From Leucobacter chromiiresistens (lineage in GTDB: Bacteria; Actinomycetota; Actinomycetes; Actinomycetales; Microbacteriaceae): 60,203 bases of DNA. Position numbers and translations under genes: made by a program. Shown here piece by piece: positions 1 to 60,203 of the stretch. Positions within the stretch are counted from its first letter, which is position 1. Every line of letters starts with the position of its first letter. The notes beneath the pieces are model-generated. The model saw only the letters and a list, made by a program, of their open reading frames with translations, made no database searches and was not told the origin of the DNA. The DNA is taken from assembly GCF_001477055.1 (NCBI RefSeq), contig NZ_LDRK01000040.1, forward strand, positions 1 through 60,203. Reading direction: 5' to 3'.

Positions 1-1
1 G

Positions 2-409
2 TCGCAGGCCGGCGTGGCCGACCTCACGAACGCCGAGATCCGCGCGCTCGCACCGAGTTACGGCCCGGACCTCGACGGCAGCCCCGACCCCGGCGAGCTC
101 GTCTGGGCGGGGGTGCCGTACGCGGAGAACGACGGGAGGGGGAAGGATCGCCCGGTGCTCATCATCGCCCGCATCGATGCGCGCACCACCGCCGGCTGCG
201 CCCTCAGCACGAAGCACCACCCCGGGTTCGTCTCCGTCGGCTCGGGCGGGTGGGACGCCGAGGGGCGCGAGAGCTTCCTGGCGACGGATCGCGTGCTGCG
301 CGTGCCCGAGGACGCCATGCGCCGCGAGGGGCACGTGCTCCCGCGAGACCGGTTCGTCGACGCCCTCGCCGCGGTGATGCGCGCGCACGGCGTCCGCCGT
401 CAGCCGTAG
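2..409 (+). CDS. PemK/MazF-like family protein, C-terminal part (probably 5'-truncated by the window edge)
   Basis: The frame is open to the left edge and has an internal GTG at 14, so the true start may lie outside the window. Visible residues resemble the catalytic portion of actinobacterial PemK/MazF-like proteins: a PDPGELVW segment, then VPYAEND, then GKDRPVLIIAR, the usual beta-strand core around the RNA-binding groove. Known members of this fold are ribosome-independent or mRNA endoribonucleases of toxin-antitoxin systems, but many actinobacterial forms of this longer type have no evident antitoxin, and none is visible here. The downstream neighbour is a VOC gene on the opposite strand. 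The family assignment is fairly secure; activity as a toxin is inference. Confidence 0.7.
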   Translation, partial: SQAGVADLTNAEIRALAPSYGPDLDGSPDPGELVWAGVPYAENDGRGKDRPVLIIARIDARTTAGCALSTKHHPGFVSVGSGGWDAEGRESFLATDRVLRVPEDAMRREGHVLPRDRFVDALAAVMRAHGVRRQP

Positions 410-464
410 CCGGGGCGGCCCGCCGCATGGCGGAAGGCCGTTCGGGCGATCGGCGATCCCGCGC

Positions 465-821
465 TCAGGCGACCGTGCAGAACGGGTGGCCGACGGGATC
501 GAGGTACACGCGGAACGAGTCGTGGGTCTCGAGATGCCGCGCCCCCAGCGCGAGCACGTCGTCGTGCGCCGCAGCGAGGTCGGGGACGCGGATGTCGAGG
601 TGCGCCTGCTGGTCGCCGTCGTCGCTCGGCCAGGTGGGCGCCGCGTAGCCCGGCGATTGCTGGAACGCCAGTTTCGCACCCTGCCCGTCGATCACGAGGT
701 CGACCCACTCCTCGTCGTCCTCCTGGATCTCGCCGCCGAGCAGACCGCGGTAGAACTCGGCGAGCGCCCGCGGGTCCGGGCAATCGAGGACGTAGCTGTG
801 CAGGGTGCCGATGCGTGCCAT
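465..821 (-). CDS. VOC family (glyoxalase/bleomycin-resistance fold) protein
   Basis: A 118-residue single-domain protein of the vicinal oxygen chelate superfamily. It begins with a beta strand reading GTLHSYVLDCPD, continues with the typical helix ALAEFYRGLLGG, and ends with the strand-turn YLDPVGHPFCTVA, the pattern of a betaalphabetabetabeta module pair. VOC proteins bind metals or small ligands and include glyoxalases, dioxygenases and antibiotic-binding proteins; the substrate cannot be told from sequence. It lies tail-to-tail with the PemK-like gene and upstream of nothing obviously related, so context gives no function. The ATG at 821 is preceded by a modest GGGAA-type ribosome site. 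Confidence 0.85.
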   Translation of the reverse strand: MARIGTLHSYVLDCPDPRALAEFYRGLLGGEIQEDDEEWVDLVIDGQGAKLAFQQSPGYAAPTWPSDDGDQQAHLDIRVPDLAAAHDDVLALGARHLETHDSFRVYLDPVGHPFCTVA

Positions 822-882
822 GTGCGGTTCCCATCTCGACGCTGATGCTTCGGGTTTTCTCCAGTGTGCAGCCCTGCGCCGC

Positions 883-1497
883 TCATCGCAACAGTGCGCC
901 GGCGCGGCGGGCCTCGAGCGTGCACTGCCGTCTGGCCCCGTCGGGGGTGCGCTCGCTCACCCGTAGCACCTCGAGACCGGCGGCCTCCAGGCGCTCTGCG
1001 AGCATGCGCGGCGGCCAGCGGTAGGCGGTGACCACCGCGTGCGGGAACTCCTCCAGCGTCGCCCAGGAGAAGGCTGCGAGCAGCAGCCGACCGCCCGGAG
1101 CCAGCCAGCGCGCGAACTCGGCGAGCACGGGGTCGAGCTCGCGGGGCGGGGTGTGGATCACGGAGAACCATGAGAGGACGCCGCCGACCGACGCGGTCGG
1201 GATCCCGCTGCGCACGAGCTCGGCGACGCGGTACCGGGTGCGCGGGAAGCGTTGCTGCGCGATGGCGATGCTGGCGGGGGAGAGGTCGAAGCCGGAGATA
1301 TCGAAACCGCGCCTGCGCAGATCGTCCGTCCAGTGGACGGGTCCGCAGCCGGCGTCCACGATCGCGCCGGAGCAGCGCCCCGCCCAGTCGCGGATCTCCG
1401 CGACGTCGGCTGGAGGCGCCGCTGCGACGGAGGCGAATCGATCGGCGTACTCCGCCGCTCGAGCGTCGTACGAAGTGCGAATCGCGTGCACCGGCAT
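883..1497 (-). CDS. Class I SAM-dependent methyltransferase
   Basis: A 204-residue Rossmann-fold methyltransferase. Motif I (VDAGCGPVHW, about residues 47-56) forms the glycine-rich S-adenosylmethionine loop, and FDLSPASI (about 70-77) supplies the acidic residue for the ribose. WFSVIHTPP followed by LAPGGRLLLAAF matches the motif IV and post-motif regions. Such small stand-alone enzymes methylate diverse small molecules; the substrate is unknown. I chose the ATG at 1497 over the one at 1518 because a -10-like TATGGT lies at 1504-1509 on the minus strand, six bases before it, suggesting a leaderless transcript. No operon partner is visible. Confidence 0.85.
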   Translation of the reverse strand: MPVHAIRTSYDARAAEYADRFASVAAAPPADVAEIRDWAGRCSGAIVDAGCGPVHWTDDLRRRGFDISGFDLSPASIAIAQQRFPRTRYRVAELVRSGIPTASVGGVLSWFSVIHTPPRELDPVLAEFARWLAPGGRLLLAAFSWATLEEFPHAVVTAYRWPPRMLAERLEAAGLEVLRVSERTPDGARRQCTLEARRAGALLR

Positions 1498-1615
1498 GCG
1501 TCCACCATAGGCGCTCATCGGCAGCGCCCGCTGCGGCCCGGCGGAGCGCGGGGACCTCGGGGCGAACGCATCGCGTTCGCGATCCTCGCGAGGTCACCCG
1601 TGCGCCGGTGGCGAC

Positions 1616-1642
1616 AAAAAAAGACCCGGCCGAAGCCGGGTC
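1616..1642 (-). terminator. Rho-independent terminator, duplicated copy
   Basis: On the minus strand the stem GACCCGGC pairs with GCCGGGTC around a TTCG tetraloop and is followed by seven T residues. It is the second of two identical terminators behind the tRNA operon and arose with the 126-bp duplication, so it is probably redundant. Confidence 0.8.
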
Positions 1643-1648
1643 CATCCG

Positions 1649-1674
1649 TGCGCGATACTGGGATCGAACCAGTG
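1649..1674 (-). pseudogene. tRNA-Val 3' fragment (duplicated remnant)
   Basis: A 26-base copy of the tRNA-Val(GAC) T arm and 3' acceptor strand, identical to 1775-1800. It lacks the anticodon and D arms, so it cannot be a functional tRNA. It was produced by the 126-bp tandem duplication. Confidence 0.85.
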
Positions 1675-1741
1675 CGGGGATCTCGGGGCGAACGCCTCGC
1701 GTTCGCGATCCTCGCGAGGTCACCCCTGCGCCGGTGGCGAC

Positions 1742-1768
1742 AAAAAAAGACCCGGCCGAAGCCGGGTC
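1742..1768 (-). terminator. Rho-independent terminator of the Gly-Cys-Val tRNA operon
   Basis: An 8-bp GC-rich stem with a TTCG tetraloop followed by seven T residues on the minus strand, six bases beyond the 3' end of tRNA-Val. It is the primary terminator of the operon. Confidence 0.9.
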
Positions 1769-1774
1769 CATCCG

Positions 1775-1846
1775 TGCGCGATACTGGGATCGAACCAGTG
1801 ACCTCTTCCGTGTCAGGGAAGCGCGCTACCGCTGCGCCAATCGCGC
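1775..1846 (-). tRNA. tRNA-Val(GAC)
   Basis: Read on the minus strand it folds as a 72-base cloverleaf: acceptor GCGCGAT with ATCGCGC, D stem GCGC, anticodon stem CTTCC/GGAAG with loop CTGACAC (anticodon GAC), and T arm ACTGG/CCAGT. The CCA end is not encoded. It is the last tRNA of a Gly-Cys-Val operon. Confidence 0.95.
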
Positions 1847-1873
1847 CTGTTCAGGCTATTCAGTTGTGAAGCG

Positions 1874-1944
1874 AGGTGGCGACGGGATTCGAACCCGTGT
1901 ATACGGCTTTGCAGGCCGCTGCCTCGCCTCTCGGCCACGCCACC
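1874..1944 (-). tRNA. tRNA-Cys(GCA)
   Basis: A 71-base cloverleaf on the minus strand. The acceptor GGTGGCG pairs with CGCCACC, the discriminator is T (the cysteine identity base), and the anticodon loop holds GCA. CCA is not encoded. It is the middle gene of the tRNA operon. Confidence 0.95.
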
Positions 1945-1986
1945 GTAGTTTTGTTACCATAAGTTACCGGGCTGACCCGGTACCAG

Positions 1987-2059
1987 AGCGGATGACGAGA
2001 CTCGAACTCGCGACCCTCACCTTGGCAAGGTGATGCGCTACCAACTGCGCTACATCCGC
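1987..2059 (-). tRNA. tRNA-Gly(GCC)
   Basis: A 73-base cloverleaf on the minus strand. The acceptor GCGGATG pairs with CATCCGC, and the anticodon loop TTGCCAA gives GCC. It is the first tRNA of the Gly-Cys-Val operon and lies about 20 nt after the probable transcription start. Confidence 0.95.
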
Positions 2060-2087
2060 ATTCCGCCGCGTTGCCGCGACCTGAATA

Positions 2088-2116
2088 ACTATAGGGAAGC
2101 CTCGGCGGGGGTGCAA
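2088..2116 (-). promoter_or_regulatory. Promoter of the Gly-Cys-Val tRNA operon
   Basis: On the minus strand a -35 TTGCAC (2111-2116) and a -10 TATAGT (2088-2093) are separated by 17 bp, close to the primary sigma factor consensus. The gene-free stretch to 2219 otherwise holds only the start region of the next gene on the plus strand. Confidence 0.8.
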
Positions 2117-2219
2117 ATCGGGGCGTCACTCCCGGGCGCGCCGCCCGCTGCGGCCGCGTATCGATGCGGATCTTGTAACTTTTCCCCCTGGCGGGGACGG
2201 GCGCGGATACTGTTGTCCC

Positions 2220-3239
2220 ATGGCTGAAGGGGCGGCGGCGGTCGCGAAGCGATGGATCGGCTTCACCGTGTTCCTCGCCGTGGTCGCCGTCGCTGTCGCC
2301 GCCGTAATGTTCCGGCAGGAGATCAGCGATCATCTCGCGGGAGTGAACTTCGAGATGACGCCTCGGGTGAGCGCGCTGACCGATGATCTCGACCTCACGG
2401 ACGCGGGCCGGCGCATCTTCCTCGCGACGCACCCCACGGTCGACGGCAGCCAGCACTTCAATGATCAGTGCGCTGAGGTCGACCATTCGGAGCAGGGTCA
2501 CGTGCTCGGCTGCTACACGGCGGATCGCATCCATCTCTTCGACGTCACGGACGAGCGGGTGAGCGGGGTCGTGCAGATCACCGCCGCGCACGAGCTGCTG
2601 CACGCCGCATTCCACCGCCTGGGGGAGGGCGATCGCTCGCTCCTCGGCTCGCGGCTGCGCGCCGTGTACGAGGATCTCGCGCCCTCGCACCCGGACCTCG
2701 AAGAGCGGATGAGCGTGTACCAGCATCTTCCGGAGACGGCGTTCGCCAATGAGCTCCACTCCGTGCTGGGCACCGAGGTGCGCGATCTCCCGCCCTGGCT
2801 GGAAGAGCACTACTCGCAGTGGTTCACCGACCGAGCAGCCGTCGTCGACGACTTCGAACGGTATGTCACCGTCTTCAACGACCTGCAGAGCCAGGTCGAC
2901 GCACTGCAGGGCGAGATGGCCGAGCTGCGCGAAGACGTGGAGGAGCGGAAGTCGACGTACGTCGATGCGGTCGAGGCGTTCAACGCGGACGCCAACGCGT
3001 ACAAGGCCCGCATCGACCGCGACGAGTACCGCGACGCCCCCGAGCGCCTGCAGCGCGACTCGGACAGCCTGCAGAAGCGGCGCGCGGCCATCGACGCGGA
3101 GCTCGCGGCGCTGCAGGCGGACATCGATCGGTACAACGAGCTGCGCACCGAGCTCGAAGCACTGGGCGAGTTGAGCGCAGAACTGGACGAGCATCTCGAC
3201 AGCGATCTCGCGCCGATCACGACACGCCCGGACGAGTGA
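2220..3239 (+). CDS. Membrane-anchored zincin-like protein with HELLH motif and C-terminal coiled coil
   Basis: A 339-residue protein of unknown function. Residues 12-30 form one hydrophobic anchor, placing the rest outside the membrane. An HExxH motif, AAHELLHAAFHR (His124, Glu125, His128), is the zinc and catalytic signature of zincin metallopeptidases, and two cysteines (84, 98) could form a disulfide beside it. From about residue 210 to 330 the sequence is heptad-rich and charged, as in coiled coils. I do not recognise a named family, although uncharacterised bacterial proteins with a LGCY...AAHELLHAA pattern are known to me. A TACTGT -10-like hexamer lies at 2208-2213, six bases before the ATG. 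Peptidase activity is inference. Confidence 0.8.
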   Translation: MAEGAAAVAKRWIGFTVFLAVVAVAVAAVMFRQEISDHLAGVNFEMTPRVSALTDDLDLTDAGRRIFLATHPTVDGSQHFNDQCAEVDHSEQGHVLGCYTADRIHLFDVTDERVSGVVQITAAHELLHAAFHRLGEGDRSLLGSRLRAVYEDLAPSHPDLEERMSVYQHLPETAFANELHSVLGTEVRDLPPWLEEHYSQWFTDRAAVVDDFERYVTVFNDLQSQVDALQGEMAELREDVEERKSTYVDAVEAFNADANAYKARIDRDEYRDAPERLQRDSDSLQKRRAAIDAELAALQADIDRYNELRTELEALGELSAELDEHLDSDLAPITTRPDE

Positions 3240-3358
3240 TCGTCGATCGGCGGAAACCCGCCGCTGCTCGCTGGAGATGCGCGAGGTGGCCCGCGATCCG
3301 TGTATGATCGTTCAGGTTGGCACGGACGAGGAACTCTCGGGTTCGCGGACGCGCAGAC

Positions 3359-3431
3359 GGGCGATTGGCGCAGTTGGTAGCGCGCTTCCTTCACACGGAA
3401 GAGGTCATCAGTTCGAGTCTGGTATCGCCCA
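3359..3431 (+). tRNA. tRNA-Val(CAC)
   Basis: A 73-base cloverleaf with acceptor GGGCGAT pairing with ATCGCCC, anticodon stem CTTCC/GGAAG and loop TTCACAC (anticodon CAC). A TATGAT -10-like hexamer lies at 3302-3307. It closely resembles the other tRNA-Val in its 5' half. CCA is not encoded. Confidence 0.95.
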
Positions 3432-3436
3432 CGGAA

Positions 3437-3467
3437 AAGCCCTGCGACTCGAAGAGTCGCGGGGCTT
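3437..3467 (+). terminator. Terminator-like hairpin behind tRNA-Val(CAC)
   Basis: A 14-bp stem with one G-T pair (arms starting AAGCCC and ending GGGCTT) and a 3-base loop, six bases after the tRNA. Only a weak T-rich tail follows, as is common in high-GC actinobacteria. Confidence 0.75.
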
Positions 3468-3548
3468 CGTCGTTGCCGGGCGGGCGTCGCGCACTCGCGC
3501 TCCAGGGGCCGCGTCTCCGCGTCCCACCACTGCGATAGTCTGGCGCGC

Positions 3549-3818
3549 ATGCACGATCCGGCCGCCATCGCACTCGCCGTCCTGCCGGGCCTTCTCGCCC
3601 TCGCCCACGCCGTGCTCGGGCTCTGCGCGATCCTCTCCCTCGCGAAGGTCGGGCCGCAGCTCAGCTGGCCGAAGATGATCGCCTGGATCTTCTTCATCGC
3701 GGCGGTTCCCCTCATCGGCTCGACGGTGTGGTTCGCAGCGGGGCGCCGCCGATTCGCCCGCGCCGCCGGCGACGCGCGCCCGGGCGCCGCGAAGCCGCAC
3801 TCCGCGGGAACGCAGTAG
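3549..3818 (+). CDS. PLD nuclease N-terminal domain (PLDc_N) small membrane protein
   Basis: An 89-residue protein with two predicted membrane helices, at about residues 7-32 and 42-63. The motif [23 protein letters not shown] is typical of the PLDc_N domain, which is usually found before phospholipase D or cardiolipin synthase catalytic domains but is frequently a stand-alone membrane protein in actinobacteria. No catalytic HKD motif is present, so it is not an enzyme itself. A TAGTCT hexamer at 3536-3541 lies seven bases before the ATG, suggesting leaderless transcription. Its role is unknown; it precedes thrS but is probably transcribed separately. Confidence 0.8.
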
Positions 3819-3907
3819 GATCGTACGGTGGTCGGCACCCGCGCCGGCCGAGCGCGTGCGCACCCGCACCCGCCGTTTTCCGACCTCCACAGCGAAGGAG
3901 TTCACCC

Positions 3908-5875
3908 GTGGCCGATGGCTTCTCCCGTTTCACCGACCGTTCGATCGTCGCGATGCGCGTCAACGGAGAACTCCGCGACCTCGCAGCTGAGATCACGGAT
4001 GCGGACACGGTGGAGCCGGTCGCGATCGACTCGGAGGACGGGCTCGGCATTCTGCGGCACTCCGCCGCCCACGTACTCGCCCAGGCCGTGCAGCGCATCA
4101 ACCCCGAGGCCCGCCTCGGCATCGGCCCGCCCATCACCGACGGGTTCTACTACGACTTCGATCCGGCCGAGCCCTTCACCCCCGAAGACCTCAAGGCCAT
4201 CTCCGCGGAGATGCAGAAGATCGTGAAGCAGGGCCAGCGCTTCGTGCGCCGCGTGGTGACCGAGGACGAGGCGCGCGCTGAGCTCGCGGACGAGCCCTAC
4301 AAGCTCGAGCTCATCGGACTCAAGGGCGGGTCGGCTGGAGACGAGAACGGCGAGAGCGTCGAGGTCGGCGGCTCCGAGCTCACGATCTACGACAACATCG
4401 ATCCGAAGACCGGCGAGCTCTGCTGGAAGGATCTCTGCCGCGGCCCGCACGTGCCGAGCACGCGCATGCTCGGCAACGGCTGGGCGCTGATGCGCTCGGC
4501 TGGCGCGTACTGGCGCGGCAGCGAGAAGAACCCGATGCTGCAGCGCATCTACGGCACCGCCTGGCCGTCGAAGGATGAGCTGCGGGCGTACCAGACGCGC
4601 CTCGAGGAGGCCGCGAAGCGCGACCACCGCAAGCTGGGCGTCGAACTCGACCTCTTCAGCTTCCCCGACGAGATCGGATCGGGTCTCGCGGTGTTCCACC
4701 CGAAGGGCGGCATCATCCGCCACGAGATCGAGAACTTCATGCGCTCGGAGCTGCTGAAGAACGGCTACGAGGTCGTCAACAGCCCGCACATCACGAAGGG
4801 CACGCTGTTCGAGACGAGCCAGCACCTGAACTGGTACAAGGACGGCATGTTCCCGGCCATGCACCTCGACGAGCAGACCGACGGCGACGGCAACGTGGTG
4901 AAGCCCGGCCAGGATTACTACCTGAAGCCCATGAACTGCCCCTTCCACAACCTCATCTTCCGCGCGCGGGCCCGCAGCTACCGCGAGCTGCCGCTGCGAC
5001 TCGCCGAGTTCGGCACCGTCTACCGCTACGAGAAGAGCGGCACCCTCTCCGGTCTGACCCGCGTTCGCGGCCTCACGCAGGACGACGCGCACATCTACGT
5101 CACCGACGAGCAGGTGAAGGACGAGATCAAGCGGCAGCTCGAGTTCGTCTTCGCGACGCTGCGCGCGTACGGGCTCGACGACTTCTACCTGGAGCTCTCG
5201 ACGCGGGATCCCGAGAAGTCAGTGGGCTCCGACGAGCAGTGGGAGATCGCGACCGAGACGCTCCGCGAGGTCGGCGAGGAATCGGGCCTCGAACTCGTCG
5301 CGGACCCCGGCGGCGCCGCGTTCTACGGGCCCAAGATCTCGGTGCAGGCCCGCGACGCGATCGGGCGCACCTGGCAGCTCTCCACCGTGCAGCTCGACTT
5401 CAACCAGCCGGAGCTCTTCGAGCTCGAGTACGCGGCCGCCGACGGCACGCGCAAGCAGCCGATCATGATCCACCGTGCGCTCCTCGGTTCGGTGGAGCGC
5501 TTCTTCGCGATCCTGCTCGAGCACTACGCCGGTGCGTTCCCGGTGTGGCTCTCGCCGATGCAGGTGGTGGGCATCCCGGTCGCCGACCAGTACGGCGAGT
5601 ACCTCGACGGCGTGATCGCCCGGCTGCGGGAGCACGGCGTTCGCGCCGAGGTCGACCACAGCGACGACCGCATGCCCAAGAAGATCCGCACGCACACCAA
5701 GGCGAAGATCCCCTTCCAGCTGATCGCCGGCGAAGAGGACCGAGCCGCGGGCGCGGTGAGCTTCCGCTTCCGCGACGGCACGCAGCTGAACGGCGTTCCC
5801 GTGGATGAGGCGGTCGAGCGGATCACCGCGGCGATCCGCTCGCACGAACAGGTCGACACGGCATGGGCGGAGTAG
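3908..5875 (+). CDS. thrS: Threonine--tRNA ligase
   Basis: Class II threonyl-tRNA synthetase of 655 residues, the usual length. It charges tRNA-Thr in the cytoplasm. The N-terminus holds a short, degenerate TGS-like segment ([12 protein letters not shown]), then the editing domain with HSAAH and the CRGPH motif, and then the catalytic core with NCPFH, a zinc ligand region. The C-terminal anticodon-binding domain follows ([18 protein letters not shown]). I chose GTG at 3908 because AAGGAG at 3895-3900 lies seven bases upstream. A longer in-frame extension exists but lacks homologous-looking sequence. A TAGGAT hexamer near 3817 may be its -10 site, giving a roughly 80-base leader. The next gene overlaps its stop codon. 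Confidence 0.97.
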
Positions 5876-6474
5876 CCGAGGGCGACGGCTCCGCCTCGTC
5901 CGCGAGCGCCGGATCCGGCGTCTCGCCGGCCGACGAGCGAGCGGAGTCGCTCGACGAGAGCGGCGCCGTGGGAGTCGCGGACGACCTGCGGCGCCTCTGG
6001 GTGCCGCATCGCATGGTCTACGTCTCGGATCATCAGCAGCCCGCGCAGCACGACTGCCCGTTCTGCGCCGCACCCGAGCGGTCGGACTCGGACGCGCTGA
6101 TCGTCGCCCGCGGCGAGCACGCCTATGTGCTGCTGAACCTGTTCCCGTACAACAGCGGCCACCTGCTCGTGTGCCCCTACCGGCACATCTCCACCTATGA
6201 CGAGGCCTCGGCAGCCGAGACCGCTGAGATCGCGGCGCTCACGCAGACGGCCATGCGCGTGGCGCGCGCGACGCTCGCCTGCGACGGGTTCAACATCGGT
6301 ATGAACCAGGGCGAGATCGCGGGGGCGGGCATCGCGGCGCACCTGCACCAGCACGTCGTGCCCCGCTGGGCCTCGGACGCGAACTTCTTCCCGATCATCG
6401 CGAAGACGAAGGCGATGCCGCAGCTGCTCGGCGAGGTGCGGGATCTCTTCGCCGACGCCTGGCCGCGCCCGTGA
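5863..6474 (+). CDS. HIT family hydrolase (Ap4A phosphorylase-like)
   Basis: A 203-residue histidine triad protein with the active-site motif H160-L-H162-Q-H164 in [11 protein letters not shown], which hydrolyses or phosphorolyses nucleotide phosphoanhydrides or phosphoramidates. C65-x-x-C68 (CPFC) upstream is a probable structural zinc half-site common in the actinobacterial branch. The first 40 residues are Ser/Ala/Glu-rich and look disordered. Its ATG lies within the last 13 bases of thrS, so the two genes are translationally coupled. This thrS-HIT pairing is usual in actinobacteria. The natural substrate is not known from sequence. Confidence 0.93.
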
Positions 6475-6542
6475 GCGCCCGCCCCGGCCCATAGACTGAA
6501 TCCAGACCACTCACACCACCTACCGATCGAAGAGGAGCCCCC

Positions 6543-7307
6543 GTGTCCGGACACTCCAAGTGGGCGACGACCAAGCACAAGAAGGCGATCATCGATTCGC
6601 GCCGTGCGAAGGCGTTCGCCAAGTACATCAAGAACATCGAGGTCGCCGCCCGCATCGGCGGAGCCGACCTCTCGGGCAATCCGACGCTCGTCGACGCCGT
6701 GCAGAAGGCGAAGAAGAACTCGGTGCCCGGCGACAACATCGATCGCGCGATCAAGCGCGGTGCGGGCCTCGATGGCGATGCGGTCGAGTACATGACGATC
6801 GTGTACGAAGGCTACGGCCCGAACGGCGTCGCGCTCATGATCGAGTGCCTGACGGACAATAAGAACCGTGCAGCGGCCGAGGTGCGCACCGCGCTCAGTC
6901 GCAACGGGGGCACGCTCGCCGACCCGGGGAGCGTCGCCTACAACTTCGGACGCAAGGGCGTCATCGTGGTGCCCGCGGAGGGCACGACGGAGGACGACGT
7001 GCTCACCGCCGTGCTCGAGGCGGGTGCGGAAGAGGTCAACGCGGCTCCCAACGGCGAGACGTTCGACGTCATCACCGACGCGTCGCAGCTCGTCGCCGCG
7101 CGCACCGCCCTCGTCGACTCCGGCATCGACTACGACTCGGCCGATGTCGAGTTCGTGCCGAACCTGAAGGTGGAGGTGGACGCCGACACCGCCCGCAAGG
7201 TGTTCCGGCTGATCGACGCGCTCGAGGACAGCGACGACGTGCAGAACGTCTTCTCGAATGTGGATCTGACGCCTGAGGTGCAGGCCGAGCTCGCCGACGA
7301 CGAGTGA
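6543..7307 (+). CDS. yebC: YebC/PmpR family translation or transcription regulator
   Basis: A 254-residue protein beginning with the near-universal [13 protein letters not shown] segment and carrying [18 protein letters not shown], both hallmarks of YebC/TACO1. Members were described as DNA-binding regulators (including of ruvC expression); more recent work on the family points to relief of ribosome stalling at proline runs. The length matches the family. The GTG at 6543 follows AGAGGAG at 6531-6537. A TAGACT hexamer near 6494 may be its -10. It lies directly before ruvC, the usual position, but the gap between them is filled by a tandem repeat. Confidence 0.96.
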
Positions 7308-7313
7308 GTGGCC

Positions 7314-7572
7314 GGTCGCGGTGACGCGGATCATCGGGATCGACCCTGCGCTCCGGCGCTCCGAGCAACGCCCCGCGTTGCTCGCCGCGTGCGCCTCGGC
7401 CGCCCCCGGCCGAGGCCCCGGGCGGTGGTCGCGGTGACGCGGATCATCGGGATCGACCCCGCGCCCCGGCGCTCCGAGCAACGCCCCGCGTTGCGCGCCG
7501 CGTGCGCCTCGGCCGCCCCCGGCCGAGGCCCCGGGCGGTGGTCGCGGTGACGCGCATCATCGGGATCGACCC
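7314..7572. repeat. Tandem duplication, 113-bp unit x2 plus partial third, copying the 5' end of ruvC
   Basis: GTGACGCG followed by ATCATCGGGATCGACCC occurs at 7321, 7434 and 7547, an exact period of 113 bp. The third occurrence is the true start of ruvC. Each full unit also carries a palindrome with arms CGAGCAACGC and GCGTTGCTCG around CCC (one mismatch in the second unit) and a second palindrome, GCCTCGGCCG and CGGCCGAGGC, around CCCC. The first two copies drift out of the ruvC frame because 113 is not a multiple of three, so they encode no domain. Confidence 0.93.
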
Positions 7573-8143
7573 CGGCCTCACCCGCTGCGGCATCGGCGTG
7601 GTGACCGCCGGGGCGGGTCGGCGGGTGACGTTCGAGCACGTCGAGGTGCTGGGATCGCCGGCGACGGCGGAGCTTCCCGCCCGCCTGCATCAGCTGGGTT
7701 CGGCGATCGAGCGCCTGCTCGACGGCGAGCAGCCGGCGGCGATCGCGCTCGAGCGCGTGTTCGCGCAGCAGAACCTCCCGAGCGTGATGGGCGTCGCCCA
7801 GATCAGCGGGGTCGTCATGTTCCTCGCCGAGCGGCGGGGGATCCCGGTCGCGCTCTACACGCCCAACGAGGTGAAGGCGCAGGTGACGGGGTACGGCAGC
7901 GCCGACAAGACGCAGGTGACCACGATGGTGACCCGCCTGCTGCGGCTCGGCGCGCCTCCGAAGCCGGCGGACGCCGCGGACGCCCTCGCGCTCGCCATCA
8001 CCCACGCGTGGCACCTGTCGCGCGGCGGATCCGCGGACCGCTCCACCCGCGGCCGGGCTCCCACCGGCGAGACGCCGGCGCAGCGGGCGTGGCGCGAGGC
8101 CGAGGCGCGCGCTGGTCGACGCCGCAGCGGCCCGCGCGCCTGA
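7547..8143 (+). CDS. ruvC: Crossover junction endodeoxyribonuclease RuvC
   Basis: A 198-residue Holliday-junction resolvase with an RNase H-like fold. It begins [19 protein letters not shown], containing the first catalytic aspartate. [11 protein letters not shown] holds the catalytic glutamate, and [14 protein letters not shown] supplies the C-terminal acidic pair. It normally acts with RuvAB to cut junctions symmetrically. Two GTG codons (7538, 7547) are possible starts; 7547 gives the standard N-terminus. The C-terminus is extended by about 20 basic residues. ruvA and ruvB, which usually follow directly, are absent; the next gene is convergent. Confidence 0.95.
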
Positions 8144-8168
8144 TGGCGGGCGGATCGGCGCCCGATGT

Positions 8169-8978
8169 TCAGCGCCCATTGCGGGGCGGCTCGGGATCGG
8201 CGCCGCAATCCGGCGCGTCGGGGCCGCGATGCGGCCCGTCCCCGTCCCCGTCCTCGGCACCGGGAATCGTCGTCGGGAGCGTGATCGCGCCCGTGTGCAG
8301 CGCCTCCTCGATGGCCTGCTCCACCTGACGCTGGCGCCGCAGTCGGATGCGGCTGAGGGCGCGCTGCTCGGGCAGGCTCCAGCCGAAGCGCACCGCGAGG
8401 AGCCGCACCAGGGCGGTGACGACGACGCAGACGATGCTCGCGGGGATCACGGCCATGCCGAGCGCGAGCAGTCCGAGCAGCACGGTCACGCCGACCAGGC
8501 TCGCCACCGCGTACAGCGAGCCGACGTGCATCAGCGCGATCGGGATGTTGAGCATGAGGTCGCGGAGCACGCCGCCGCCCACGGCCGAGACGGTGCCGAT
8601 GAAGAGGGCGGGTACGACCGGCATGCCGAAGGCGAGCGCCTTCGTCGCGCCGATGGCGCCGAACATGCCGATGCTGATGGCGTCGAGCACGGTGATCACC
8701 GGGTCGACCTTCTCGAGGAGCCGCTGCAGCAGCATGCCGATGAACGCGGCGCCGGTCGCGACCACCAGGTACCAGTTGTCCGCGAAGGCGGCGGGCGTGG
8801 TGCCGAGGAAGACGTCGCGGAGGAAGCCGCCGCCGACGCCCGAGAAGATGCCGATGATCGCGACGCCGAGCAGGTCGAGTCGTTTGAAGCCTGCCGCGAA
8901 GAGCGCTCCCTGCAGGCTGCCGACGCCGACCGCGGCGAGGTCGGCGTAGAGCGGGATGCGGAAGGTCTCGTCGAGCAC
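8169..8978 (-). CDS. TRIC (trimeric intracellular cation channel) family membrane protein
   Basis: A 269-residue integral membrane protein with about seven hydrophobic segments and two related halves, each with a glycine-rich turn ([16 protein letters not shown] and [15 protein letters not shown]). This is the UPF0126/TRIC repeat. Structural work on prokaryotic TRIC proteins shows trimeric K+-permeable channels. The last 60 residues are a hydrophilic Asp/Pro-rich tail. The GTG start at 8978 is preferred because upstream sequence is low-complexity. It is convergent with ruvC (25 bp between stops) and divergent from recO; there is no operon partner. Confidence 0.9.
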
Positions 8979-9086
8979 GGGTCCATTGTCGCGCACCTGT
9001 CGGCATCGACCCGAGCCCGGCCGGGGGCGTTGCGCCGCGGGCGGAATCCTGGCAGGGCGGCCGCCCGGGTGGAGGATACTGGAGTG

Positions 9087-9809
9087 GTGCCCCTGTACCG
9101 CGAACAAGGCGTCGTGCTCCGCACCCACAAGCTGGGGGAGGCCGACCGCATCGTCACGATGCTCGCTCGCGAGCGCGGGCTGCTGCGGGCGGTCGCGAAG
9201 GGGGTGCGCCGCACGTCGTCGAAGTTCGGCGCACGGCTCGAGCCGTTCATGGTGGCCGACGTGCAGTGCTTCGAGGGCCGGTCGCTCGACACGATCACCC
9301 AGGCGGAGACGCTCGGCGCGTACGGGCCGTCGATCAGCGCCGACTACGACCGGTATCGGGCGGGCAGCGTGATCGTGGAGACGGCGGAGCGCCTCGCCGA
9401 AGGGGATCCCTCGCGCCGGTTGTACGAGCTGCTCGTCGGAGCGCTCCGCACGCTCGCGGCGGCGCGCATCCCACCGGATCTCGTCAGGGACGGCTACCTG
9501 CTGCGCGCGCTCTCCATCGCGGGCTGGACGCCCGGGTTCGTCGACTGCGTGCGGTGCGGTGCACCGGGGCCGCACACCGCGGTCGTGGTGCAGCTCGGGG
9601 GAGTGGTGTGCGAGGACTGCCGCACACCCGGATCGCCGCGCCTCGATCCGGGCAGCATCGGACTGCTCGGATCGCTGCTCTCGGGAGACTGGGAGGCGGC
9701 GCTCGCCGCGTCGGATCGCGAGCGCGGGCAGGCGGCCGGGATCGCCGCCGCGTACACGCAGTGGCACCTGGAGCGCGGACTGCGGTCGTTCAGCGCGCCG
9801 CGCCGCTGA
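9087..9809 (+). CDS. recO: DNA repair protein RecO
   Basis: A 240-residue recombination mediator that anneals SSB-coated strands and loads RecA together with RecR. The N-terminal OB-fold starts [23 protein letters not shown], and [17 protein letters not shown] follows. The C-terminal domain has a zinc site formed by Cys154, Cys157, Cys175 and Cys178 (CVRC and CEDC). Of the two adjacent GTG codons (9084, 9087) the second gives the family N-terminus, and a GATACT hexamer (9075-9080) sits six bases before it. It heads the recO-uppS-dusB-dgt-dnaG group. Confidence 0.95.
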
Positions 9810-9855
9810 CCCCGGCTGCAGCCGGGGCGTCGGCGCCGGCTCTACACTGGCAGGC

Positions 9856-10641
9856 ATGCATCGCGCCCCGTCCTCGCTCGTGCCGGTCGACTGGACCGGC
9901 GAGCAGCCTCCGGTGTTCGCCGGCCCGCCACCGCAGCACGTCGCGATCGTGATGGACGGCAATGGGCGCTGGGCGAACCGGCGGGGGCTGCCGCGCGTGG
10001 AGGGGCACCGCATGGGCGAGCAGGCGCTGCTCGATGTCGTGGCGGGCGCGATCCAGGCCGGCGTCTCGCACCTGAGCGTGTACGCCTTCTCGACCGAGAA
10101 CTGGCGCCGATCGCCCGACGAGGTGCGGTTCCTCATGGGGTTCAATCGCGACGTGCTGCGCCGCCGCCGCGCGCAGCTCGACGCGTGGAACGTGCGGATG
10201 CGCTGGGCGGGCCGGCGGCCGAAGCTCTGGGGGTCGGTGATCACCGAGCTGCAGGCGTCCGAGCGCGCGACCCGGGACAACACGGGGCTCACGCTCACCA
10301 TGTGCGTGAACTACGGCGGCCGCAACGAGATCACCGACGCGGTGCGCGCCATCGCGTCCGAGGTGCGCACGGGCCGCCTCTCGCCGAACGGCATCACGGA
10401 GCGCACGATCGAGCGCCACCTGTACGTTCCCGAGCTGCCGAACGTCGACCTCTTCCTGCGCAGCTCCGGCGAGCAGCGCACGAGCAACTTCATGCTCTGG
10501 CAGTCGGCCTACGCGGAGATGGTCTTCCTCGACACGCTGTGGCCCGACTTCGGCCGGCAGCAGCTGTGGGAGGCGATCAGCATCTATCACGATCGGGATC
10601 GGCGCTTCGGCGGTGCGGTCGACACGCCCACGCGATCCTGA
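9856..10641 (+). CDS. uppS: Isoprenyl (cis-prenyl) transferase
   Basis: A 261-residue cis-prenyltransferase that condenses isopentenyl diphosphate units to make the polyprenyl phosphate carrier for cell-wall synthesis. The signature [12 protein letters not shown] holds the catalytic Asp34, followed by HRMGEQAL, the YAFSTENW motif, and the C-terminal [24 protein letters not shown] region, of which the RxSxExRxSNFxxWQ pattern binds the homoallylic substrate. TACACT at 9843-9848 lies seven bases before the ATG, suggesting a leaderless message. Actinobacteria often carry two such enzymes with different chain lengths; which one this is cannot be read from the sequence. Confidence 0.95.
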
Positions 10642-10661
10642 TCTGCGAGAATGGACGCGAT

Positions 10662-11849
10662 ATGACTTCCCAGACTCTCGACGACACCCGCCTGCGCATC
10701 GGGCCGCTCGCGCTCGACGTGCCGGTCGTGCTCGCCCCCATGGCCGGCATCACGAACACCGCGTTCCGGCGTCTCTGCCGCGAGTACGGCGCAGGGCTCT
10801 ACGTGAGCGAGATGATCACGAGTCGCGCCCTCGTCGAGCGCACCCCGGCATCGCTGCGCCTCATCAAGCACCACGAGAGCGAGACCCCGCGCTCGATCCA
10901 GCTCTACGGCGTCGATCCGAAGACCGTGTCCGAGGCCGTGCGGTTCCTGGTGGATCAAGATCTCGCCGATCACATCGACTTGAACTTCGGCTGCCCCGTG
11001 CCGAAGGTCACCCGAAAGGGCGGCGGCTCGGCGCTGCCGTGGAAGAGCGACCTCTTCCGCGCGATCGTCGAGGGCGCGGTGCGCGCGGCCGGCGACATTC
11101 CGCTGACGGTGAAGATGCGCAAGGGCATCGATGAGGATCACCTGACGTACCTCGACGCGGCGCGTGCCGCGGAGGGCGCCGGGGTGGCGGCGATCGCGCT
11201 GCACGGTCGCACGGCGAACCAGTTCTACTCGGGGCATGCCGACTGGAGCTCGATCGCGACGCTCAAGGAGACGGTCACCAGTGTGCCGGTGCTGGGCAAC
11301 GGCGACATCTGGTCCGCGGAGGACGCGATCCGCATGGTGCACGAGACGGGCTGCGACGGCGTCGTCGTCGGGCGCGGCTGCCTGGGCCGACCGTGGCTCT
11401 TCGGCGATCTCGCCGCCGCGTTCCGCGCGGAGGCCGGCGAGATCTCGGCGGAGGAGGCCGCTGCGGCGATCGCGAAGCCCGCGCTCGGCTTCGTCATGGA
11501 GGCGATGCGGCGTCACACCGAGCTGCTGGTCGAGTTCTACGACGACGACGAGGCGCACGCCTGCCGCGACATCAGAAAGCACGTGGCCTGGTACTTCAAG
11601 GGCTACGGCGTCGGCGGCGACACGCGTCGCGCGCTGGCGGCGGTCGAGTCGATCGAGCAGATGGACGAGATCTTCGCGACGATGGATGCGTCGCTGCCGT
11701 ACCCGGGCGAGGGCGCCGAGGGGCAGCGCGGCCGCGCGGGCAGCCCGAAGCGCGTGGTGCTCCCGGATCGGTGGCTCGAGAGCCGCACGAGCGAGAGCAT
11801 CGACTACGCCGATCTGGCGCAGGCCGAGCGAGACGACTCGGGTGGCTGA
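10662..11849 (+). CDS. dusB: tRNA-dihydrouridine synthase
   Basis: A 395-residue flavin-dependent reductase that makes dihydrouridine in tRNA D loops. The TIM barrel starts with VVLAPMAGITNTAFRRLC. The FMN and catalytic region reads DLNFGCPVPKVTRKGGG, with Cys111 as the probable proton donor. LHGRTANQFYSGHADW and VLGNGDIW are further Dus signatures, and the C-terminal helical RNA-binding domain includes RDIRKHVAWYFKGY. dgt starts inside its last eight bases, so the two are translationally coupled. Confidence 0.95.
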   Translation: MTSQTLDDTRLRIGPLALDVPVVLAPMAGITNTAFRRLCREYGAGLYVSEMITSRALVERTPASLRLIKHHESETPRSIQLYGVDPKTVSEAVRFLVDQDLADHIDLNFGCPVPKVTRKGGGSALPWKSDLFRAIVEGAVRAAGDIPLTVKMRKGIDEDHLTYLDAARAAEGAGVAAIALHGRTANQFYSGHADWSSIATLKETVTSVPVLGNGDIWSAEDAIRMVHETGCDGVVVGRGCLGRPWLFGDLAAAFRAEAGEISAEEAAAAIAKPALGFVMEAMRRHTELLVEFYDDDEAHACRDIRKHVAWYFKGYGVGGDTRRALAAVESIEQMDEIFATMDASLPYPGEGAEGQRGRAGSPKRVVLPDRWLESRTSESIDYADLAQAERDDSGG

Positions 11850-13101
11850 GTCCGGGCTCCCCGTCGGGTACGGACCGGAGGACGCCGAGCGCTTTGTCAC
11901 CGAGTCGCACTCCGGATCGCGGAGCGACTTCGCGCGCGATCGCGCGCGCGTGCTGCACTCGAGCGGCTGGCGACGGCTCGCCGCGAAGACCCAGGTGCTG
12001 AGCCCCACGGCGGGCATCGACTTCGCGCGCAATCGTCTGACGCACTCTCTCGAGGTGGCGCAGATCGGCCGCGAGCTCGCGGTCTCGCTGCGGCTCGCGC
12101 AGGATGTGGTGGATACGGCGTGCTTGGCGCACGACCTCGGGCACCCGCCGTTCGGGCACAACGGGGAGAAGGCGCTCAACGAGTGGGCGGCTGATGCCGG
12201 CGGCTTCGAGGGGAACGCCCAGACCCTGCGGGTGCTCGCCCGGCTCGAGCCCAAGCGCTTCACCCCTGACGGCGCGAGCGTCGGCCTGAACCTTACGCGC
12301 GCCACGCTCGACGCCAGCTGCAAGTACCCGTGGAGCCTGTCGGAGGCCGAGCCGGGCAGCATGAAGTTCGGCTACTTCGCCGACGACGCGCCCGTGTTCG
12401 CCTGGTTGCGGGCGGGGGCGCCAGAGCGCCGGAAGTGCGCGGAGGCGCAGGTGATGGATCTCTCCGACGACATCGCGTACTCGGTGCACGACTTCGAGGA
12501 CGCGGTGGTCAGCGGCTTCATCGACCCCGAGATCCTGACGTCGCGCTCGGGGCACGACTCCCTCATCCGCGCGGTGTCGGAGTGGGCGGGGGGCTCGTTC
12601 TCGAGCGACGAACTCGGCGCCGCGTACGATCGCATCTCCGAGTCGGAGACCTGGATGACGCGCTGGGACGAGAGCCGCGCGCACCAGGCGCAGCTCAAGA
12701 ACTTCACGAGCGAGATGATCGGCCGCTTCGCACGCGCGTCGATCGGCGCGACGCTGGAGGCCGCGGATGGCGCGCCGCTGGCTCGGTACGGGGCGTCGAT
12801 CATCGTGCCGCGCGGTATTCGCGCCGAGATCGCCGTGCTGAAGGGGATCGTGGCCGCGTTCGTCATGGCGAGCGGCCGGCGGCAGCCCACCTACCGGAGG
12901 CAGCGCGAGCTGCTCGCCGAACTGCTCGAAGCGCTCTGGGATTCGGGCGAGCGCGAGCTCGAGCCGGCGTTCGCCGCCGACTTCCGGGCAGCGGGCAGCG
13001 ACGCCGACCGTCGTCGGGCCGTCGTCGATCAGGTTGCCTCGCTCACCGATCAGTCGGCGATCGCGTGGCACAAGCGGCTCTGCGATGTGCCGCTGGTGTA
13101 G
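11842..13101 (+). CDS. dgt: Deoxyguanosinetriphosphate triphosphohydrolase-like protein
   Basis: A 419-residue HD-domain phosphohydrolase. The metal ligands are in RNRLTHSLEVAQ (His68), LAHDLGHPPFGHNGE (His97, Asp98, His101) and the later MDLSDDIAYSVHDFED. Dgt-type enzymes cleave dNTPs to nucleoside and triphosphate, adjusting the nucleotide pool. The GTG at 11842 overlaps dusB by eight bases. The last codons (Leu-Val-stop) form the left end of a 58-bp unit that is repeated three times downstream. Its position just before dnaG is conserved in related genomes. The name follows family usage; exact dNTP preference is unknown. Confidence 0.93.
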   Translation: MAESGLPVGYGPEDAERFVTESHSGSRSDFARDRARVLHSSGWRRLAAKTQVLSPTAGIDFARNRLTHSLEVAQIGRELAVSLRLAQDVVDTACLAHDLGHPPFGHNGEKALNEWAADAGGFEGNAQTLRVLARLEPKRFTPDGASVGLNLTRATLDASCKYPWSLSEAEPGSMKFGYFADDAPVFAWLRAGAPERRKCAEAQVMDLSDDIAYSVHDFEDAVVSGFIDPEILTSRSGHDSLIRAVSEWAGGSFSSDELGAAYDRISESETWMTRWDESRAHQAQLKNFTSEMIGRFARASIGATLEAADGAPLARYGASIIVPRGIRAEIAVLKGIVAAFVMASGRRQPTYRRQRELLAELLEALWDSGERELEPAFAADFRAAGSDADRRRAVVDQVASLTDQSAIAWHKRLCDVPLV

Positions 13102-13266
13102 GCGAAACGCGTCGCGTTTCGCGCCAGCGGCAGCGACGCCACCGCGTCGCCTGGTGTAGGCGAAACGCGTCGCGTTTCGCGCCAGCGGCAGCGACGCCGC
13201 CGCGTCGCCTGGTGTAGGCGAAACGCGTCGCGTTTCGCGCCGGCGGCAACGACGCCACCGCGTCGC
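13093..13266. repeat. Tandem triplication, 58-bp unit x3, copying the 3' end of dgt
   Basis: CTGGTGTAGG, which includes the dgt stop codon, occurs at 13093, 13151 and 13209, a period of 58 bp, and the units are nearly identical throughout. Each carries a palindrome with arms GCGAAACGC and GCGTTTCGC around GTC, and a second with arms GCGACGC and GCGTCGC around CACC (one substitution in the middle copy). The third unit ends about 18 bp before the -10 hexamer of dnaG. Confidence 0.95.
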
Positions 13267-13298
13267 TCGGCCGGCGCGGGTCGGTAGACTGTGCAGCT

Positions 13299-15206
13299 AT
13301 GGCAGGTCGAATTCGTGCGAGCGACATCGAGGAGGTGAAGCGTCGCACGAGCCTCGCCGATCTCGTGGGCGATTACGTCACGCTCAAGAACGCGGGAATC
13401 GACTCGATGAAGGGCTTGTGCCCGTTCCACGACGAGCGGAGCCCGAGCTTCCACGTGCGGCCGGCGCTCGGCTACTACCACTGCTTCGGGTGCGGGGAGT
13501 CGGGTGACGCGTTCACCTTCCTGCAGCGCATGGATCATCTCACCTTCGCGGAGTCGGTGGAGCGCCTCGCAGCGCGGATCCATTACGCACTCACCTATGA
13601 GGAGGGCGGCTTCTCGCGGGAGGAGGGGCCGAACCGGGCGCGCCTGCTCGCGGCGAACACCGCGGCGGCCGAGTTCTTCGTCGCGCAGCTCGCAGGAGCG
13701 GAGGCGGCGCCCGCCCGCGAGTTCCTCACGCAGCGCGGCTTCGATGAGGCCGCCTGCGAGCGCTTCGGCGTCGGCTACGCTCCGCGCGGCTGGGACGGGA
13801 TGACGGGCCACCTGCGCGGCCTGGGGTATACGCCGCAGGAGCTGGTGCAGTCCGGGCTCGCGTCCGAGGGACAGCGGGGCGCTTACGATCGCTTCCGCGG
13901 TCGCATCGTCTGGCCCATCCGCGACACGAGCGGGCAGACGCTCGGGTTCGGCGCGCGCAAGCTCTACGACGACGACAACGGCCCGAAGTACCTGAACACT
14001 CCGGAGACCCCGGTCTACCACAAGTCGCAGGTGCTCTACGGCCTCGATCTCGCGAAGCGCGCGATCTCGCGCGGCAAGCGCGCCGTGGTGGTCGAGGGGT
14101 ACACCGATGTGATGGCCTGCCATCTGGCGGGGGTGGAAGCGGCGGTCGCGACGTGCGGCACCGCGTTCGGCAAGGATCACATCGCCGTGCTGCGGCGCGT
14201 GATGGGCGACGACTCGGCGGCGGAGGTCGTCTTCACGTTCGATCCCGACGAGGCCGGGCAGAAGGCGGCGCTGCGGGCGTTCAGCGAGGAGAAGCGCTTC
14301 ACCGCGCAGACGTACGTCGCAATCGCGCCCGAGGGGTTCGACCCCTCCGACCTCCGGCAGCATCGCGGCGATGAGGCGGTGCGCGAGCTCTTCACGCGCA
14401 AGGTGCCGCTATTCGAGTTCGCGCTGCGGCAGGCGATCGCCCGATTCGACCTCAACAGCGTGGAGGGCCGGGTCGCGGCGCTGCGCGAGGCGGCGCCGAT
14501 CATCGCCGAGATCAAGGACCCCTCGCTGCGTCCGGGGTACACGCGCGAGTTGGCGCGCATGCTCGGGTCGGAGCTCGCGGAGGTGCAGCAGGCGGTGCGG
14601 GCGGCTGAACGCGCTCCCCGCGGCGAGCAGCGCGGAGCGGGCGGGGCAGCGGGTCGGCCGACCGAGCCGATGCGCGCCCCCGAGGACGGCCGGGGGCGGC
14701 AGGGGCATCCGGGCGATCCGGGGCCGGCGCGACGCATCGGCTTGGCGACGCTGCGCAACACGCCGACGACGTGGTTGGAGCGCGACGCACTCATGGCGAT
14801 GCTGCAGCAGGGAGCGGCGGTCGGCGCGGAGTTGCTGGAGCAGGCCGTCACGGCGCAGGTCATGGATCCCGACCTTCGCGTCGTGCGCGATGCGATCGGC
14901 GCGGCGCTGCCGGCGCTCGGCCAGCCGACCTGGTGGGACGCGGTGCTGGGGGCGGCGCCGGAGACGCACCACGGCCTCATCCGCGAACTCGGGATGGCCC
15001 CCATGCCGCAGCGCAACCCCGATCACCTCGCCGCATACGCGCGCGATGTGGTGGTCTCGCTGCTGGATCGCGATCTCGTCGAGCTCAAGCGCGAGCTGCT
15101 CGCGCGGCATCAGCGCATCGGCGATTCCGCAGACCCCCGAGCGCGTCAGATCCAGCAGCAGCTGGTCGCGCTCGAGTCGGCCCGACGCAGTCTGCGCGCC
15201 GAATGA
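13299..15206 (+). CDS. dnaG: DNA primase
   Basis: A 635-residue bacterial primase that lays RNA primers at the replication fork. The N-terminal CHC2 zinc ribbon has Cys41, His44, Cys62 and Cys65 (CPFHDERSP and YYHCFGCGESGD). The central catalytic domain includes VWPIRDTSGQTLGFGARK and the TOPRIM motifs VVEGYTDVMACH and FTFDPDEAGQKA. A Gly/Arg/Pro-rich linker around residues 445-475 leads to the C-terminal helicase-binding domain. TAGACT at 13285-13290 is eight bases before the ATG, so the message may be leaderless. The dgt 3' repeat lies immediately upstream. Confidence 0.97.
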   Translation: MAGRIRASDIEEVKRRTSLADLVGDYVTLKNAGIDSMKGLCPFHDERSPSFHVRPALGYYHCFGCGESGDAFTFLQRMDHLTFAESVERLAARIHYALTYEEGGFSREEGPNRARLLAANTAAAEFFVAQLAGAEAAPAREFLTQRGFDEAACERFGVGYAPRGWDGMTGHLRGLGYTPQELVQSGLASEGQRGAYDRFRGRIVWPIRDTSGQTLGFGARKLYDDDNGPKYLNTPETPVYHKSQVLYGLDLAKRAISRGKRAVVVEGYTDVMACHLAGVEAAVATCGTAFGKDHIAVLRRVMGDDSAAEVVFTFDPDEAGQKAALRAFSEEKRFTAQTYVAIAPEGFDPSDLRQHRGDEAVRELFTRKVPLFEFALRQAIARFDLNSVEGRVAALREAAPIIAEIKDPSLRPGYTRELARMLGSELAEVQQAVRAAERAPRGEQRGAGGAAGRPTEPMRAPEDGRGRQGHPGDPGPARRIGLATLRNTPTTWLERDALMAMLQQGAAVGAELLEQAVTAQVMDPDLRVVRDAIGAALPALGQPTWWDAVLGAAPETHHGLIRELGMAPMPQRNPDHLAAYARDVVVSLLDRDLVELKRELLARHQRIGDSADPRARQIQQQLVALESARRSLRAE

Positions 15207-15300
15207 ACGGCGTGCCGGGCGCGCTCCGGCGACGGGGTCGCCGATGCCCTAGGCTGCTTCTCAGTCGGAGCGCCCCACGATCCACCGAGGAGTTTTCAGG

Positions 15301-16149
15301 ATGCCCCACCCCGTAGTCGACGCCGATCCCATGATCCGCGTCTCCGATCTCTCGCTCTCGTATCCGGCGCACGCCGGCGGGCGGGAGTTCGAAGCGGTGG
15401 AGGGGCTCTCCTTCGAGGTGGCCCGTGGCGACGTGTTCGCGCTGCTGGGCGAGAGCGGTTCGGGCAAGTCGACTCTGGCGAAGTTCCTCGCCGGGCGCGG
15501 CCCGGACGCGACGGAGAAGTCGAGCCGGATCCGTCTCACCGGAGGCGAGGCGACGGTGATGGATGTGCCGATGCGACGCCTGTGGCGGCGCAGTCGCGCC
15601 CGGCTGACCGCGTACGTCGGGCACCTCGCGCAGGACGCCGGGGCGACGCTCACCCCCGAGCTCAATGTCGGCGACATCCTGTTCGAGCCGATCGTGGAGC
15701 GGAGCAAGCACTTCGATCGCGACGAGCTCGGCGAGCGCATCGCCGAGATGATGGACATCGTCGCCCTGCCGCTCGCGAAGCTGCAGGAGTATCCGTACGA
15801 GCTGTCGAAGGGACAGCGCCAGCGGGTCGCGGTGATGCGCTCGTTGATGCTCGATCCCCGGCTGCTCATCGCCGATGAGCCCACGCTGGGCGTCGACGCG
15901 AACAATCGGCCGAAGATCGTCGAGCTGCTGCGCTGGTACCGGGAGCGCAGCGGCGCGACGATGCTGCTCATCAGCCACGACATCGGCATGCTCGAGGCGC
16001 TCGTCGAGGAGGTGCTCGTCATGCAGCAGGGTCGGCTCGTCGGACGGGGCGATATCAACGAGATCTTCCGCAACGCGGACCACGGCTATGTGCAGCGCTT
16101 GGCGCAGGCGCTGCGGGCCACTGCGTACGATGAGATCGCGGAGGAATAG
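15301..16149 (+). CDS. Orphan OppD/DppD-type ABC transporter ATP-binding protein
   Basis: A 282-residue ABC ATPase. Walker A is GESGSGKST, the signature is LSKGQRQRVAVMRSLM (a K replaces the usual second G), Walker B is LLIADEPTLG, and the switch histidine lies in LLISHDIGM. The arrangement and the PHYVxR-like C-terminus (DHGYVQRLAQAL) resemble oligopeptide or nickel importer ATPases. No permease or binding protein lies nearby, so it may work with subunits encoded elsewhere. GAGGAG at 15287-15292 supports the ATG at 15301, and TAGGCT near 15250 may be its -10. The substrate is unknown. Confidence 0.85.
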   Translation: MPHPVVDADPMIRVSDLSLSYPAHAGGREFEAVEGLSFEVARGDVFALLGESGSGKSTLAKFLAGRGPDATEKSSRIRLTGGEATVMDVPMRRLWRRSRARLTAYVGHLAQDAGATLTPELNVGDILFEPIVERSKHFDRDELGERIAEMMDIVALPLAKLQEYPYELSKGQRQRVAVMRSLMLDPRLLIADEPTLGVDANNRPKIVELLRWYRERSGATMLLISHDIGMLEALVEEVLVMQQGRLVGRGDINEIFRNADHGYVQRLAQALRATAYDEIAEE

Positions 16150-16186
16150 TCCCGTGCATGTGGAGAATCACCGGAATCGCGCCGAT

Positions 16187-16216
16187 TTGCACACGCCCTT
16201 CGGAGCTTGCTAACCT
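16187..16216 (+). promoter_or_regulatory. Promoter of tRNA-Asn
   Basis: A -35 TTGCAC (16187-16192) and a -10 TAACCT (16211-16216) with an 18-bp spacer, about 22 bp before the tRNA. The -35 hexamer matches that of the Gly-Cys-Val tRNA operon. Confidence 0.75.
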
Positions 16217-16238
16217 AAGTGCGTTGCAATCGCAATGA

Positions 16239-16311
16239 TCCCCTGTAGCTCAGTTGGCAGAGCGCTTGACTGTTAATCAGGATGTCGCTGGTTCGAGCCC
16301 AGCCGGGGGAG
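16239..16311 (+). tRNA. tRNA-Asn(GTT)
   Basis: A 73-base cloverleaf with acceptor TCCCCTG pairing with CGGGGGA, a D arm reading AGCTCAGTTGGCAGAGC, and anticodon loop CTGTTAA (anticodon GTT). Discriminator G. CCA is not encoded. Confidence 0.95.
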
Positions 16312-16318
16312 CGACTGA

Positions 16319-16348
16319 AGCCCTTACCCTTGCGGTAGGGGCTTTTTC
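16319..16348 (+). terminator. Rho-independent terminator behind tRNA-Asn
   Basis: A 10-bp stem (AGCCCTTACC with GGTAGGGGCT, one wobble pair) with a five-base loop, followed by TTTT, eight bases after the tRNA. Confidence 0.9.
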
Positions 16349-16379
16349 GTTTTCCCCGCACACGATCGCAGGAGGCGCC

Positions 16380-16937
16380 ATGACGACGAATGAGGCACCG
16401 CACTTCCCGGGAGCGCGCGTGATCGCAGTGCCGCCCTACGGCGACCCGCAGATCGATCCGAGCGCATGGCTCGCACCGGGCGCGGTCGTGGCGGGCGATG
16501 TGCGCATCGGGGCGCAGTCGAGCGTCTGGTACAACGCGGTGCTGCGCGGCGACTCCGACGCCGTGCGGGTGGGGGAGCGCACCAACATTCAGGACGGTGC
16601 GGTCGTGCACACCCAGCGAGACGATGCGGCGGTGATCGGGGACGACGTCTCGGTGGGCCATCTCGCGATGATCCATGGCGCGACCATCGAGGACGGCTGC
16701 CTGATCGGCATGCACGCCACCGTGCTCACCGGCGCGATCGTGGGGGCGGGGAGCCTGGTCGCCGCGGGAGCCGTGGTTCCGCAGGGAATGGTCGTGCCCC
16801 CGCATTCGCTCGTCGTCGGCGTACCGGGGCGTGTGGTCCGGGAACTGCGCGACGAGGATCGGGAGGCCGTGCGCATGAACTCGGCGCGCTACCTCGACAC
16901 CACCGCGCACCACCGCGACGCGACACGCGACGAATGA
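16380..16937 (+). CDS. Gamma carbonic anhydrase-like left-handed beta-helix protein
   Basis: A 185-residue hexapeptide-repeat protein. Repeats such as WLAPGAVVAGDVRIGAQSSVW form a left-handed beta-helix that trimerises. The three zinc ligands of the family are present as His77 (VVHTQ), His94 and His99 (VGHLAMIHGA). Some members hydrate CO2, others are inactive or act in acyl metabolism; activity here is not proven. AGGAGG at 16370-16375 supports the ATG at 16380. It is flanked by tRNA genes and has no operon partner. Confidence 0.9.
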   Translation: MTTNEAPHFPGARVIAVPPYGDPQIDPSAWLAPGAVVAGDVRIGAQSSVWYNAVLRGDSDAVRVGERTNIQDGAVVHTQRDDAAVIGDDVSVGHLAMIHGATIEDGCLIGMHATVLTGAIVGAGSLVAAGAVVPQGMVVPPHSLVVGVPGRVVRELRDEDREAVRMNSARYLDTTAHHRDATRDE

Positions 16938-17012
16938 TCGCCGGTTCGTCCCGCTGCGACTGATGCAGTATGATCGGTCAGGTGCTTCGGCACCGCGCGC
17001 TGCACGCAGCTC

Positions 17013-17083
17013 GGGGATGTAGCTCAATGGTAGAGCCTCAGTCTTCCAAACTGATTACGCGGGTTCGATTCCCGTCATCCCCT
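17013..17083 (+). tRNA. tRNA-Gly(TCC)
   Basis: A 71-base cloverleaf with acceptor GGGGATG pairing with CATCCCC and anticodon loop CTTCCAA (anticodon TCC). TATGAT at 16969-16974 is a likely -10. CCA is not encoded. Confidence 0.95.
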
Positions 17084-17090
17084 CCGCACA

Positions 17091-17118
17091 CAGGCCCCGC
17101 TTCGGCGGGGCCTGTTTC
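17091..17118 (+). terminator. Rho-independent terminator behind tRNA-Gly(TCC)
   Basis: A perfect 10-bp stem (CAGGCCCCGC with GCGGGGCCTG) with a TTCG tetraloop and a TTTCTG tail, eight bases after the tRNA. Confidence 0.92.
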
Positions 17119-17255
17119 TGTGTTCGCCTCCGCACCGGCCCCGACATCTCCGTCACGCGCCTCCCTCGAGTCTGCAGCACAGCGGTGCGCACATCGGCTA
17201 GACTTGCTCGGGTTGTGCGCGTGCTCGCGCCACCGTGACGGAACTCCCGGTCTTC

Positions 17256-17330
17256 CGGGGCGTAGCTCAGCTTGGCTAGAGCGCCCGCTTTGGGAGCGGG
17301 AGGTCGCAGGTTCGAATCCTGTCGCCCCGA
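17256..17330 (+). tRNA. tRNA-Pro(TGG)
   Basis: A 75-base cloverleaf with acceptor CGGGGCG pairing with CGCCCCG, anticodon stem CCCGC/GCGGG and loop TTTGGGA (anticodon TGG). TAGACT at 17199-17204 is a likely -10. No strong terminator separates it from tig, which starts 60 bp on. Confidence 0.95.
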
Positions 17331-17389
17331 CCAGGGTCCGCCGGCCCGAAACCGGCATCCGAACGACATCCAGATGATGAGAGGCCAAA

Positions 17390-18934
17390 TTGCCGAAGAC
17401 GACAGCTGAGAAGCTCACTCCGACCCGCGCCAAGCTGAGCGTGGAAGTCACGCTCGACGAGCTGGAGCCCTACCTCAAGCGGGCGTACCAGACCATCTCC
17501 GAGCAGGTGTCGGTGCCCGGCTTCCGCAAGGGCAAGGTTCCGGCGCCGATCATCGATCAGCGCGTCGGCCGCGAGGCCGTCATCCAGGAAGCGGTCAACA
17601 GCTCGCTCGACGACTTCTACCAGGCGGCTCTCGCCGAGGCCGACGAGCGCCCGATGGGCCGGCCCACCGCCGACGTCGAGCAGTGGCCCGAGGCGAAGGA
17701 TCCGAAGAGCACGCTCGTGCTCGCGTTCGAGGTCGAGGTGCGCCCCGACTTCACGCTGCCGAAGTACGCGGGGCTCAAGCTGACCGTCGACAACGTCGAC
17801 GTCGACGACGACGCCGTCGAGGCGGAGCTGACGAAGCTGCGCGAGCGCTTCGGCACCCTCGTGACCGTCGACCGACCCGCGAAGACCGGCGACTTCGTCG
17901 AGCTCGACCTGACCGCGACCATCGACGGGACCGAGGTCGATCAGGCGAGCGGCGTCTCGTACGAGGTCGGCGCGGGCAACCTGCTCGCGGGCACCGATGA
18001 GGCGGTCGAGACCCTCACCGCTGGCGAGACGACGACCTTCACGTCGCAGCTGCTCGGCGGCGAGCACGAGGGCCGGGACGCCGAGGTCGAGCTGACGCTC
18101 ACCGCGGTCAAGGAGCGCGAGCTGCCCGAGGCGGATGACGAGTTCGCCCAGCTCGCCAGCGAGTTCGACACCATCGCCGAGCTCCGTGAGAGCCTCAAGG
18201 ATCAGGCGGCGAAGGCCGCGGTCTTCGCTCAGGGCCAGCAGGCGCGCGATCTCTTCACCGCCACGCTCATCGAGCAGGCCGGCATCCCCGTCTCGGAGGA
18301 GCTCGTGGAGGAGGAGGTGCACCGTCACCTGGAGAGCGAGGGCCGTCTCGAGGACGACGAGCACCGCGCAGAGGTGCGCAAGTCGTCGGAGGAGCAGATC
18401 CAGCTGCAGCTGCTGCTCGACGCGATCGTCGAGGCCGAGGGCGTCACTCCCACGCAGAACGAGCTCTCGCAGTACATCTTCCAGTCGGCGCAGCAGTACG
18501 GCATGGAGCCCACTCAGTTCCTCCAGGCGATCAGCCAGGGCAACCAGATGGGCATCATCCTCGGCGAGGTCACGCGCAACAAGGCGCTCGCGGTCGCGCT
18601 CTCGCAGGCCGAGGTCGTCGATCAGGACGGGAACGCCGTCGATCTCAGCGAGTTCACCGCCGTCGACTCCGATGAGGATGCCGAGACCGAGGGCGCCGAC
18701 GAGGCCGCGGGCGAGGACGCGGCGTCTGCGCAGCCCGCCGAGGCCGAGGCACCCGCCGCGAAGAAGGCTGCGGCGAAGAAGTCGTCCGCGAAGCAGACCG
18801 AGGCGTCGAGCGACTCGGCCGCAGCCGACGATGCGGACGCCAAGAAGGCCGCGCGCTCGGCAGCGGCGAAGAAGGCTGCCGCGACGCGCGCCGCGAAGAA
18901 GGCCGCCGCTGAAGCAGAGGAGGCGGGCAAGTAA
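17390..18934 (+). CDS. tig: Trigger factor (ribosome-associated chaperone and peptidyl-prolyl isomerase) with long C-terminal tail
   Basis: A 514-residue trigger factor, longer than the roughly 430-450 residues usual. The ribosome-binding domain carries the signature [12 protein letters not shown] (residues 45-56). A FKBP-like PPIase domain follows ([15 protein letters not shown], about 160-250), then the helical substrate-binding arms. The last 95 or so residues are first acidic ([13 protein letters not shown]) and then a Lys/Ala-rich run with repeated AAKKAAAKK-like units, resembling histone H1 or HU tails. The start is TTG at 17390, with GAGAGG seven bases upstream. It precedes clpP1-clpP2-clpX, a common grouping. 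Confidence 0.96.
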
Positions 18935-18950
18935 GTCCGCTCCTCCCTCT

Positions 18951-18995
18951 CAGATCCCCCGTCTCGGTTTCGAGGCGGGGGATCTGCGTTTTCGG
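18951..18995 (+). terminator. Terminator behind tig
   Basis: A 16-bp stem with a single G-T pair (arms begin CAGATCCCCC and end GGGGGATCTG) with a GTTT loop and a GCGTTTTCGG tail. It separates tig from clpP1. Confidence 0.88.
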
Positions 18996-19080
18996 CGCCC
19001 ATGCGCCCACGGCGAACACGGCTCCCGACCCGGCGACGACTCGGTACGCTCGAACCAAGCAACAACGAATGGAGCGCCGC

Positions 19081-19665
19081 ATGGCTGAACAGACGCCACC
19101 GAACAGCGTGTTCGAACGACTGCTGAAGGACCGTATCATCTGGCTCGGTTCCGAGGTCCGTGACGATAACGCGAATGAGATCTGCGCCAAGATCCTGCTG
19201 CTCGCCGCAGAGGATCCCGAGGCCGACATCTACCTGTACATCAACTCGCCCGGCGGTTCGATCACCGCGGGCATGGCGATCTACGACACGATGTCGTTCG
19301 TGCCCAACGACATCGTCACGGTGGGCATCGGCATGGCCGCCTCGATGGGTCAGTTCCTCCTCACGGCCGGCACCAAGGGCAAGCGCTACATCACCCCGAA
19401 CGCGCGCGTGCTGCTCCACCAGCCGCACGGCGGCTTCGGCGGCACGGCGAGCGACATCCAGACCCAGGCGCAGCTGATCACATCGATGAAGAACCGCCTC
19501 GCCGAGATCACCGCGGCGCAGACGGGGAAGACGGTGGAGCAGATCAACGAAGACGGCGACCGCGACCGCTGGTTCACCGCAGATGAGGCGCTCGAGTACG
19601 GCTTCATCGACTTCATCCGCGATTCGGCCGCCGATGTCGTCGGCGGCGGCGGCACCAGCAACTAA
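19081..19665 (+). CDS. clpP1: ATP-dependent Clp protease proteolytic subunit (ClpP1)
   Basis: A 194-residue serine protease subunit. Nucleophile Ser88 lies in GMAASMGQF, His113 in LLHQPHGG, and the aspartate in [36 protein letters not shown] forms the oxyanion region. In actinobacteria two different ClpP proteins form one mixed tetradecamer fed by ClpX or ClpC. I chose ATG 19081 over the in-frame ATG at 19069 because GGAGCG at 19073-19078 is then correctly placed upstream. TACGCT near 19043 may be its -10. clpP2 follows after 27 bp. Confidence 0.95.
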
Positions 19666-19692
19666 TCCCACGAACAGGAAGCAACTGATTCG

Positions 19693-20364
19693 ATGAATAC
19701 TCCTCTCATGCCTCAGGCCGGCGGGTCGGGCCTCCAGATGCCCGACGCCCGTTACGTGCTGCCCTCGTTCGAGGAGCGCACCGCATACGGCTACAAGCGA
19801 CAGGACCCCTACGCGAAGCTCTTCGAGGATCGCATCATCTTCCTCGGCGTGCAGGTCGACGACGCCTCGGCTGACGACGTCATGGCGCAGCTGCTCGTGC
19901 TCGAGAGCCAGGACCCCGAGCGCGACATCACGATGTACATCAACTCGCCCGGTGGCTCGTTCACGGCGATGACGGCGATCTACGACACGATGCAGTACAT
20001 CCGCCCGCACGTGCAGACGGTGTGCCTCGGTCAGGCGGCATCCGCCGCCGCCGTGCTGCTCGCGGGCGGTACGCCGGGCAAGCGTCTCGCCCTGCCGAAC
20101 GCCCGCGTGCTGATCCACCAGCCGTCGAGCGGCCAGGGCGGCCACGGGCAGGCCTCGGACATCGAGATCCAGGCGCGCGAGATCCTCCGCATGCGCGAGT
20201 GGCTCGAGGAGACGCTGTCGAAGCATTCGAAGCGCAGCATCGAGGAGGTGAATCGCGACATCGATCGCGATAAGATTCTCAGCGCGCAAGAGGCCTTCGA
20301 GTACGGCCTCGTCGACCAGGTGCTGACGAGTCGCAAGAATCCTCAGCCGGTCATCGCGAAGTAG
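19693..20364 (+). CDS. clpP2: ATP-dependent Clp protease proteolytic subunit (ClpP2)
   Basis: A 223-residue ClpP paralogue with Ser117 ([11 protein letters not shown]) and His142 ([11 protein letters not shown]), so both catalytic residues are present. The N-terminus (about 45 residues) is longer than that of ClpP1 and includes the [20 protein letters not shown] segment typical of actinobacterial ClpP2. It is co-transcribed with clpP1, giving the two-ring heteromeric protease. clpX lies 114 bp downstream with its own possible -10 (TAGTCT near 20434). Confidence 0.95.
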
Positions 20365-20478
20365 TCGCGAGGGGCCTCGGGGGCGACCCCGGGGCCCCGG
20401 CGCGCCGTCCATCGATGTCGGAGGCTCCCGCTAGTCTCGAAGACACGGATCAGACCGAGTTAGGTGAAGGAGCTCCGC

Positions 20479-21750
20479 ATGGCGAAGATCGGCGAAAGCA
20501 GCGAGCTGCTCAAGTGCTCCTTCTGCGGGAAGTCGCAGAAGCAGGTGCAGCAGCTCATCGCCGGCCCGCAGATCTACATCTGCGACGAGTGCGTGGCGCT
20601 GTGCAACGAGATCATCGAGGAGCGCCTCGCGGAGCATCAGACGGGCGAGTCGTCCGACTTCACGCTGCATAAGCCGCGCGAGATCGCCGACTTCCTGGAC
20701 CAGTACGTCATCGGGCAGGATCGCGCGAAGCAGTCGCTCGCGGTCGCGGTCTACAACCATTACAAGCGCGTGCGCGCGCTTTCATCGCTCGCGAGCGCGG
20801 AGGTGGCCTCGGAGCAGGTCGAGATCGCGAAGTCGAACATCCTGCTCATCGGCCCCACCGGGTGCGGCAAGACGTATCTGGCGCAGTCATTGGCACGACA
20901 GCTGGGCGTGCCGTTCGCGGTCGCGGACGCCACGGCCCTGACGGAGGCGGGGTACGTCGGTGAAGACGTCGAGAACATTCTGCTGAAGCTGCTGCAGGCC
21001 GCCGACTTCGATGTTCCGCGCGCCGAGACGGGCATCATCTACATCGACGAGATCGACAAGATCTCCCGCAAAGCGGAGAACCCGTCGATCACACGCGACG
21101 TCTCGGGCGAGGGCGTGCAGCAGGCACTCCTCAAGATCCTCGAGGGCACCGTCGCATCGATCCCGCCGCAGGGCGGGCGCAAGCATCCGAATCAGGAGTT
21201 CATTCAGCTGGACACCACGAATGTGCTCTTCATCGTCGCCGGCGCGTTCGCGGGCCTGGAGGAGATCGTCGGTTCGCGGCTGGGCAAGGGGGGCATCGGA
21301 TTCGGAGCGCCCGTCTCGAGCAAGCGGAATGACGACCAGCTCTTCGCGCAGGTGCAACCCGAAGACCTGCACAAGTTCGGTCTGATCCCCGAGTTCATCG
21401 GTCGACTGCCGATCGTGGCGACGGTCGATCCGCTCGACGTGGAGGCGCTCACCCGCATCCTCACCGAGCCGAAGAACGCACTGGTGAAGCAGTACCAGCG
21501 CATGTTCGAGCTCGACGGAGTGAGCCTCGAGTTCGAGGATTCGGCGTTGGAGGCGATCGCCGAGCTCGCCGTGGAGCGCAAGACCGGGGCGCGCGGTCTC
21601 CGCGCGATCCTCGAGGGGATCCTCGGCCCGGTGATGTTCGAAGTGCCCTCCGACGGGGACATCACGAAGGTGATCGTCACTCGCGAGTCCGTCCAGGGCG
21701 ACGCCGCCCCGCGCGTGCTCCAGGCTCGCGGCAGCCGGGAGAGCGCGTAG
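20479..21750 (+). CDS. clpX: ATP-dependent Clp protease ATP-binding subunit ClpX
   Basis: A 423-residue AAA+ unfoldase that delivers substrates to ClpP. The N-terminal zinc domain has Cys13, Cys16, Cys35 and Cys38 (CSFC and CDEC). Walker A is GPTGCGKT (about residues 125-132), Walker B is [10 protein letters not shown], and the pore and sensor regions include [16 protein letters not shown] and [18 protein letters not shown] at 20466-20472 precedes the ATG at 20479. The gene ends four bases before the stop of the convergent phosphatase gene. Confidence 0.97.
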
Positions 21751-21754
21751 CGCG

Positions 21755-22375
21755 TTATTCGGAGTGCGCTCCGAGCGCCGAGTCGCGCGGGCCATCGCGG
21801 TCGGGCTGAAATGCCTGGCCCGATATCGTGCGCACGTGCCACCGGTGCGACTCGTCGCGCTCCACCTCCGACACGGAGATGTTCAGCGGACGCGGCACAT
21901 CATCCGACGGCAGCTCCGTGATCTCAGCGAGCACGTGCCGGATGAACGAGCCGTGCGTCACGGCGATCGCACGGCCGTTCGCGTACCGATCCGCGATTCG
22001 ATCGAGTGCGTGCACGCCGCGCCGTGCCACCGCCCCGTGCCCCTCCATGCTCGGATACTGCCGCGACGGCCACTTCTCGACGGCCGCTCCGTGCGAGAGC
22101 CCCTCCGCCGCGCCGAACGAACGCTCCACCAATCCGTCGCACACCTCGACCGCGAGGCCCAGCCCCTGTGCGAGAATCTCCGCGGTCTCGAGCGCGCGCT
22201 CCAGCGGACTCGTGACGACCGCGGTCCAGGGCTCCTGCCGAGCCAGCTCCTCGGCGAGCCCCCGCGCCTGCGCTCGCCCCGCCGCATTCAGCGGAACGTC
22301 GGTGCGCCCCTGCATGCGGCCCGAGAGGTTCCAGTCGGTCTGGCCGTGCCGGATCAGTGCGATGCGCGTGGTCAT
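21755..22375 (-). CDS. Histidine phosphatase family protein
   Basis: A 206-residue member of the phosphoglycerate mutase-like superfamily. The phosphohistidine loop is LIRHGQTDWN (His10), with SPLERALETAEIL and the later VTHGSFIRHVL supplying the second catalytic histidine. Substrates range from sugar phosphates to nucleotides and cannot be assigned. It starts within the ATGA overlap with the upstream lipoprotein gene, so it is the last gene of a valS-led operon on the minus strand. Its C-terminus is hydrophilic and Asp/Arg-rich. Confidence 0.9.
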   Translation of the reverse strand: MTTRIALIRHGQTDWNLSGRMQGRTDVPLNAAGRAQARGLAEELARQEPWTAVVTSPLERALETAEILAQGLGLAVEVCDGLVERSFGAAEGLSHGAAVEKWPSRQYPSMEGHGAVARRGVHALDRIADRYANGRAIAVTHGSFIRHVLAEITELPSDDVPRPLNISVSEVERDESHRWHVRTISGQAFQPDRDGPRDSALGAHSE

Positions 22376-22944
22376 CCGCCCACGGCGGTGATGTCGTAAC
22401 TCACCAGCATCGATCCGTCGTCCTGCGGAATCTGCAGCGCGAAGACGCTGAGCGCGCCGTTCGTCAACGTCGCCGACACGTCGCCGGCGTCGCCCTCGAC
22501 GCGGTCGGCCTCTGCGAATCCACTGCCGCTCACCACCGACTGCCAGAGGGCATCGGCTTCGGACTGATCCTCCGCGGCGAGCACGAGATACCACGAACCG
22601 GGGGAGCGCTCTCCGGCGTCGTCGATCCGCGCGCCTGCAGGCACGACGAAACCGTCGCTCGGGAACGACTCGGGCAGCGAGGTCGACTTCGCTCCCTCCT
22701 GGGGGTCGCCCTGCTGCGGCCAGCCGCCGTCGGAATCGCCCGACGCCTTCTGCTCGCCGGAGTCCGCTCCCGAGTCCGCGCCCCCGCCCGCCGCTGCATC
22801 GGCATCGGCCGAGGCCGAGGCGCCGGTTCCGCCGTCGGGAGTCGTCGGCTCGGGCGCGCAGCCGCCCAGCCCGAGCAGGAGCACCGTCGCGACGACCGCA
22901 CTCGCGCCGAGGCGCACCGCGGCCTTGGAATCACGCACAGCCAT
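22372..22944 (-). CDS. Putative lipoprotein of unknown function
   Basis: A 190-residue protein with a Sec-type lipoprotein signal: basic N-terminus, hydrophobic core VVATVLLLG, and lipobox LGGC with Cys29. A Ser/Asp/Gly-rich spacer of about 50 residues follows, then a compact domain (from SLPESFPSDGFVVPAGARI to the end). I do not recognise a named family. The start at 22944 is preferred to the one at 22965 because it avoids overlap with the upstream gene and places GTGAGGG at a suitable distance. It is coupled to the phosphatase gene by a four-base overlap. Confidence 0.8.
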   Translation of the reverse strand: MAVRDSKAAVRLGASAVVATVLLLGLGGCAPEPTTPDGGTGASASADADAAAGGGADSGADSGEQKASGDSDGGWPQQGDPQEGAKSTSLPESFPSDGFVVPAGARIDDAGERSPGSWYLVLAAEDQSEADALWQSVVSGSGFAEADRVEGDAGDVSATLTNGALSVFALQIPQDDGSMLVSYDITAVGG

Positions 22945-22952
22945 CAGAGCCC

Positions 22953-23276
22953 TCACTTCAGCCAATCGTCATCATCATCGTCGGGGTCCGCAGCCCCATC
23001 CGCAGCACCGCCCGCGGCACGATCGTGCGGCGCGTGAAGCGCGGATGCGGCGCCGTCGCCCTCGCGCAGCGGTCCGGTGCGGACCCGGCCCACCACGTCG
23101 AGCGTGACGAACGCGACGTCGTCGAGTTCGCACACCGGCCGGCCCTCGAGCCAGGTGAGGGTCCACGCCTCCGCCGACGGGTGCTGCGCCTCCTGCTCCG
23201 CGATCGTGCCGTGCAGCGCATCCGGAACGCCGCGGTGCGGGGCGTCGCCCGCCCGCCAGCGCGCTCCGAGCTGCAC
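22953..23276 (-). CDS. Small protein with polyaspartate C-terminus, function unknown
   Basis: A 107-residue protein starting at GTG two bases after the valS stop, so it is translationally coupled to valS. The N-terminal 70 residues contain a plausible folded core (WTLTWLEGRPVCELDDVAFVTLDVVGRV), and the C-terminus is Ala/Asp-rich and ends in six aspartates followed by WLK. No signal peptide, membrane segment or known motif is visible. I do not recognise it. Its position between valS and a lipoprotein gene suggests an accessory role, but nothing more specific can be said. Confidence 0.65.
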   Translation of the reverse strand: MQLGARWRAGDAPHRGVPDALHGTIAEQEAQHPSAEAWTLTWLEGRPVCELDDVAFVTLDVVGRVRTGPLREGDGAASALHAPHDRAAGGAADGAADPDDDDDDWLK

Positions 23277-23278
23277 GA

Positions 23279-25873
23279 TCAGGCCTCCACGGGGGCGAGC
23301 TGGATGTCGGCGACGGAGACGCCCGTCGCGCCATCCGCCGCCGCTTCGATGCGCAGCTCCGCGATCCTGCCGACGGCGGCGAGGTCGGCCGAGGCCGACT
23401 CGAGCCGTGCGAGGTCGGCCGCCGGGGCCTGCACCACGGCGAGCGAGACCGGAGTCTTCTGCGACGCCTTCGCGGCCGTCTTCGCCCCGCGGATGCCCAC
23501 GAGCGCCTCGCCGACGAGCCCGAGCAGGGCCGCATCAGCGTCGTCGCCCGCGAGGGTCGTCACCTCGGATGCGACCGGCCAGGCCGCCTGGTGCACCGAG
23601 CCCTCGCCGAACCACGACCACACCTCCTCCGTGGCGTAGGGGAGGAACGGTGCGAGGAGCCGCACGAACACCGACAGCGAAGCGCGCAGCGCGGTGACCG
23701 CCGACGCCTGAGCCTGCCCGCTCCCGTTGTGGGCGCGCTCCTTGACCAGTTCGAGGTAGTCGTCGCAGAAGGTCCAGAAGTACGACTCGGTGAGCTCGAG
23801 CGCGCGGGCGTGGTCGTAGTGCTCGAACGCGCGAGTCGCGTGATCGATCACCTCGGCGAGTCCGCTCAGCACCGCGCGGTCGAGCGCCTCGGTGACGGTG
23901 CCGACGCCCGAGTCGTCGAAGCTCAGCGTGAACTTCGCCGCGTTCAGCAGCTTGATGGCGAGGCGGCGGCCGATCTTGATCTGCGTCGGGTTCTGAGGAT
24001 CGAACGCCGCGTCGGTGCCGAGCTTCGCGGAGGCCGCCCAGTACCGCACGGCGTCCGATCCGTGCTGCTCGAGCATGCCGGCGGGCGTGACCACGTTGCC
24101 CTTCGACTTCGACATCTTCTTACGGTCGGGGTCGAGGATCCACCCGGAGATCCCGGCGTGCTGCCAGGGCAGGCGTCCGCCTTCGAGCTCCGAGCGCAGC
24201 AGCGTGGAGAACAGCCAGGTGCGGATGATGTCCTGCCCCTGCGGCCGCAGGCTGAACGGGTACACGAGGTCGAAGAGTTCGGAGTCGCGCTCCCAGCCGC
24301 CTGCGAGCTGCGGAGTGAGCGACGAGGTGGCCCACGTGTCCATCACGTCGACCTCGCCCTGGAAGCCGCCGGCGACGCCGCGCTGGTCGGCGGAGTACCC
24401 GGCGGGCACGTCGCTCGACGGGTCGACCGGAAGCTGATCCTCGGCGGGGAGGATGGGCTTCTCGAACACGGGATTGGCGTCGTCGTCGAGCGGGTACCAC
24501 ACCGGGATCGGCACGCCGAAGAAGCGCTGGCGCGAGATGAGCCAGTCGCCCGAGAGGCCCTCGACCCAGTTCTCGTACCGCACCCGCATGAAGTCGGGGT
24601 GCCACTCGAGCTCGCGGCCGTGCGCGAGCAGGCGCTCGCGCAGCGCCTCGTCGCGAGCGCCGTTCACGATGTACCACTGGCGCGTCGACACGATCTCGAG
24701 CGGCTTGTCGCCCTTCTCGAAGAACTTGACGGGGTGCGTGATCTTGCGGATGTCGCCGACGAGCTCGCCCGAGGCCCGCAGAGCGTCGACCACGATCTGC
24801 TTCGCGCTGAACACGGTCTTGCCGGCGATCTCCGCGTACGCGGCGCGGCCGTCGTCGCTGGTGATGGCGTCGGGCGCCTCGGAGATCACGCGACCGTCGA
24901 ATCCGAGGATCGCGCGGTTCGGCAGGTCGAGCTCGCGCCACCAGACGACATCGGTGACGTCGCCGAAGGTGCAGATCATCGCGATGCCGGTGCCCTTGTC
25001 CTGCTGCGCCAGGTGGTGCGCGAGGATCGGCACCTCGACGTCGAAGAGCGGGGTGCGCACCGTCGTGCCGAAGAGCGGCTGGTAGCGCTCGTCATCCGGG
25101 TGGGCGACCAGGGCGACGCACGCGGCGAGCAGCTCGGGGCGCGTCGTGTCGATCAGGATGTCGCCCGACCCGTCCGACTTGTGGAAGGCCAGCGTGTGGT
25201 AGGCGCTCGGCTGATCGCGATCCTCGAGCTCCGCCTGGGCGACGGCGGTGCGGAAGGTCACGTCCCACAGCGTCGGCGCCTGCGCCTGATACGCCTCGCC
25301 CCGCTCGACATTCCGGAGGAAGGCGAGCTGGGAGGCGCGCAGCGACTCGGCGCCGATGGTGCGGTAGCTCTGCTTCCAGTCGACCGAGAGGCCGAGGGTG
25401 CGCCAGAGCGCCTCGAACTGCTGCTCGTCCTCCTCGGTGAGGCGCTCGCACAGCTCGATGAAGTTGCGTCGCGAGATGGGCTGCTGATCAGCCGCCTTGA
25501 CGCTCTTGCCGTCACCGCCCTCGTGCGGGGGCACGAAGCCCTCGACGTACGGCAGCGACGGATCGCAGCGCACCCCGTAGTAGTTCTGCACACGGCGCTC
25601 GGTCGGCAGTCCGTTGTCGTCCCAGCCCATCGGGTAGAACACCGCTCGACCCTGCATGCGCTGGTACCGGGCGACGGTGTCGGTGTGCGTGTACGAGAAC
25701 ACGTGGCCGACGTGGAGCGATCCCGAAGCGGTGGGGGGCGGGGTGTCGATGCTGAAGACGTTCTCCCGCGTGGCCCGCTCCCGCGGGAAGGCGTAGGTGC
25801 CCGCCTCCTCCCAGCGCGGCCCCCACTTGGCTTCGAGGCCTTCGAGTACGGGCTTGTCGGGGATCGCGCTCAT
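23279..25873 (-). CDS. valS: Valine--tRNA ligase
   Basis: An 864-residue class I synthetase charging tRNA-Val. The HIGH motif is LHVGH (about residues 53-57) within TASGSLHVGHVFSYTHTD, and KMSKS lies in DPDRKKMSKSKGN. The large inserted CP1 editing domain (about 215-400) includes IDTTRPELLAACVAL. The order and the ADQQPISRRNF segment are those of the archaeal-like ValRS used by many actinobacteria. A possible -10 TAAGCT lies at 25991-25996 on the minus strand, giving a leader of about 110 nt; I see no T-box consensus in it. Confidence 0.97.
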   Translation of the reverse strand: MSAIPDKPVLEGLEAKWGPRWEEAGTYAFPRERATRENVFSIDTPPPTASGSLHVGHVFSYTHTDTVARYQRMQGRAVFYPMGWDDNGLPTERRVQNYYGVRCDPSLPYVEGFVPPHEGGDGKSVKAADQQPISRRNFIELCERLTEEDEQQFEALWRTLGLSVDWKQSYRTIGAESLRASQLAFLRNVERGEAYQAQAPTLWDVTFRTAVAQAELEDRDQPSAYHTLAFHKSDGSGDILIDTTRPELLAACVALVAHPDDERYQPLFGTTVRTPLFDVEVPILAHHLAQQDKGTGIAMICTFGDVTDVVWWRELDLPNRAILGFDGRVISEAPDAITSDDGRAAYAEIAGKTVFSAKQIVVDALRASGELVGDIRKITHPVKFFEKGDKPLEIVSTRQWYIVNGARDEALRERLLAHGRELEWHPDFMRVRYENWVEGLSGDWLISRQRFFGVPIPVWYPLDDDANPVFEKPILPAEDQLPVDPSSDVPAGYSADQRGVAGGFQGEVDVMDTWATSSLTPQLAGGWERDSELFDLVYPFSLRPQGQDIIRTWLFSTLLRSELEGGRLPWQHAGISGWILDPDRKKMSKSKGNVVTPAGMLEQHGSDAVRYWAASAKLGTDAAFDPQNPTQIKIGRRLAIKLLNAAKFTLSFDDSGVGTVTEALDRAVLSGLAEVIDHATRAFEHYDHARALELTESYFWTFCDDYLELVKERAHNGSGQAQASAVTALRASLSVFVRLLAPFLPYATEEVWSWFGEGSVHQAAWPVASEVTTLAGDDADAALLGLVGEALVGIRGAKTAAKASQKTPVSLAVVQAPAADLARLESASADLAAVGRIAELRIEAAADGATGVSVADIQLAPVEA

Positions 25874-26003
25874 GCGTGGGGCTCCGCTTCTCGACGCCGC
25901 ACGCCGGTGCGCCGTCGGGGTTCGATGTGGGCGGCACCGCGTGATCGTGCGGCGGCGACGCGTCGCACTGGTGCCTGATGGTCTGGCTCCAGCTTACCGG
26001 CGA

Positions 26004-26486
26004 TCACTCGCCGTCGAGCTGCACGCCGATCAGTGTCTCGTTCGACGCCGGGTCGCCTCCGGGCTGCGGTTCGGTGAGGTACTGCTCCCACGCGAGGCCG
26101 GCCGCCCGCTCGCCCTGCGCCTCGATCCAGGCGTACAGGCGCTCGTAAGCTGCAGCGAGTCCGCTGAAGTCGCCGCGCAGCAGGAGCACGGCGGTGCGCG
26201 CGGCGGGCAGCGTCTCGCCGGTGACATCGCCGCGGGGCTCCGCGAGCGGATGCGGGATCGGCACGGCCACCGAGAGGTCGAGGCCTGCGGCGGTGGGGGA
26301 GCCGTGCATCACGCCGAGGGGCGCCGCCGCCGGCGCGATGCCCGCGGCGTCGAGCGCGGCGAAGATCTGCGGGTAGGCGCGATCGTAGAGCTCGGGGATG
26401 CGCTCGAAGGGGACGGTCTCGCGCACGACCGCGAGATGGACCTCGGGTCGCGTCTCGATCTCGGGTGCGGCGTCAGCGGCGCTCAT
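26004..26486 (-). CDS. GyrI-like (AraC effector-binding fold) small-molecule binding domain protein
   Basis: A 160-residue single-domain protein with the GyrI-like/SOUL pattern: RPEVHLAVVRETVPFERIPELYDRAYPQIFAALDAAGI, then GVMHGSPTAAGLDLSVAVPI and TAVLLLRGDFSGLAAAYERLYAWIEAQG. This fold binds hydrophobic or cationic ligands, in regulators such as Rob and BmrR or alone, and can hydrolyse some electrophiles. No DNA-binding domain is present, so it is a stand-alone sensor, scavenger or hydrolase. GAGGAG six bases before the ATG supports the start. It is separate from valS. Confidence 0.85.
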   Translation of the reverse strand: MSAADAAPEIETRPEVHLAVVRETVPFERIPELYDRAYPQIFAALDAAGIAPAAAPLGVMHGSPTAAGLDLSVAVPIPHPLAEPRGDVTGETLPAARTAVLLLRGDFSGLAAAYERLYAWIEAQGERAAGLAWEQYLTEPQPGGDPASNETLIGVQLDGE

Positions 26487-26648
26487 GGGATCTCCTCGGG
26501 GTCTTCGGGGCCGGGGGCGTCGGCGGCCCGGACAGCGCCGGGTTCGACCGGCCCTGCCGATCCTACGTGGGGCCGACGCACCTCGGTAGCCCCGGGGAGC
26601 CGACGGGGCCTCGTGTCAGGAGGCCGCGCGGCACCGCCCCGCCGACGA

Positions 26649-26691
26649 CGAGACGCCCCTCCCGCGCGCGCTGCGCGGAAGGGGCGTCTCG
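26649..26691 (-). terminator. Terminator-like hairpin behind the glycine betaine importer operon
   Basis: An 11-bp perfect outer stem (CGAGACGCCCC with GGGGCGTCTCG) enclosing further CGCG pairing, 29 bp beyond the stop of the binding-protein gene on the minus strand. There is no T-run. The rest of the 26487-26719 gap shows nothing I can name. Confidence 0.7.
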
Positions 26692-26719
26692 ATGCCGGAG
26701 CGCCCGGCGGGCGCGGCGG

Positions 26720-27625
26720 TCAGCTCGCGAGCAGACCGGGGTAGGCGTCGCCGTACTCCTCGAGCCAGGCGTCGACGGCGCCCTCGGGGTCGTTCTGGTA
26801 CTCGTCGCCGGTGACCATGCCCTCGAGCGCGCCGTACGCGGCGTCGTCGAGCTTGATGTCGGCGATGTAGTCGGCGACCTCGGGGTACTCCTCCGCGAGG
26901 CCCTGCTTGCCGAGGAAGTGCAGGGTCTCGGGTTCGCCCATGGCGCCCTTCGGATCCTCGAGATCCTTCAGCGGGAAGGCGTCGTTCGCCCAGAACGGGC
27001 GCCACAGCGTCACGACGACGTCCTCCTCGTTATCGATCTTGTCCTGGAGCGTCGCGAGCATGGTCGCGGTCGAAGAGGTCACGAGCTCGTAGTCGCCGTC
27101 GAGCCCGTACTCGGGCATCGCGACGTCCTGCGTCTGGGCGGTGAGGCCGGCGCCCGGCTCGATGCCGATGATCTCGCCGCCGAAGCGATCCGCCTGGCCC
27201 GCGAGATCCTCGATGGAGTCGATGTCGACGTACTCGGGCACGGCGAGGGTGAGCACGGCCCCGTCGTAGTACCCGCCCAGATCCTCGATCTGGTCGCCGA
27301 ACTCCTTCATGTACTTGGCGTGGGTCACCTCGGGCCATGCGGAGGGGTAGATGTCGAAGTCGCCGCCCGCGAGGCCGGCGTAGAGCACGCCGGCGTCGGT
27401 GAGCTCCTCCATCTCGACGGTGTAGCCCATCTTGCCGAGCTGATCCTCGAGCAGGTACGCGGTGCTGAGCCCGTCGGTCCAGCCGGGGAGGTAGCCGAGG
27501 GTGATGGTGCCGTTCTCTCCGCCCGAGTCGGAGCCGCCTTCGGCCCCGGAGCCCGTGCAGCCCGTCAGAGCGAGGGCGGCGGCGGCTCCGAGAGCCGCCA
27601 TGCCGGTGAGGGTGCGCTTCTGCAT
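26720..27625 (-). CDS. Glycine betaine/proline ABC transporter substrate-binding lipoprotein
   Basis: A 301-residue OpuAC/ProX-type binding protein. The signal peptide ends in the lipobox LTGC (Cys23), so it is tethered to the outer face of the membrane. ITLGYLPGWTDGLSTAYLLEDQL starts the domain, and the aromatic-rich segments YPSAWPEVTH and LWRPFWAND are consistent with the cation-pi box that holds quaternary ammonium compounds. It is the last gene of the ATPase-permease-binding-protein operon and imports osmoprotectants under salt stress. The exact ligand (glycine betaine, proline betaine, choline) is inference. Confidence 0.93.
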   Translation of the reverse strand: MQKRTLTGMAALGAAAALALTGCTGSGAEGGSDSGGENGTITLGYLPGWTDGLSTAYLLEDQLGKMGYTVEMEELTDAGVLYAGLAGGDFDIYPSAWPEVTHAKYMKEFGDQIEDLGGYYDGAVLTLAVPEYVDIDSIEDLAGQADRFGGEIIGIEPGAGLTAQTQDVAMPEYGLDGDYELVTSSTATMLATLQDKIDNEEDVVVTLWRPFWANDAFPLKDLEDPKGAMGEPETLHFLGKQGLAEEYPEVADYIADIKLDDAAYGALEGMVTGDEYQNDPEGAVDAWLEEYGDAYPGLLAS

Positions 27626-27696
27626 GCGTCGTCCTTTCGTTGCGTGCGCTGAGCGCACGGTGTGGGTGTACGTCTGGTGCGGGGTGGAGCGGGGCG

Positions 27697-28602
27697 TCAC
27701 GCGGCCTTCGCGAGGGTGCCCGTGCGTCGCGCGTCGCGGCGTCGCCGCAGCGCGCCGAGCAGCGAGTGCTTGAACTCGCCGGGGTTGCCGAGCGCGGCGG
27801 TGACGCGATCGAGGAAGACGGCGAGGATCACGACGCTCAGACCGGCCTCCACGCCCTGCGCGATGTTCAGCGTCGAGATGGCGGCGACGACCTCCTTGCC
27901 GAGTCCGTTCGCACCGGCCATGCCGGCGACGACGGCCATGGAGAGCGCGAGCATGATCACCTGGTTGATGCCGGCCATGATGGTCGGCATCGCGAGGGGC
28001 AGCTGGATGCCGCGGAGGATCTTGCCGGGGGCGGCGCCGAAGGCGTACCCGGCCTCGACGGTCTCGGCATCGACGCCGCGGATGCCGAGCTCGGTGAAGC
28101 GCACGCCCGGTGCGACGGAGAAGAGCACGGTCGCGAAGACGCCCGGCACGAAGCCGATGCTGAAGAAGATCACCGCGGGGATCAGGTAGACGAATGCGGG
28201 CATCGTCTGCATGAAGTCGAGCACGGGCTTCAGGACGGCGCTGAACGCGTCGCTCCGAGCCGCAGCGATGCCGAGCGGCACCGCGACGACGACGGCGATG
28301 AGCGCCGCGATGAGCACGAGCGCGAGCGTGAGCATCGCGTTCTCCCATTGACCCATGCCGACGATGAGCAGCATGGTGATAGCGGTGCCCACGGCGAGCT
28401 GCCACGAGCGCAGCAGCCATCCGATGAGCGCGAACACGACGATGAGCACCGCGAACGGCACCGAGGTGAGCCCGTCGGCGAGCCCCTCGACGAGGAACTT
28501 GATGACCATGGTGACCGCGTCGAGGAATCCGTCGAACGTGGCCTTGAACCAGTTGAGCCCTTCGGCGACCCAGTCGCCGAGCGGAATGCGGAAGTCATCC
28601 AT
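27697..28602 (-). CDS. Glycine betaine/proline ABC transporter permease
   Basis: A 301-residue inner-membrane permease of the ProW/OpuAB type, with about seven hydrophobic segments and the cytoplasmic coupling motif EAGYAFGAAPGKILRGIQLPLAMPTIMAGINQ (the EAA loop that docks to the ATPase). The N-terminal 30 residues, LGDWVAEGLNWFKATFDGFLDA, match the amphipathic segment before the first helix in ProW. The ATG overlaps the ATPase stop codon by one base (TGATG), so expression is coupled. The C-terminus is basic. Confidence 0.95.
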   Translation of the reverse strand: MDDFRIPLGDWVAEGLNWFKATFDGFLDAVTMVIKFLVEGLADGLTSVPFAVLIVVFALIGWLLRSWQLAVGTAITMLLIVGMGQWENAMLTLALVLIAALIAVVVAVPLGIAAARSDAFSAVLKPVLDFMQTMPAFVYLIPAVIFFSIGFVPGVFATVLFSVAPGVRFTELGIRGVDAETVEAGYAFGAAPGKILRGIQLPLAMPTIMAGINQVIMLALSMAVVAGMAGANGLGKEVVAAISTLNIAQGVEAGLSVVILAVFLDRVTAALGNPGEFKHSLLGALRRRRDARRTGTLAKAA

Positions 28603-29993
28603 CAGCGCACCTCCTCATTCTCGGGCGACAGCCCGGGTTCGGCGTCGCCTCCGGGGGCGTCGCCCAGCGTTTCCGAGATCGTCGCCGCGGAGACGGTCGG
28701 CGTCGGCTCGATGATGGGGATCTCCGTCGTCATCGTCGGCAGATCGGTCAGCGCGGCGAGCAGCGTCACCCGCGGCACGACGCCGATCAGGCGATCCTGC
28801 TCGTCGGTGACGGCCACCGGGAGCGGGCTCTCGACGGCGAGCTCGAAGAGCTCGGAGATGTACTGATCGCGCTTCACGATCGACGGTGTGGGGCGCAGGA
28901 GCGCGGTGATGTCGGTGCCGCCCTCGCGCACCTGCCGCAGCACGTCCCTGTCGCGGACGACGCCGAGCAGCTTGCGCGACGCGGAGGTGACGAAGCAGGC
29001 CGAGGTCTGCAGGTCGCGCATGGTCCGCAGCGCGGTTCGGGGGCCGGCGCTCGCGGGCACGACCGCGCGAGGCGGCTCCATCACATCGCCGGCGGTGAGC
29101 ACGCGGGCCCGATCGACATCCTGCACGAACTGCGCGACGTAGTCGTTGGCGGGGTCGGTGAGGATGTCGTTCGGCGTGCCGACCTGCACGATCCGGCCGT
29201 CGCGCATGACCGCGATGCGATCGCCGAGGAACATGGCCTCGTTGAGATCGTGGGTGATGAACACGATCGTCTTGTTGAGCTCCTGCTGCAGCTCGATCAG
29301 CTGCTCCTGCATTTCGCGTCGGATCAGCGGATCGAGCGCTGAGAACGCCTCGTCCATGAGCAGGATGTCGGTATCCGCCGCGAAGGCGCGCGCGATGCCG
29401 ACGCGCTGCTGCATGCCGCCGGAAAGCTCGCCGGGAAGGTGCTGCTCCCATCCCTGCAGACCGACGCGCTGCAGCCAGTGCTGCGCGCGTTCGCGCCGCT
29501 CTGCGGGCCCGACACCTTGGAGCTCGAGCCCGTAGGCGACGTTGTCGAGCACGGTGCGGTGGGGGAGGAGCGCGAAGTGCTGGAAGACCATGGACATCCG
29601 GTCGCGGCGCAGCGCGCGCAGTTCGGGCCCGCTCAGACCGACGACCTCGGTGCCGAACACCGAGATCGAGCCGTCAGTCGTGTCGTTCAGACCGTTGAGC
29701 ATGCGGATCAGGGTGGACTTCCCGGACCCCGAGAGGCCCATCACGACGAAGATCTCGCCGGGGTTCACGCTGAAGCTCGCGTCGATCACGGCCGCGGTGC
29801 CCTGCCCGCGCACCTCCTCGCGCGTGGCGCCCTTGCGCAGGCGCTTGACGACCTCTCGGGGCCGTCGTCCGAATACTTTATAGGCGTGGGACACGGCGAT
29901 CGCGGGGACCGCCGCTCCGTCCGCCTCCGCCGCGGGCGAATCCGCCGCTCGCGCTGCGTCCGCCGCTGCGGACTGTTCCGTGGTACTGGTCAC
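28602..29993 (-). CDS. Glycine betaine/proline ABC transporter ATP-binding protein with C-terminal CBS domains
   Basis: A 463-residue ProV/OpuAA-type ATPase. Walker A is GLSGSGKST, the signature LSGGMQQRVGIARAF, Walker B DILLMDEAFSALD, and the switch histidine is in VFITHDLNEA. Residues from about 320 on form two CBS modules (VMEPPRAVVPAS and SIVKRDQYISELFELAVESPLPVAVTDEQDRLIGVV), which in OpuA sense ionic strength or bind c-di-AMP. A 45-residue Ala/Glu-rich N-terminus precedes the conserved VSHAYKVFG. The GTG at 29993 follows GAGGAG by seven bases. Confidence 0.95.
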   Translation of the reverse strand: MTSTTEQSAAADAARAADSPAAEADGAAVPAIAVSHAYKVFGRRPREVVKRLRKGATREEVRGQGTAAVIDASFSVNPGEIFVVMGLSGSGKSTLIRMLNGLNDTTDGSISVFGTEVVGLSGPELRALRRDRMSMVFQHFALLPHRTVLDNVAYGLELQGVGPAERRERAQHWLQRVGLQGWEQHLPGELSGGMQQRVGIARAFAADTDILLMDEAFSALDPLIRREMQEQLIELQQELNKTIVFITHDLNEAMFLGDRIAVMRDGRIVQVGTPNDILTDPANDYVAQFVQDVDRARVLTAGDVMEPPRAVVPASAGPRTALRTMRDLQTSACFVTSASRKLLGVVRDRDVLRQVREGGTDITALLRPTPSIVKRDQYISELFELAVESPLPVAVTDEQDRLIGVVPRVTLLAALTDLPTMTTEIPIIEPTPTVSAATISETLGDAPGGDAEPGLSPENEEVR

Positions 29994-30223
29994 TGTAAAC
30001 TCCTCGTTCTCGGCACGATGAAATCGGAGGCGCTCGGATGACGGGCGGGATCGATGCGATCGCGGCGCCGACGTCGGCCGACTTCCTCGCCATTGGCCAG
30101 CTGCTCGTGCGGAGGATCTGGCCGCGCGTGCTTCATTCGAACTCCAGGGCGCCGGATCTCGGCGCACGATCTTCCGGAGCGGATCGGAAAGCACGGCACG
30201 CGGCCGCCCTCAACGCTTCCTCG

Positions 30224-30253
30224 ACGCTAACAACGTCGTGCACGGATGTGCAA
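30224..30253 (-). promoter_or_regulatory. Probable promoter of the glycine betaine importer operon
   Basis: On the minus strand a -35 TTGCAC (30248-30253) and a -10 TAGCGT (30224-30229) are separated by 18 bp. This would give a leader of roughly 220 nt before the ATPase start; the part from 29994 to 30223 shows a ribosome site but no fold I can name. Confidence 0.6.
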
Positions 30254-30328
30254 GGCGCGCCCGGCGCCCCGAAGAGTGGTCTCCACCATGTAACACGCCG
30301 TGATCTGGGGTTCTTATCCCCAGTCATC

Positions 30329-30344
30329 GTTACCCGTTCGTTAC
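30329..30344. promoter_or_regulatory. GTTAC direct repeat, possible MtrA-type response regulator site
   Basis: GTTAC occurs twice with a six-base spacer (30329-30333 and 30340-30344), about 75 bp upstream of the importer promoter. Direct repeats of GTTAC/GTAAC with about 11-bp spacing are reported for MtrA in actinobacteria, and MtrA controls osmoprotectant uptake genes in Corynebacterium. A small hairpin, CTGGGG...CCCCAG, lies next to it at 30305-30323. The assignment is inference. Confidence 0.4.
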
Positions 30345-30410
30345 GAACCGAGCCCCGCGATCCGCCCGTTCGCAACTTCGCGCACGCAGCCGGGCGGCCC
30401 GGCGCTGCGC

Positions 30411-30416
30411 TACACT
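30411..30416 (+). promoter_or_regulatory. -10 hexamer (TACACT) of the ileS T-box transcript
   Basis: TACACT lies six to seven bases before the predicted 5' end of the T-box leader. No strong -35 is visible in the GC-rich sequence upstream. Confidence 0.6.
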
Positions 30417-30422
30417 GGTCCC

Positions 30423-30650
30423 ATCGACTGCGAACCGACCATCATCGGGGAGTCTTCGGAAGAACAGCGGCGCATCCGCCCCACGCACGGGGAGTCGAGC
30501 CGCCCAGTAGAACCGAACGGGCCGGGCCCGTCACAGCCCAATGAAGAGGTCGCGCACCCTCCACCGAGGGCGCGAGCGGCAAGCGGGGTGGTACCGCGGG
30601 AGACGGATGCGATCCGGATCTCGTCCCGGCGCAGGCACATACCCATACGC
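30423..30650 (+). ncRNA. T-box leader of ileS (actinobacterial, translational type)
   Basis: The hallmark T-box sequence GGTGGTACCGCG is at 30587-30598. Near the 5' end, CCATCATCGGGG supplies an ATC isoleucine specifier triplet (30441-30443 or 30444-30446) in a short stem I region, as in the ultrashort stem I class of actinobacterial ileS leaders. No terminator with a T-run follows. Instead CTCGTCCCGGCG can pair with CGCCGGAACCGAG next to the AAGGA site, so control is probably at translation initiation: uncharged tRNA-Ile would free the ribosome site. The exact ends are approximate. Confidence 0.88.
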
Positions 30651-30669
30651 CGGAACCGAGAAGGAACCC

Positions 30670-33600
30670 ATGCCGTACCCTCAGCAGTCCACGGGAACCC
30701 CGTCCACCCCCGCCGCCTCGCAGGCGGGCGCCGCTTTCGGCGTCGCCGCATCGCCCCGGCTCCCCGAGATCGAGCGGGGCGTGCTCGACTTCTGGGCGTT
30801 CGACGACACCTTCCGCGAATCGATCCGACGCCGGACGGATGCGCCGGAGTGGGTGTTCAACGACGGCCCCCCGTTCGCCAACGGCCTGCCCCATTACGGG
30901 CACCTGCTGACCGGGTACGCGAAGGACGTCTTCCCGCGCTTCCAGACCATGCGCGGGAAGAAGGTGGAGCGCCGCTTCGGATGGGACACCCACGGTCTCC
31001 CCGCCGAGCTCGAGGCCATGAAGCAGCTCGGCATCACGGAGAAGTCGCAGATCGAGGAGATGGGCGTCGCCGCGTTCAACGGCAAGGCCCGCGCCTCGGT
31101 GCTGCAGTACACCCGCGAGTGGGAGGAGTACGTGACCCGCCAGGCCCGCTGGGTCGATTTCGAGCACGGGTACAAGACGCTCGACCTCGGGTACATGGAG
31201 AGCGTGATCTGGGCGTTCAAGCAGCTCTACGAACGCGGCCTCGCCTACGAGGGATCCCGCATCCTCCCGTACTGCTGGCGCGACGAGACGCCGCTGTCGA
31301 ACCACGAGCTGCGCATGGACGACGACGTCTACCAGATGCGCCAGGACCCCTCGGTGACGGTCGCGTTCCCGCTGAGCGGCGACCGCGCCGACGCGCTCGG
31401 CCTCGACGGCGTGCGCGCCCTCGCCTGGACCACCACGCCGTGGACGCTGCCCACGAACGCCGCCCTCGCGGTGGGCCCCGACATCGACTACGCCGTCATC
31501 CCGGCAGGCCCGGCGGGCGCGGGCGACGGCGCCGTCGCAGGCGAGGCCCGCTACCTGCTCGCGAGCGAGCTCGTCGGCGCGCACGCGAAGGATCTCGGCT
31601 ACGCCACCGCCGAGGAGGCCGTCGCGGCCGTCGCGCAGCACGTGCGCGGCGCCGATCTCAACGGCGTGCGCTACGCCCCCCTCTTCGACTACTTCACGGA
31701 CGTCGAGGTCTGGGGCACCGAGCACTGCTGGCAGATCCTCGTCGACGACTACGTCTCGACCACCGACGGCACGGGCATCGTGCACCAGTCGCCCGCCTAC
31801 GGCGAGGACGACTACCGCATCGCCACCGCAGCGGGCATGCCGACCATCGTGAGCGTCGACGAAGGCGGCCGTTTCATCGCTGCGGTCTCCGATGTCGCGG
31901 GCGAGCTGTGGATGGACGCGAACCGACCGCTGATCCGCCTCGTGCGGGAGCGCGGTCGCCTGCTGCGCGAGCAGAGCTACGAGCACTCGTACCCGCACTG
32001 CTGGCGGTGCCGCAACCCGCTCATCTACAAGGCCGTCTCGAGCTGGTTCGTGCGCGTCACCGACATCAAGCAGCGCATGCTCGAGACCAACGAGCAGATC
32101 ACCTGGGTGCCCGAGAACGTGAAGCACGGGCAGTTCGGGAAGTGGCTCGAGGGCGCGCGCGACTGGTCGATCAGCCGCAACCGGTACTGGGGCAGCCCGA
32201 TTCCGGTCTGGAAGAGCGACGACCCCGAGCACCCGCGCATCGACGTGTACGGCTCCGTCGCGGAGCTGGAAGCCGATTTCGGCGAGCTGCCCCGCAACGA
32301 GGCCGGCGAGGTCGATCTGCACCGTCCCTACATCGACCAGCTCACCCGCCCCAACCCCGACGACCCGAGCGGCAGATCCACGATGCGCCGCATCGAGGAC
32401 GTGCTCGACGTCTGGTTCGATTCGGGCTCCATGCCGTTCGCGCAGGCCCACTACCCGTTCGAGAACCAGGAGTGGTTCGAGACGCATCAGCCCGCCGACT
32501 TCATCGTCGAGTACATCGGGCAGACCCGCGGATGGTTCTACGTGCAGCACGTGCTCGCCACCGCGCTGTTCGACCGGCCTGCCTTCACCAACGTGGTCAG
32601 CCACGGCATCGTGCTGGGCTCCGACGGCAACAAGATGTCGAAGTCGCTGCGCAACTACCCCGACGTGAACGAGGTGTTCGATCGCGACGGCTCCGACGCG
32701 ATGCGCTGGTTCCTCATGGCGTCGCCGGTGGTGCGCGGCGGCAACCTCGTCGTGACGGAGGAGGGCATCAGAGAGGGCGTGCGCCAGTTCATCCTGCCGC
32801 TCTGGAGCACGTGGTACTTCTTCTCGCTGTACGCCAACGCCGACGGCATCGCCGCGGAGCGGCGCACCGACTCGACCGACCCGCTCGACCGGTACATCCT
32901 CGCGAAGACCGGGCGGCTCATCCGCGACGTCGAATCGCACCTCGAGGCGCTGGACACGACCTCGGCGGCCGAGGCGCTGCGCGCGTACGCCGAGGTGCTC
33001 ACGAACTGGTACGTGCGCCGCTCCCGCGACCGCTTCTGGGCGGGGCTCGGCGGCGAGCACGGCGCCCCCGAGAACCGCCAGGCCTTCGACACCCTCTACA
33101 CCGTGCTCGAGACCGTCGCTCGCGTCGCCGCACCGCTCGCGCCCCTCGTCACGGAGGAGCTCTGGCGCGGCCTCACCGGCGGACGGTCGGTGCATCTCAC
33201 GGACTGGCCGGACGCTGCGGAGTTCCCCGACGACCCCGCGCTCGTGCGCGCCATGGACGAGGTGCGGCAGATCACGTCGCAGATGCTCGCGCTCCGCAAG
33301 AGCCGCGGCCTGCGCGTGCGCCTGCCGCTCGCATCGCTGACCGTCGTCGCAGAGCATCCCGCGGAGCTCGCGCCCTTCGCCGACATCCTGCGGGAGGAGC
33401 TGAACGTCAAGGCGGTCGAGCTCGTGCAGCAGACGGAGACCAGCGCCGAGGAGCACGGCATCGTGCAGACGCTCTCCGTCAATGCGCGGGCGGCTGGGCC
33501 GCGGCTCGGCAAGCAGGTGCAGCAGGCCATCAAGGCGGCGAAGTCGGGCGACTGGAGCGAGCAGAACGGCGCCGTGGTCGCCGGCGGCATCGCGCTCGAA

Positions 33601-34059
33601 CCCCACGAGTACGAGCTCACCCTGCGGGCCGGCGACGACGCGGACGCCGGCCCGGCGCTGACGCTGCTGCCCGGCGGCGGCTTCGCGATGCTCGATACGA
33701 CCCTCACGCCGGAGCTGGAGGCGGAGGGAATCGCGCGAGACGCGATCCGCGCGGTGCAGGAGGCCCGCAAGAACGCCGGGCTCGAGGTCAGCGACCGCAT
33801 CGTGCTGGCGCTGAACGCCGAGCCGGCGCACGCCGCCGCCTTGGAGGCGCACGCGGCGCTCATCGCGAGCGAGACGCTGGCCGAGGGCTTCGCCGTGCAG
33901 GAGGCGGTCGGAATCGACGCGATCATCGACGACATCCCGTCTCCCGGCAACGGCGTCTTCGTCACGGCAGCCCGCGGCATCGGTTCCGAGAAGGCCGCGA
34001 TCGTCATCACGATCGATGCGACCGAAGCGGCGTCCCTCCGCGCGGGAGGCGCGGCGTGA
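30670..34059 (+). CDS. ileS: Isoleucine--tRNA ligase
   Basis: A 1129-residue class I synthetase, the long eukaryote-like type (bacterial type 1 enzymes are about 940). HIGH appears as HYGH in [18 protein letters not shown] and KMSKS in [14 protein letters not shown]. The CP1 editing domain includes [19 protein letters not shown]. Enzymes of this type are often intrinsically resistant to mupirocin, which is family knowledge, not shown here. About 40 poorly conserved residues precede the core. GAGAAGGA just upstream of the ATG at 30670 is the ribosome site controlled by the T-box. folC begins in the last four bases. Confidence 0.97.
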
Positions 34060-35396
34060 GCGGCGCGGAGGCGGTGTACGCCGCCCTCCTCGAGCGCGTC
34101 GGCGAGGCGCACCCGCGCCCGCGCATCGACCCGGTGCGTCGACTCGCCGAGCTCGCCGGATCGCCGCAGCTCTCCTTCCCCGTCATCCAGGTGGCCGGCA
34201 CGAACGGGAAGACCTCGACCAGTCGCGCGATCGCGTCGCTCATGAGCGCCCACGGGCTCCGCACCGGGCTCTTCACCAGCCCGCACCTCGTCGACTTCAC
34301 CGAGCGCTTCCAGCTCGACGGAGCGCCGATCGACGGCGCCGTGCTCGCCGCCGCCTGGGAGGAGCTGCACCTGCCGCTCGAGGTCGTGGACGCCGAACTC
34401 ACCGCTGCGGGCCACGGCCCGATCACCTTCTTCGAAGCGCTCGCCGTGCTCGCATTCGTCGCATTCGCCGATGCTCCGGTCGATGTCGCCGTGATCGAGG
34501 TCGGCATGGGCGGCGAGTGGGATGCGACGAACATCGTCGATGCCCGCGTCGCGGTCTTCACGCCGATCGACCTCGATCACACCGCGGTGCTCGGCCCGGA
34601 CGTCGCGACCATCTCGCGCACCAAGGCGGGCATCATCAAGCCGGGGTCGGTCGTGGTGTCTGCGCTGCAGGACCCCGATGCGCTCGCCGAGATCACCGAC
34701 GCCGCGACGCGCCACGACGCCGCCCTCGCCGTGCAGGGCCGCGACTTCTCGCTGGTGGACGACCGGGTCGCCGTCGGCGGGCGTCAGATCGACGTCGTCG
34801 GGATCGGCGGCCACGCCTACGACCCCATCTTCCTGCCGCTGTTCGGGCACCATCAGGCCGAGAACGCGACCCTCGCGATCGCCGCAGTCGAGGCGTTCTT
34901 CGGGGCGGATCGCCCGCTGCCCGAGGAGGTGCTCGACGCGGGCTTCGGCGCGCTCACCTCGCCGGGCAGGCTGCAGCTGATCGGCACCGATCCCGTGATC
35001 TACGTGGACGCCGCGCACAACCCGCACGGTGCGGCAGCGCTCGTCGCGGCGGTTGCCGAGTCGTTCGACTTCTCCGAGCTCGCGCTCGTGGTCGGCGTGC
35101 TCGAGGAGAAGGACACCTCGGGTCTCCTGGCGGCGCTCGCGCCGATCGCGCACCGCGTGACCGTCACCCCGGTCGATTCGCCCCGCAGCACCACGTCGGA
35201 GGAGCTGAAGCGCATCGCGGAGGACGAGATCCCCGGCACGCCGATCGAACTCGCCGACTCGCTCCCGGAGGCGCTCGCAGAAGCCCGCGGCTGGGCGATG
35301 CGCGCCGAGGGGCGCGCGGTGCTGGTGGTGGGGTCGGTGCTGCTGGCGGGCGAGGCGATCGCCTTCGCTCGCTCCGAGGGCTGGAGCGTCGCGTGA
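34056..35396 (+). CDS. folC: Bifunctional folylpolyglutamate synthase/dihydrofolate synthase
   Basis: A 446-residue Mur-ligase-fold enzyme that adds glutamate to dihydropteroate and folates. The P-loop is [29 protein letters not shown] is the folate-binding loop, and [17 protein letters not shown] is the FolC signature. The C-terminal domain includes GPGRLQ-like [25 protein letters not shown]. The GTG start overlaps the ileS stop (GTGA), and the next gene overlaps its own stop the same way. The product supplies folates for initiator tRNA formylation and nucleotide synthesis. Confidence 0.95.
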
Positions 35397-35896
35397 CCCG
35401 CGCAGCCGACGGCCGAGGCGCCGAGCGGCGACCCGGCCCGGGCGAGGGCTCGGAGGAACCCGAGCTCGTGCTCTCGCCGTCCGAGAACGCCGCCCACAAT
35501 TCGGCGATGCGCATCGCGGGCGCGCGACGCGGACCGACCTCCACGCAGAAGGCCCTCGCCTCCATCGTGCTGGGCTTCGAGCTCTGCATCGTCGCCCTCT
35601 TCGGCCTGACGATCTTCGGAATGGCGGTGCTCGAGCCCCGCGAGCTGGGGCTCTTCACCGGGGGCGGACTCGCACTGCTGATCCTCGTCGCGCTCGCGGG
35701 CATGCGGCGCGGTCGGTTCGGCATCATCGTCGGCTGGGTCGTCCACGCCCTCATGCTGCTCACCGCTTTCATCCTGCCCATGTCGCTGATCGTCAGCGTG
35801 CTGTTCTCGGCGCTGTGGGTCTACTGCATGATCCGCGGGGCGCGGATCGACCGCGACCGTGCGGCGTGGCTGGCCGCGCAGGGCGACGCAGCCTGA
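35393..35896 (+). CDS. DUF4233 domain-containing membrane protein
   Basis: A 167-residue protein with a hydrophilic N-terminus of about 60 residues and four hydrophobic segments (for example IVLGFELCIVALFGLTIFGMAVL and HALMLLTAFILPMSLIVSVLFSALW). The pattern FELCIVALFG and its position between folC and ndk match DUF4233, a conserved actinobacterial family of unknown function. The GTG start lies in the folC stop (GTGA). It is probably the last gene of the ileS-folC operon. Confidence 0.88.
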   Translation: MTRAADGRGAERRPGPGEGSEEPELVLSPSENAAHNSAMRIAGARRGPTSTQKALASIVLGFELCIVALFGLTIFGMAVLEPRELGLFTGGGLALLILVALAGMRRGRFGIIVGWVVHALMLLTAFILPMSLIVSVLFSALWVYCMIRGARIDRDRAAWLAAQGDAA

Positions 35897-35980
35897 TTCG
35901 ATACACTCTCTGATCGGGCCCGGCCCGCGCGGCCGTCCGAATGTCCGTCACGATTTTCGTCCTGAGTAGAAGGAGTCCGC

Positions 35981-36397
35981 ATGTCGGCTGAAGAAACGTT
36001 GATCCTGGTGAAGCCCGACGGTGTCGCCCGCGGCCTGACCGGCGAGGTCATCCGCCGCATCGAGGCCAAGGGGTACCGGCTGACGGATCTCCGCTTCGTC
36101 GCCCCCGACCGCGAGCTCCTCGCGGCGCACTACGCCGAGCACGAGGGCAAGCCGTTCTACGAGCCGCTGCTCGACTTCATGTCTTCGGGACCGTCGGTCG
36201 CGATTCGCGCCCAGGGGGAGCGCGTCATCGAGGGCTTCCGCTCGCTCGCCGGCACGACCGATCCGACCACCGCCGCACCCGGAACGATCCGCGGCGATCT
36301 CGGCCGCGACTGGGGCGAGCGGGTGCAGCAGAACCTGGTGCACGGCTCCGACTCGCCCGAGTCGGCCGCGCGCGAGCTCGCGCTCTGGTTCGCCTGA
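35981..36397 (+). CDS. ndk: Nucleoside diphosphate kinase
   Basis: A 138-residue enzyme that equilibrates nucleoside di- and triphosphates through a phosphohistidine. The active site is NLVHGSDS with His121, and LILVKPDGVARGL and GTIRGDLG are nucleotide-binding segments. Length is standard. AGAAGGAG at 35970-35977 precedes the ATG, and TACACT at 35902-35907 is a likely -10, so it has its own promoter behind the folC group. Confidence 0.96.
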   Translation: MSAEETLILVKPDGVARGLTGEVIRRIEAKGYRLTDLRFVAPDRELLAAHYAEHEGKPFYEPLLDFMSSGPSVAIRAQGERVIEGFRSLAGTTDPTTAAPGTIRGDLGRDWGERVQQNLVHGSDSPESAARELALWFA

Positions 36398-36430
36398 GCC
36401 GACTCGCCGCGCCGGTGCGAGTCGGGCCGA

Positions 36431-36474
36431 TGCGGATCGCGCCGGTGCGGATCGCGCCGGTGCGGATCGCGCGG
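36431..36474. repeat. 15-bp tandem repeat, three units
   Basis: TGCGGATCGCGCCGG is repeated at 36431, 36446 and 36461 (the last unit truncated by one base), in the 100-bp gap between ndk and the next gene and ending 13 bp before its -10-like hexamer. Confidence 0.9.
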
Positions 36475-36498
36475 CGCGAGTCGCGATAGCGTACGGGC

Positions 36499-37695
36499 AT
36501 GGTGCTCTCACTCTCTCCCGCCGAGGCGCGTCGCGTCGCGCTCGCAGCGCAGGGCTTCGCGAACGTCGCGCGCATCCGCGCACGCCGCCCCTTCGACGCC
36601 GCTCTGTCGGCGTTGCACGTGCTGCAGATCGACTCGGTGAACGTCTTCGCGCGCAGCCACCACCTCCCCGTCTTCTCGCGGCACGGCGTCTACGATGCGG
36701 CGGCGCTCGATCGGCACCTCTGGGGCAGCGGAGAGTTCACCGAGTACTGGGCGCACGAGGCCGCATTCATCCCGGTGCGGGATCGCCCCTGGTTCGGGTG
36801 GCGCATGGCCGAGCGCAGGGCCCGTGACGAGTCGAACGGCCGAGCCGCTCAGCTCGCGCCCGTCTTGGACCGGGTGCGCGCGCAGCTGGCCGCCGAGGGG
36901 CCGTCGTTCGTGCGCGAACTCGAGCAGGGGCGGCGGGCGAACCGGGGCCCCTGGTGGGACTGGAGCGAGACGAAGCGCGCCGTGGAGACCCTCTTCGCCT
37001 GGGGCGAGGTCGTGTCGGCGGGGCGCGAGGGGTTTCAGCGCCGGTACGCGCTCGCGGAGCAGATTCTGCCCCCGTCGGCGCTCGGCGCCGTACCGACCGC
37101 GGAGGCTCAGCGCGCGCTCGTCGCCCGTGCTGCTCGGTCGCTGGGCGTGGCGACGCTCGCCGACCTGGCCGACTACCACCGCCTGCGAGCCGGGGCGGCC
37201 CGGGCCGCGGTGACGGAGCTCGAGGAGGCGGGGGAGCTCGTGCCGGTCGAGGTGGCGGGGTGGCGCACCGGTGCCGGCAAGCCGGAGCGCGCCTGGATGC
37301 ATCGTGATGCGCGGGTGCCATCGCGCCTCGCCCCCGATGCTCTGCTGACCCCGTTCGACCCGGTGGTCTGGTTCCGCCCGCGGGCGGAGCGCATGTTCGG
37401 ATTCCACTACCGCATCGAGATCTACACGCCGAAGGAGCAGCGGCGGTTCGGGTACTACTGCCTGCCGCTCATGGTCGGCGGCGCCATGGTGGGCCGCATC
37501 GATCTGAAATCCGATCGCGCCGGGCGCGCGCTGCTGGTGCAGGCGGCGTGGCGCGAGCCGAGCGCACCGCGCCGCACGGGGGAGGCGGCGCGCGACCTGC
37601 TCGCCCGTGCCGCCGCGTGGCAGGGACTCGACGAGGTGCGTTGGTCGGGTGCAGGAGATCTGGAGCTGCCGGATCGCTTCGCAGCGGCGTCTTGA
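36499..37695 (+). CDS. YcaQ/AlkX-like winged helix DNA glycosylase family protein
   Basis: A 398-residue HTH_42 protein. The family is made of tandem winged helices and includes YcaQ, which unhooks interstrand DNA crosslinks, and AlkX/AlkZ glycosylases specialised for azinomycin-type lesions. The N-terminal LHVLQIDSVNVFARSHHLPVFSRHG includes the catalytic QxD (Gln-Ile-Asp), and EYWAHEAAFIP is the second signature. The C-terminal FHYRIEIYTPKEQRRFGYYCLPLMVGGAMVGRIDLKSDR is the conserved barrel. TAGCGT at 36487-36492 lies six bases before the ATG. It precedes uvrB but probably has its own promoter. Confidence 0.9.
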   Translation: MVLSLSPAEARRVALAAQGFANVARIRARRPFDAALSALHVLQIDSVNVFARSHHLPVFSRHGVYDAAALDRHLWGSGEFTEYWAHEAAFIPVRDRPWFGWRMAERRARDESNGRAAQLAPVLDRVRAQLAAEGPSFVRELEQGRRANRGPWWDWSETKRAVETLFAWGEVVSAGREGFQRRYALAEQILPPSALGAVPTAEAQRALVARAARSLGVATLADLADYHRLRAGAARAAVTELEEAGELVPVEVAGWRTGAGKPERAWMHRDARVPSRLAPDALLTPFDPVVWFRPRAERMFGFHYRIEIYTPKEQRRFGYYCLPLMVGGAMVGRIDLKSDRAGRALLVQAAWREPSAPRRTGEAARDLLARAAAWQGLDEVRWSGAGDLELPDRFAAAS

Positions 37696-37763
37696 CGCCC
37701 GGAGCGTACGCCCGCCGCGGAACGCTCCCATGAATGTCGGTGGTGCCGAGTACTCTCGGAGAC

Positions 37764-39854
<2,091 letters not shown>

Positions 39855-39859
39855 GACCC

Positions 39860-40693
39860 ATGTACACGGAGCGTGCAGTCGCGGGGCTCGGCGTGATCTG
39901 GCGCGTGGAGCAGCCCGAGGCGCCCGCGCCGGTCGGCGTCAGCTCCACCATCGTCCCCGCGGACGGCTGCGCCGACTTCGTGCTGCGCGGAGACGAATTG
40001 CACATCGCCGGCCCGTCGACGACGTGGATGCGCACGCAGCTCGACGCCCACGGGCCGACCATCGGCATCCGATTCCTCCCCGGGACGGCCGCCGCCGCAC
40101 TGCGGCGACCCGTCGCGGAGCTGCGCGACCTGCTCGTCCCGGCAACGGACGCGGTCGGCGCCGCCGTCGCGGAACGCGTCGCCGGAGCGCTCCGCACGAT
40201 GGCCTCCCCATCGGGTTCCCGAGCGACCGGCCAGATCACGGGCAGGCGGAGCACGCCGGCCGCCGCGGGCGCGCGGCTCGCTGACGACGACCGCGTGCAC
40301 GCGCTCGCGCATGCGATCGGTGCCATCGGACCGATCGAGCGCTCGCTGGAGGGCTGGGCGCGAGCGGCCCTGCGGGGCGCCGATCGTGGGGAGTCGCTCG
40401 GCGCGATCGCGCTTCGGCTCGGCTGGTCGGAACGGCACCTGCACCGCAAGATGCTCGCCGAATTCGGGTACGGGTACGCGGCGCTCCGCCGCCTCCGTCG
40501 CGGTCTGCGCGCTCGGGCCGCAATGCACTCCGGCGCGGCGCTCGCGATCGTCGCAGAACAGTCGGGGTACAGCGACCAATCGCACTTCACGCGGGAGTTC
40601 GCGCGCCTGAACGGCGAGTCGCCGGCCGCGTACCTGCGCTCCCGTCAGACCGGCGGGAGCTCCGAGTCGGGCGATGCGGGGAGCGGGGCGTAG
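39860..40693 (+). CDS. AraC-type helix-turn-helix transcriptional regulator
   Basis: A 277-residue regulator. The N-terminal half has the DUF6597-like pattern (WRVEQPEAPAPVGVSSTIVPADGCADFVLRGDELHIAGPSTTW and IGIRFLPGTAAAALRRP), a probable ligand domain. The C-terminal domain has two helix-turn-helix motifs: LGAIALRLGWSERHLHRKMLAEFGYGYAAL and LAIVAEQSGYSDQSHFTREFARLNGESPAAY. It starts five bases after uvrB and overlaps tail-to-tail by 49 bp with a VOC gene, a common partner of such regulators, which it may control. Confidence 0.9.
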   Translation: MYTERAVAGLGVIWRVEQPEAPAPVGVSSTIVPADGCADFVLRGDELHIAGPSTTWMRTQLDAHGPTIGIRFLPGTAAAALRRPVAELRDLLVPATDAVGAAVAERVAGALRTMASPSGSRATGQITGRRSTPAAAGARLADDDRVHALAHAIGAIGPIERSLEGWARAALRGADRGESLGAIALRLGWSERHLHRKMLAEFGYGYAALRRLRRGLRARAAMHSGAALAIVAEQSGYSDQSHFTREFARLNGESPAAYLRSRQTGGSSESGDAGSGA

Positions 40694-41082
40694 ATGTCGA
40701 CCGTGTTGCCGTCGGGATCCCGCACCGTCGCGTACCGCTGGTCCCAGGGGGCGTCCCAGGGGGCCGTGTGCGCCGCAGCGGGATCGCGTTCGACGAGGGC
40801 GGAGTACGCCGCATCGACATCGGCCGGCGACTCCGCGCTGCACGCGAACCCGATACGGCTCTCGCCCGAGGGGAGCGAGAACCCGGGGGAGAAGGTCTCG
40901 ATCGTGGAGACCGGATCCCACGCCAGCTTCAGGCCGCCCGGCAGCACGACCTCGACGTGGGGGGCGTCATCCAGGCCCTCCGGAATGGCGATGCCGAGGG
41001 ATCGGTAGAAGGCGAGGGACCGAGCGAGATCGGCGGTGACGATGCCGATGAAGTCGAATGTCAGGTGCAGATTCAGATTCAT
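40645..41082 (-). CDS. VOC family (glyoxalase-like) protein
   Basis: A 145-residue vicinal oxygen chelate protein: FDFIGIVTADLARSLAFYRSLGI at the start and YATVRDPDGNTVDIYAPLP at the end, the metal-side strand. Its 3' end overlaps the convergent AraC-type regulator gene by 49 bp. AraC-regulator/VOC pairs are frequent in actinobacteria and often relate to detoxification or drug binding. No substrate can be named. Confidence 0.9.
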   Translation of the reverse strand: MNLNLHLTFDFIGIVTADLARSLAFYRSLGIAIPEGLDDAPHVEVVLPGGLKLAWDPVSTIETFSPGFSLPSGESRIGFACSAESPADVDAAYSALVERDPAAAHTAPWDAPWDQRYATVRDPDGNTVDIYAPLPASPDSELPPV

Positions 41083-41184
41083 GGGGACAGGCTACGTCGC
41101 CCGCGGCTCCCCGGTCTTGCACGAATCGGACAGAGGCGCGCCGCCGCGCTCCGCACTCGTCGCCTCCCGGCTCGGAGCGTCGCG

Positions 41185-41859
41185 CTAGGGGAGCACCACG
41201 TAGCCGTAGCGCTCCGCGATGCGGTTGATCGCGCCGGTGAGCTCGTCGCGATCGAGGCGGAGCTGCGCCAGCGGGTGCCGCGGCAGCGCGTCCAACGCCG
41301 GGCTCCACAGCGCGACCACCCGCGCCGAGGGCACGACCGAGGATGCGGAGATCACGCCGTCGAGGCCCGGGTATCTCGTGCGGATCGCGCGCGCCCAGGC
41401 GCGCGACGCCATGCGATCGCCCGACGAGATCGCCCCGTTGCCTCCGGCGACCGCCACCCAGTCGCTGTCGCTGAGGTCGAGCAGCCGCAGGGCGCGGGTG
41501 CTCTCGAATACGGCGAGCGTCGGGTCGCCGCTCGAGCGGCGCACGATGCGCGTCGCCTGGAATACTTCGAGCAGGCAGGCGGCGAACGCTGACGCCGTGT
41601 CCTGCTCCGCGTCCGCCTGCTCGAGCACCGCGTAGAGCACGCCCTCGTCCGGAGATTCGGCGGGCGGTTCCGGGTGCGGATCGAATCGCGCATCGAGTGG
41701 TCCGTAGGTGCGGAAGGAGTGCCACGCCGCCGGGTGCGGGCCTCCCGCACGGAAGACGCGCGCCAGAGCGGTGCCGCTCCGCACCTCGCGCACCCAGCCC
41801 GCATCGTTGCCGAGATCGGGGAACGCGGCCGCGTCCGGTGGCGGCAGGAATTCGCTCAC
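41185..41859 (-). CDS. RES domain toxin (NAD+-degrading family)
   Basis: A 224-residue protein with the RES pattern: ALARVFRAGGPHPAAWHSFRTYGPLDARFD (basic residues of the pocket, Arg34 and Arg58), GVLYAVLEQADAEQ (Tyr76), then helices ASAFAACLLEVFQ and the later GDRMASRAWARAIRTRYPGLDGVISASS. RES toxins such as MbcT and ParT degrade NAD+ or ADP-ribosylate targets. The GTG start overlaps the antitoxin stop (GTGA), the standard antitoxin-first order. The length is longer than minimal RES toxins (about 150-190). Confidence 0.88.
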   Translation of the reverse strand: MSEFLPPPDAAAFPDLGNDAGWVREVRSGTALARVFRAGGPHPAAWHSFRTYGPLDARFDPHPEPPAESPDEGVLYAVLEQADAEQDTASAFAACLLEVFQATRIVRRSSGDPTLAVFESTRALRLLDLSDSDWVAVAGGNGAISSGDRMASRAWARAIRTRYPGLDGVISASSVVPSARVVALWSPALDALPRHPLAQLRLDRDELTGAINRIAERYGYVVLP

Positions 41860-42491
41860 GGGAGCCGGTGCAGCGCGTCGTCGACGGCCGCTGCCGCCGC
41901 CGACGGGTCGCCGCCCTGCGCCAGCCACTCGAACGGGGCGAGCTCCTCGCCTTCGGTCACCAGCGCGGGCGACGGCGACGTCAGCACGCGCTCCGCGAAC
42001 AGCAGCGGGGTGCCGTGCGGAATCGCAGTCGCAACGGCGGCCCATCCCGGAACCTCCCGGTCCTCCGGGAACTGGAAGCGGGGAAGGTGCCAGCCGTCGC
42101 TCCGGCGTTGCGCGAGCAGCGTGCCCGCCGCGCAGCGCTGACGCACCCGTGCAGGCGTCACCCCGAGCATCTCCGCCGCTTCGGCGACCGACGCGCTGCG
42201 GTCGGCGAGAGCCCGGTCGGCGAGCAGGCCCTGCGCGGTGGCCCGCAGCGCATCGGGTGCGCGCAGCCCGCCCTCGGACATGCCGAAGCGCCCGAGTGCC
42301 GACACCTCGGTCTCCGTCAACGTGCGCGTGTCGGCGTGCTGATGCGCGAGCAGCGTCGAGAGCAGGGTCTCCGCCGAGTCCATCCGCTCGGCGTCGAGGT
42401 GCGTCACCAGGTCGAGCAGCCGCGCCCGGGCGGCACCGGTCCGCTGCGGGGCGGGAGCCGCAGCGGCGGGGGTGAGGTGCGCGATCGACAT
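41856..42491 (-). CDS. Probable antitoxin partner of the RES toxin, with excisionase-like HTH
   Basis: A 211-residue protein directly upstream of, and coupled to, the RES gene. Residues 101-140 (SVAEAAEMLGVTPARVRQRC, then LLAQRRSDGWHLPRFQF) form a MerR/excisionase-like helix-turn-helix with a wing. The C-terminal APFEWLAQGGDPSAAAAAVDDAL resembles the end of MbcA/ParS/Xre (DUF2384-like) antitoxins, which plugs the toxin active site. The usual Xre N-terminus is replaced. ATG 42491 is preferred because AAAGGA lies five bases upstream. It probably represses its own promoter, which faces uvrA. Confidence 0.8.
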   Translation of the reverse strand: MSIAHLTPAAAAPAPQRTGAARARLLDLVTHLDAERMDSAETLLSTLLAHQHADTRTLTETEVSALGRFGMSEGGLRAPDALRATAQGLLADRALADRSASVAEAAEMLGVTPARVRQRCAAGTLLAQRRSDGWHLPRFQFPEDREVPGWAAVATAIPHGTPLLFAERVLTSPSPALVTEGEELAPFEWLAQGGDPSAAAAAVDDALHRLP

Positions 42492-42517
42492 GACGATCCT
42501 TTCGTTTCCTTTCATCA

Positions 42518-42523
42518 ATAGTA
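42518..42523 (-). promoter_or_regulatory. -10 hexamer of the toxin-antitoxin operon
   Basis: TACTAT on the minus strand, about 27 bases before the antitoxin start and so leaving room for its ribosome site. It lies between that gene and the divergent uvrA promoter. Confidence 0.6.
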
Positions 42524-42566
42524 CCCGATAATCCGCCGGAGGCGGGGTGCGCTCCTGGCGAAAGTC

Positions 42567-42582
42567 TCGTAGGTATGTTCGA
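42567..42582. promoter_or_regulatory. LexA-like SOS box upstream of uvrA
   Basis: TCGTAGGTATGTTCGA agrees with the actinobacterial SOS consensus (TCGAAC-N4-GTTCGA) at the complete right half and most of the left. It covers the -35 region of uvrA and lies about 45 bp upstream of the toxin-antitoxin -10. Confidence 0.7.
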
Positions 42583-42601
42583 ATTCGCGGCGCGCACCGC
42601 G

Positions 42602-42607
42602 TAGAAT
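42602..42607 (+). promoter_or_regulatory. -10 hexamer of uvrA
   Basis: TAGAAT ends six bases before the GTG start of uvrA, with TTCGAA at 42578-42583 as the possible -35 (18-bp spacer). Transcription should start at or beside the start codon. Confidence 0.75.
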
Positions 42608-42613
42608 GAGCCG

Positions 42614-45520
42614 GTGACTTCGAAGCACTCCACCCCCATCCGGTCCTCCGCAGCGCACGCCCAGATCAGCGTCCAGGGCGCCCGCGTGCACAACCTGCAG
42701 AACGTCGACCTCGCGATTCCCCGCGACTCGATGGTCGTGTTCACCGGACTCTCGGGCAGCGGCAAGTCGAGCCTCGCGTTCGACACGATCTTCGCCGAGG
42801 GGCAGCGCCGATACGTCGAGTCGCTCAGCGCGTACGCCCGCCAGTTCCTCGGGCAGGTCGACCGGCCCGACGTCGACTTCATCGAAGGGCTCAGCCCGGC
42901 GGTCTCCATCGATCAGAAGTCGACGAACCGCAACCCGCGATCCACCGTGGGCACGATCACCGAGATCTACGACTACATGCGCCTCCTCTGGGCGCGCGTC
43001 GGGGTGCCGCACTGCGCCGTCTGCGGTGAGCGTATCGAGGCGCAGACGGTGCAGCAGATCGCCGATCGACTCATGGGTCTCGAGGAGCGGACGCGCTACC
43101 AGGTGCTCGCCCCCGTCGTCAGCAAGAAGAAGGGGGAGTTCGTCGACCTTTTCCAGGATCTCGCCGCCAGCGGCTACTCGCGCGCGATCGTCGACGGCGA
43201 CATGATCCAGCTCTCCGACCCGCCGAAGCTCAAGAAGCAGGTGAAGCACGACATCTCGGTCGTGATCGACCGACTCGTCGCGGGCCCCGAGATCCTCGGC
43301 AGGCTCACCGATTCGCTCGAGACGGCGCTGCGCCTCGCCGGCGGCATCGTCTCCGTCGACTTCGTCGACCGCGACGCGAAGGCCGAGGACCGCGTGCAGC
43401 AGTTCTCGGAGCAGCTCTCCTGCCCGAACCAGCACCCCGTGCAGCTCACCGAGATCGAGCCGCGCACCTTCTCCTTCAACGCGCCGTTCGGCGCGTGCCC
43501 CGTGTGCTCGGGGCTCGGCACCAGCATGTCGGTGGACGAGGACCTCGTGCTCGGCGACCCGGAGCTCTCGATCGCCGAGGGCGTCATCGTGCCGTGGACC
43601 AGTCAGGGCAAGAGCCTCTACCAGTACTACGAGAAGCTGCTGGTGGGCCTCTCCGACGACCTCGGGTTCTCGCTGAAGACCGCGTGGTCGGACCTGCCCG
43701 AGGCCGTGCAGCAGGCCGTGCTCCACGGCAACGACTTCAAGGTCAACGTGCGCTGGCGCAATCGCTTCGGCCGCGAGGTGAAGTACTCATCGGGGTTCGA
43801 GGGTGTGATCCCGTTCATCGAGCGCCAGTACGCGGAGGCGGAGTCCGACGCGAAGCGGGATCGCTGGTCCGAGTTCCTCCGCGAGGTGCCCTGCAGCGCC
43901 TGCAACGGCCAGCGGCTCAAGCCGGAGGTGCTCGCGGTGACCGTGAACGGCCGCTCGATCGCCGCGGTCGGCGAGTTCAGCCTGCTCGACGCGAAGGGCT
44001 TCTTCGACGACGTCGAGCTCACCGAGCGGGAGGCGAAGATCGCGGCGCAGGTGCTGCGCGAGATCCGGCTGCGGTTCGACTTCCTCATCGAGGTGGGCCT
44101 CGGGTACCTCACACTGGCACGCGCAGCCGGCACGCTGTCCGGCGGCGAGGCGCAGCGCATCCGTCTCGCGACGCAGATCGGCTCCGGCCTCACCGGGGTG
44201 CTCTACGTGCTCGACGAGCCGAGCATCGGGCTGCATCAACGCGACAATCGCCGGCTCATCGAGACGCTCATCAAGCTGCGCGACCTCGGCAACACCCTCA
44301 TCGTCGTGGAGCACGACGAGGAGACGATCGAGGCCGCCGACTGGATCGTCGACATCGGCCCCGGCGCGGGCGTGCAGGGCGGCACCGTCGTCCACTCGGG
44401 CCACTACGAGGACCTGCTGCGCAACCGCGAATCGCTGACCGGCGACTACCTCGCCGGTCGTCGCAGCATCGAGACGCCGAAGCGCCGCCGCAAGCGGGAT
44501 CGCAAGCGGGAGCTGAAGGTCGTGGGCGCGCGCTCGAACAACCTGCGCAACGTCGACGCGACGTTCCCGCTCGGGGTCATGACCGCCGTGACGGGCGTCT
44601 CCGGCTCGGGCAAGTCGACGCTCGTCAACGACATCCTGTACCGCGTGCTCGCCAATCAGCTCAACGGGGCGCGCCTCGTGCCGGGCAAGCACACCCGCGT
44701 CACCGGACTCGAGCACCTCGACAAGGTGGTGCACGTCGATCAGGCTCCGATCGGTCGCACGCCCCGCTCGAACCCGGCCACGTACACGGGCGTGTTCGAC
44801 AAGATCCGCAATCTGTTCGCAGAGACCCAGGAGGCGAAGACGCGCGGCTACCTCCCCGGCCGCTTCAGCTTCAACGTGAAGGGCGGCCGCTGCGAGGCGT
44901 GCTCGGGTGACGGCACGCTGAAGATCGAGATGAACTTCCTCCCCGACGTGTATGTCGCCTGCGAGGTCTGCGGCGGTTCGCGGTACAACCGCGAGACGCT
45001 GCAGGTGCGGTACAAGGGCAAGAACATCTCGGAGGTGCTCGAGATGCCCATCGCCGAGGCGGAGCAGTTCTTCGAACCGATCTCGTCGATCCACCGCTAC
45101 ATGAAGACGCTGGTGGATGTGGGCCTCGGCTACGTGCGCCTCGGGCAGAGCGCGACGACCCTCTCAGGGGGCGAGGCGCAGCGGGTGAAGCTCGCGACCG
45201 AACTCCAGAAGCGCTCGAACGGACGCAGCATCTACGTGCTCGACGAGCCCACCACCGGTCTCCACTTTGAGGACGTGCGCAAGCTGCTCCTCGTGCTCAA
45301 CGGACTCGTCGACAAGGGCAACACGGTCATCACGATCGAGCACAATCTCGATGTGATCCGCAGCGCGGACTGGGTCATCGACCTCGGCCCGGAAGGCGGC
45401 TCCGGCGGCGGGATGATCGTCGCCGAGGGCACCCCCGAGCAGCTGGTCGACGCGGAGGGCAGTCACACGGGCCAGTTCCTCAACGAGGTGCTGAACGGCC
45501 GGGCGAAAGCGTCCGCTTGA
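42614..45520 (+). CDS. uvrA: Excinuclease ABC subunit UvrA
   Basis: A 968-residue DNA damage sensor with two ABC ATPase halves. The first Walker A is GLSGSGKSS (near residue 45) and the second GVSGSGKST (near 660). The two signatures are [21 protein letters not shown] and [15 protein letters not shown]. Zinc modules include [20 protein letters not shown] and the diagnostic CEACSGDG...[10 protein letters not shown]. It loads UvrB at lesions. The message is probably leaderless and LexA-controlled. uvrC starts in its last four bases. Confidence 0.98.
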
Positions 45521-47445
45521 ACGCCTCGGATCATCGCGCGTCATTCCGCCCGGCGCAGGGGGAGATTCCCACCTCGCCGGGCGTGTACCGCTTCAGCGAC
45601 CGGCACGGGCGCGTGCTGTACATAGGCAAGGCGAAGAATCTGCGGGCCCGCCTCGCGAACTACTTCCAGCCGATGCACTCGCTCATGCCGCGCACCCGCA
45701 CAATGCTGTCGATCGCGGCGAAGCTCGATTGGACGGTCGTCGCGACCGACACCGAATCGCTCGTGCTCGAGCACACCTGGATCACCGAGTACAAGCCGCC
45801 CTTCAACGTGCAGTTCAAGGACGACAAGACGTACCCCTATCTCGCGGTGACCCTGCGCGAGGAGGCGCCCCGACTGGTGATCACGCGCAACGAGCGCATC
45901 CGCGGTGCACGCTACTTCGGCCCCTACCCGAAGGTGTGGGCCCTGCGCGAGACGACGGCCCTGCTGCAGCAGGCCTTTCCCATCCGCACCTGCAACGACG
46001 CGGACTACCAGCGCGCGATGAGTTCGGGCAAACCCTGCCTCGCCGGTCAGATCGGCCGGTGCAGCGGCCCGTGCTCGCAGAAGCTCACCATCGAGGAGCA
46101 TCGCGCACGCGTCGGCGAACTGGTCTCGTTCCTCGGCGGGAGCGACACCAGCCACCTCAAAGCACTGCAGCGCGCCATGCGCGAAGCCGCGGCCGACCAG
46201 CGATACGAGGACGCGGCCCGCCTGCGCGATCAGGCGCAGGCGGTGGAGCACGTCATGGAGAAGAACGCAGTCGTGCTCGGCCTCGACGTGAACCTCGACG
46301 TGTTCGGGCTCCGGTCGGACGAGCTCGCGGCCGCCGCCCACCAGTTCATCATCCGGGGCGGGCGGATCCGCGGCGAACGCAGCTGGATCGTCGACGTCGA
46401 GCTCGACGACTCCCCGGAGACGCTGCTCGAGCAGGTGCTGCAGTCGGCCTACGAGGGCGAGCGGGAGCCGCCGCCGCAGATCCTCGTCCCGCAGCTCCCC
46501 GCCAATGCGCCGGCGCTCGAGGAGGCGCTCGGCGCACGGCGGCCGCGACGCGGGCGCGTGCGCGTGCGCATTCCCGAGCGCGGCGACAAGGTGCAGCTGA
46601 TGGACCGGGCGATGCGGAACGCGGGGGAGCACCTGATCCGCCACAAGTTGAAGCGGGCGGCGGACCTCACGGCCCGGACGGACGCGCTGGCGGAGCTGCA
46701 GCGCGCGCTCGGCATGGACGAGGCCCCGCTGCGGATCGAGTGCATCGACGTGTCGCATCTGCAGGGCACGGGCGTGGTGGCTTCGCTGGTGGTGTTCGAG
46801 GACGGACTCCCCGCGAAGGGCGCCTACCGCAAGTACCGCATCGAGCAGACCACCGACGACACCGACTCCATCCATCAGGTCGTCTCACGCCGCGCCGCGC
46901 AGCTCAACGCAGCTCGAGAGGCGGGCGAGCAGCCGACGGGCGTCTACCGCGATCGCCCGCAGCTCCTCATCGTGGACGGCGGCGAGCCGCAGGTGAAGGC
47001 GGCCGCGCGCGCCCTGAGCGAGGCCGGCATCACCGACATCGCGCTCTGCGGCATCGCGAAGCGTCTCGAGGAGATCTGGCTGCCCGGCGATCCCTTCCCG
47101 GTGATCCTGCCCCGCACGAGCGAAGCGCTCTTCCTCGTGCAGCGCGTGCGCGACGAAGCGCACCGGTTCGCGATCACCTTCCAACGCCAACGGCGAAGCA
47201 CGTCGATCTCGAGCCGACTCTCGGAGATTCCCGGGCTCGGCCCCAAACGCGTGCAGGCGCTGCTCAAGTACTTCGGCTCCGTCGCGCGTCTGCGCGCCGC
47301 CTCACTCGCGGAGCTCGCCGCGGCGCCCGGAGTGGGTCCGAAACTGGGGGAGCAGATCCTCGCCCATCTGCAATCCGACTCGGGGGCGGGCGCTAAGCTA
47401 GGAGCTCAGGTGGAAGCGGAGCAGGGAGAGGAACTCGGCGCATGA
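45517..47445 (+). CDS. uvrC: Excinuclease ABC subunit UvrC
   Basis: A 642-residue dual-incision nuclease. The N-terminal GIY-YIG domain ([31 protein letters not shown]) makes the 3' cut. The UvrB-binding UVR segment is around [26 protein letters not shown]. The central RNase H-like domain ([23 protein letters not shown]) makes the 5' cut, and the C-terminal helix-hairpin-helix pair is [18 protein letters not shown] and [13 protein letters not shown]. The start is TTG within the uvrA stop (TTGA). rapZ overlaps its end by four bases. Confidence 0.97.
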
Positions 47446-48320
47446 ACGACGCGGCATCCCAGCAGGAGATTCTCATCGTCACGGGAATGTCCGGAGCGGG
47501 CCGCAGTACCGTCGCGAATACGCTCGAGGATCTGGGCTGGTACGTCGTCGACAACCTCCCGCTGCCCATGTTGAAGACGCTCGCCGACATGGCGGACCGA
47601 TCGGGCGGTGCACTGCCGCGCATCGTGGCGGTCGTCGACGTGCGGGGCCGCGATCTGTTCGCCGACATCCAGGCCACCGTCGACGAGCTGCGCGACAACG
47701 CGACCGTCCGCGTCGTGTTCCTCGACGCCACCGATGAGATCCTCGTGCGGCGCTACGAATCCGTGCGCCGCCCGCACCCGCTGCAGGGCGACGACCGCAG
47801 CCTGCTCGACGGCATCCGCCTCGAGCGCGAGCGGCTGCAGGAGCTGCGGGCATCGTGCGACGTCGTCATCGACACCTCCCGGTACAACGTGCACGACCTG
47901 TCGACGGCGACGCGAGAGCTGTTCTCCGACGACAACACTCCCGGGCTGCAGCTCTCGGTGTCGAGTTTCGGCTTCAAGTACGGCGCACCGACCGACGTCG
48001 ATCTCATGGTCGACATGCGCTTCCTCCCGAACCCGTTCTGGGAACCCGAGCTCCGCGCACTGACGGGCGTCGACCCGGAGGTCAAGGAGTACGTGCTCGG
48101 CCGCGAGGGCGCCGCCGAGTTCCTCGACCACTACGTCGCCGCGCTCACCCCGGTGCTCGCCGGGTTCCAGCGCGAGAACAAACGGCACGCGTCGCTCGCG
48201 GTAGGATGCACCGGCGGCAAGCACCGCTCGGTGGCCACCGCCCGAGAGCTCGCCGATCGTCTCGCCGGGCTTCCCGGCGTCAGCGTGAGCCTGCGTCACC
48301 GCGACCTCGGTCGCGAGTAG
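47442..48320 (+). CDS. rapZ: RNase adapter RapZ / YvcJ family P-loop protein
   Basis: A 292-residue nucleotide-binding protein. Walker A is GMSGAGRS (residues 15-22), VDNLPLPML follows, and the C-terminal domain includes FGFKYGAPTDVDLMVDMRFLPNPFW and the signature GCTGGKHRSV. In E. coli RapZ senses glucosamine-6-phosphate and directs sRNA decay; in Gram-positives YvcJ has GTPase and ATPase activity with a less clear role. The ATGA overlap couples it to uvrC. yvcK, normally next, is missing. A palindrome starts at its stop codon. Confidence 0.93.
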   Translation: MNDAASQQEILIVTGMSGAGRSTVANTLEDLGWYVVDNLPLPMLKTLADMADRSGGALPRIVAVVDVRGRDLFADIQATVDELRDNATVRVVFLDATDEILVRRYESVRRPHPLQGDDRSLLDGIRLERERLQELRASCDVVIDTSRYNVHDLSTATRELFSDDNTPGLQLSVSSFGFKYGAPTDVDLMVDMRFLPNPFWEPELRALTGVDPEVKEYVLGREGAAEFLDHYVAALTPVLAGFQRENKRHASLAVGCTGGKHRSVATARELADRLAGLPGVSVSLRHRDLGRE

Positions 48321-48340
48321 TCGACGCTTCGCGCGTCGAC
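48320..48340. repeat. Palindrome at the stop codon of rapZ
   Basis: Arms GTCGACGC and GCGTCGAC flank TTCGC. It starts on the last base of the rapZ stop codon. It could act as a weak terminator or be a relative of the palindromes in the dgt and ruvC repeats; only the ACGC...GCGT core is shared. Confidence 0.6.
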
Positions 48341-48377
48341 CGATTCACTGAAACACCCTCTCCGAAAGGACCCATTC

Positions 48378-49358
48378 GTGCTGTCTACCCCCGAGGTCAA
48401 GAGCGAACTCGTGCGATTCCCGGTGCAGAGCACCGGCGAACGCATCGCCGAGGTCGCGACGATCCTCCGTCTTGCAGGCGGGCTGCACACCATCTCCGGC
48501 CGTATCGCCCTGGAAGCCGAGCTCCACACCCCGCAGATCGTGCAGCGGGTGCGCAAGGATCTCGCCGAGCTGTACGGCATCCGCTCGGATGCGAAGCAGC
48601 TGCCCCCGTCGAGCACCCGCCCCGGCGCTCCCCAGTTCCTCGTCCGCGTGCTCGACGGCGAAACGCTCGCTCGTCAGCTCGGGCTCCTCGACCAGCGCCG
48701 TCGGCAGATCCGCGGATTGCCGAACCGGCTCACGACCGGCGCCCCGGCGGAGCTCGCGGCCATCTGGCGGGGGGCGTTCCTCGCCCGCGGCGGTCTCACC
48801 GCGCCCGGGCGGTCCGCGAACCTCGAGATCGTCTGCCCGAGCAACGAGGTCGCGATGGCGCTCGTCGGAGCGGCCAGCCGCATCGGCGTCGACGCGAAGA
48901 GCCGCGAGATCCGCGGACAGCACAAGGTGCTCATCCGCGACAGCGAGGCGATCAGCGAGATGCTCGGCCTCATGGGCGCGCAGCAGGCCCGCACGAGCTG
49001 GGACGAGCTGCGCCGCGCGCGGGAGACCCGAGCCACCGCGAACCGCCTCGTCAACTTCGACGACGCGAATCTGCGCCGCTCGGCACAGGCGTCGGTGGCG
49101 GCGTGCGCTCGCGTGGAACGCGCCATGGAGATCCTGGGCGACAGTATTCCCGAGCACCTGCGGTACGCGGGCGAGCTCCGGCTGACGCACCGCGAGGCGA
49201 GCCTCGACGACCTCGGCGCCCGCGCCGAACCGCCGCTCACCAAGGATGCGGTCGCGGGCCGGATCCGGCGACTGCTGGCGATGGCCGACAAGGAGGCGGA
49301 GCTGCGCGGCGTGCCCGGCACCGAGGCCAGCCTCCCCGAGGAGCTCGACCGGATTTAG
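48378..49358 (+). CDS. whiA: Sporulation/division regulator WhiA
   Basis: A 326-residue DNA-binding protein with an N-terminal LAGLIDADG-homing-endonuclease-like fold (EIATILRLAGGLHTISGR-like start and AAIWRGAFLARGGLTAPGRSANLEIVC) that has lost nuclease residues. The C-terminal helix-turn-helix (LTHREASLDDLGARAEPPLTKDAVAGRIRRLL) binds promoters. In Streptomyces it works with WhiB to switch on septation genes; in non-sporulating relatives it supports cell division. GAAAGGA precedes the GTG start. The usual rapZ-yvcK-whiA order lacks yvcK here. Confidence 0.95.
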   Translation: MLSTPEVKSELVRFPVQSTGERIAEVATILRLAGGLHTISGRIALEAELHTPQIVQRVRKDLAELYGIRSDAKQLPPSSTRPGAPQFLVRVLDGETLARQLGLLDQRRRQIRGLPNRLTTGAPAELAAIWRGAFLARGGLTAPGRSANLEIVCPSNEVAMALVGAASRIGVDAKSREIRGQHKVLIRDSEAISEMLGLMGAQQARTSWDELRRARETRATANRLVNFDDANLRRSAQASVAACARVERAMEILGDSIPEHLRYAGELRLTHREASLDDLGARAEPPLTKDAVAGRIRRLLAMADKEAELRGVPGTEASLPEELDRI

Positions 49359-49474
49359 CGGGTGGCGAACAGGGCGGCGGCGTCGGGCGACGTGCGCCGC
49401 CTTTTCCCACCGCGGGCAGGAGTCGCGCCATAGACTGAAGCCGACAACTGTTCACCGAGAGATTGGATCGCCAC

Positions 49475-50092
49475 ATGGCCGCCTACTCACTTCCCGAGCT
49501 TCCTTATGATTACGCTGCTCTCGAGCCGCACATCAGCGGCAAGATCATGCAGTTGCACCACGACAAGCATCACCAGGCGTACGTGACCGGGGCCAACACC
49601 GCGCTCGAGCAGCTGGCCGAGGCTCGCGAGTCGGGTAACCTCGCCTCCGTGAACAAGCTGGAGAAGGACCTCGCGTTCAACCTCGGCGGTCACGTCAACC
49701 ACACGATCTTCTGGAACAACCTCTCGCCCGAGGGCGGCGGACGCCCGGAGGGCGAGCTCGCTGCAGCGATCGACGAGTTCTTCGGCGGCTTCGAGAAGTT
49801 CCAGGAGCACTTCACGGCGACGGCACTCGGCGTGCAGGGGTCGGGTTGGGCCGTGCTCGCATGGGATGCGCTCGGTCAGCGCCCGAACATCGTCCAGCTC
49901 TTCGACCAGCAGGGCAACCTCCCCGCAGGGACGATTCCGCTCCTGCAGCTCGACGTCTGGGAGCACGCCTACTACCTCGACTACCTCAACGTGCGCGCCG
50001 ACTACGTCAAGGCGTTCTGGAATATCGCGAACTGGCAGGACGTGGCGCGCCGCTTCGAGGCCGCTCGCTCGCAGACGCCCGGCCTGATCTGA
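49475..50092 (+). CDS. sodA: Superoxide dismutase (Mn/Fe family)
   Basis: A 205-residue cytoplasmic Mn/Fe superoxide dismutase. Metal ligands are His28 ([13 protein letters not shown]), His76 (NHTIFWNNL), Asp160 and His164 ([11 protein letters not shown]). [18 protein letters not shown] is typical of the Mn-type branch, but metal choice cannot be fixed by sequence alone. I prefer ATG 49475 ([13 protein letters not shown]) to the earlier in-frame GTG-type start. TAGACT at 49431-49436 is a likely -10. It sits between whiA and pgk, where gap is often found. Confidence 0.96.
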
Positions 50093-50120
50093 TTCCGCAC
50101 CTCGAGGAGCCCACCTTTCC

Positions 50121-51323
50121 ATGCGCACCATAGAATCACTCGGGTCGCTGCAGTCGAAGACGGTCATCGTCCGCTGCGATCTGAACGTTCCCCTGAGCGA
50201 CGGCGTCATCTCCGATGACGGCCGGATCCGAGCCTCGCTGACCACGATCCGCGAATTGCGGGACGCGGGCGCGAAGCTCGTGCTCATCAGCCACCTCGGA
50301 CGCCCGAAGGGCGAGCCGGACGCGCAGTACTCGCTGCGGCCGGTCGCCGAGCGCATGAGTGAACTCCTCGGGGCGCCGGTGGGCTTCGTCGACGAGACGC
50401 TGGGCGATGCGGCTTCGGCCGCGGTCGCCCAGCTCTCCGACGGGGAGGTGGTGCTGCTCGAGAACCTGCGGTTCAACGCCGCGGAGACGAGCAAGGATCC
50501 GAGCGAGCGCCGAGCATTCGCCGGCGATCTCGCGGAGCTCGGTGACGCCCTCGTGTCGGACGGCTTCGGCGTCGTCCACCGCCAGCAGGCGAGCGTGTAC
50601 GAGCTCGCGCAGCTGCTGCCGAGCGCCGCCGGCCGCCTCGTCGCAGCCGAGCTCGACGTGCTGCAGCGTCTGACCGCCGACGCGGCGCGTCCGTACACCG
50701 TCGTGCTCGGCGGGTCGAAGGTCTCCGACAAGCTCGGCGTGATCTCGCATCTGATCGAGCGCGTCGACACGCTCCTGATCGGTGGGGGAATGGTGTTCAC
50801 CTTCCTCGCCGCGCAGGGGCACGCGGTGGCGTCGAGCCTGCTGGAGTCGGATCAGATCGACACGGTGCGCGGATACCTGGACGATGCGGAGCGCCGCGGC
50901 GTGCGCATCGTGCTGCCGAGCGATATCGTCGTCGCCGAGAAGTTCGCGGCCGATGCCCGGCACGAGGTGGTCGCGGCGGACGCCATCGAGTCGTCGCAGT
51001 TCGGCTCAGCCGGCCTCGGCCTCGACATCGGCCCCCGATCGGCCGAGACGTTCGCCTCCGCGATCGCCGAGTCGGAGACGGTGTTCTGGAACGGGCCCAT
51101 GGGCGTGTTCGAGCTCGACGCGTTCGCCGGGGGAACCCGCACCGTCGCGCGCGCGCTCACGGAGACCCACGCCTTCACCGTGGTGGGAGGCGGGGATTCG
51201 GCAGCCGCCGTGCGCGCCCTCGGCTTCTCCGACGACCAGTTCGGCCACATCTCGACCGGCGGCGGTGCGAGTCTCGAATATCTGGAGGGCAAGTCGCTGC
51301 CCGGACTGGAGGTACTGTCATGA
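50121..51323 (+). CDS. pgk: Phosphoglycerate kinase
   Basis: A 400-residue glycolytic kinase making ATP from 1,3-bisphosphoglycerate. [14 protein letters not shown] (residues 15-28) binds the substrate, HLGRPKG and LLENLRFN follow, and the nucleotide side carries [11 protein letters not shown] and [10 protein letters not shown], ending with the [13 protein letters not shown] loop. Length is standard. The gene starts 28 bp after sodA, possibly co-transcribed, and tpiA overlaps its stop (ATGA). gap is not in the cluster. Confidence 0.97.
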
Positions 51324-52156
51324 CCGATCAGCACGCTGCGCCCGCCGAGGCGCGTCAGCCGCTCCCGCTGACGGAGCGCACTCCGCTCATCGCGGGCAAC
51401 TGGAAGATGAACCTCGATCATCTGCAGGCCATCGCGCTCGTGCAGAAGCTCGCCTGGGGACTCGCCGACGTGCGCCACGACTTCTCTGCGGCGGAGGTCG
51501 CCGTGTTCCCGCCGTTCACCGATCTGCGCTCCGTGCAGACCCTGCTCGCCGCAGACAAGCTGTCGCTCACGCTCGGTGCGCAGGATGTCTCGCCGCACGA
51601 ATCGGGGGCGTACACCGGCGACATCTCAGCGGCGATGCTCGCGAAGCTCGACGTGACCTATGCGCTCGTCGGCCACTCGGAGCGGCGTCACGGCCACGGC
51701 GAGAGCGACGAGACGGTGGGGCGGAAAGCTCGCGCGGCGCAGGCCGCCGGCATGGTCCCCATGATCTGCGTCGGCGAGACCGCCGAGGACCTCGAGCAGC
51801 ACGGCGCTGCCGCGATCCCCGTGGCTCAGCTGACCGCGGCACTCGCCCACCTGCCGGAGGGCGCCGAGTTCGTCGTCGCGTACGAGCCGGTCTGGGCGAT
51901 CGGCAGCGGACAGGCGGCGACGCCGGAGCAGGCGCAGGAGGTCGCCCGCGCGCTGCGGGAGCATCTGCGCGATCTCGTCGGCGACGAGCGCGCCGCGCGC
52001 ACGCGCATTCTCTACGGCGGATCGGTCGCGAGTCAGAACATCGCGGGCTTCATGCGACAGCCCGATGTCGACGGTGCGCTGGTGGGCGGAGCGAGTCTCA
52101 AGGTCGACGAGTTCACCCGCATCATCCAGTTCCAGAAGCACGTGACGGCTGGCTGA
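51320..52156 (+). CDS. tpiA: Triose-phosphate isomerase
   Basis: A 278-residue TIM-barrel enzyme interconverting dihydroxyacetone phosphate and glyceraldehyde-3-phosphate. Catalytic residues lie in AGNWKMN (Lys29), ALVGHSERR (His) and [13 protein letters not shown] (Glu). The phosphate loop is [11 protein letters not shown] with LVGGASL. About 20 extra N-terminal residues precede the conserved start. The ATG overlaps the pgk stop by four bases, so the two are coupled. Confidence 0.97.
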
Positions 52157-52218
52157 TCCGGCTCCACGCTATACTGGTCGTTGGCCTCACGCGCCCGCGA
52201 CCTCGAAAGGTGCACTTC

Positions 52219-52467
52219 GTGCTCATTCTGAAGATCATTCTGCTCGTCATCCTGGTGATCACGAGTCTGCTGCTCACGCTGTTCATCCTGCTCCACAAGG
52301 GGCGCGGCGGAGGGCTCTCCGACATGTTCGGCGGAGGCGTCACCTCCAGCCTCGGGTCTTCCGGAGTCGCGGAGCGCAACCTGAACCGCATCACGATCGT
52401 CGTCTCCCTGATCTGGGCTGCTTCGATCGTCGCGCTCGGGCTCATCGCGCGCTTCTCGGTCGTCTGA
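52219..52467 (+). CDS. secG: Preprotein translocase subunit SecG
   Basis: An 82-residue small membrane protein with two hydrophobic helices (ILKIILLVILVITSLLLTLFILL and ITIVVSLIWAASIVALGLIA) joined by HKGRGGGLSDMFGGGVTSSLGSSGVAERNLNR, the conserved SecG loop. It stimulates SecYE-mediated export. The GTG start follows GAAAGG, and TATACT at 52170-52175 provides a promoter, so it is partly independent of tpiA. The pgk-tpiA-secG order is usual. Confidence 0.95.
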   Translation: MLILKIILLVILVITSLLLTLFILLHKGRGGGLSDMFGGGVTSSLGSSGVAERNLNRITIVVSLIWAASIVALGLIARFSVV

Positions 52468-52501
52468 ACGCGCACCCGATTCAGCAGTAGAAAGGCATTT
52501 C

Positions 52502-52867
52502 GTGGCAGGCAGTAACGCCATTCGTGGCGCCCGCGTCGGTTCCGGCCCCATGGGGGAGAAGGATCACGGCTCGCGGGCCGAACGCACGCAGATCTCCTAT
52601 TGGGATGCTCTCGGCAACGAGACGATCCGCTATTTCGCGGCGGATGTTCCCGAGGAGGAGATCCCGGAGCAGATCGATTCCCCGACGACGGGCCTCCCCG
52701 CGGGGCGCGATCGCGAGAACCCGCCGATGCTCCCGAAGAACGAGCCCTTCAAGACGCACCTCGCGTACGTTAAGGAGCGCCGCACGCCCGAGGAGGCGGA
52801 GGAGCTGCTCGAGGCGGCGCTGCAGAAGCTGCGCACCCGCCGCGGCACCGCGCGCAAGTCGGCGTAG
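52502..52867 (+). CDS. rbpA: RNA polymerase-binding protein RbpA
   Basis: A 121-residue actinobacterial transcription factor that binds the primary sigma factor and stabilises open complexes. The N-terminal tail reads IRGARVGSGPMG, the core TQISYWDALGNETIRYFAADVPEEEIPEQIDSPTTGLPAGRD, and the C-terminal sigma-interaction domain KTHLAYVKERRTPEEAEELLEAALQKLR. No cysteine is present, so it is of the zinc-free type, unlike some Streptomyces forms. GTG 52502 follows AGAAAGG. A strong hairpin ends the transcript. Confidence 0.94.
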   Translation: MAGSNAIRGARVGSGPMGEKDHGSRAERTQISYWDALGNETIRYFAADVPEEEIPEQIDSPTTGLPAGRDRENPPMLPKNEPFKTHLAYVKERRTPEEAEELLEAALQKLRTRRGTARKSA

Positions 52868-52879
52868 CGGATCAGTACA

Positions 52880-52921
52880 CGCAGAACGGCCCCGGGCGAT
52901 CGCGCCCGGGGCCGTTCTGCG
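52880..52921. terminator. Bidirectional terminator-like hairpin between rbpA and pgi
   Basis: A perfect 19-bp stem (arms begin CGCAGAACGG and end CCGTTCTGCG) with an ATCG loop, between convergent genes. There is no T-run on either side. It is the strongest simple hairpin I see in the window. Confidence 0.88.
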
Positions 52922-52933
52922 TATGCGCGGCTC

Positions 52934-54589
52934 TCAGGAGCCGAGAGCCGCCAGCGCCGCGTCGAGCTCGCGCACCGTCGCGGCAGGGTCGGGGCAGGCG
53001 AGCGCGAAGACGGGGCGCCCGCGCTCCGCGAGCACCGTCCGATCGCCGCGCGCCTGCGCCTCGATCAGGGCGTCGAAGCCGCGATCCGCGCCCGGAATGG
53101 GGAGCGACTCAGGGCCGGTCGCCGTGAGCTGCAGGAAGACCGCAGCGGCGGGTCCGCCCTTGTGCAGCTGGCCCGTCGAATGCAGGTAGCTCGGGCCCCA
53201 GCCGAGAGCGACGGGGAGACCGAGCACCTGCGCGAGACGGTCGCGGAACCGATCGAGCGGCTCCGCCTCCTCGCCGTGCGGATCGAGGTATGCCTGCAGC
53301 GACAGATACCCGGCACCGGCGGCCGCATCCCGGAGACGAGCGACAAGTGCGCCGGCATCCGCCACCTCGACGTCGTCGGGAACCGCGAGCAGTCGAGCGC
53401 CGGCGGCGGCGCGCAGCTCCGCGTCGTCGGCGTCCTCCGACGACGCGTCGCCGTCGAGCGCAGTGCGGGCCGCCACCTTCGCAGACTCCACATCCGGCTG
53501 GTTGAACGGGTCGATCTCCATCAGGCGTCCGAGCACCGCGGTGGCGACCTCCCACGTGAGCAGCTGCGCCCCGAGACCGCCGGCGACGGCGATGGCCGCG
53601 CCGGTCGGCCCCGAAACGTCATCCGTCGCGTCGCCCGCGCCGGCATCCGCATTCGCGGGCGCATCGGAGAGTTCCACGGTCACGACGCTCTCCGGCACAC
53701 GCTCGAACTCGGGGGCATCCGCGTCGAGCGCGATCGGGAGCACGCCCCGACCGTCCTTGCCGGTCGATTCGGCCACCAGCTGCTCGATCCAGCGCCCGAG
53801 ACCCCACGACGCCGAACGGTCCTCGCGCACCGCGAGCACGAATCGGCGCGGCAACCCGGCACCGAGCGCAGACGCCAGGCGCAGGGCCGGGTTCGCCGCA
53901 TCATCGGCGGCGACCGCCGAGCGCACACCCTCGGCATCCGCGAGCAACCGGCGCAGATCCGCGCCCGCCAAGCCGGCGGGCACGAGCCCGAACGCGGTGA
54001 GCGCCGAGAAGCGCCCGCCGACGTTCGGGTCGGCCGTGAAGACGCGCCGGCCCGCCGCGCGAGACTCCTCGTCGAGTGGGGATCCGGGATCCGTCACGAT
54101 CACGATGCGCTGCGACGGCTCGATCCCGGCAACGCGGAAGGCGTCCGAAAAGGCGGCCAGATGGCTGCGCGTCTCGATCGTTCCGCCCGACTTCGAGCTC
54201 ACGACGACCGCGGTACGCGAGAGATCGCCCGACAGCGCGCGCCGCACCACATCGGGGTGCGTCGAGTCGATCATCGTGAGATCGACACCGCTCCACCGCG
54301 TGATGACGGCCGGCGCCAGACTCGATCCGCCCATCCCGCAGAGCACGATCCGATCGACGCCGGTCTCGCGCAGCTCGGCCCGCAGGCTCTCGATCTCCGG
54401 GATCAATCGCTCCGCGTCCGCGGCGACATCGGTCCAGCCGAGACGGATCGCGGCCTCGTCGGCGGCGTCGGCGCCCCACAGCGACGCATCATGCGCGAAG
54501 ATGCGGCTGGCGACGCGATCCTCGACCAATCCGGCGACGGCCGCCTCCGCGTCGCGCAGGCCCCCGTCCACCGCGACCTGCAGCGCCAT
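52934..54589 (-). CDS. pgi: Glucose-6-phosphate isomerase
   Basis: A 551-residue SIS-domain isomerase interconverting glucose-6-phosphate and fructose-6-phosphate. The first SIS motif, VLCGMGGSSLAPAVI, is followed by VVSSKSGGTIETRSHL and IVTDPGSPLDE. Later regions include GGRFSALTAFGLVPAGL and the second half EIDPFNQPDVESAK and PSYLHSTGQLHKGGP. This arrangement is the actinobacterial Pgi that sits in the tkt-tal cluster. It starts two bases after the tal stop, so it is coupled. Confidence 0.93.
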   Translation of the reverse strand: MALQVAVDGGLRDAEAAVAGLVEDRVASRIFAHDASLWGADAADEAAIRLGWTDVAADAERLIPEIESLRAELRETGVDRIVLCGMGGSSLAPAVITRWSGVDLTMIDSTHPDVVRRALSGDLSRTAVVVSSKSGGTIETRSHLAAFSDAFRVAGIEPSQRIVIVTDPGSPLDEESRAAGRRVFTADPNVGGRFSALTAFGLVPAGLAGADLRRLLADAEGVRSAVAADDAANPALRLASALGAGLPRRFVLAVREDRSASWGLGRWIEQLVAESTGKDGRGVLPIALDADAPEFERVPESVVTVELSDAPANADAGAGDATDDVSGPTGAAIAVAGGLGAQLLTWEVATAVLGRLMEIDPFNQPDVESAKVAARTALDGDASSEDADDAELRAAAGARLLAVPDDVEVADAGALVARLRDAAAGAGYLSLQAYLDPHGEEAEPLDRFRDRLAQVLGLPVALGWGPSYLHSTGQLHKGGPAAAVFLQLTATGPESLPIPGADRGFDALIEAQARGDRTVLAERGRPVFALACPDPAATVRELDAALAALGS

Positions 54590-54591
54590 GA

Positions 54592-55701
54592 TCAGCGCGC
54601 CTCTCGGAGCGCATGCTCGACGGTGCCGAGCAGCTCGGACCAAGAGGCGTCGAACTTCTGGAGCCCCTCCTGCTCGAGCAGCTCCGTGACCTCCGCGTAA
54701 TCGACGCCGAGCGCGTCGATCGCGTTGAGCACCTGGTTCGACTCGAGGTACGCACCCGTGACCGTGTCGCCGGGAACGTGGCCGTGGTCGGCGAACGCCT
54801 GGAGCGTCGCCTCCGGCATCGTGTTCACGGTGTTCGGAGCGATGAGGCCCGTCACGTACGCCGTGTCGACGAGCGCCGGATCCTTCACCCCGGTCGACGC
54901 CCACAGCGGTCGCTGCGGGTTGGCGCCCAGCCCGATGAGGAAGCGCGCGCGCTCCGTGTCGAACGATTGCTCGAACACCTCGTAGGCGAGACGCGCGTTC
55001 GCGATCCCCGCCTGCCCGGTCAGTGCGAGCGCTTCGGGGGTCCCGATCTCGCGCAGGCGACGATCGACCTCCGAGTCGACGCGCGAGACGAAGAAGGAGG
55101 CGACCGAGTGGATCGTCGACAGATCGATGCCCGCAGCACGAGCGCGCTCGAGGCCCGCGAGGTACGCGTTGATCACCTGGCGGTACCGCTCGAGACTGAA
55201 GATGAGCGTGACGTTCACGCTGATGCCCGCCGCAATGGTCTCGGTGATCGCGTCGAGCCCCTCGACGGTCGCCGGGATCTTGATCATGGCATTCGGGCGG
55301 TCGACGCGCGCCCACAGCTGACGCGCCTGCTCGGCCGTTCCAGCGGTGTCGCGGGCGAGGCCGGGCTCGACCTCGATCGACACCCGACCGTCGCGGCCCT
55401 CGGTCGCGGCGTACACGCCGGCGAGCAGATCGCACGCGTCCGCGACGTCCGCCGTCGTGAGCTCCACGATCGCCGCATCGACGTCGAGGCCGCGCGATGC
55501 GGCGTCGGCGAGGCGTTCTCCGTAACCGTCACCGCCGCCGATCGCGTTCGCGAAGATGGTCGGGTTCGTGGTGACTCCGACGACGTTGAGCGTCTCGACC
55601 AGCTCGGCGAGCTCGCCGCTCTCGAGTCGACGGCGCGACAGGTCGTCGAGCCAGATGCTGACGCCGGCCTCGCTGAGAGCGGAGGTGTGGGGATTTGTCA
55701 T
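54592..55701 (-). CDS. tal: Transaldolase
   Basis: A 369-residue TIM-barrel enzyme of the non-oxidative pentose phosphate pathway that moves a dihydroxyacetone unit. The Schiff-base lysine is Lys141 in [24 protein letters not shown] is the N-terminal signature, and [17 protein letters not shown] is the second. Length matches the actinobacterial type that runs with tkt and pgi. It lies 29 bp after tkt with AAAGGA before the ATG. Confidence 0.96.
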
Positions 55702-55730
55702 CGTGCGATGATCCTTTCAGAGAGGCGAGT

Positions 55731-57818
55731 TCAGGCCGCGAGCGACTCGTGCGCGGCCGCGACGACCGCGTCGGTCGTGATCCCGAACTCGCGGAAGAGC
55801 GTCTGGTAGTCGGCGGAGGCGCCGAAGTGCTCGATGGAGACGGAGCGGCCGCGATCGCCCACGATACGGTCCCAGCCGAGCGACAGGCCGGCTTCGACGC
55901 TCACACGAGCGGTGACCGACCGGGGGAGCACGCTCTCGCGGTACTCGTCGGTCTGCTCCGCGAACCACTCGAGGCTCGGCGCCGAGACGACGCGCGCGCC
56001 CACGCCCTCCGCGGCGAGCCGCTCGCGCGCCTCGACGGCGAGCTGCACCTCCGACCCGGTCGCGATCAGCAGCACATCCGTCGTGCCGGTCGGGGAGTCG
56101 GCGAGCACGTACGCCCCGCGGCGCACGCCCTCCGCTGCCTGTTCGGCCGTCGCGAAGTCGCCTCCGCGCGGCAGCACCGGCACGTTCTGCCGTGTCAGCG
56201 CGAGCCCCGCCGGGCCCGCGGTGCGGGTGAGGATCTCATGCCAGGCGATCGCGGTCTCGTTCGCGTCGGCCGGGCGCACCACCGCCAGGTTCGGGATCGC
56301 GCGGAGCGTGGCGAGCTGCTCGATCGGCTGATGCGTCGGGCCGTCCTCGCCGAGGGCGACCGAGTCATGGGTCCAGACGAAGATGGACGGGACGTTCATG
56401 AGCGCCGCGAGGCGCACCGCCGGCCGCATGTAGTCGCTGAAGATGAGGAACGTGCCGCCGTAGCTGCGCGTCTTGCCATGCAGCTGGATGCCGTTGAGAA
56501 TCGCGCCCATCGCGTGCTCGCGGATGCCGAAGTGCAGCACGCGGCCGTAGGGGTCGCCCTGCCAGGTGCTCGTCGACCGCTCGGCGGGAACGAAGGACGG
56601 CACGTTCGGGATCGTCGTGTTGTTCGATCCGGCGAGATCCGCCGATCCGCCCCACAGCTCCGGCATCACCGGCCCGAGCGCGGCGAGCACCTTGCCGCTC
56701 GCCGAACGCGTCGCCACGCTGTCGCCCGGTGCGAACTCCGGCAGCACGTCGAGCGCCTCGGGCGGCAGCTGCCGCGACTCGACGCGATCGAAGAGCGCCT
56801 TGCGATCCGGATTCGACGCAGCCCAGGCGTCGAACCGGGCCTGCCACGCGGCGCGCTTCTCCGCTCCGCGCTGCACGGCGGCGCGGGTGTGCGCGATCAC
56901 CTCGGGGGCGACCGCGAAGTGCTCCTCGGGATCGAAGCCGAGCGCCGTCTTCAGGCCTGCGAGCTCCTCGGCTCCCAGCTTCGCGCCGTGAATGCCGCCC
57001 GTGTTCTGCTTGCCGGGGGAGGGCCAGCCGATGATCGTCTTCACGATGATGAGCGACGGCTTCGCCGTCTCCGCCTGCGCGGCCTCGATCGCGGCGTGCA
57101 GCTCGGCGACGTCCTCGACGTACTCGCCGGACTTCTTCCAGTCGACCTCGATGACCTGCCAGCCGTACGCCTCGTAGCGCTTCTTGACGTCCTCCGAGTA
57201 CGAGATGTCCGTGTCGTCCTCGATGGAGATCTGATTGGAATCGTAGATCGCGATGAGGTTGCCCAGCTCCTGGTGGCCCGCGAGCGAGGAGGCCTCGCTC
57301 GTCACGCCCTCCTGCAGGTCGCCGTCGCCCGCCACCACGTACACGAAGTGGTCGAACGGGCTCGTGCCCGGCGCGGCCTCGGGATCGAAGAGCCCGCGCT
57401 CGTAGCGCGCCGCGTACGCGAAGCCCACTGCGGAGGCGAGGCCCTGCCCGAGGGGGCCGGTGGTGATCTCCACGCCGTCGGTGTGGCCGTACTCCGGGTG
57501 ACCGGGCGTCTTCGAACCCCACGTGCGCAGCGCCTGCAGATCCTCGAGCTCCAAGCCGTAGCCACCGAGGTAGAGCTGCACGTACTGCGTCAGCGAGGAG
57601 TGGCCGACCGAGAGGATGAAACGGTCGCGCCCGACCCAGTGCGGATCGGCCGGATCATGGCGCATCACCTTCTGATGCAGCAGATACGAGACCGGCGCGA
57701 GGCTGATCGCCGTTCCCGGGTGACCGTTGCCCACCTTCTCCACGGCATCGGCCGCGAGTACCCGCGCGGTGTCGACCGCGCGATCGTCGAGTTCATCCCA
57801 CTGCAGTTCGTTCGCCAA
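55731..57818 (-). CDS. tkt: Transketolase
   Basis: A 695-residue thiamine-diphosphate enzyme transferring two-carbon units. The N-terminus has [18 protein letters not shown], the ThDP motif is [35 protein letters not shown], and the C-terminal half has [27 protein letters not shown] 57818 is the best start, with GAAAGGAA eight bases upstream; no ATG or GTG lies nearby in frame. TAAGAT at 57874-57879 on the minus strand is a likely -10. It is divergent from ctaB, a conserved arrangement. Confidence 0.96.
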
Positions 57819-57906
57819 GACGTTCCTTTCCGGCTGAATGCGGGAGAACGCCGCCCTGGCGCACCCCCGAACAATCTTATCCAACGGCGGGGTACCATAG
57901 AAGGCG

Positions 57907-58839
57907 ATGTCCACGCAGATCCCAGTCCAGACTCAGGCCCGCGCCGCCGCCGGGCGACCCACGTTCGGCCGCACGGTCAAGAACTACGTCGCCCTGACGA
58001 AACCCCGGGTCATGGAGCTGTTGCTCGTCGTCACCGTGCCCGCCATGATCCTCGCTCAGGGCGGCCTGCCGAACCTCTGGCTCGTGCTCGCGACGCTGAT
58101 CGGCGGAGCCATGAGCGCCGGGGCGGCCGGGGCCTTCAACTGCTACATCGACCGCGACATGGATCGCAAGATGAAGCGCACCGAGAACCGCCCCCTCGTC
58201 ACCGGTGAGATCTCCGACCGCAACGCCCTCATCTTCTCCTGGGTGATGGCGAGCCTGTCGGTCGTGTGGCTCGCGGCGACGACGAACTGGCTGGCCGCCG
58301 CGCTCTCCGCGGCCGCGATCTTCTTCTACGTGGTCGTCTACACGATCGTGCTCAAGCGCCACAGCGAGCAGAACATCGTGTGGGGCGGCATCGCGGGCTG
58401 CTTCCCGGTGCTCATCGGCTGGGCGGCCGTCACCGGATCGCTGGACTGGCCCGCATGGGTGCTCTTCCTCGTGATCTTCCTCTGGACGCCGGCGCACTAC
58501 TGGCCGCTCTCCATGAAGTACCGCAACGACTACGCCGCGGCCGGCGTGCCGATGCTCGGCGTCGTGCGCGGCCGCGTCACCGTCGGACTGCAGGTGATCC
58601 TCTACACATGGGCGACGGTCGCCGCCAGCCTGCTGCTGATCCCGGTCGCCGAGATGGGCTGGACCTACACCGTGGCATCGCTCGTCTTCGGCGGGTACTT
58701 CATCGTGCAGGCCCATCGCCTCTACGCCCACGCGATCCGCGGCGAGGCCGGCAAGCCCATGCAGGTGTTCCACACGGCGAACATCTACCTCTCGGTGCTG
58801 TCGCTCGTCATCGCCGTAGACGCGCTCCTGCCCTTCTAG
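57907..58839 (+). CDS. ctaB: Protoheme IX farnesyltransferase (heme O synthase)
   Basis: A 310-residue UbiA-superfamily membrane enzyme with about nine helices that adds a farnesyl group to heme B for terminal oxidases. The two Asp-rich motifs are NCYIDRDMDRKMKRTENRPL and YRNDYAAAGVPML. VALTKPRVMELLLVVTVPAMI is the N-terminal signature. TACCAT at 57893-57898 is eight bases before the ATG, suggesting a leaderless message. It shares the divergent region with tkt. Confidence 0.96.
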   Translation: MSTQIPVQTQARAAAGRPTFGRTVKNYVALTKPRVMELLLVVTVPAMILAQGGLPNLWLVLATLIGGAMSAGAAGAFNCYIDRDMDRKMKRTENRPLVTGEISDRNALIFSWVMASLSVVWLAATTNWLAAALSAAAIFFYVVVYTIVLKRHSEQNIVWGGIAGCFPVLIGWAAVTGSLDWPAWVLFLVIFLWTPAHYWPLSMKYRNDYAAAGVPMLGVVRGRVTVGLQVILYTWATVAASLLLIPVAEMGWTYTVASLVFGGYFIVQAHRLYAHAIRGEAGKPMQVFHTANIYLSVLSLVIAVDALLPF

Positions 58840-58923
58840 TCGCGCAGGCGCACCGCTGCCCCCGCTGCCACCGCGGCCCCCGCTGCACCCACCGCTCTCT
58901 CCGCCTCCGCGTGTTCGCGCCCT

Positions 58924-58984
58924 TCGAGAGCGCGATATGTGCTCCGTCTCGAGGGCGCTGCATGCCGAACTGCGCTCTCGACGA
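58924..58984. repeat. Inverted-repeat element, left copy (61 bp)
   Basis: Arms TCGAGAGCGC and GCGCTCTCGA enclose about 40 bases; the flanks CGCGCCCT and AGGGCCGCG extend the pairing imperfectly. Its right part, GAACTGCGCTYTCGRCGA, and its left part, AGAGCGCG-ATATGTGC, are related to the element at 60126-60203. Between ctaB and this element (58846-58911) lies a GCTGC/CCGC-rich low-complexity stretch. Confidence 0.75.
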
Positions 58985-59103
58985 GGGCCGCGCCCTCCCT
59001 GCCGCCTCCGGGTCTGCACACTTCCGCGCGCAACCTCCGCGCCCCAAGCGCGAGCCTGTGGAGCGCACCTGCACGGCCGGACGCCCGGTGCCAGACTCGG
59101 GAC

Positions 59104-60132
59104 ATGTCTCGACAGCTGCAGCGCATCACCCGAACCTTCGGTACGGAGCCCTTCTCAGTCGAGACCGCGCTGCACGCCGGCTTCGGCAGGGGAGCGCTCC
59201 GCAATCGAGCGCTCGCGCGCCCGCACCGCGGAGTCCGCGTGAGAGACGAGATCGACGCCTCCCTCGTGAGTCGGGCCCTCGCCCTCCTGCCGAAGCTGCG
59301 ACCGGGTGACCGGTTCAGCCATGCGACCGCGCTCGCACTGCTCGGCTGCCCGATTCGGGTGCGACCGGCAACCCCGGTCGACGTGTCCTCCGCCCCGGGC
59401 ACCACGCCCATGCGCCGAGCGGGCGTCGCCGGGCATCGATCGGAGCACGCGTCTGCCGTCGCCCTGCAAGTGGCTGCACGGTGCTGGACGAACGACGGTG
59501 CACTGAGTCTCCCCGTCTCCCTTCCCGCCGCCGCCGTCGGCGAAGCGGCCGCCCTGCTCCCCGGCCCGGAGCTGGTCGTCGCAATCGATTCCCTCCTGCA
59601 CCGCGGCGCCACCCACTACAACAGCGCGGTCGCGATGCTGACCGAGCGCCTCCTGGAAGATCTCCGCGGTGCGCCGAGCTCGCGAGGCGCCGTGCGACTC
59701 AGACTCGCGGTGGGACTCGCGAGGCATGGCGCCGAGTCGAGAATGGAGACGCTTCTGCGTCTCATCGGAGAACGTGTCGGGATCTCGGACCTCACGCTCC
59801 AGGGCACGATCCGGTCGGGCGACACGGAGATCGGCAGGTTCGACCTCACGGACGAGCGAACGCGAAGCTACTTCGAATACGACGGCGGTCAGCACCGCAC
59901 GTCTCGCTCCCAGTACCTTCGGGACATCGCCCGATACGACGGCGCACGTGACGCGGGCTGGCGCGGAGTGCGCTTCCACTCGGAGGACGTGCTGCTCACC
60001 CCCGATCGCACGGCGGAGCGAATGCTCGACCGTCTCGGACGCGCACCTAGGCGAATACCCGCCCCTGTCGCGAAGTTTCTCGCCGAAGGTGCGGCTTCGC
60101 CGCTCGTCCCGGCCTCCCCGCACGCAAGATAG
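59104..60132 (+). CDS. DUF559/Vsr-like PD-(D/E)XK nuclease domain protein with AbiEi-like N-terminus
   Basis: A 342-residue protein. The C-terminal domain (about 215-310) has the endonuclease-like order Glu215 (ESRMETLLRL), Asp247 (IGRFDLTDE), Glu258-x-Asp260 with Gln263-His264 (YFEYDGGQHRT), then YLRDIARYDGARDAGWRGVRF, as in DUF559 and Vsr-type PD-(D/E)XK proteins. The N-terminal 90 residues (FSVETALHAGFGRGALRNRALARPHRGV and FSHATALALLGCP) resemble AbiEi-type antitoxin winged-helix modules. Such proteins are numerous and unnamed in Microbacteriaceae. CAGACT at 59092-59097 lies six bases before the ATG. It is flanked on both sides by related inverted-repeat elements. Function unknown. Confidence 0.85.
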   Translation: MSRQLQRITRTFGTEPFSVETALHAGFGRGALRNRALARPHRGVRVRDEIDASLVSRALALLPKLRPGDRFSHATALALLGCPIRVRPATPVDVSSAPGTTPMRRAGVAGHRSEHASAVALQVAARCWTNDGALSLPVSLPAAAVGEAAALLPGPELVVAIDSLLHRGATHYNSAVAMLTERLLEDLRGAPSSRGAVRLRLAVGLARHGAESRMETLLRLIGERVGISDLTLQGTIRSGDTEIGRFDLTDERTRSYFEYDGGQHRTSRSQYLRDIARYDGARDAGWRGVRFHSEDVLLTPDRTAERMLDRLGRAPRRIPAPVAKFLAEGAASPLVPASPHAR

Positions 60133-60203
60133 TCGCCGAAAGCGCGAAAAGTGCGGCCCCAGGGCACGCGAAGGTGCTGAACTGCGCTTTCGGCGACTAT
60201 CTT
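60126..60203. repeat. Inverted-repeat element, right copy (78 bp, at window edge)
   Basis: Two perfect 20-bp arms (AAGATAGTCGCCGAAAGCGC at 60126-60145 and its complement at 60184-60203) enclose 38 bases. The left arm begins within the last codons of the nuclease-like gene and includes its stop. The arms may continue past the window edge. Its inner edges share GAACTGCGCTYTCGRCGA and AGCGCGAAAAGTGC-like sequence with the left copy. Confidence 0.85.

Follow-up and report, generated by a model that had tools for sequence, protein, structure and literature searches.

To our knowledge, the REP-type repeats for which a dedicated enzyme has been described are served by one enzyme class, the HUH RAYTs. 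EDxHD nucleases belong to a different kind of enzyme, and one of them binds as a dimer to a target that measures nearly 60 bp (PMC3943268). According to PMC8266576, REPs are 20–50 nt long, and about six hundred of them occur in E. coli K12. In a literature search, which for the most part covered papers outside subscription, DUF559/Vsr-like proteins were nowhere joined with dispersed palindromes in the titles and opening lines of abstracts.

The stretch of DNA analysed here, referred to as the window, is an entire contig of 60203 nt from a 2.79-Mb draft genome. Close to its end, a gene for a nuclease-like protein lies between two palindromes. As in a REPtron (RAYT/TnpA-REP), the palindromes that flank the gene come from a family dispersed mostly between genes, palindrome and enzyme diverge in parallel, and the gene is chromosomal in the collections searched, with one plasmid record and no phage record among the matches. 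In contrast to a REPtron, the enzyme combines an AbiEi-like part with a Vsr/EDxHD-like nuclease and is not an HUH/Y1 protein. The palindromes are longer (median span 58 versus 20–50 nt for REPs), and there are 1–17 copies per genome (lower bounds) versus about six hundred in E. coli K12 (PMC8266576). We consider it probable, at roughly 60%, that gene and palindromes represent a chromosomal REP-like system, in which an AbiEi-like plus Vsr/EDxHD-type nuclease is paired with the palindromes of about 55–65 bp that it recognises.

The nuclease-like protein

The nuclease gene (DUF559/MTES_1575-like; 59104–60132, + strand) encodes a protein of 342 aa, whose Pfam matches are weak and lie below the cut-offs. 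It starts with the same ATG as its orthologue in genome G040. The comparison of both genes yielded a dN/dS of 0.19, and purifying selection acts on the nuclease-like protein. For another pair of homologues (L313 and L109) the dN/dS is about 0.9; this pair probably includes a decaying copy.

The N-terminal region (59110–59724, + strand; residues 3–207) appears to possess an AbiEi-antitoxin-like fold and is presumably DNA-binding, and the C-terminal Vsr/EDxHD-type nuclease domain follows at 59725–60048 (+ strand; about residues 208–315). In the C-terminal domain, S212, E215, E258, Y259, G261, H264, Q270 and D274 are invariant or nearly invariant. Among these, E215, E258, H264 and D274 are conserved to at least 90% in the sequence alignment of 57 homologues (A1, from which 11 of 68 proteins with an internal stop or fewer than 280 aa were omitted), and D247 is invariant in 18 homologues. 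In the fold comparison (VIA-align table), the nuclease domain was nearest to a homing endonuclease domain, the C-terminus being Vsr/I-Bth0305I-like and the N-terminus AbiEi-antitoxin-like. Foldseek against the PDB gave no match at E ≤ 0.001, with mitoribosomal proteins in the top rows; Foldseek alone reached 3r3p and 1vsr merely at E 0.16–0.18.

When the 57 homologues were searched against Pfam, MTES_1575, DUF559 and AbiEi_4 were obtained and nothing else, AbiEi_4 in three proteins. The window protein had no match in NCBIfam, where the DUF559 model was matched by 6 of the 57 homologues and 'anti-phage protein ProA' by one (best E 0.0017). PHROGs gave two weak matches, both to families of unknown function, and PADLOC found nothing.

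The fold of the catalytic domain thus matches that of EDxHD/Vsr-type nucleases. Unlike the EDxHD homing endonuclease I-Bth0305I, however, the protein has an AbiEi-like N-terminus and is encoded by a free-standing gene between palindromes, and neither an intron nor an intein was noticed. It also differs from the Vsr very short patch repair endonuclease by its link to palindromes, and from the AbiEi antitoxin of type IV toxin-antitoxin systems by its own nuclease domain. No cognate toxin gene was found beside the AbiEi-like gene at the G040 orthologue, where the neighbours are of the UbiA and COX15-CtaA families.

The two palindromes in the window

The upstream neighbour of the nuclease gene encodes a UbiA-family prenyltransferase (57907–58839, + strand; Pfam UbiA E 1.8e-69). 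This gene, which we take to be ctaB, was matched in 36 of 40 genomes and was the reference point for the comparison of sites. Seven tRNA genes are located elsewhere in the window (1775–3431 and 16239–17330).

Element A, the left palindrome, spans about 58924–58984 and ends 119 bp 5' of the ATG. Its core arms are CGAGAGCGC (58925–58933) and GCGCTCTCG (58972–58980); with the arms extended to 58917–58933 and 58972–58988, 82% of 17 nt are complementary. Element B, the right palindrome (60126–60193), has the core arms CCGAAAGCGC (60136–60145) and GCGCTTTCGG (60184–60193) and starts four bases before the stop codon TAG (60130–60132). Both elements have an orthologous counterpart in G040. Gene and elements were thus found where the original prediction, made from the sequence by itself, had located them.

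The same prediction held that both elements share their order and their inner sequence, and this was confirmed. Their left halves agree at 83% over 18 nt and their right halves at 86% over 22 nt, both shared stretches lie at a spacing of 1212, and the span from GAGAGCGC/GAAAGCGC to GCGCTCTC/GCGCTTTC is 54 nt in A and B alike. The core ends read CGA(G/A)AGCGC and GCGCT(C/T)TCG. None of 660 shuffled downstream flanks reached the palindrome score of the right element (20), whose RNA fold gave a z of -6.2. The left element is weak when taken alone (RNA fold z = -2.0, palindrome score 10) and convincing only as a member of its family; its match to the covariance model (1.7e-14) arises by construction, as element A is a member of the model.

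The perfect 20-nt arms claimed for the right element are present in the window over 60126–60203, with 38 nt between them. The outermost ten bases of the right arm (60194–60203) form the end of the contig and are not palindromic in the G040 orthologue, whose right element possesses the CCGAAAGCGC / GCGCTTTCGG core arms without the outer 10-bp match. The outer half of the perfect arms may therefore be a fold-back artefact of the assembly at the contig end.

Palindromes beside homologous genes

Of 40 related genomes, 30 contained homologues, and a second query detected them in 46 of 54 Leucobacter genomes; many of the genomes are drafts. Further homologues came from named loci, the best 80 of 196 confirmed, which mostly represent genera of the Microbacteriaceae. 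L119 was dropped, as tblastn gave no match. For the palindrome survey, 193 loci were condensed to 165 genes, 145 after length and flank limits, and 142 non-duplicate genes once L135, L147 and L155 had been removed as repeats of genes already included. The window gene (L028) stands outside this set, because the contig ends and its downstream flank is too short. A single finder and a single threshold were applied to all 142 genes.

A strong palindrome, with a median span of 58, adjoined the gene in 105 of the 142 homologues (74 upstream, 62 downstream, 31 on both sides); the remaining 37 had none at the threshold. Gene and palindrome are thus paired, and the element that the original prediction expected near homologues does occur there. 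Dinucleotide shuffles reached the threshold in 1/710 and 0/710 cases, and windows far from the gene in 3/254 at score 15 (first 68 loci). The ctaB genes used as control showed a palindrome upstream in 0/29 and downstream in 4/29 cases, and these four may be dispersed copies instead of terminators, since similar-looking palindromes are found downstream of ctaB.

The two sides of a locus resemble each other. In 27 of 31 two-sided loci, the palindrome on the right was the best match of that on the left, which was equalled in 0/2000 permutations. The exceptions are L050, L177, L275 and L277, three of which (L050, L275, L277) represent one clade with very similar palindromes. The flanking pair matches within a locus and differs between loci; such matched sides could also result from recombination without any nuclease. 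The relative orientation of the flanking palindromes followed no clear rule (18 direct, 10 inverted, 2 ties).

The more similar two proteins were, the more similar were their palindromes (Mantel rho 0.155, 0/999). A similar palindrome was shared by 70 of 4761 pairs with less than 40% protein identity, by 8 of 14 pairs at 60–75% and by 3 of 4 pairs above 75%. Part of this trend is simple descent.

Dispersed copies and stem covariation

Cognate copies of two palindrome families were found dispersed in Leucobacter genomes. The pattern GCGGAGTCC N34-52 GGACTCCGC occurred 11 times in G008, 14 times in G017 and once in G050, and was absent from the remaining 51 of 54 genomes; the reversed control gave 0 in every genome (n=54). 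G008 and G017 each carry a gene flanked by a palindrome of this family (L112 and L111, respectively), so that some of these places belong to the gene itself; no other palindromes looked as regular as those of the G008/G017 type. The pattern GGGGTCACTT N30-52 AAGTGACCCC was detected in 12 of the 54 genomes, with a control of 0, namely in 8/8 of those whose gene shares 50% identity or more with L103 of G000 versus 4/46 others (Fisher 4.8e-7, uncorrected for kinship and with a cut-off picked after the table had been seen). At a cut-off of 48% the ratio becomes 8/10, since G004 and G011 then join, which harbor a 48% identical gene but no exact-pattern GGGGTCACTT copy. G041 is an orphan with 12 GGGGTCACTT copies, in which a close gene is absent. 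A motif occurring everywhere irrespective of the gene, which would have spoken against the original prediction, was not observed. The copy numbers from these exact-pattern searches, 1–17 per genome, are lower bounds.

With both strands merged, the covariance model of the window family matched 7 places in G000, 16 places in G040 and 3 places in G016. Since the model itself was built from the 7 G000 places and three of the G040 places, the finds that count as independent are 13 for G040 and 3 for G016. At E ≤ 0.01, 24/54 genomes gave some match, in many cases a weak one. With a simple gene caller, 33 of the 38 copies inspected did not fall within a called gene, and 3 occupied divergent gaps; this set includes at least two copies adjoining a nuclease gene (L237, L263). 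At L301 (G017:C1:2193000-2205000), identical palindromes with similar flanks are located at 2196148 and 2199720, with a third one nearby, which suggests a local duplication.

The hairpins of both families covary. Across 14 copies of the GCGGAGTCC family, pairing in a stem of 26 bp amounts to 96.7%, and 25 cells are double-changed, a value reached in 0/500 shuffles; slid controls gave at most 5. Seven copies from G008 alone showed 8 double-changed cells (0/500 shuffles), and ten copies of the GGGGTCACTT family showed 18 (0/500 shuffles); the shuffles leave kinship in place. The GCGGAGTCC alignment (A3) comprises 14 of 15 loci from 26 places found, the identical L247 being omitted, alignment A6 seven out of the 11 G008 copies, and the GGGGTCACTT alignment (A7) ten of 18 loci (L252–L269), namely every one shorter than 60 nt except L262 (50 nt). 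Because the letters of the search pattern are fixed, the informative pairs are the inner and the outermost ones only. The number of further pair types did not clearly exceed the shuffles (39/500, 500/500 and 20/500 for the GCGGAGTCC, G008-only and GGGGTCACTT alignments, respectively).

Covariation of the arms had also been predicted for the window. It applies to the two sister families, but in the family of the window elements themselves (10 copies) it was no higher than in the shuffles (covariation score 159/500), the core arms being nearly constant, and for the outer arms of the right element of the window it is doubtful. Where positions vary inside a single genome, their pairing is preserved, which points to a role of the folded palindrome, or to copying of one arm from the other.

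Comparison of sites and movement of the cassette

In G040, the orthologue of the window cassette occupies the identical ctaB-side position, and the cassette was thus inherited vertically there. The sister genome G016 harbors at this site a 46%-identical gene, no other gene of G016 being closer to that of the window. In the space that separates ctaB from the DUF559 gene of G016 (L031 / L059), several tandem units of the GGTGAGCAGTTCGTGCG... type are located, and the gene has no strong palindrome. Downstream of ctaB, in 24 Leucobacter loci, a nuclease match was present in two (G000 and G016), and 13 reach the next gene within 1.5 kb without a nuclease match. The gene on the far side, of the COX15-CtaA family, lay outside the covered stretch in the other nine. 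L132 of Leucobacter chironomi and L181 of Subtercola boreus also occupy the ctaB-side site, sharing both flanks (judged by flank similarity). Both suggest an old residence, and absence elsewhere may therefore represent loss and not an uninvaded site.

At the site of the L091 cassette of G018, the neighbouring genes are only 58–574 bp apart in 16 of 20 stretches from relatives, which is too close for a nuclease gene, and 1416 bp apart in one of 20. Together with the ctaB-side site, these are the sites without the nuclease for which the original prediction had proposed to search. Several of the gaps contain a palindrome of other sequence, and that in G017 is the palindrome of its own L111. The junctions at sites without the cassette are too diverged for a target duplication or a clean junction to be read. 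The L091 cassette matches G021 in two parts, one on contig C8 and one on C1, and the C8 part stops in a palindrome near the contig end.

Cassettes inverted with respect to the same flanks were checked on the DNA for L101/L298 and L292/L293 (Leucobacter-group) and for L174/L200 (Cryobacterium). Orientation was kept in 67 of 85 same-site locus pairs and inverted in 18 (the pairs are not independent), and since most pairs keep it, movement of the gene appears to be rare. Palindromes at orthologous sites differ or decay, with one example of each: one site carries different subtypes of the same family, the 62-type in G016 and the 52-type in G000. At another, the palindrome is kept in G000 and G040 with compensated differences and is down to one arm in G016. 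Searches of viral_contigs (0/585 candidate stretches) and of a phage collection (50,697 records) gave no match, and a plasmid collection gave one in 72,556 records, at 30% identity; in the collections searched, the gene is chromosomal.

Alternative explanations

The protein could be an AbiEi-like repressor and the palindromes its operators, so that an autoregulated gene would be accompanied by a dispersed regulon. The AbiEi-antitoxin-like fold, AbiEi_4 in 3/57 homologues and the many palindromes 50–300 bp upstream of the start agree with this. It is nevertheless unlikely, as a matched palindrome is often present downstream of the gene too, divergent gaps seldom hold dispersed copies (3/38), and a duplex operator would not require that variable positions inside a single genome remain strictly paired. 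That the palindromes serve as common transcription terminators or insulators flanking a gene that is often acquired appears quite unlikely, even if the right element of the window begins at the stop codon and a position directly behind a stop codon or between convergent genes was recorded for 15 of 32 classified intergenic copies versus 4 of 26 gaps in the window (Fisher p 0.013). Upstream palindromes are no rarer than downstream ones (74 vs 62), the two sides match each other in a locus-specific manner, and in 3/3 genomes compared a dispersed copy has beside it another hairpin, with a short loop and the shape of a terminator. The palindrome loops are mostly long, and a T-run is not consistent (both judged by eye). 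If the palindromes acted at the RNA level, with hairpins that the protein processes or binds, for instance, as in an RNA-based toxin-antitoxin or stability system, this would account for the strong folds and the covariation. Such a role is quite improbable all the same, because the nearest folds are those of DNA nucleases, Rfam matches over the window are tRNAs only, and the symmetrical stems let either DNA strand fold alike.

Quasi-palindromes can be corrected without selection. Template-switch mutation and recombination alone might thus make and keep the palindromes, with the nuclease gene as a passenger, and recombination between palindromes would easily invert a cassette at the same site. 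We regard this as very unlikely, since it leaves unexplained the association of family and gene across genomes and the decay where the cognate gene is missing (one site). The least credible explanation is that of conventional REPs moved by a RAYT, or of terminal inverted repeats of an IS or MITE, although dispersed, intergenic and gene-flanking palindromes are the layout of a REPtron (PMC3733652 and PMC8266576). The Y1 transposase family PF01797 was found in 0/54 Leucobacter genomes versus 5/14 control genomes, no HUH/Y1 transposase was among the Pfam matches of the 57 homologues, and by eye no conserved GTAG was present at the palindrome foot in three family alignments (A3, A5, A7). Without HUH protein and GTAG foot, the system may be REPtron-like in its working but is not a member of this group.

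Putative mechanism and significance

A REP-like system with its own nuclease might function as follows. Typically, the palindrome adjoins its gene, often on both sides, and more copies are located in intergenic regions across the genome. The nuclease would recognise its cognate palindrome, perhaps through the N-terminal part, bind it in folded form as a hairpin or cruciform, and nick or cut there. A target of about 60 bp, as known for the EDxHD enzyme, fits the palindrome length. Repair from another copy would then spread and homogenise the palindromes, and the gene would be carried along when both its palindromes take part, in a homing-like gene conversion that would replace the HUH transposition of RAYTs. 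The likeness to REP/RAYT systems and homing genes, already part of the original prediction, is reflected in the flanking palindromes, their matched sides, the dispersed copies, the gene-free sites and the homing-endonuclease-like fold.

Whether these elements are a separate, hitherto undescribed class of bacterial palindromic repeats appears evenly balanced to us. In such a class, sequence-specific Vsr/EDxHD-type nucleases with an AbiEi-like recognition domain would preserve cognate hairpins and spread them together with their own gene by cut-and-copy gene conversion, and their specificity would evolve as fast as that of restriction and homing systems. If this is true, a second, unrelated enzyme possesses its own dispersed palindromes, and this lifestyle would have arisen more than once. 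The common 'DUF559/MTES_1575' family would obtain a function, dozens of natural protein-palindrome pairs with differing specificities would be at hand, and the question of how palindromes spread would become testable in genomes where no RAYT is found.
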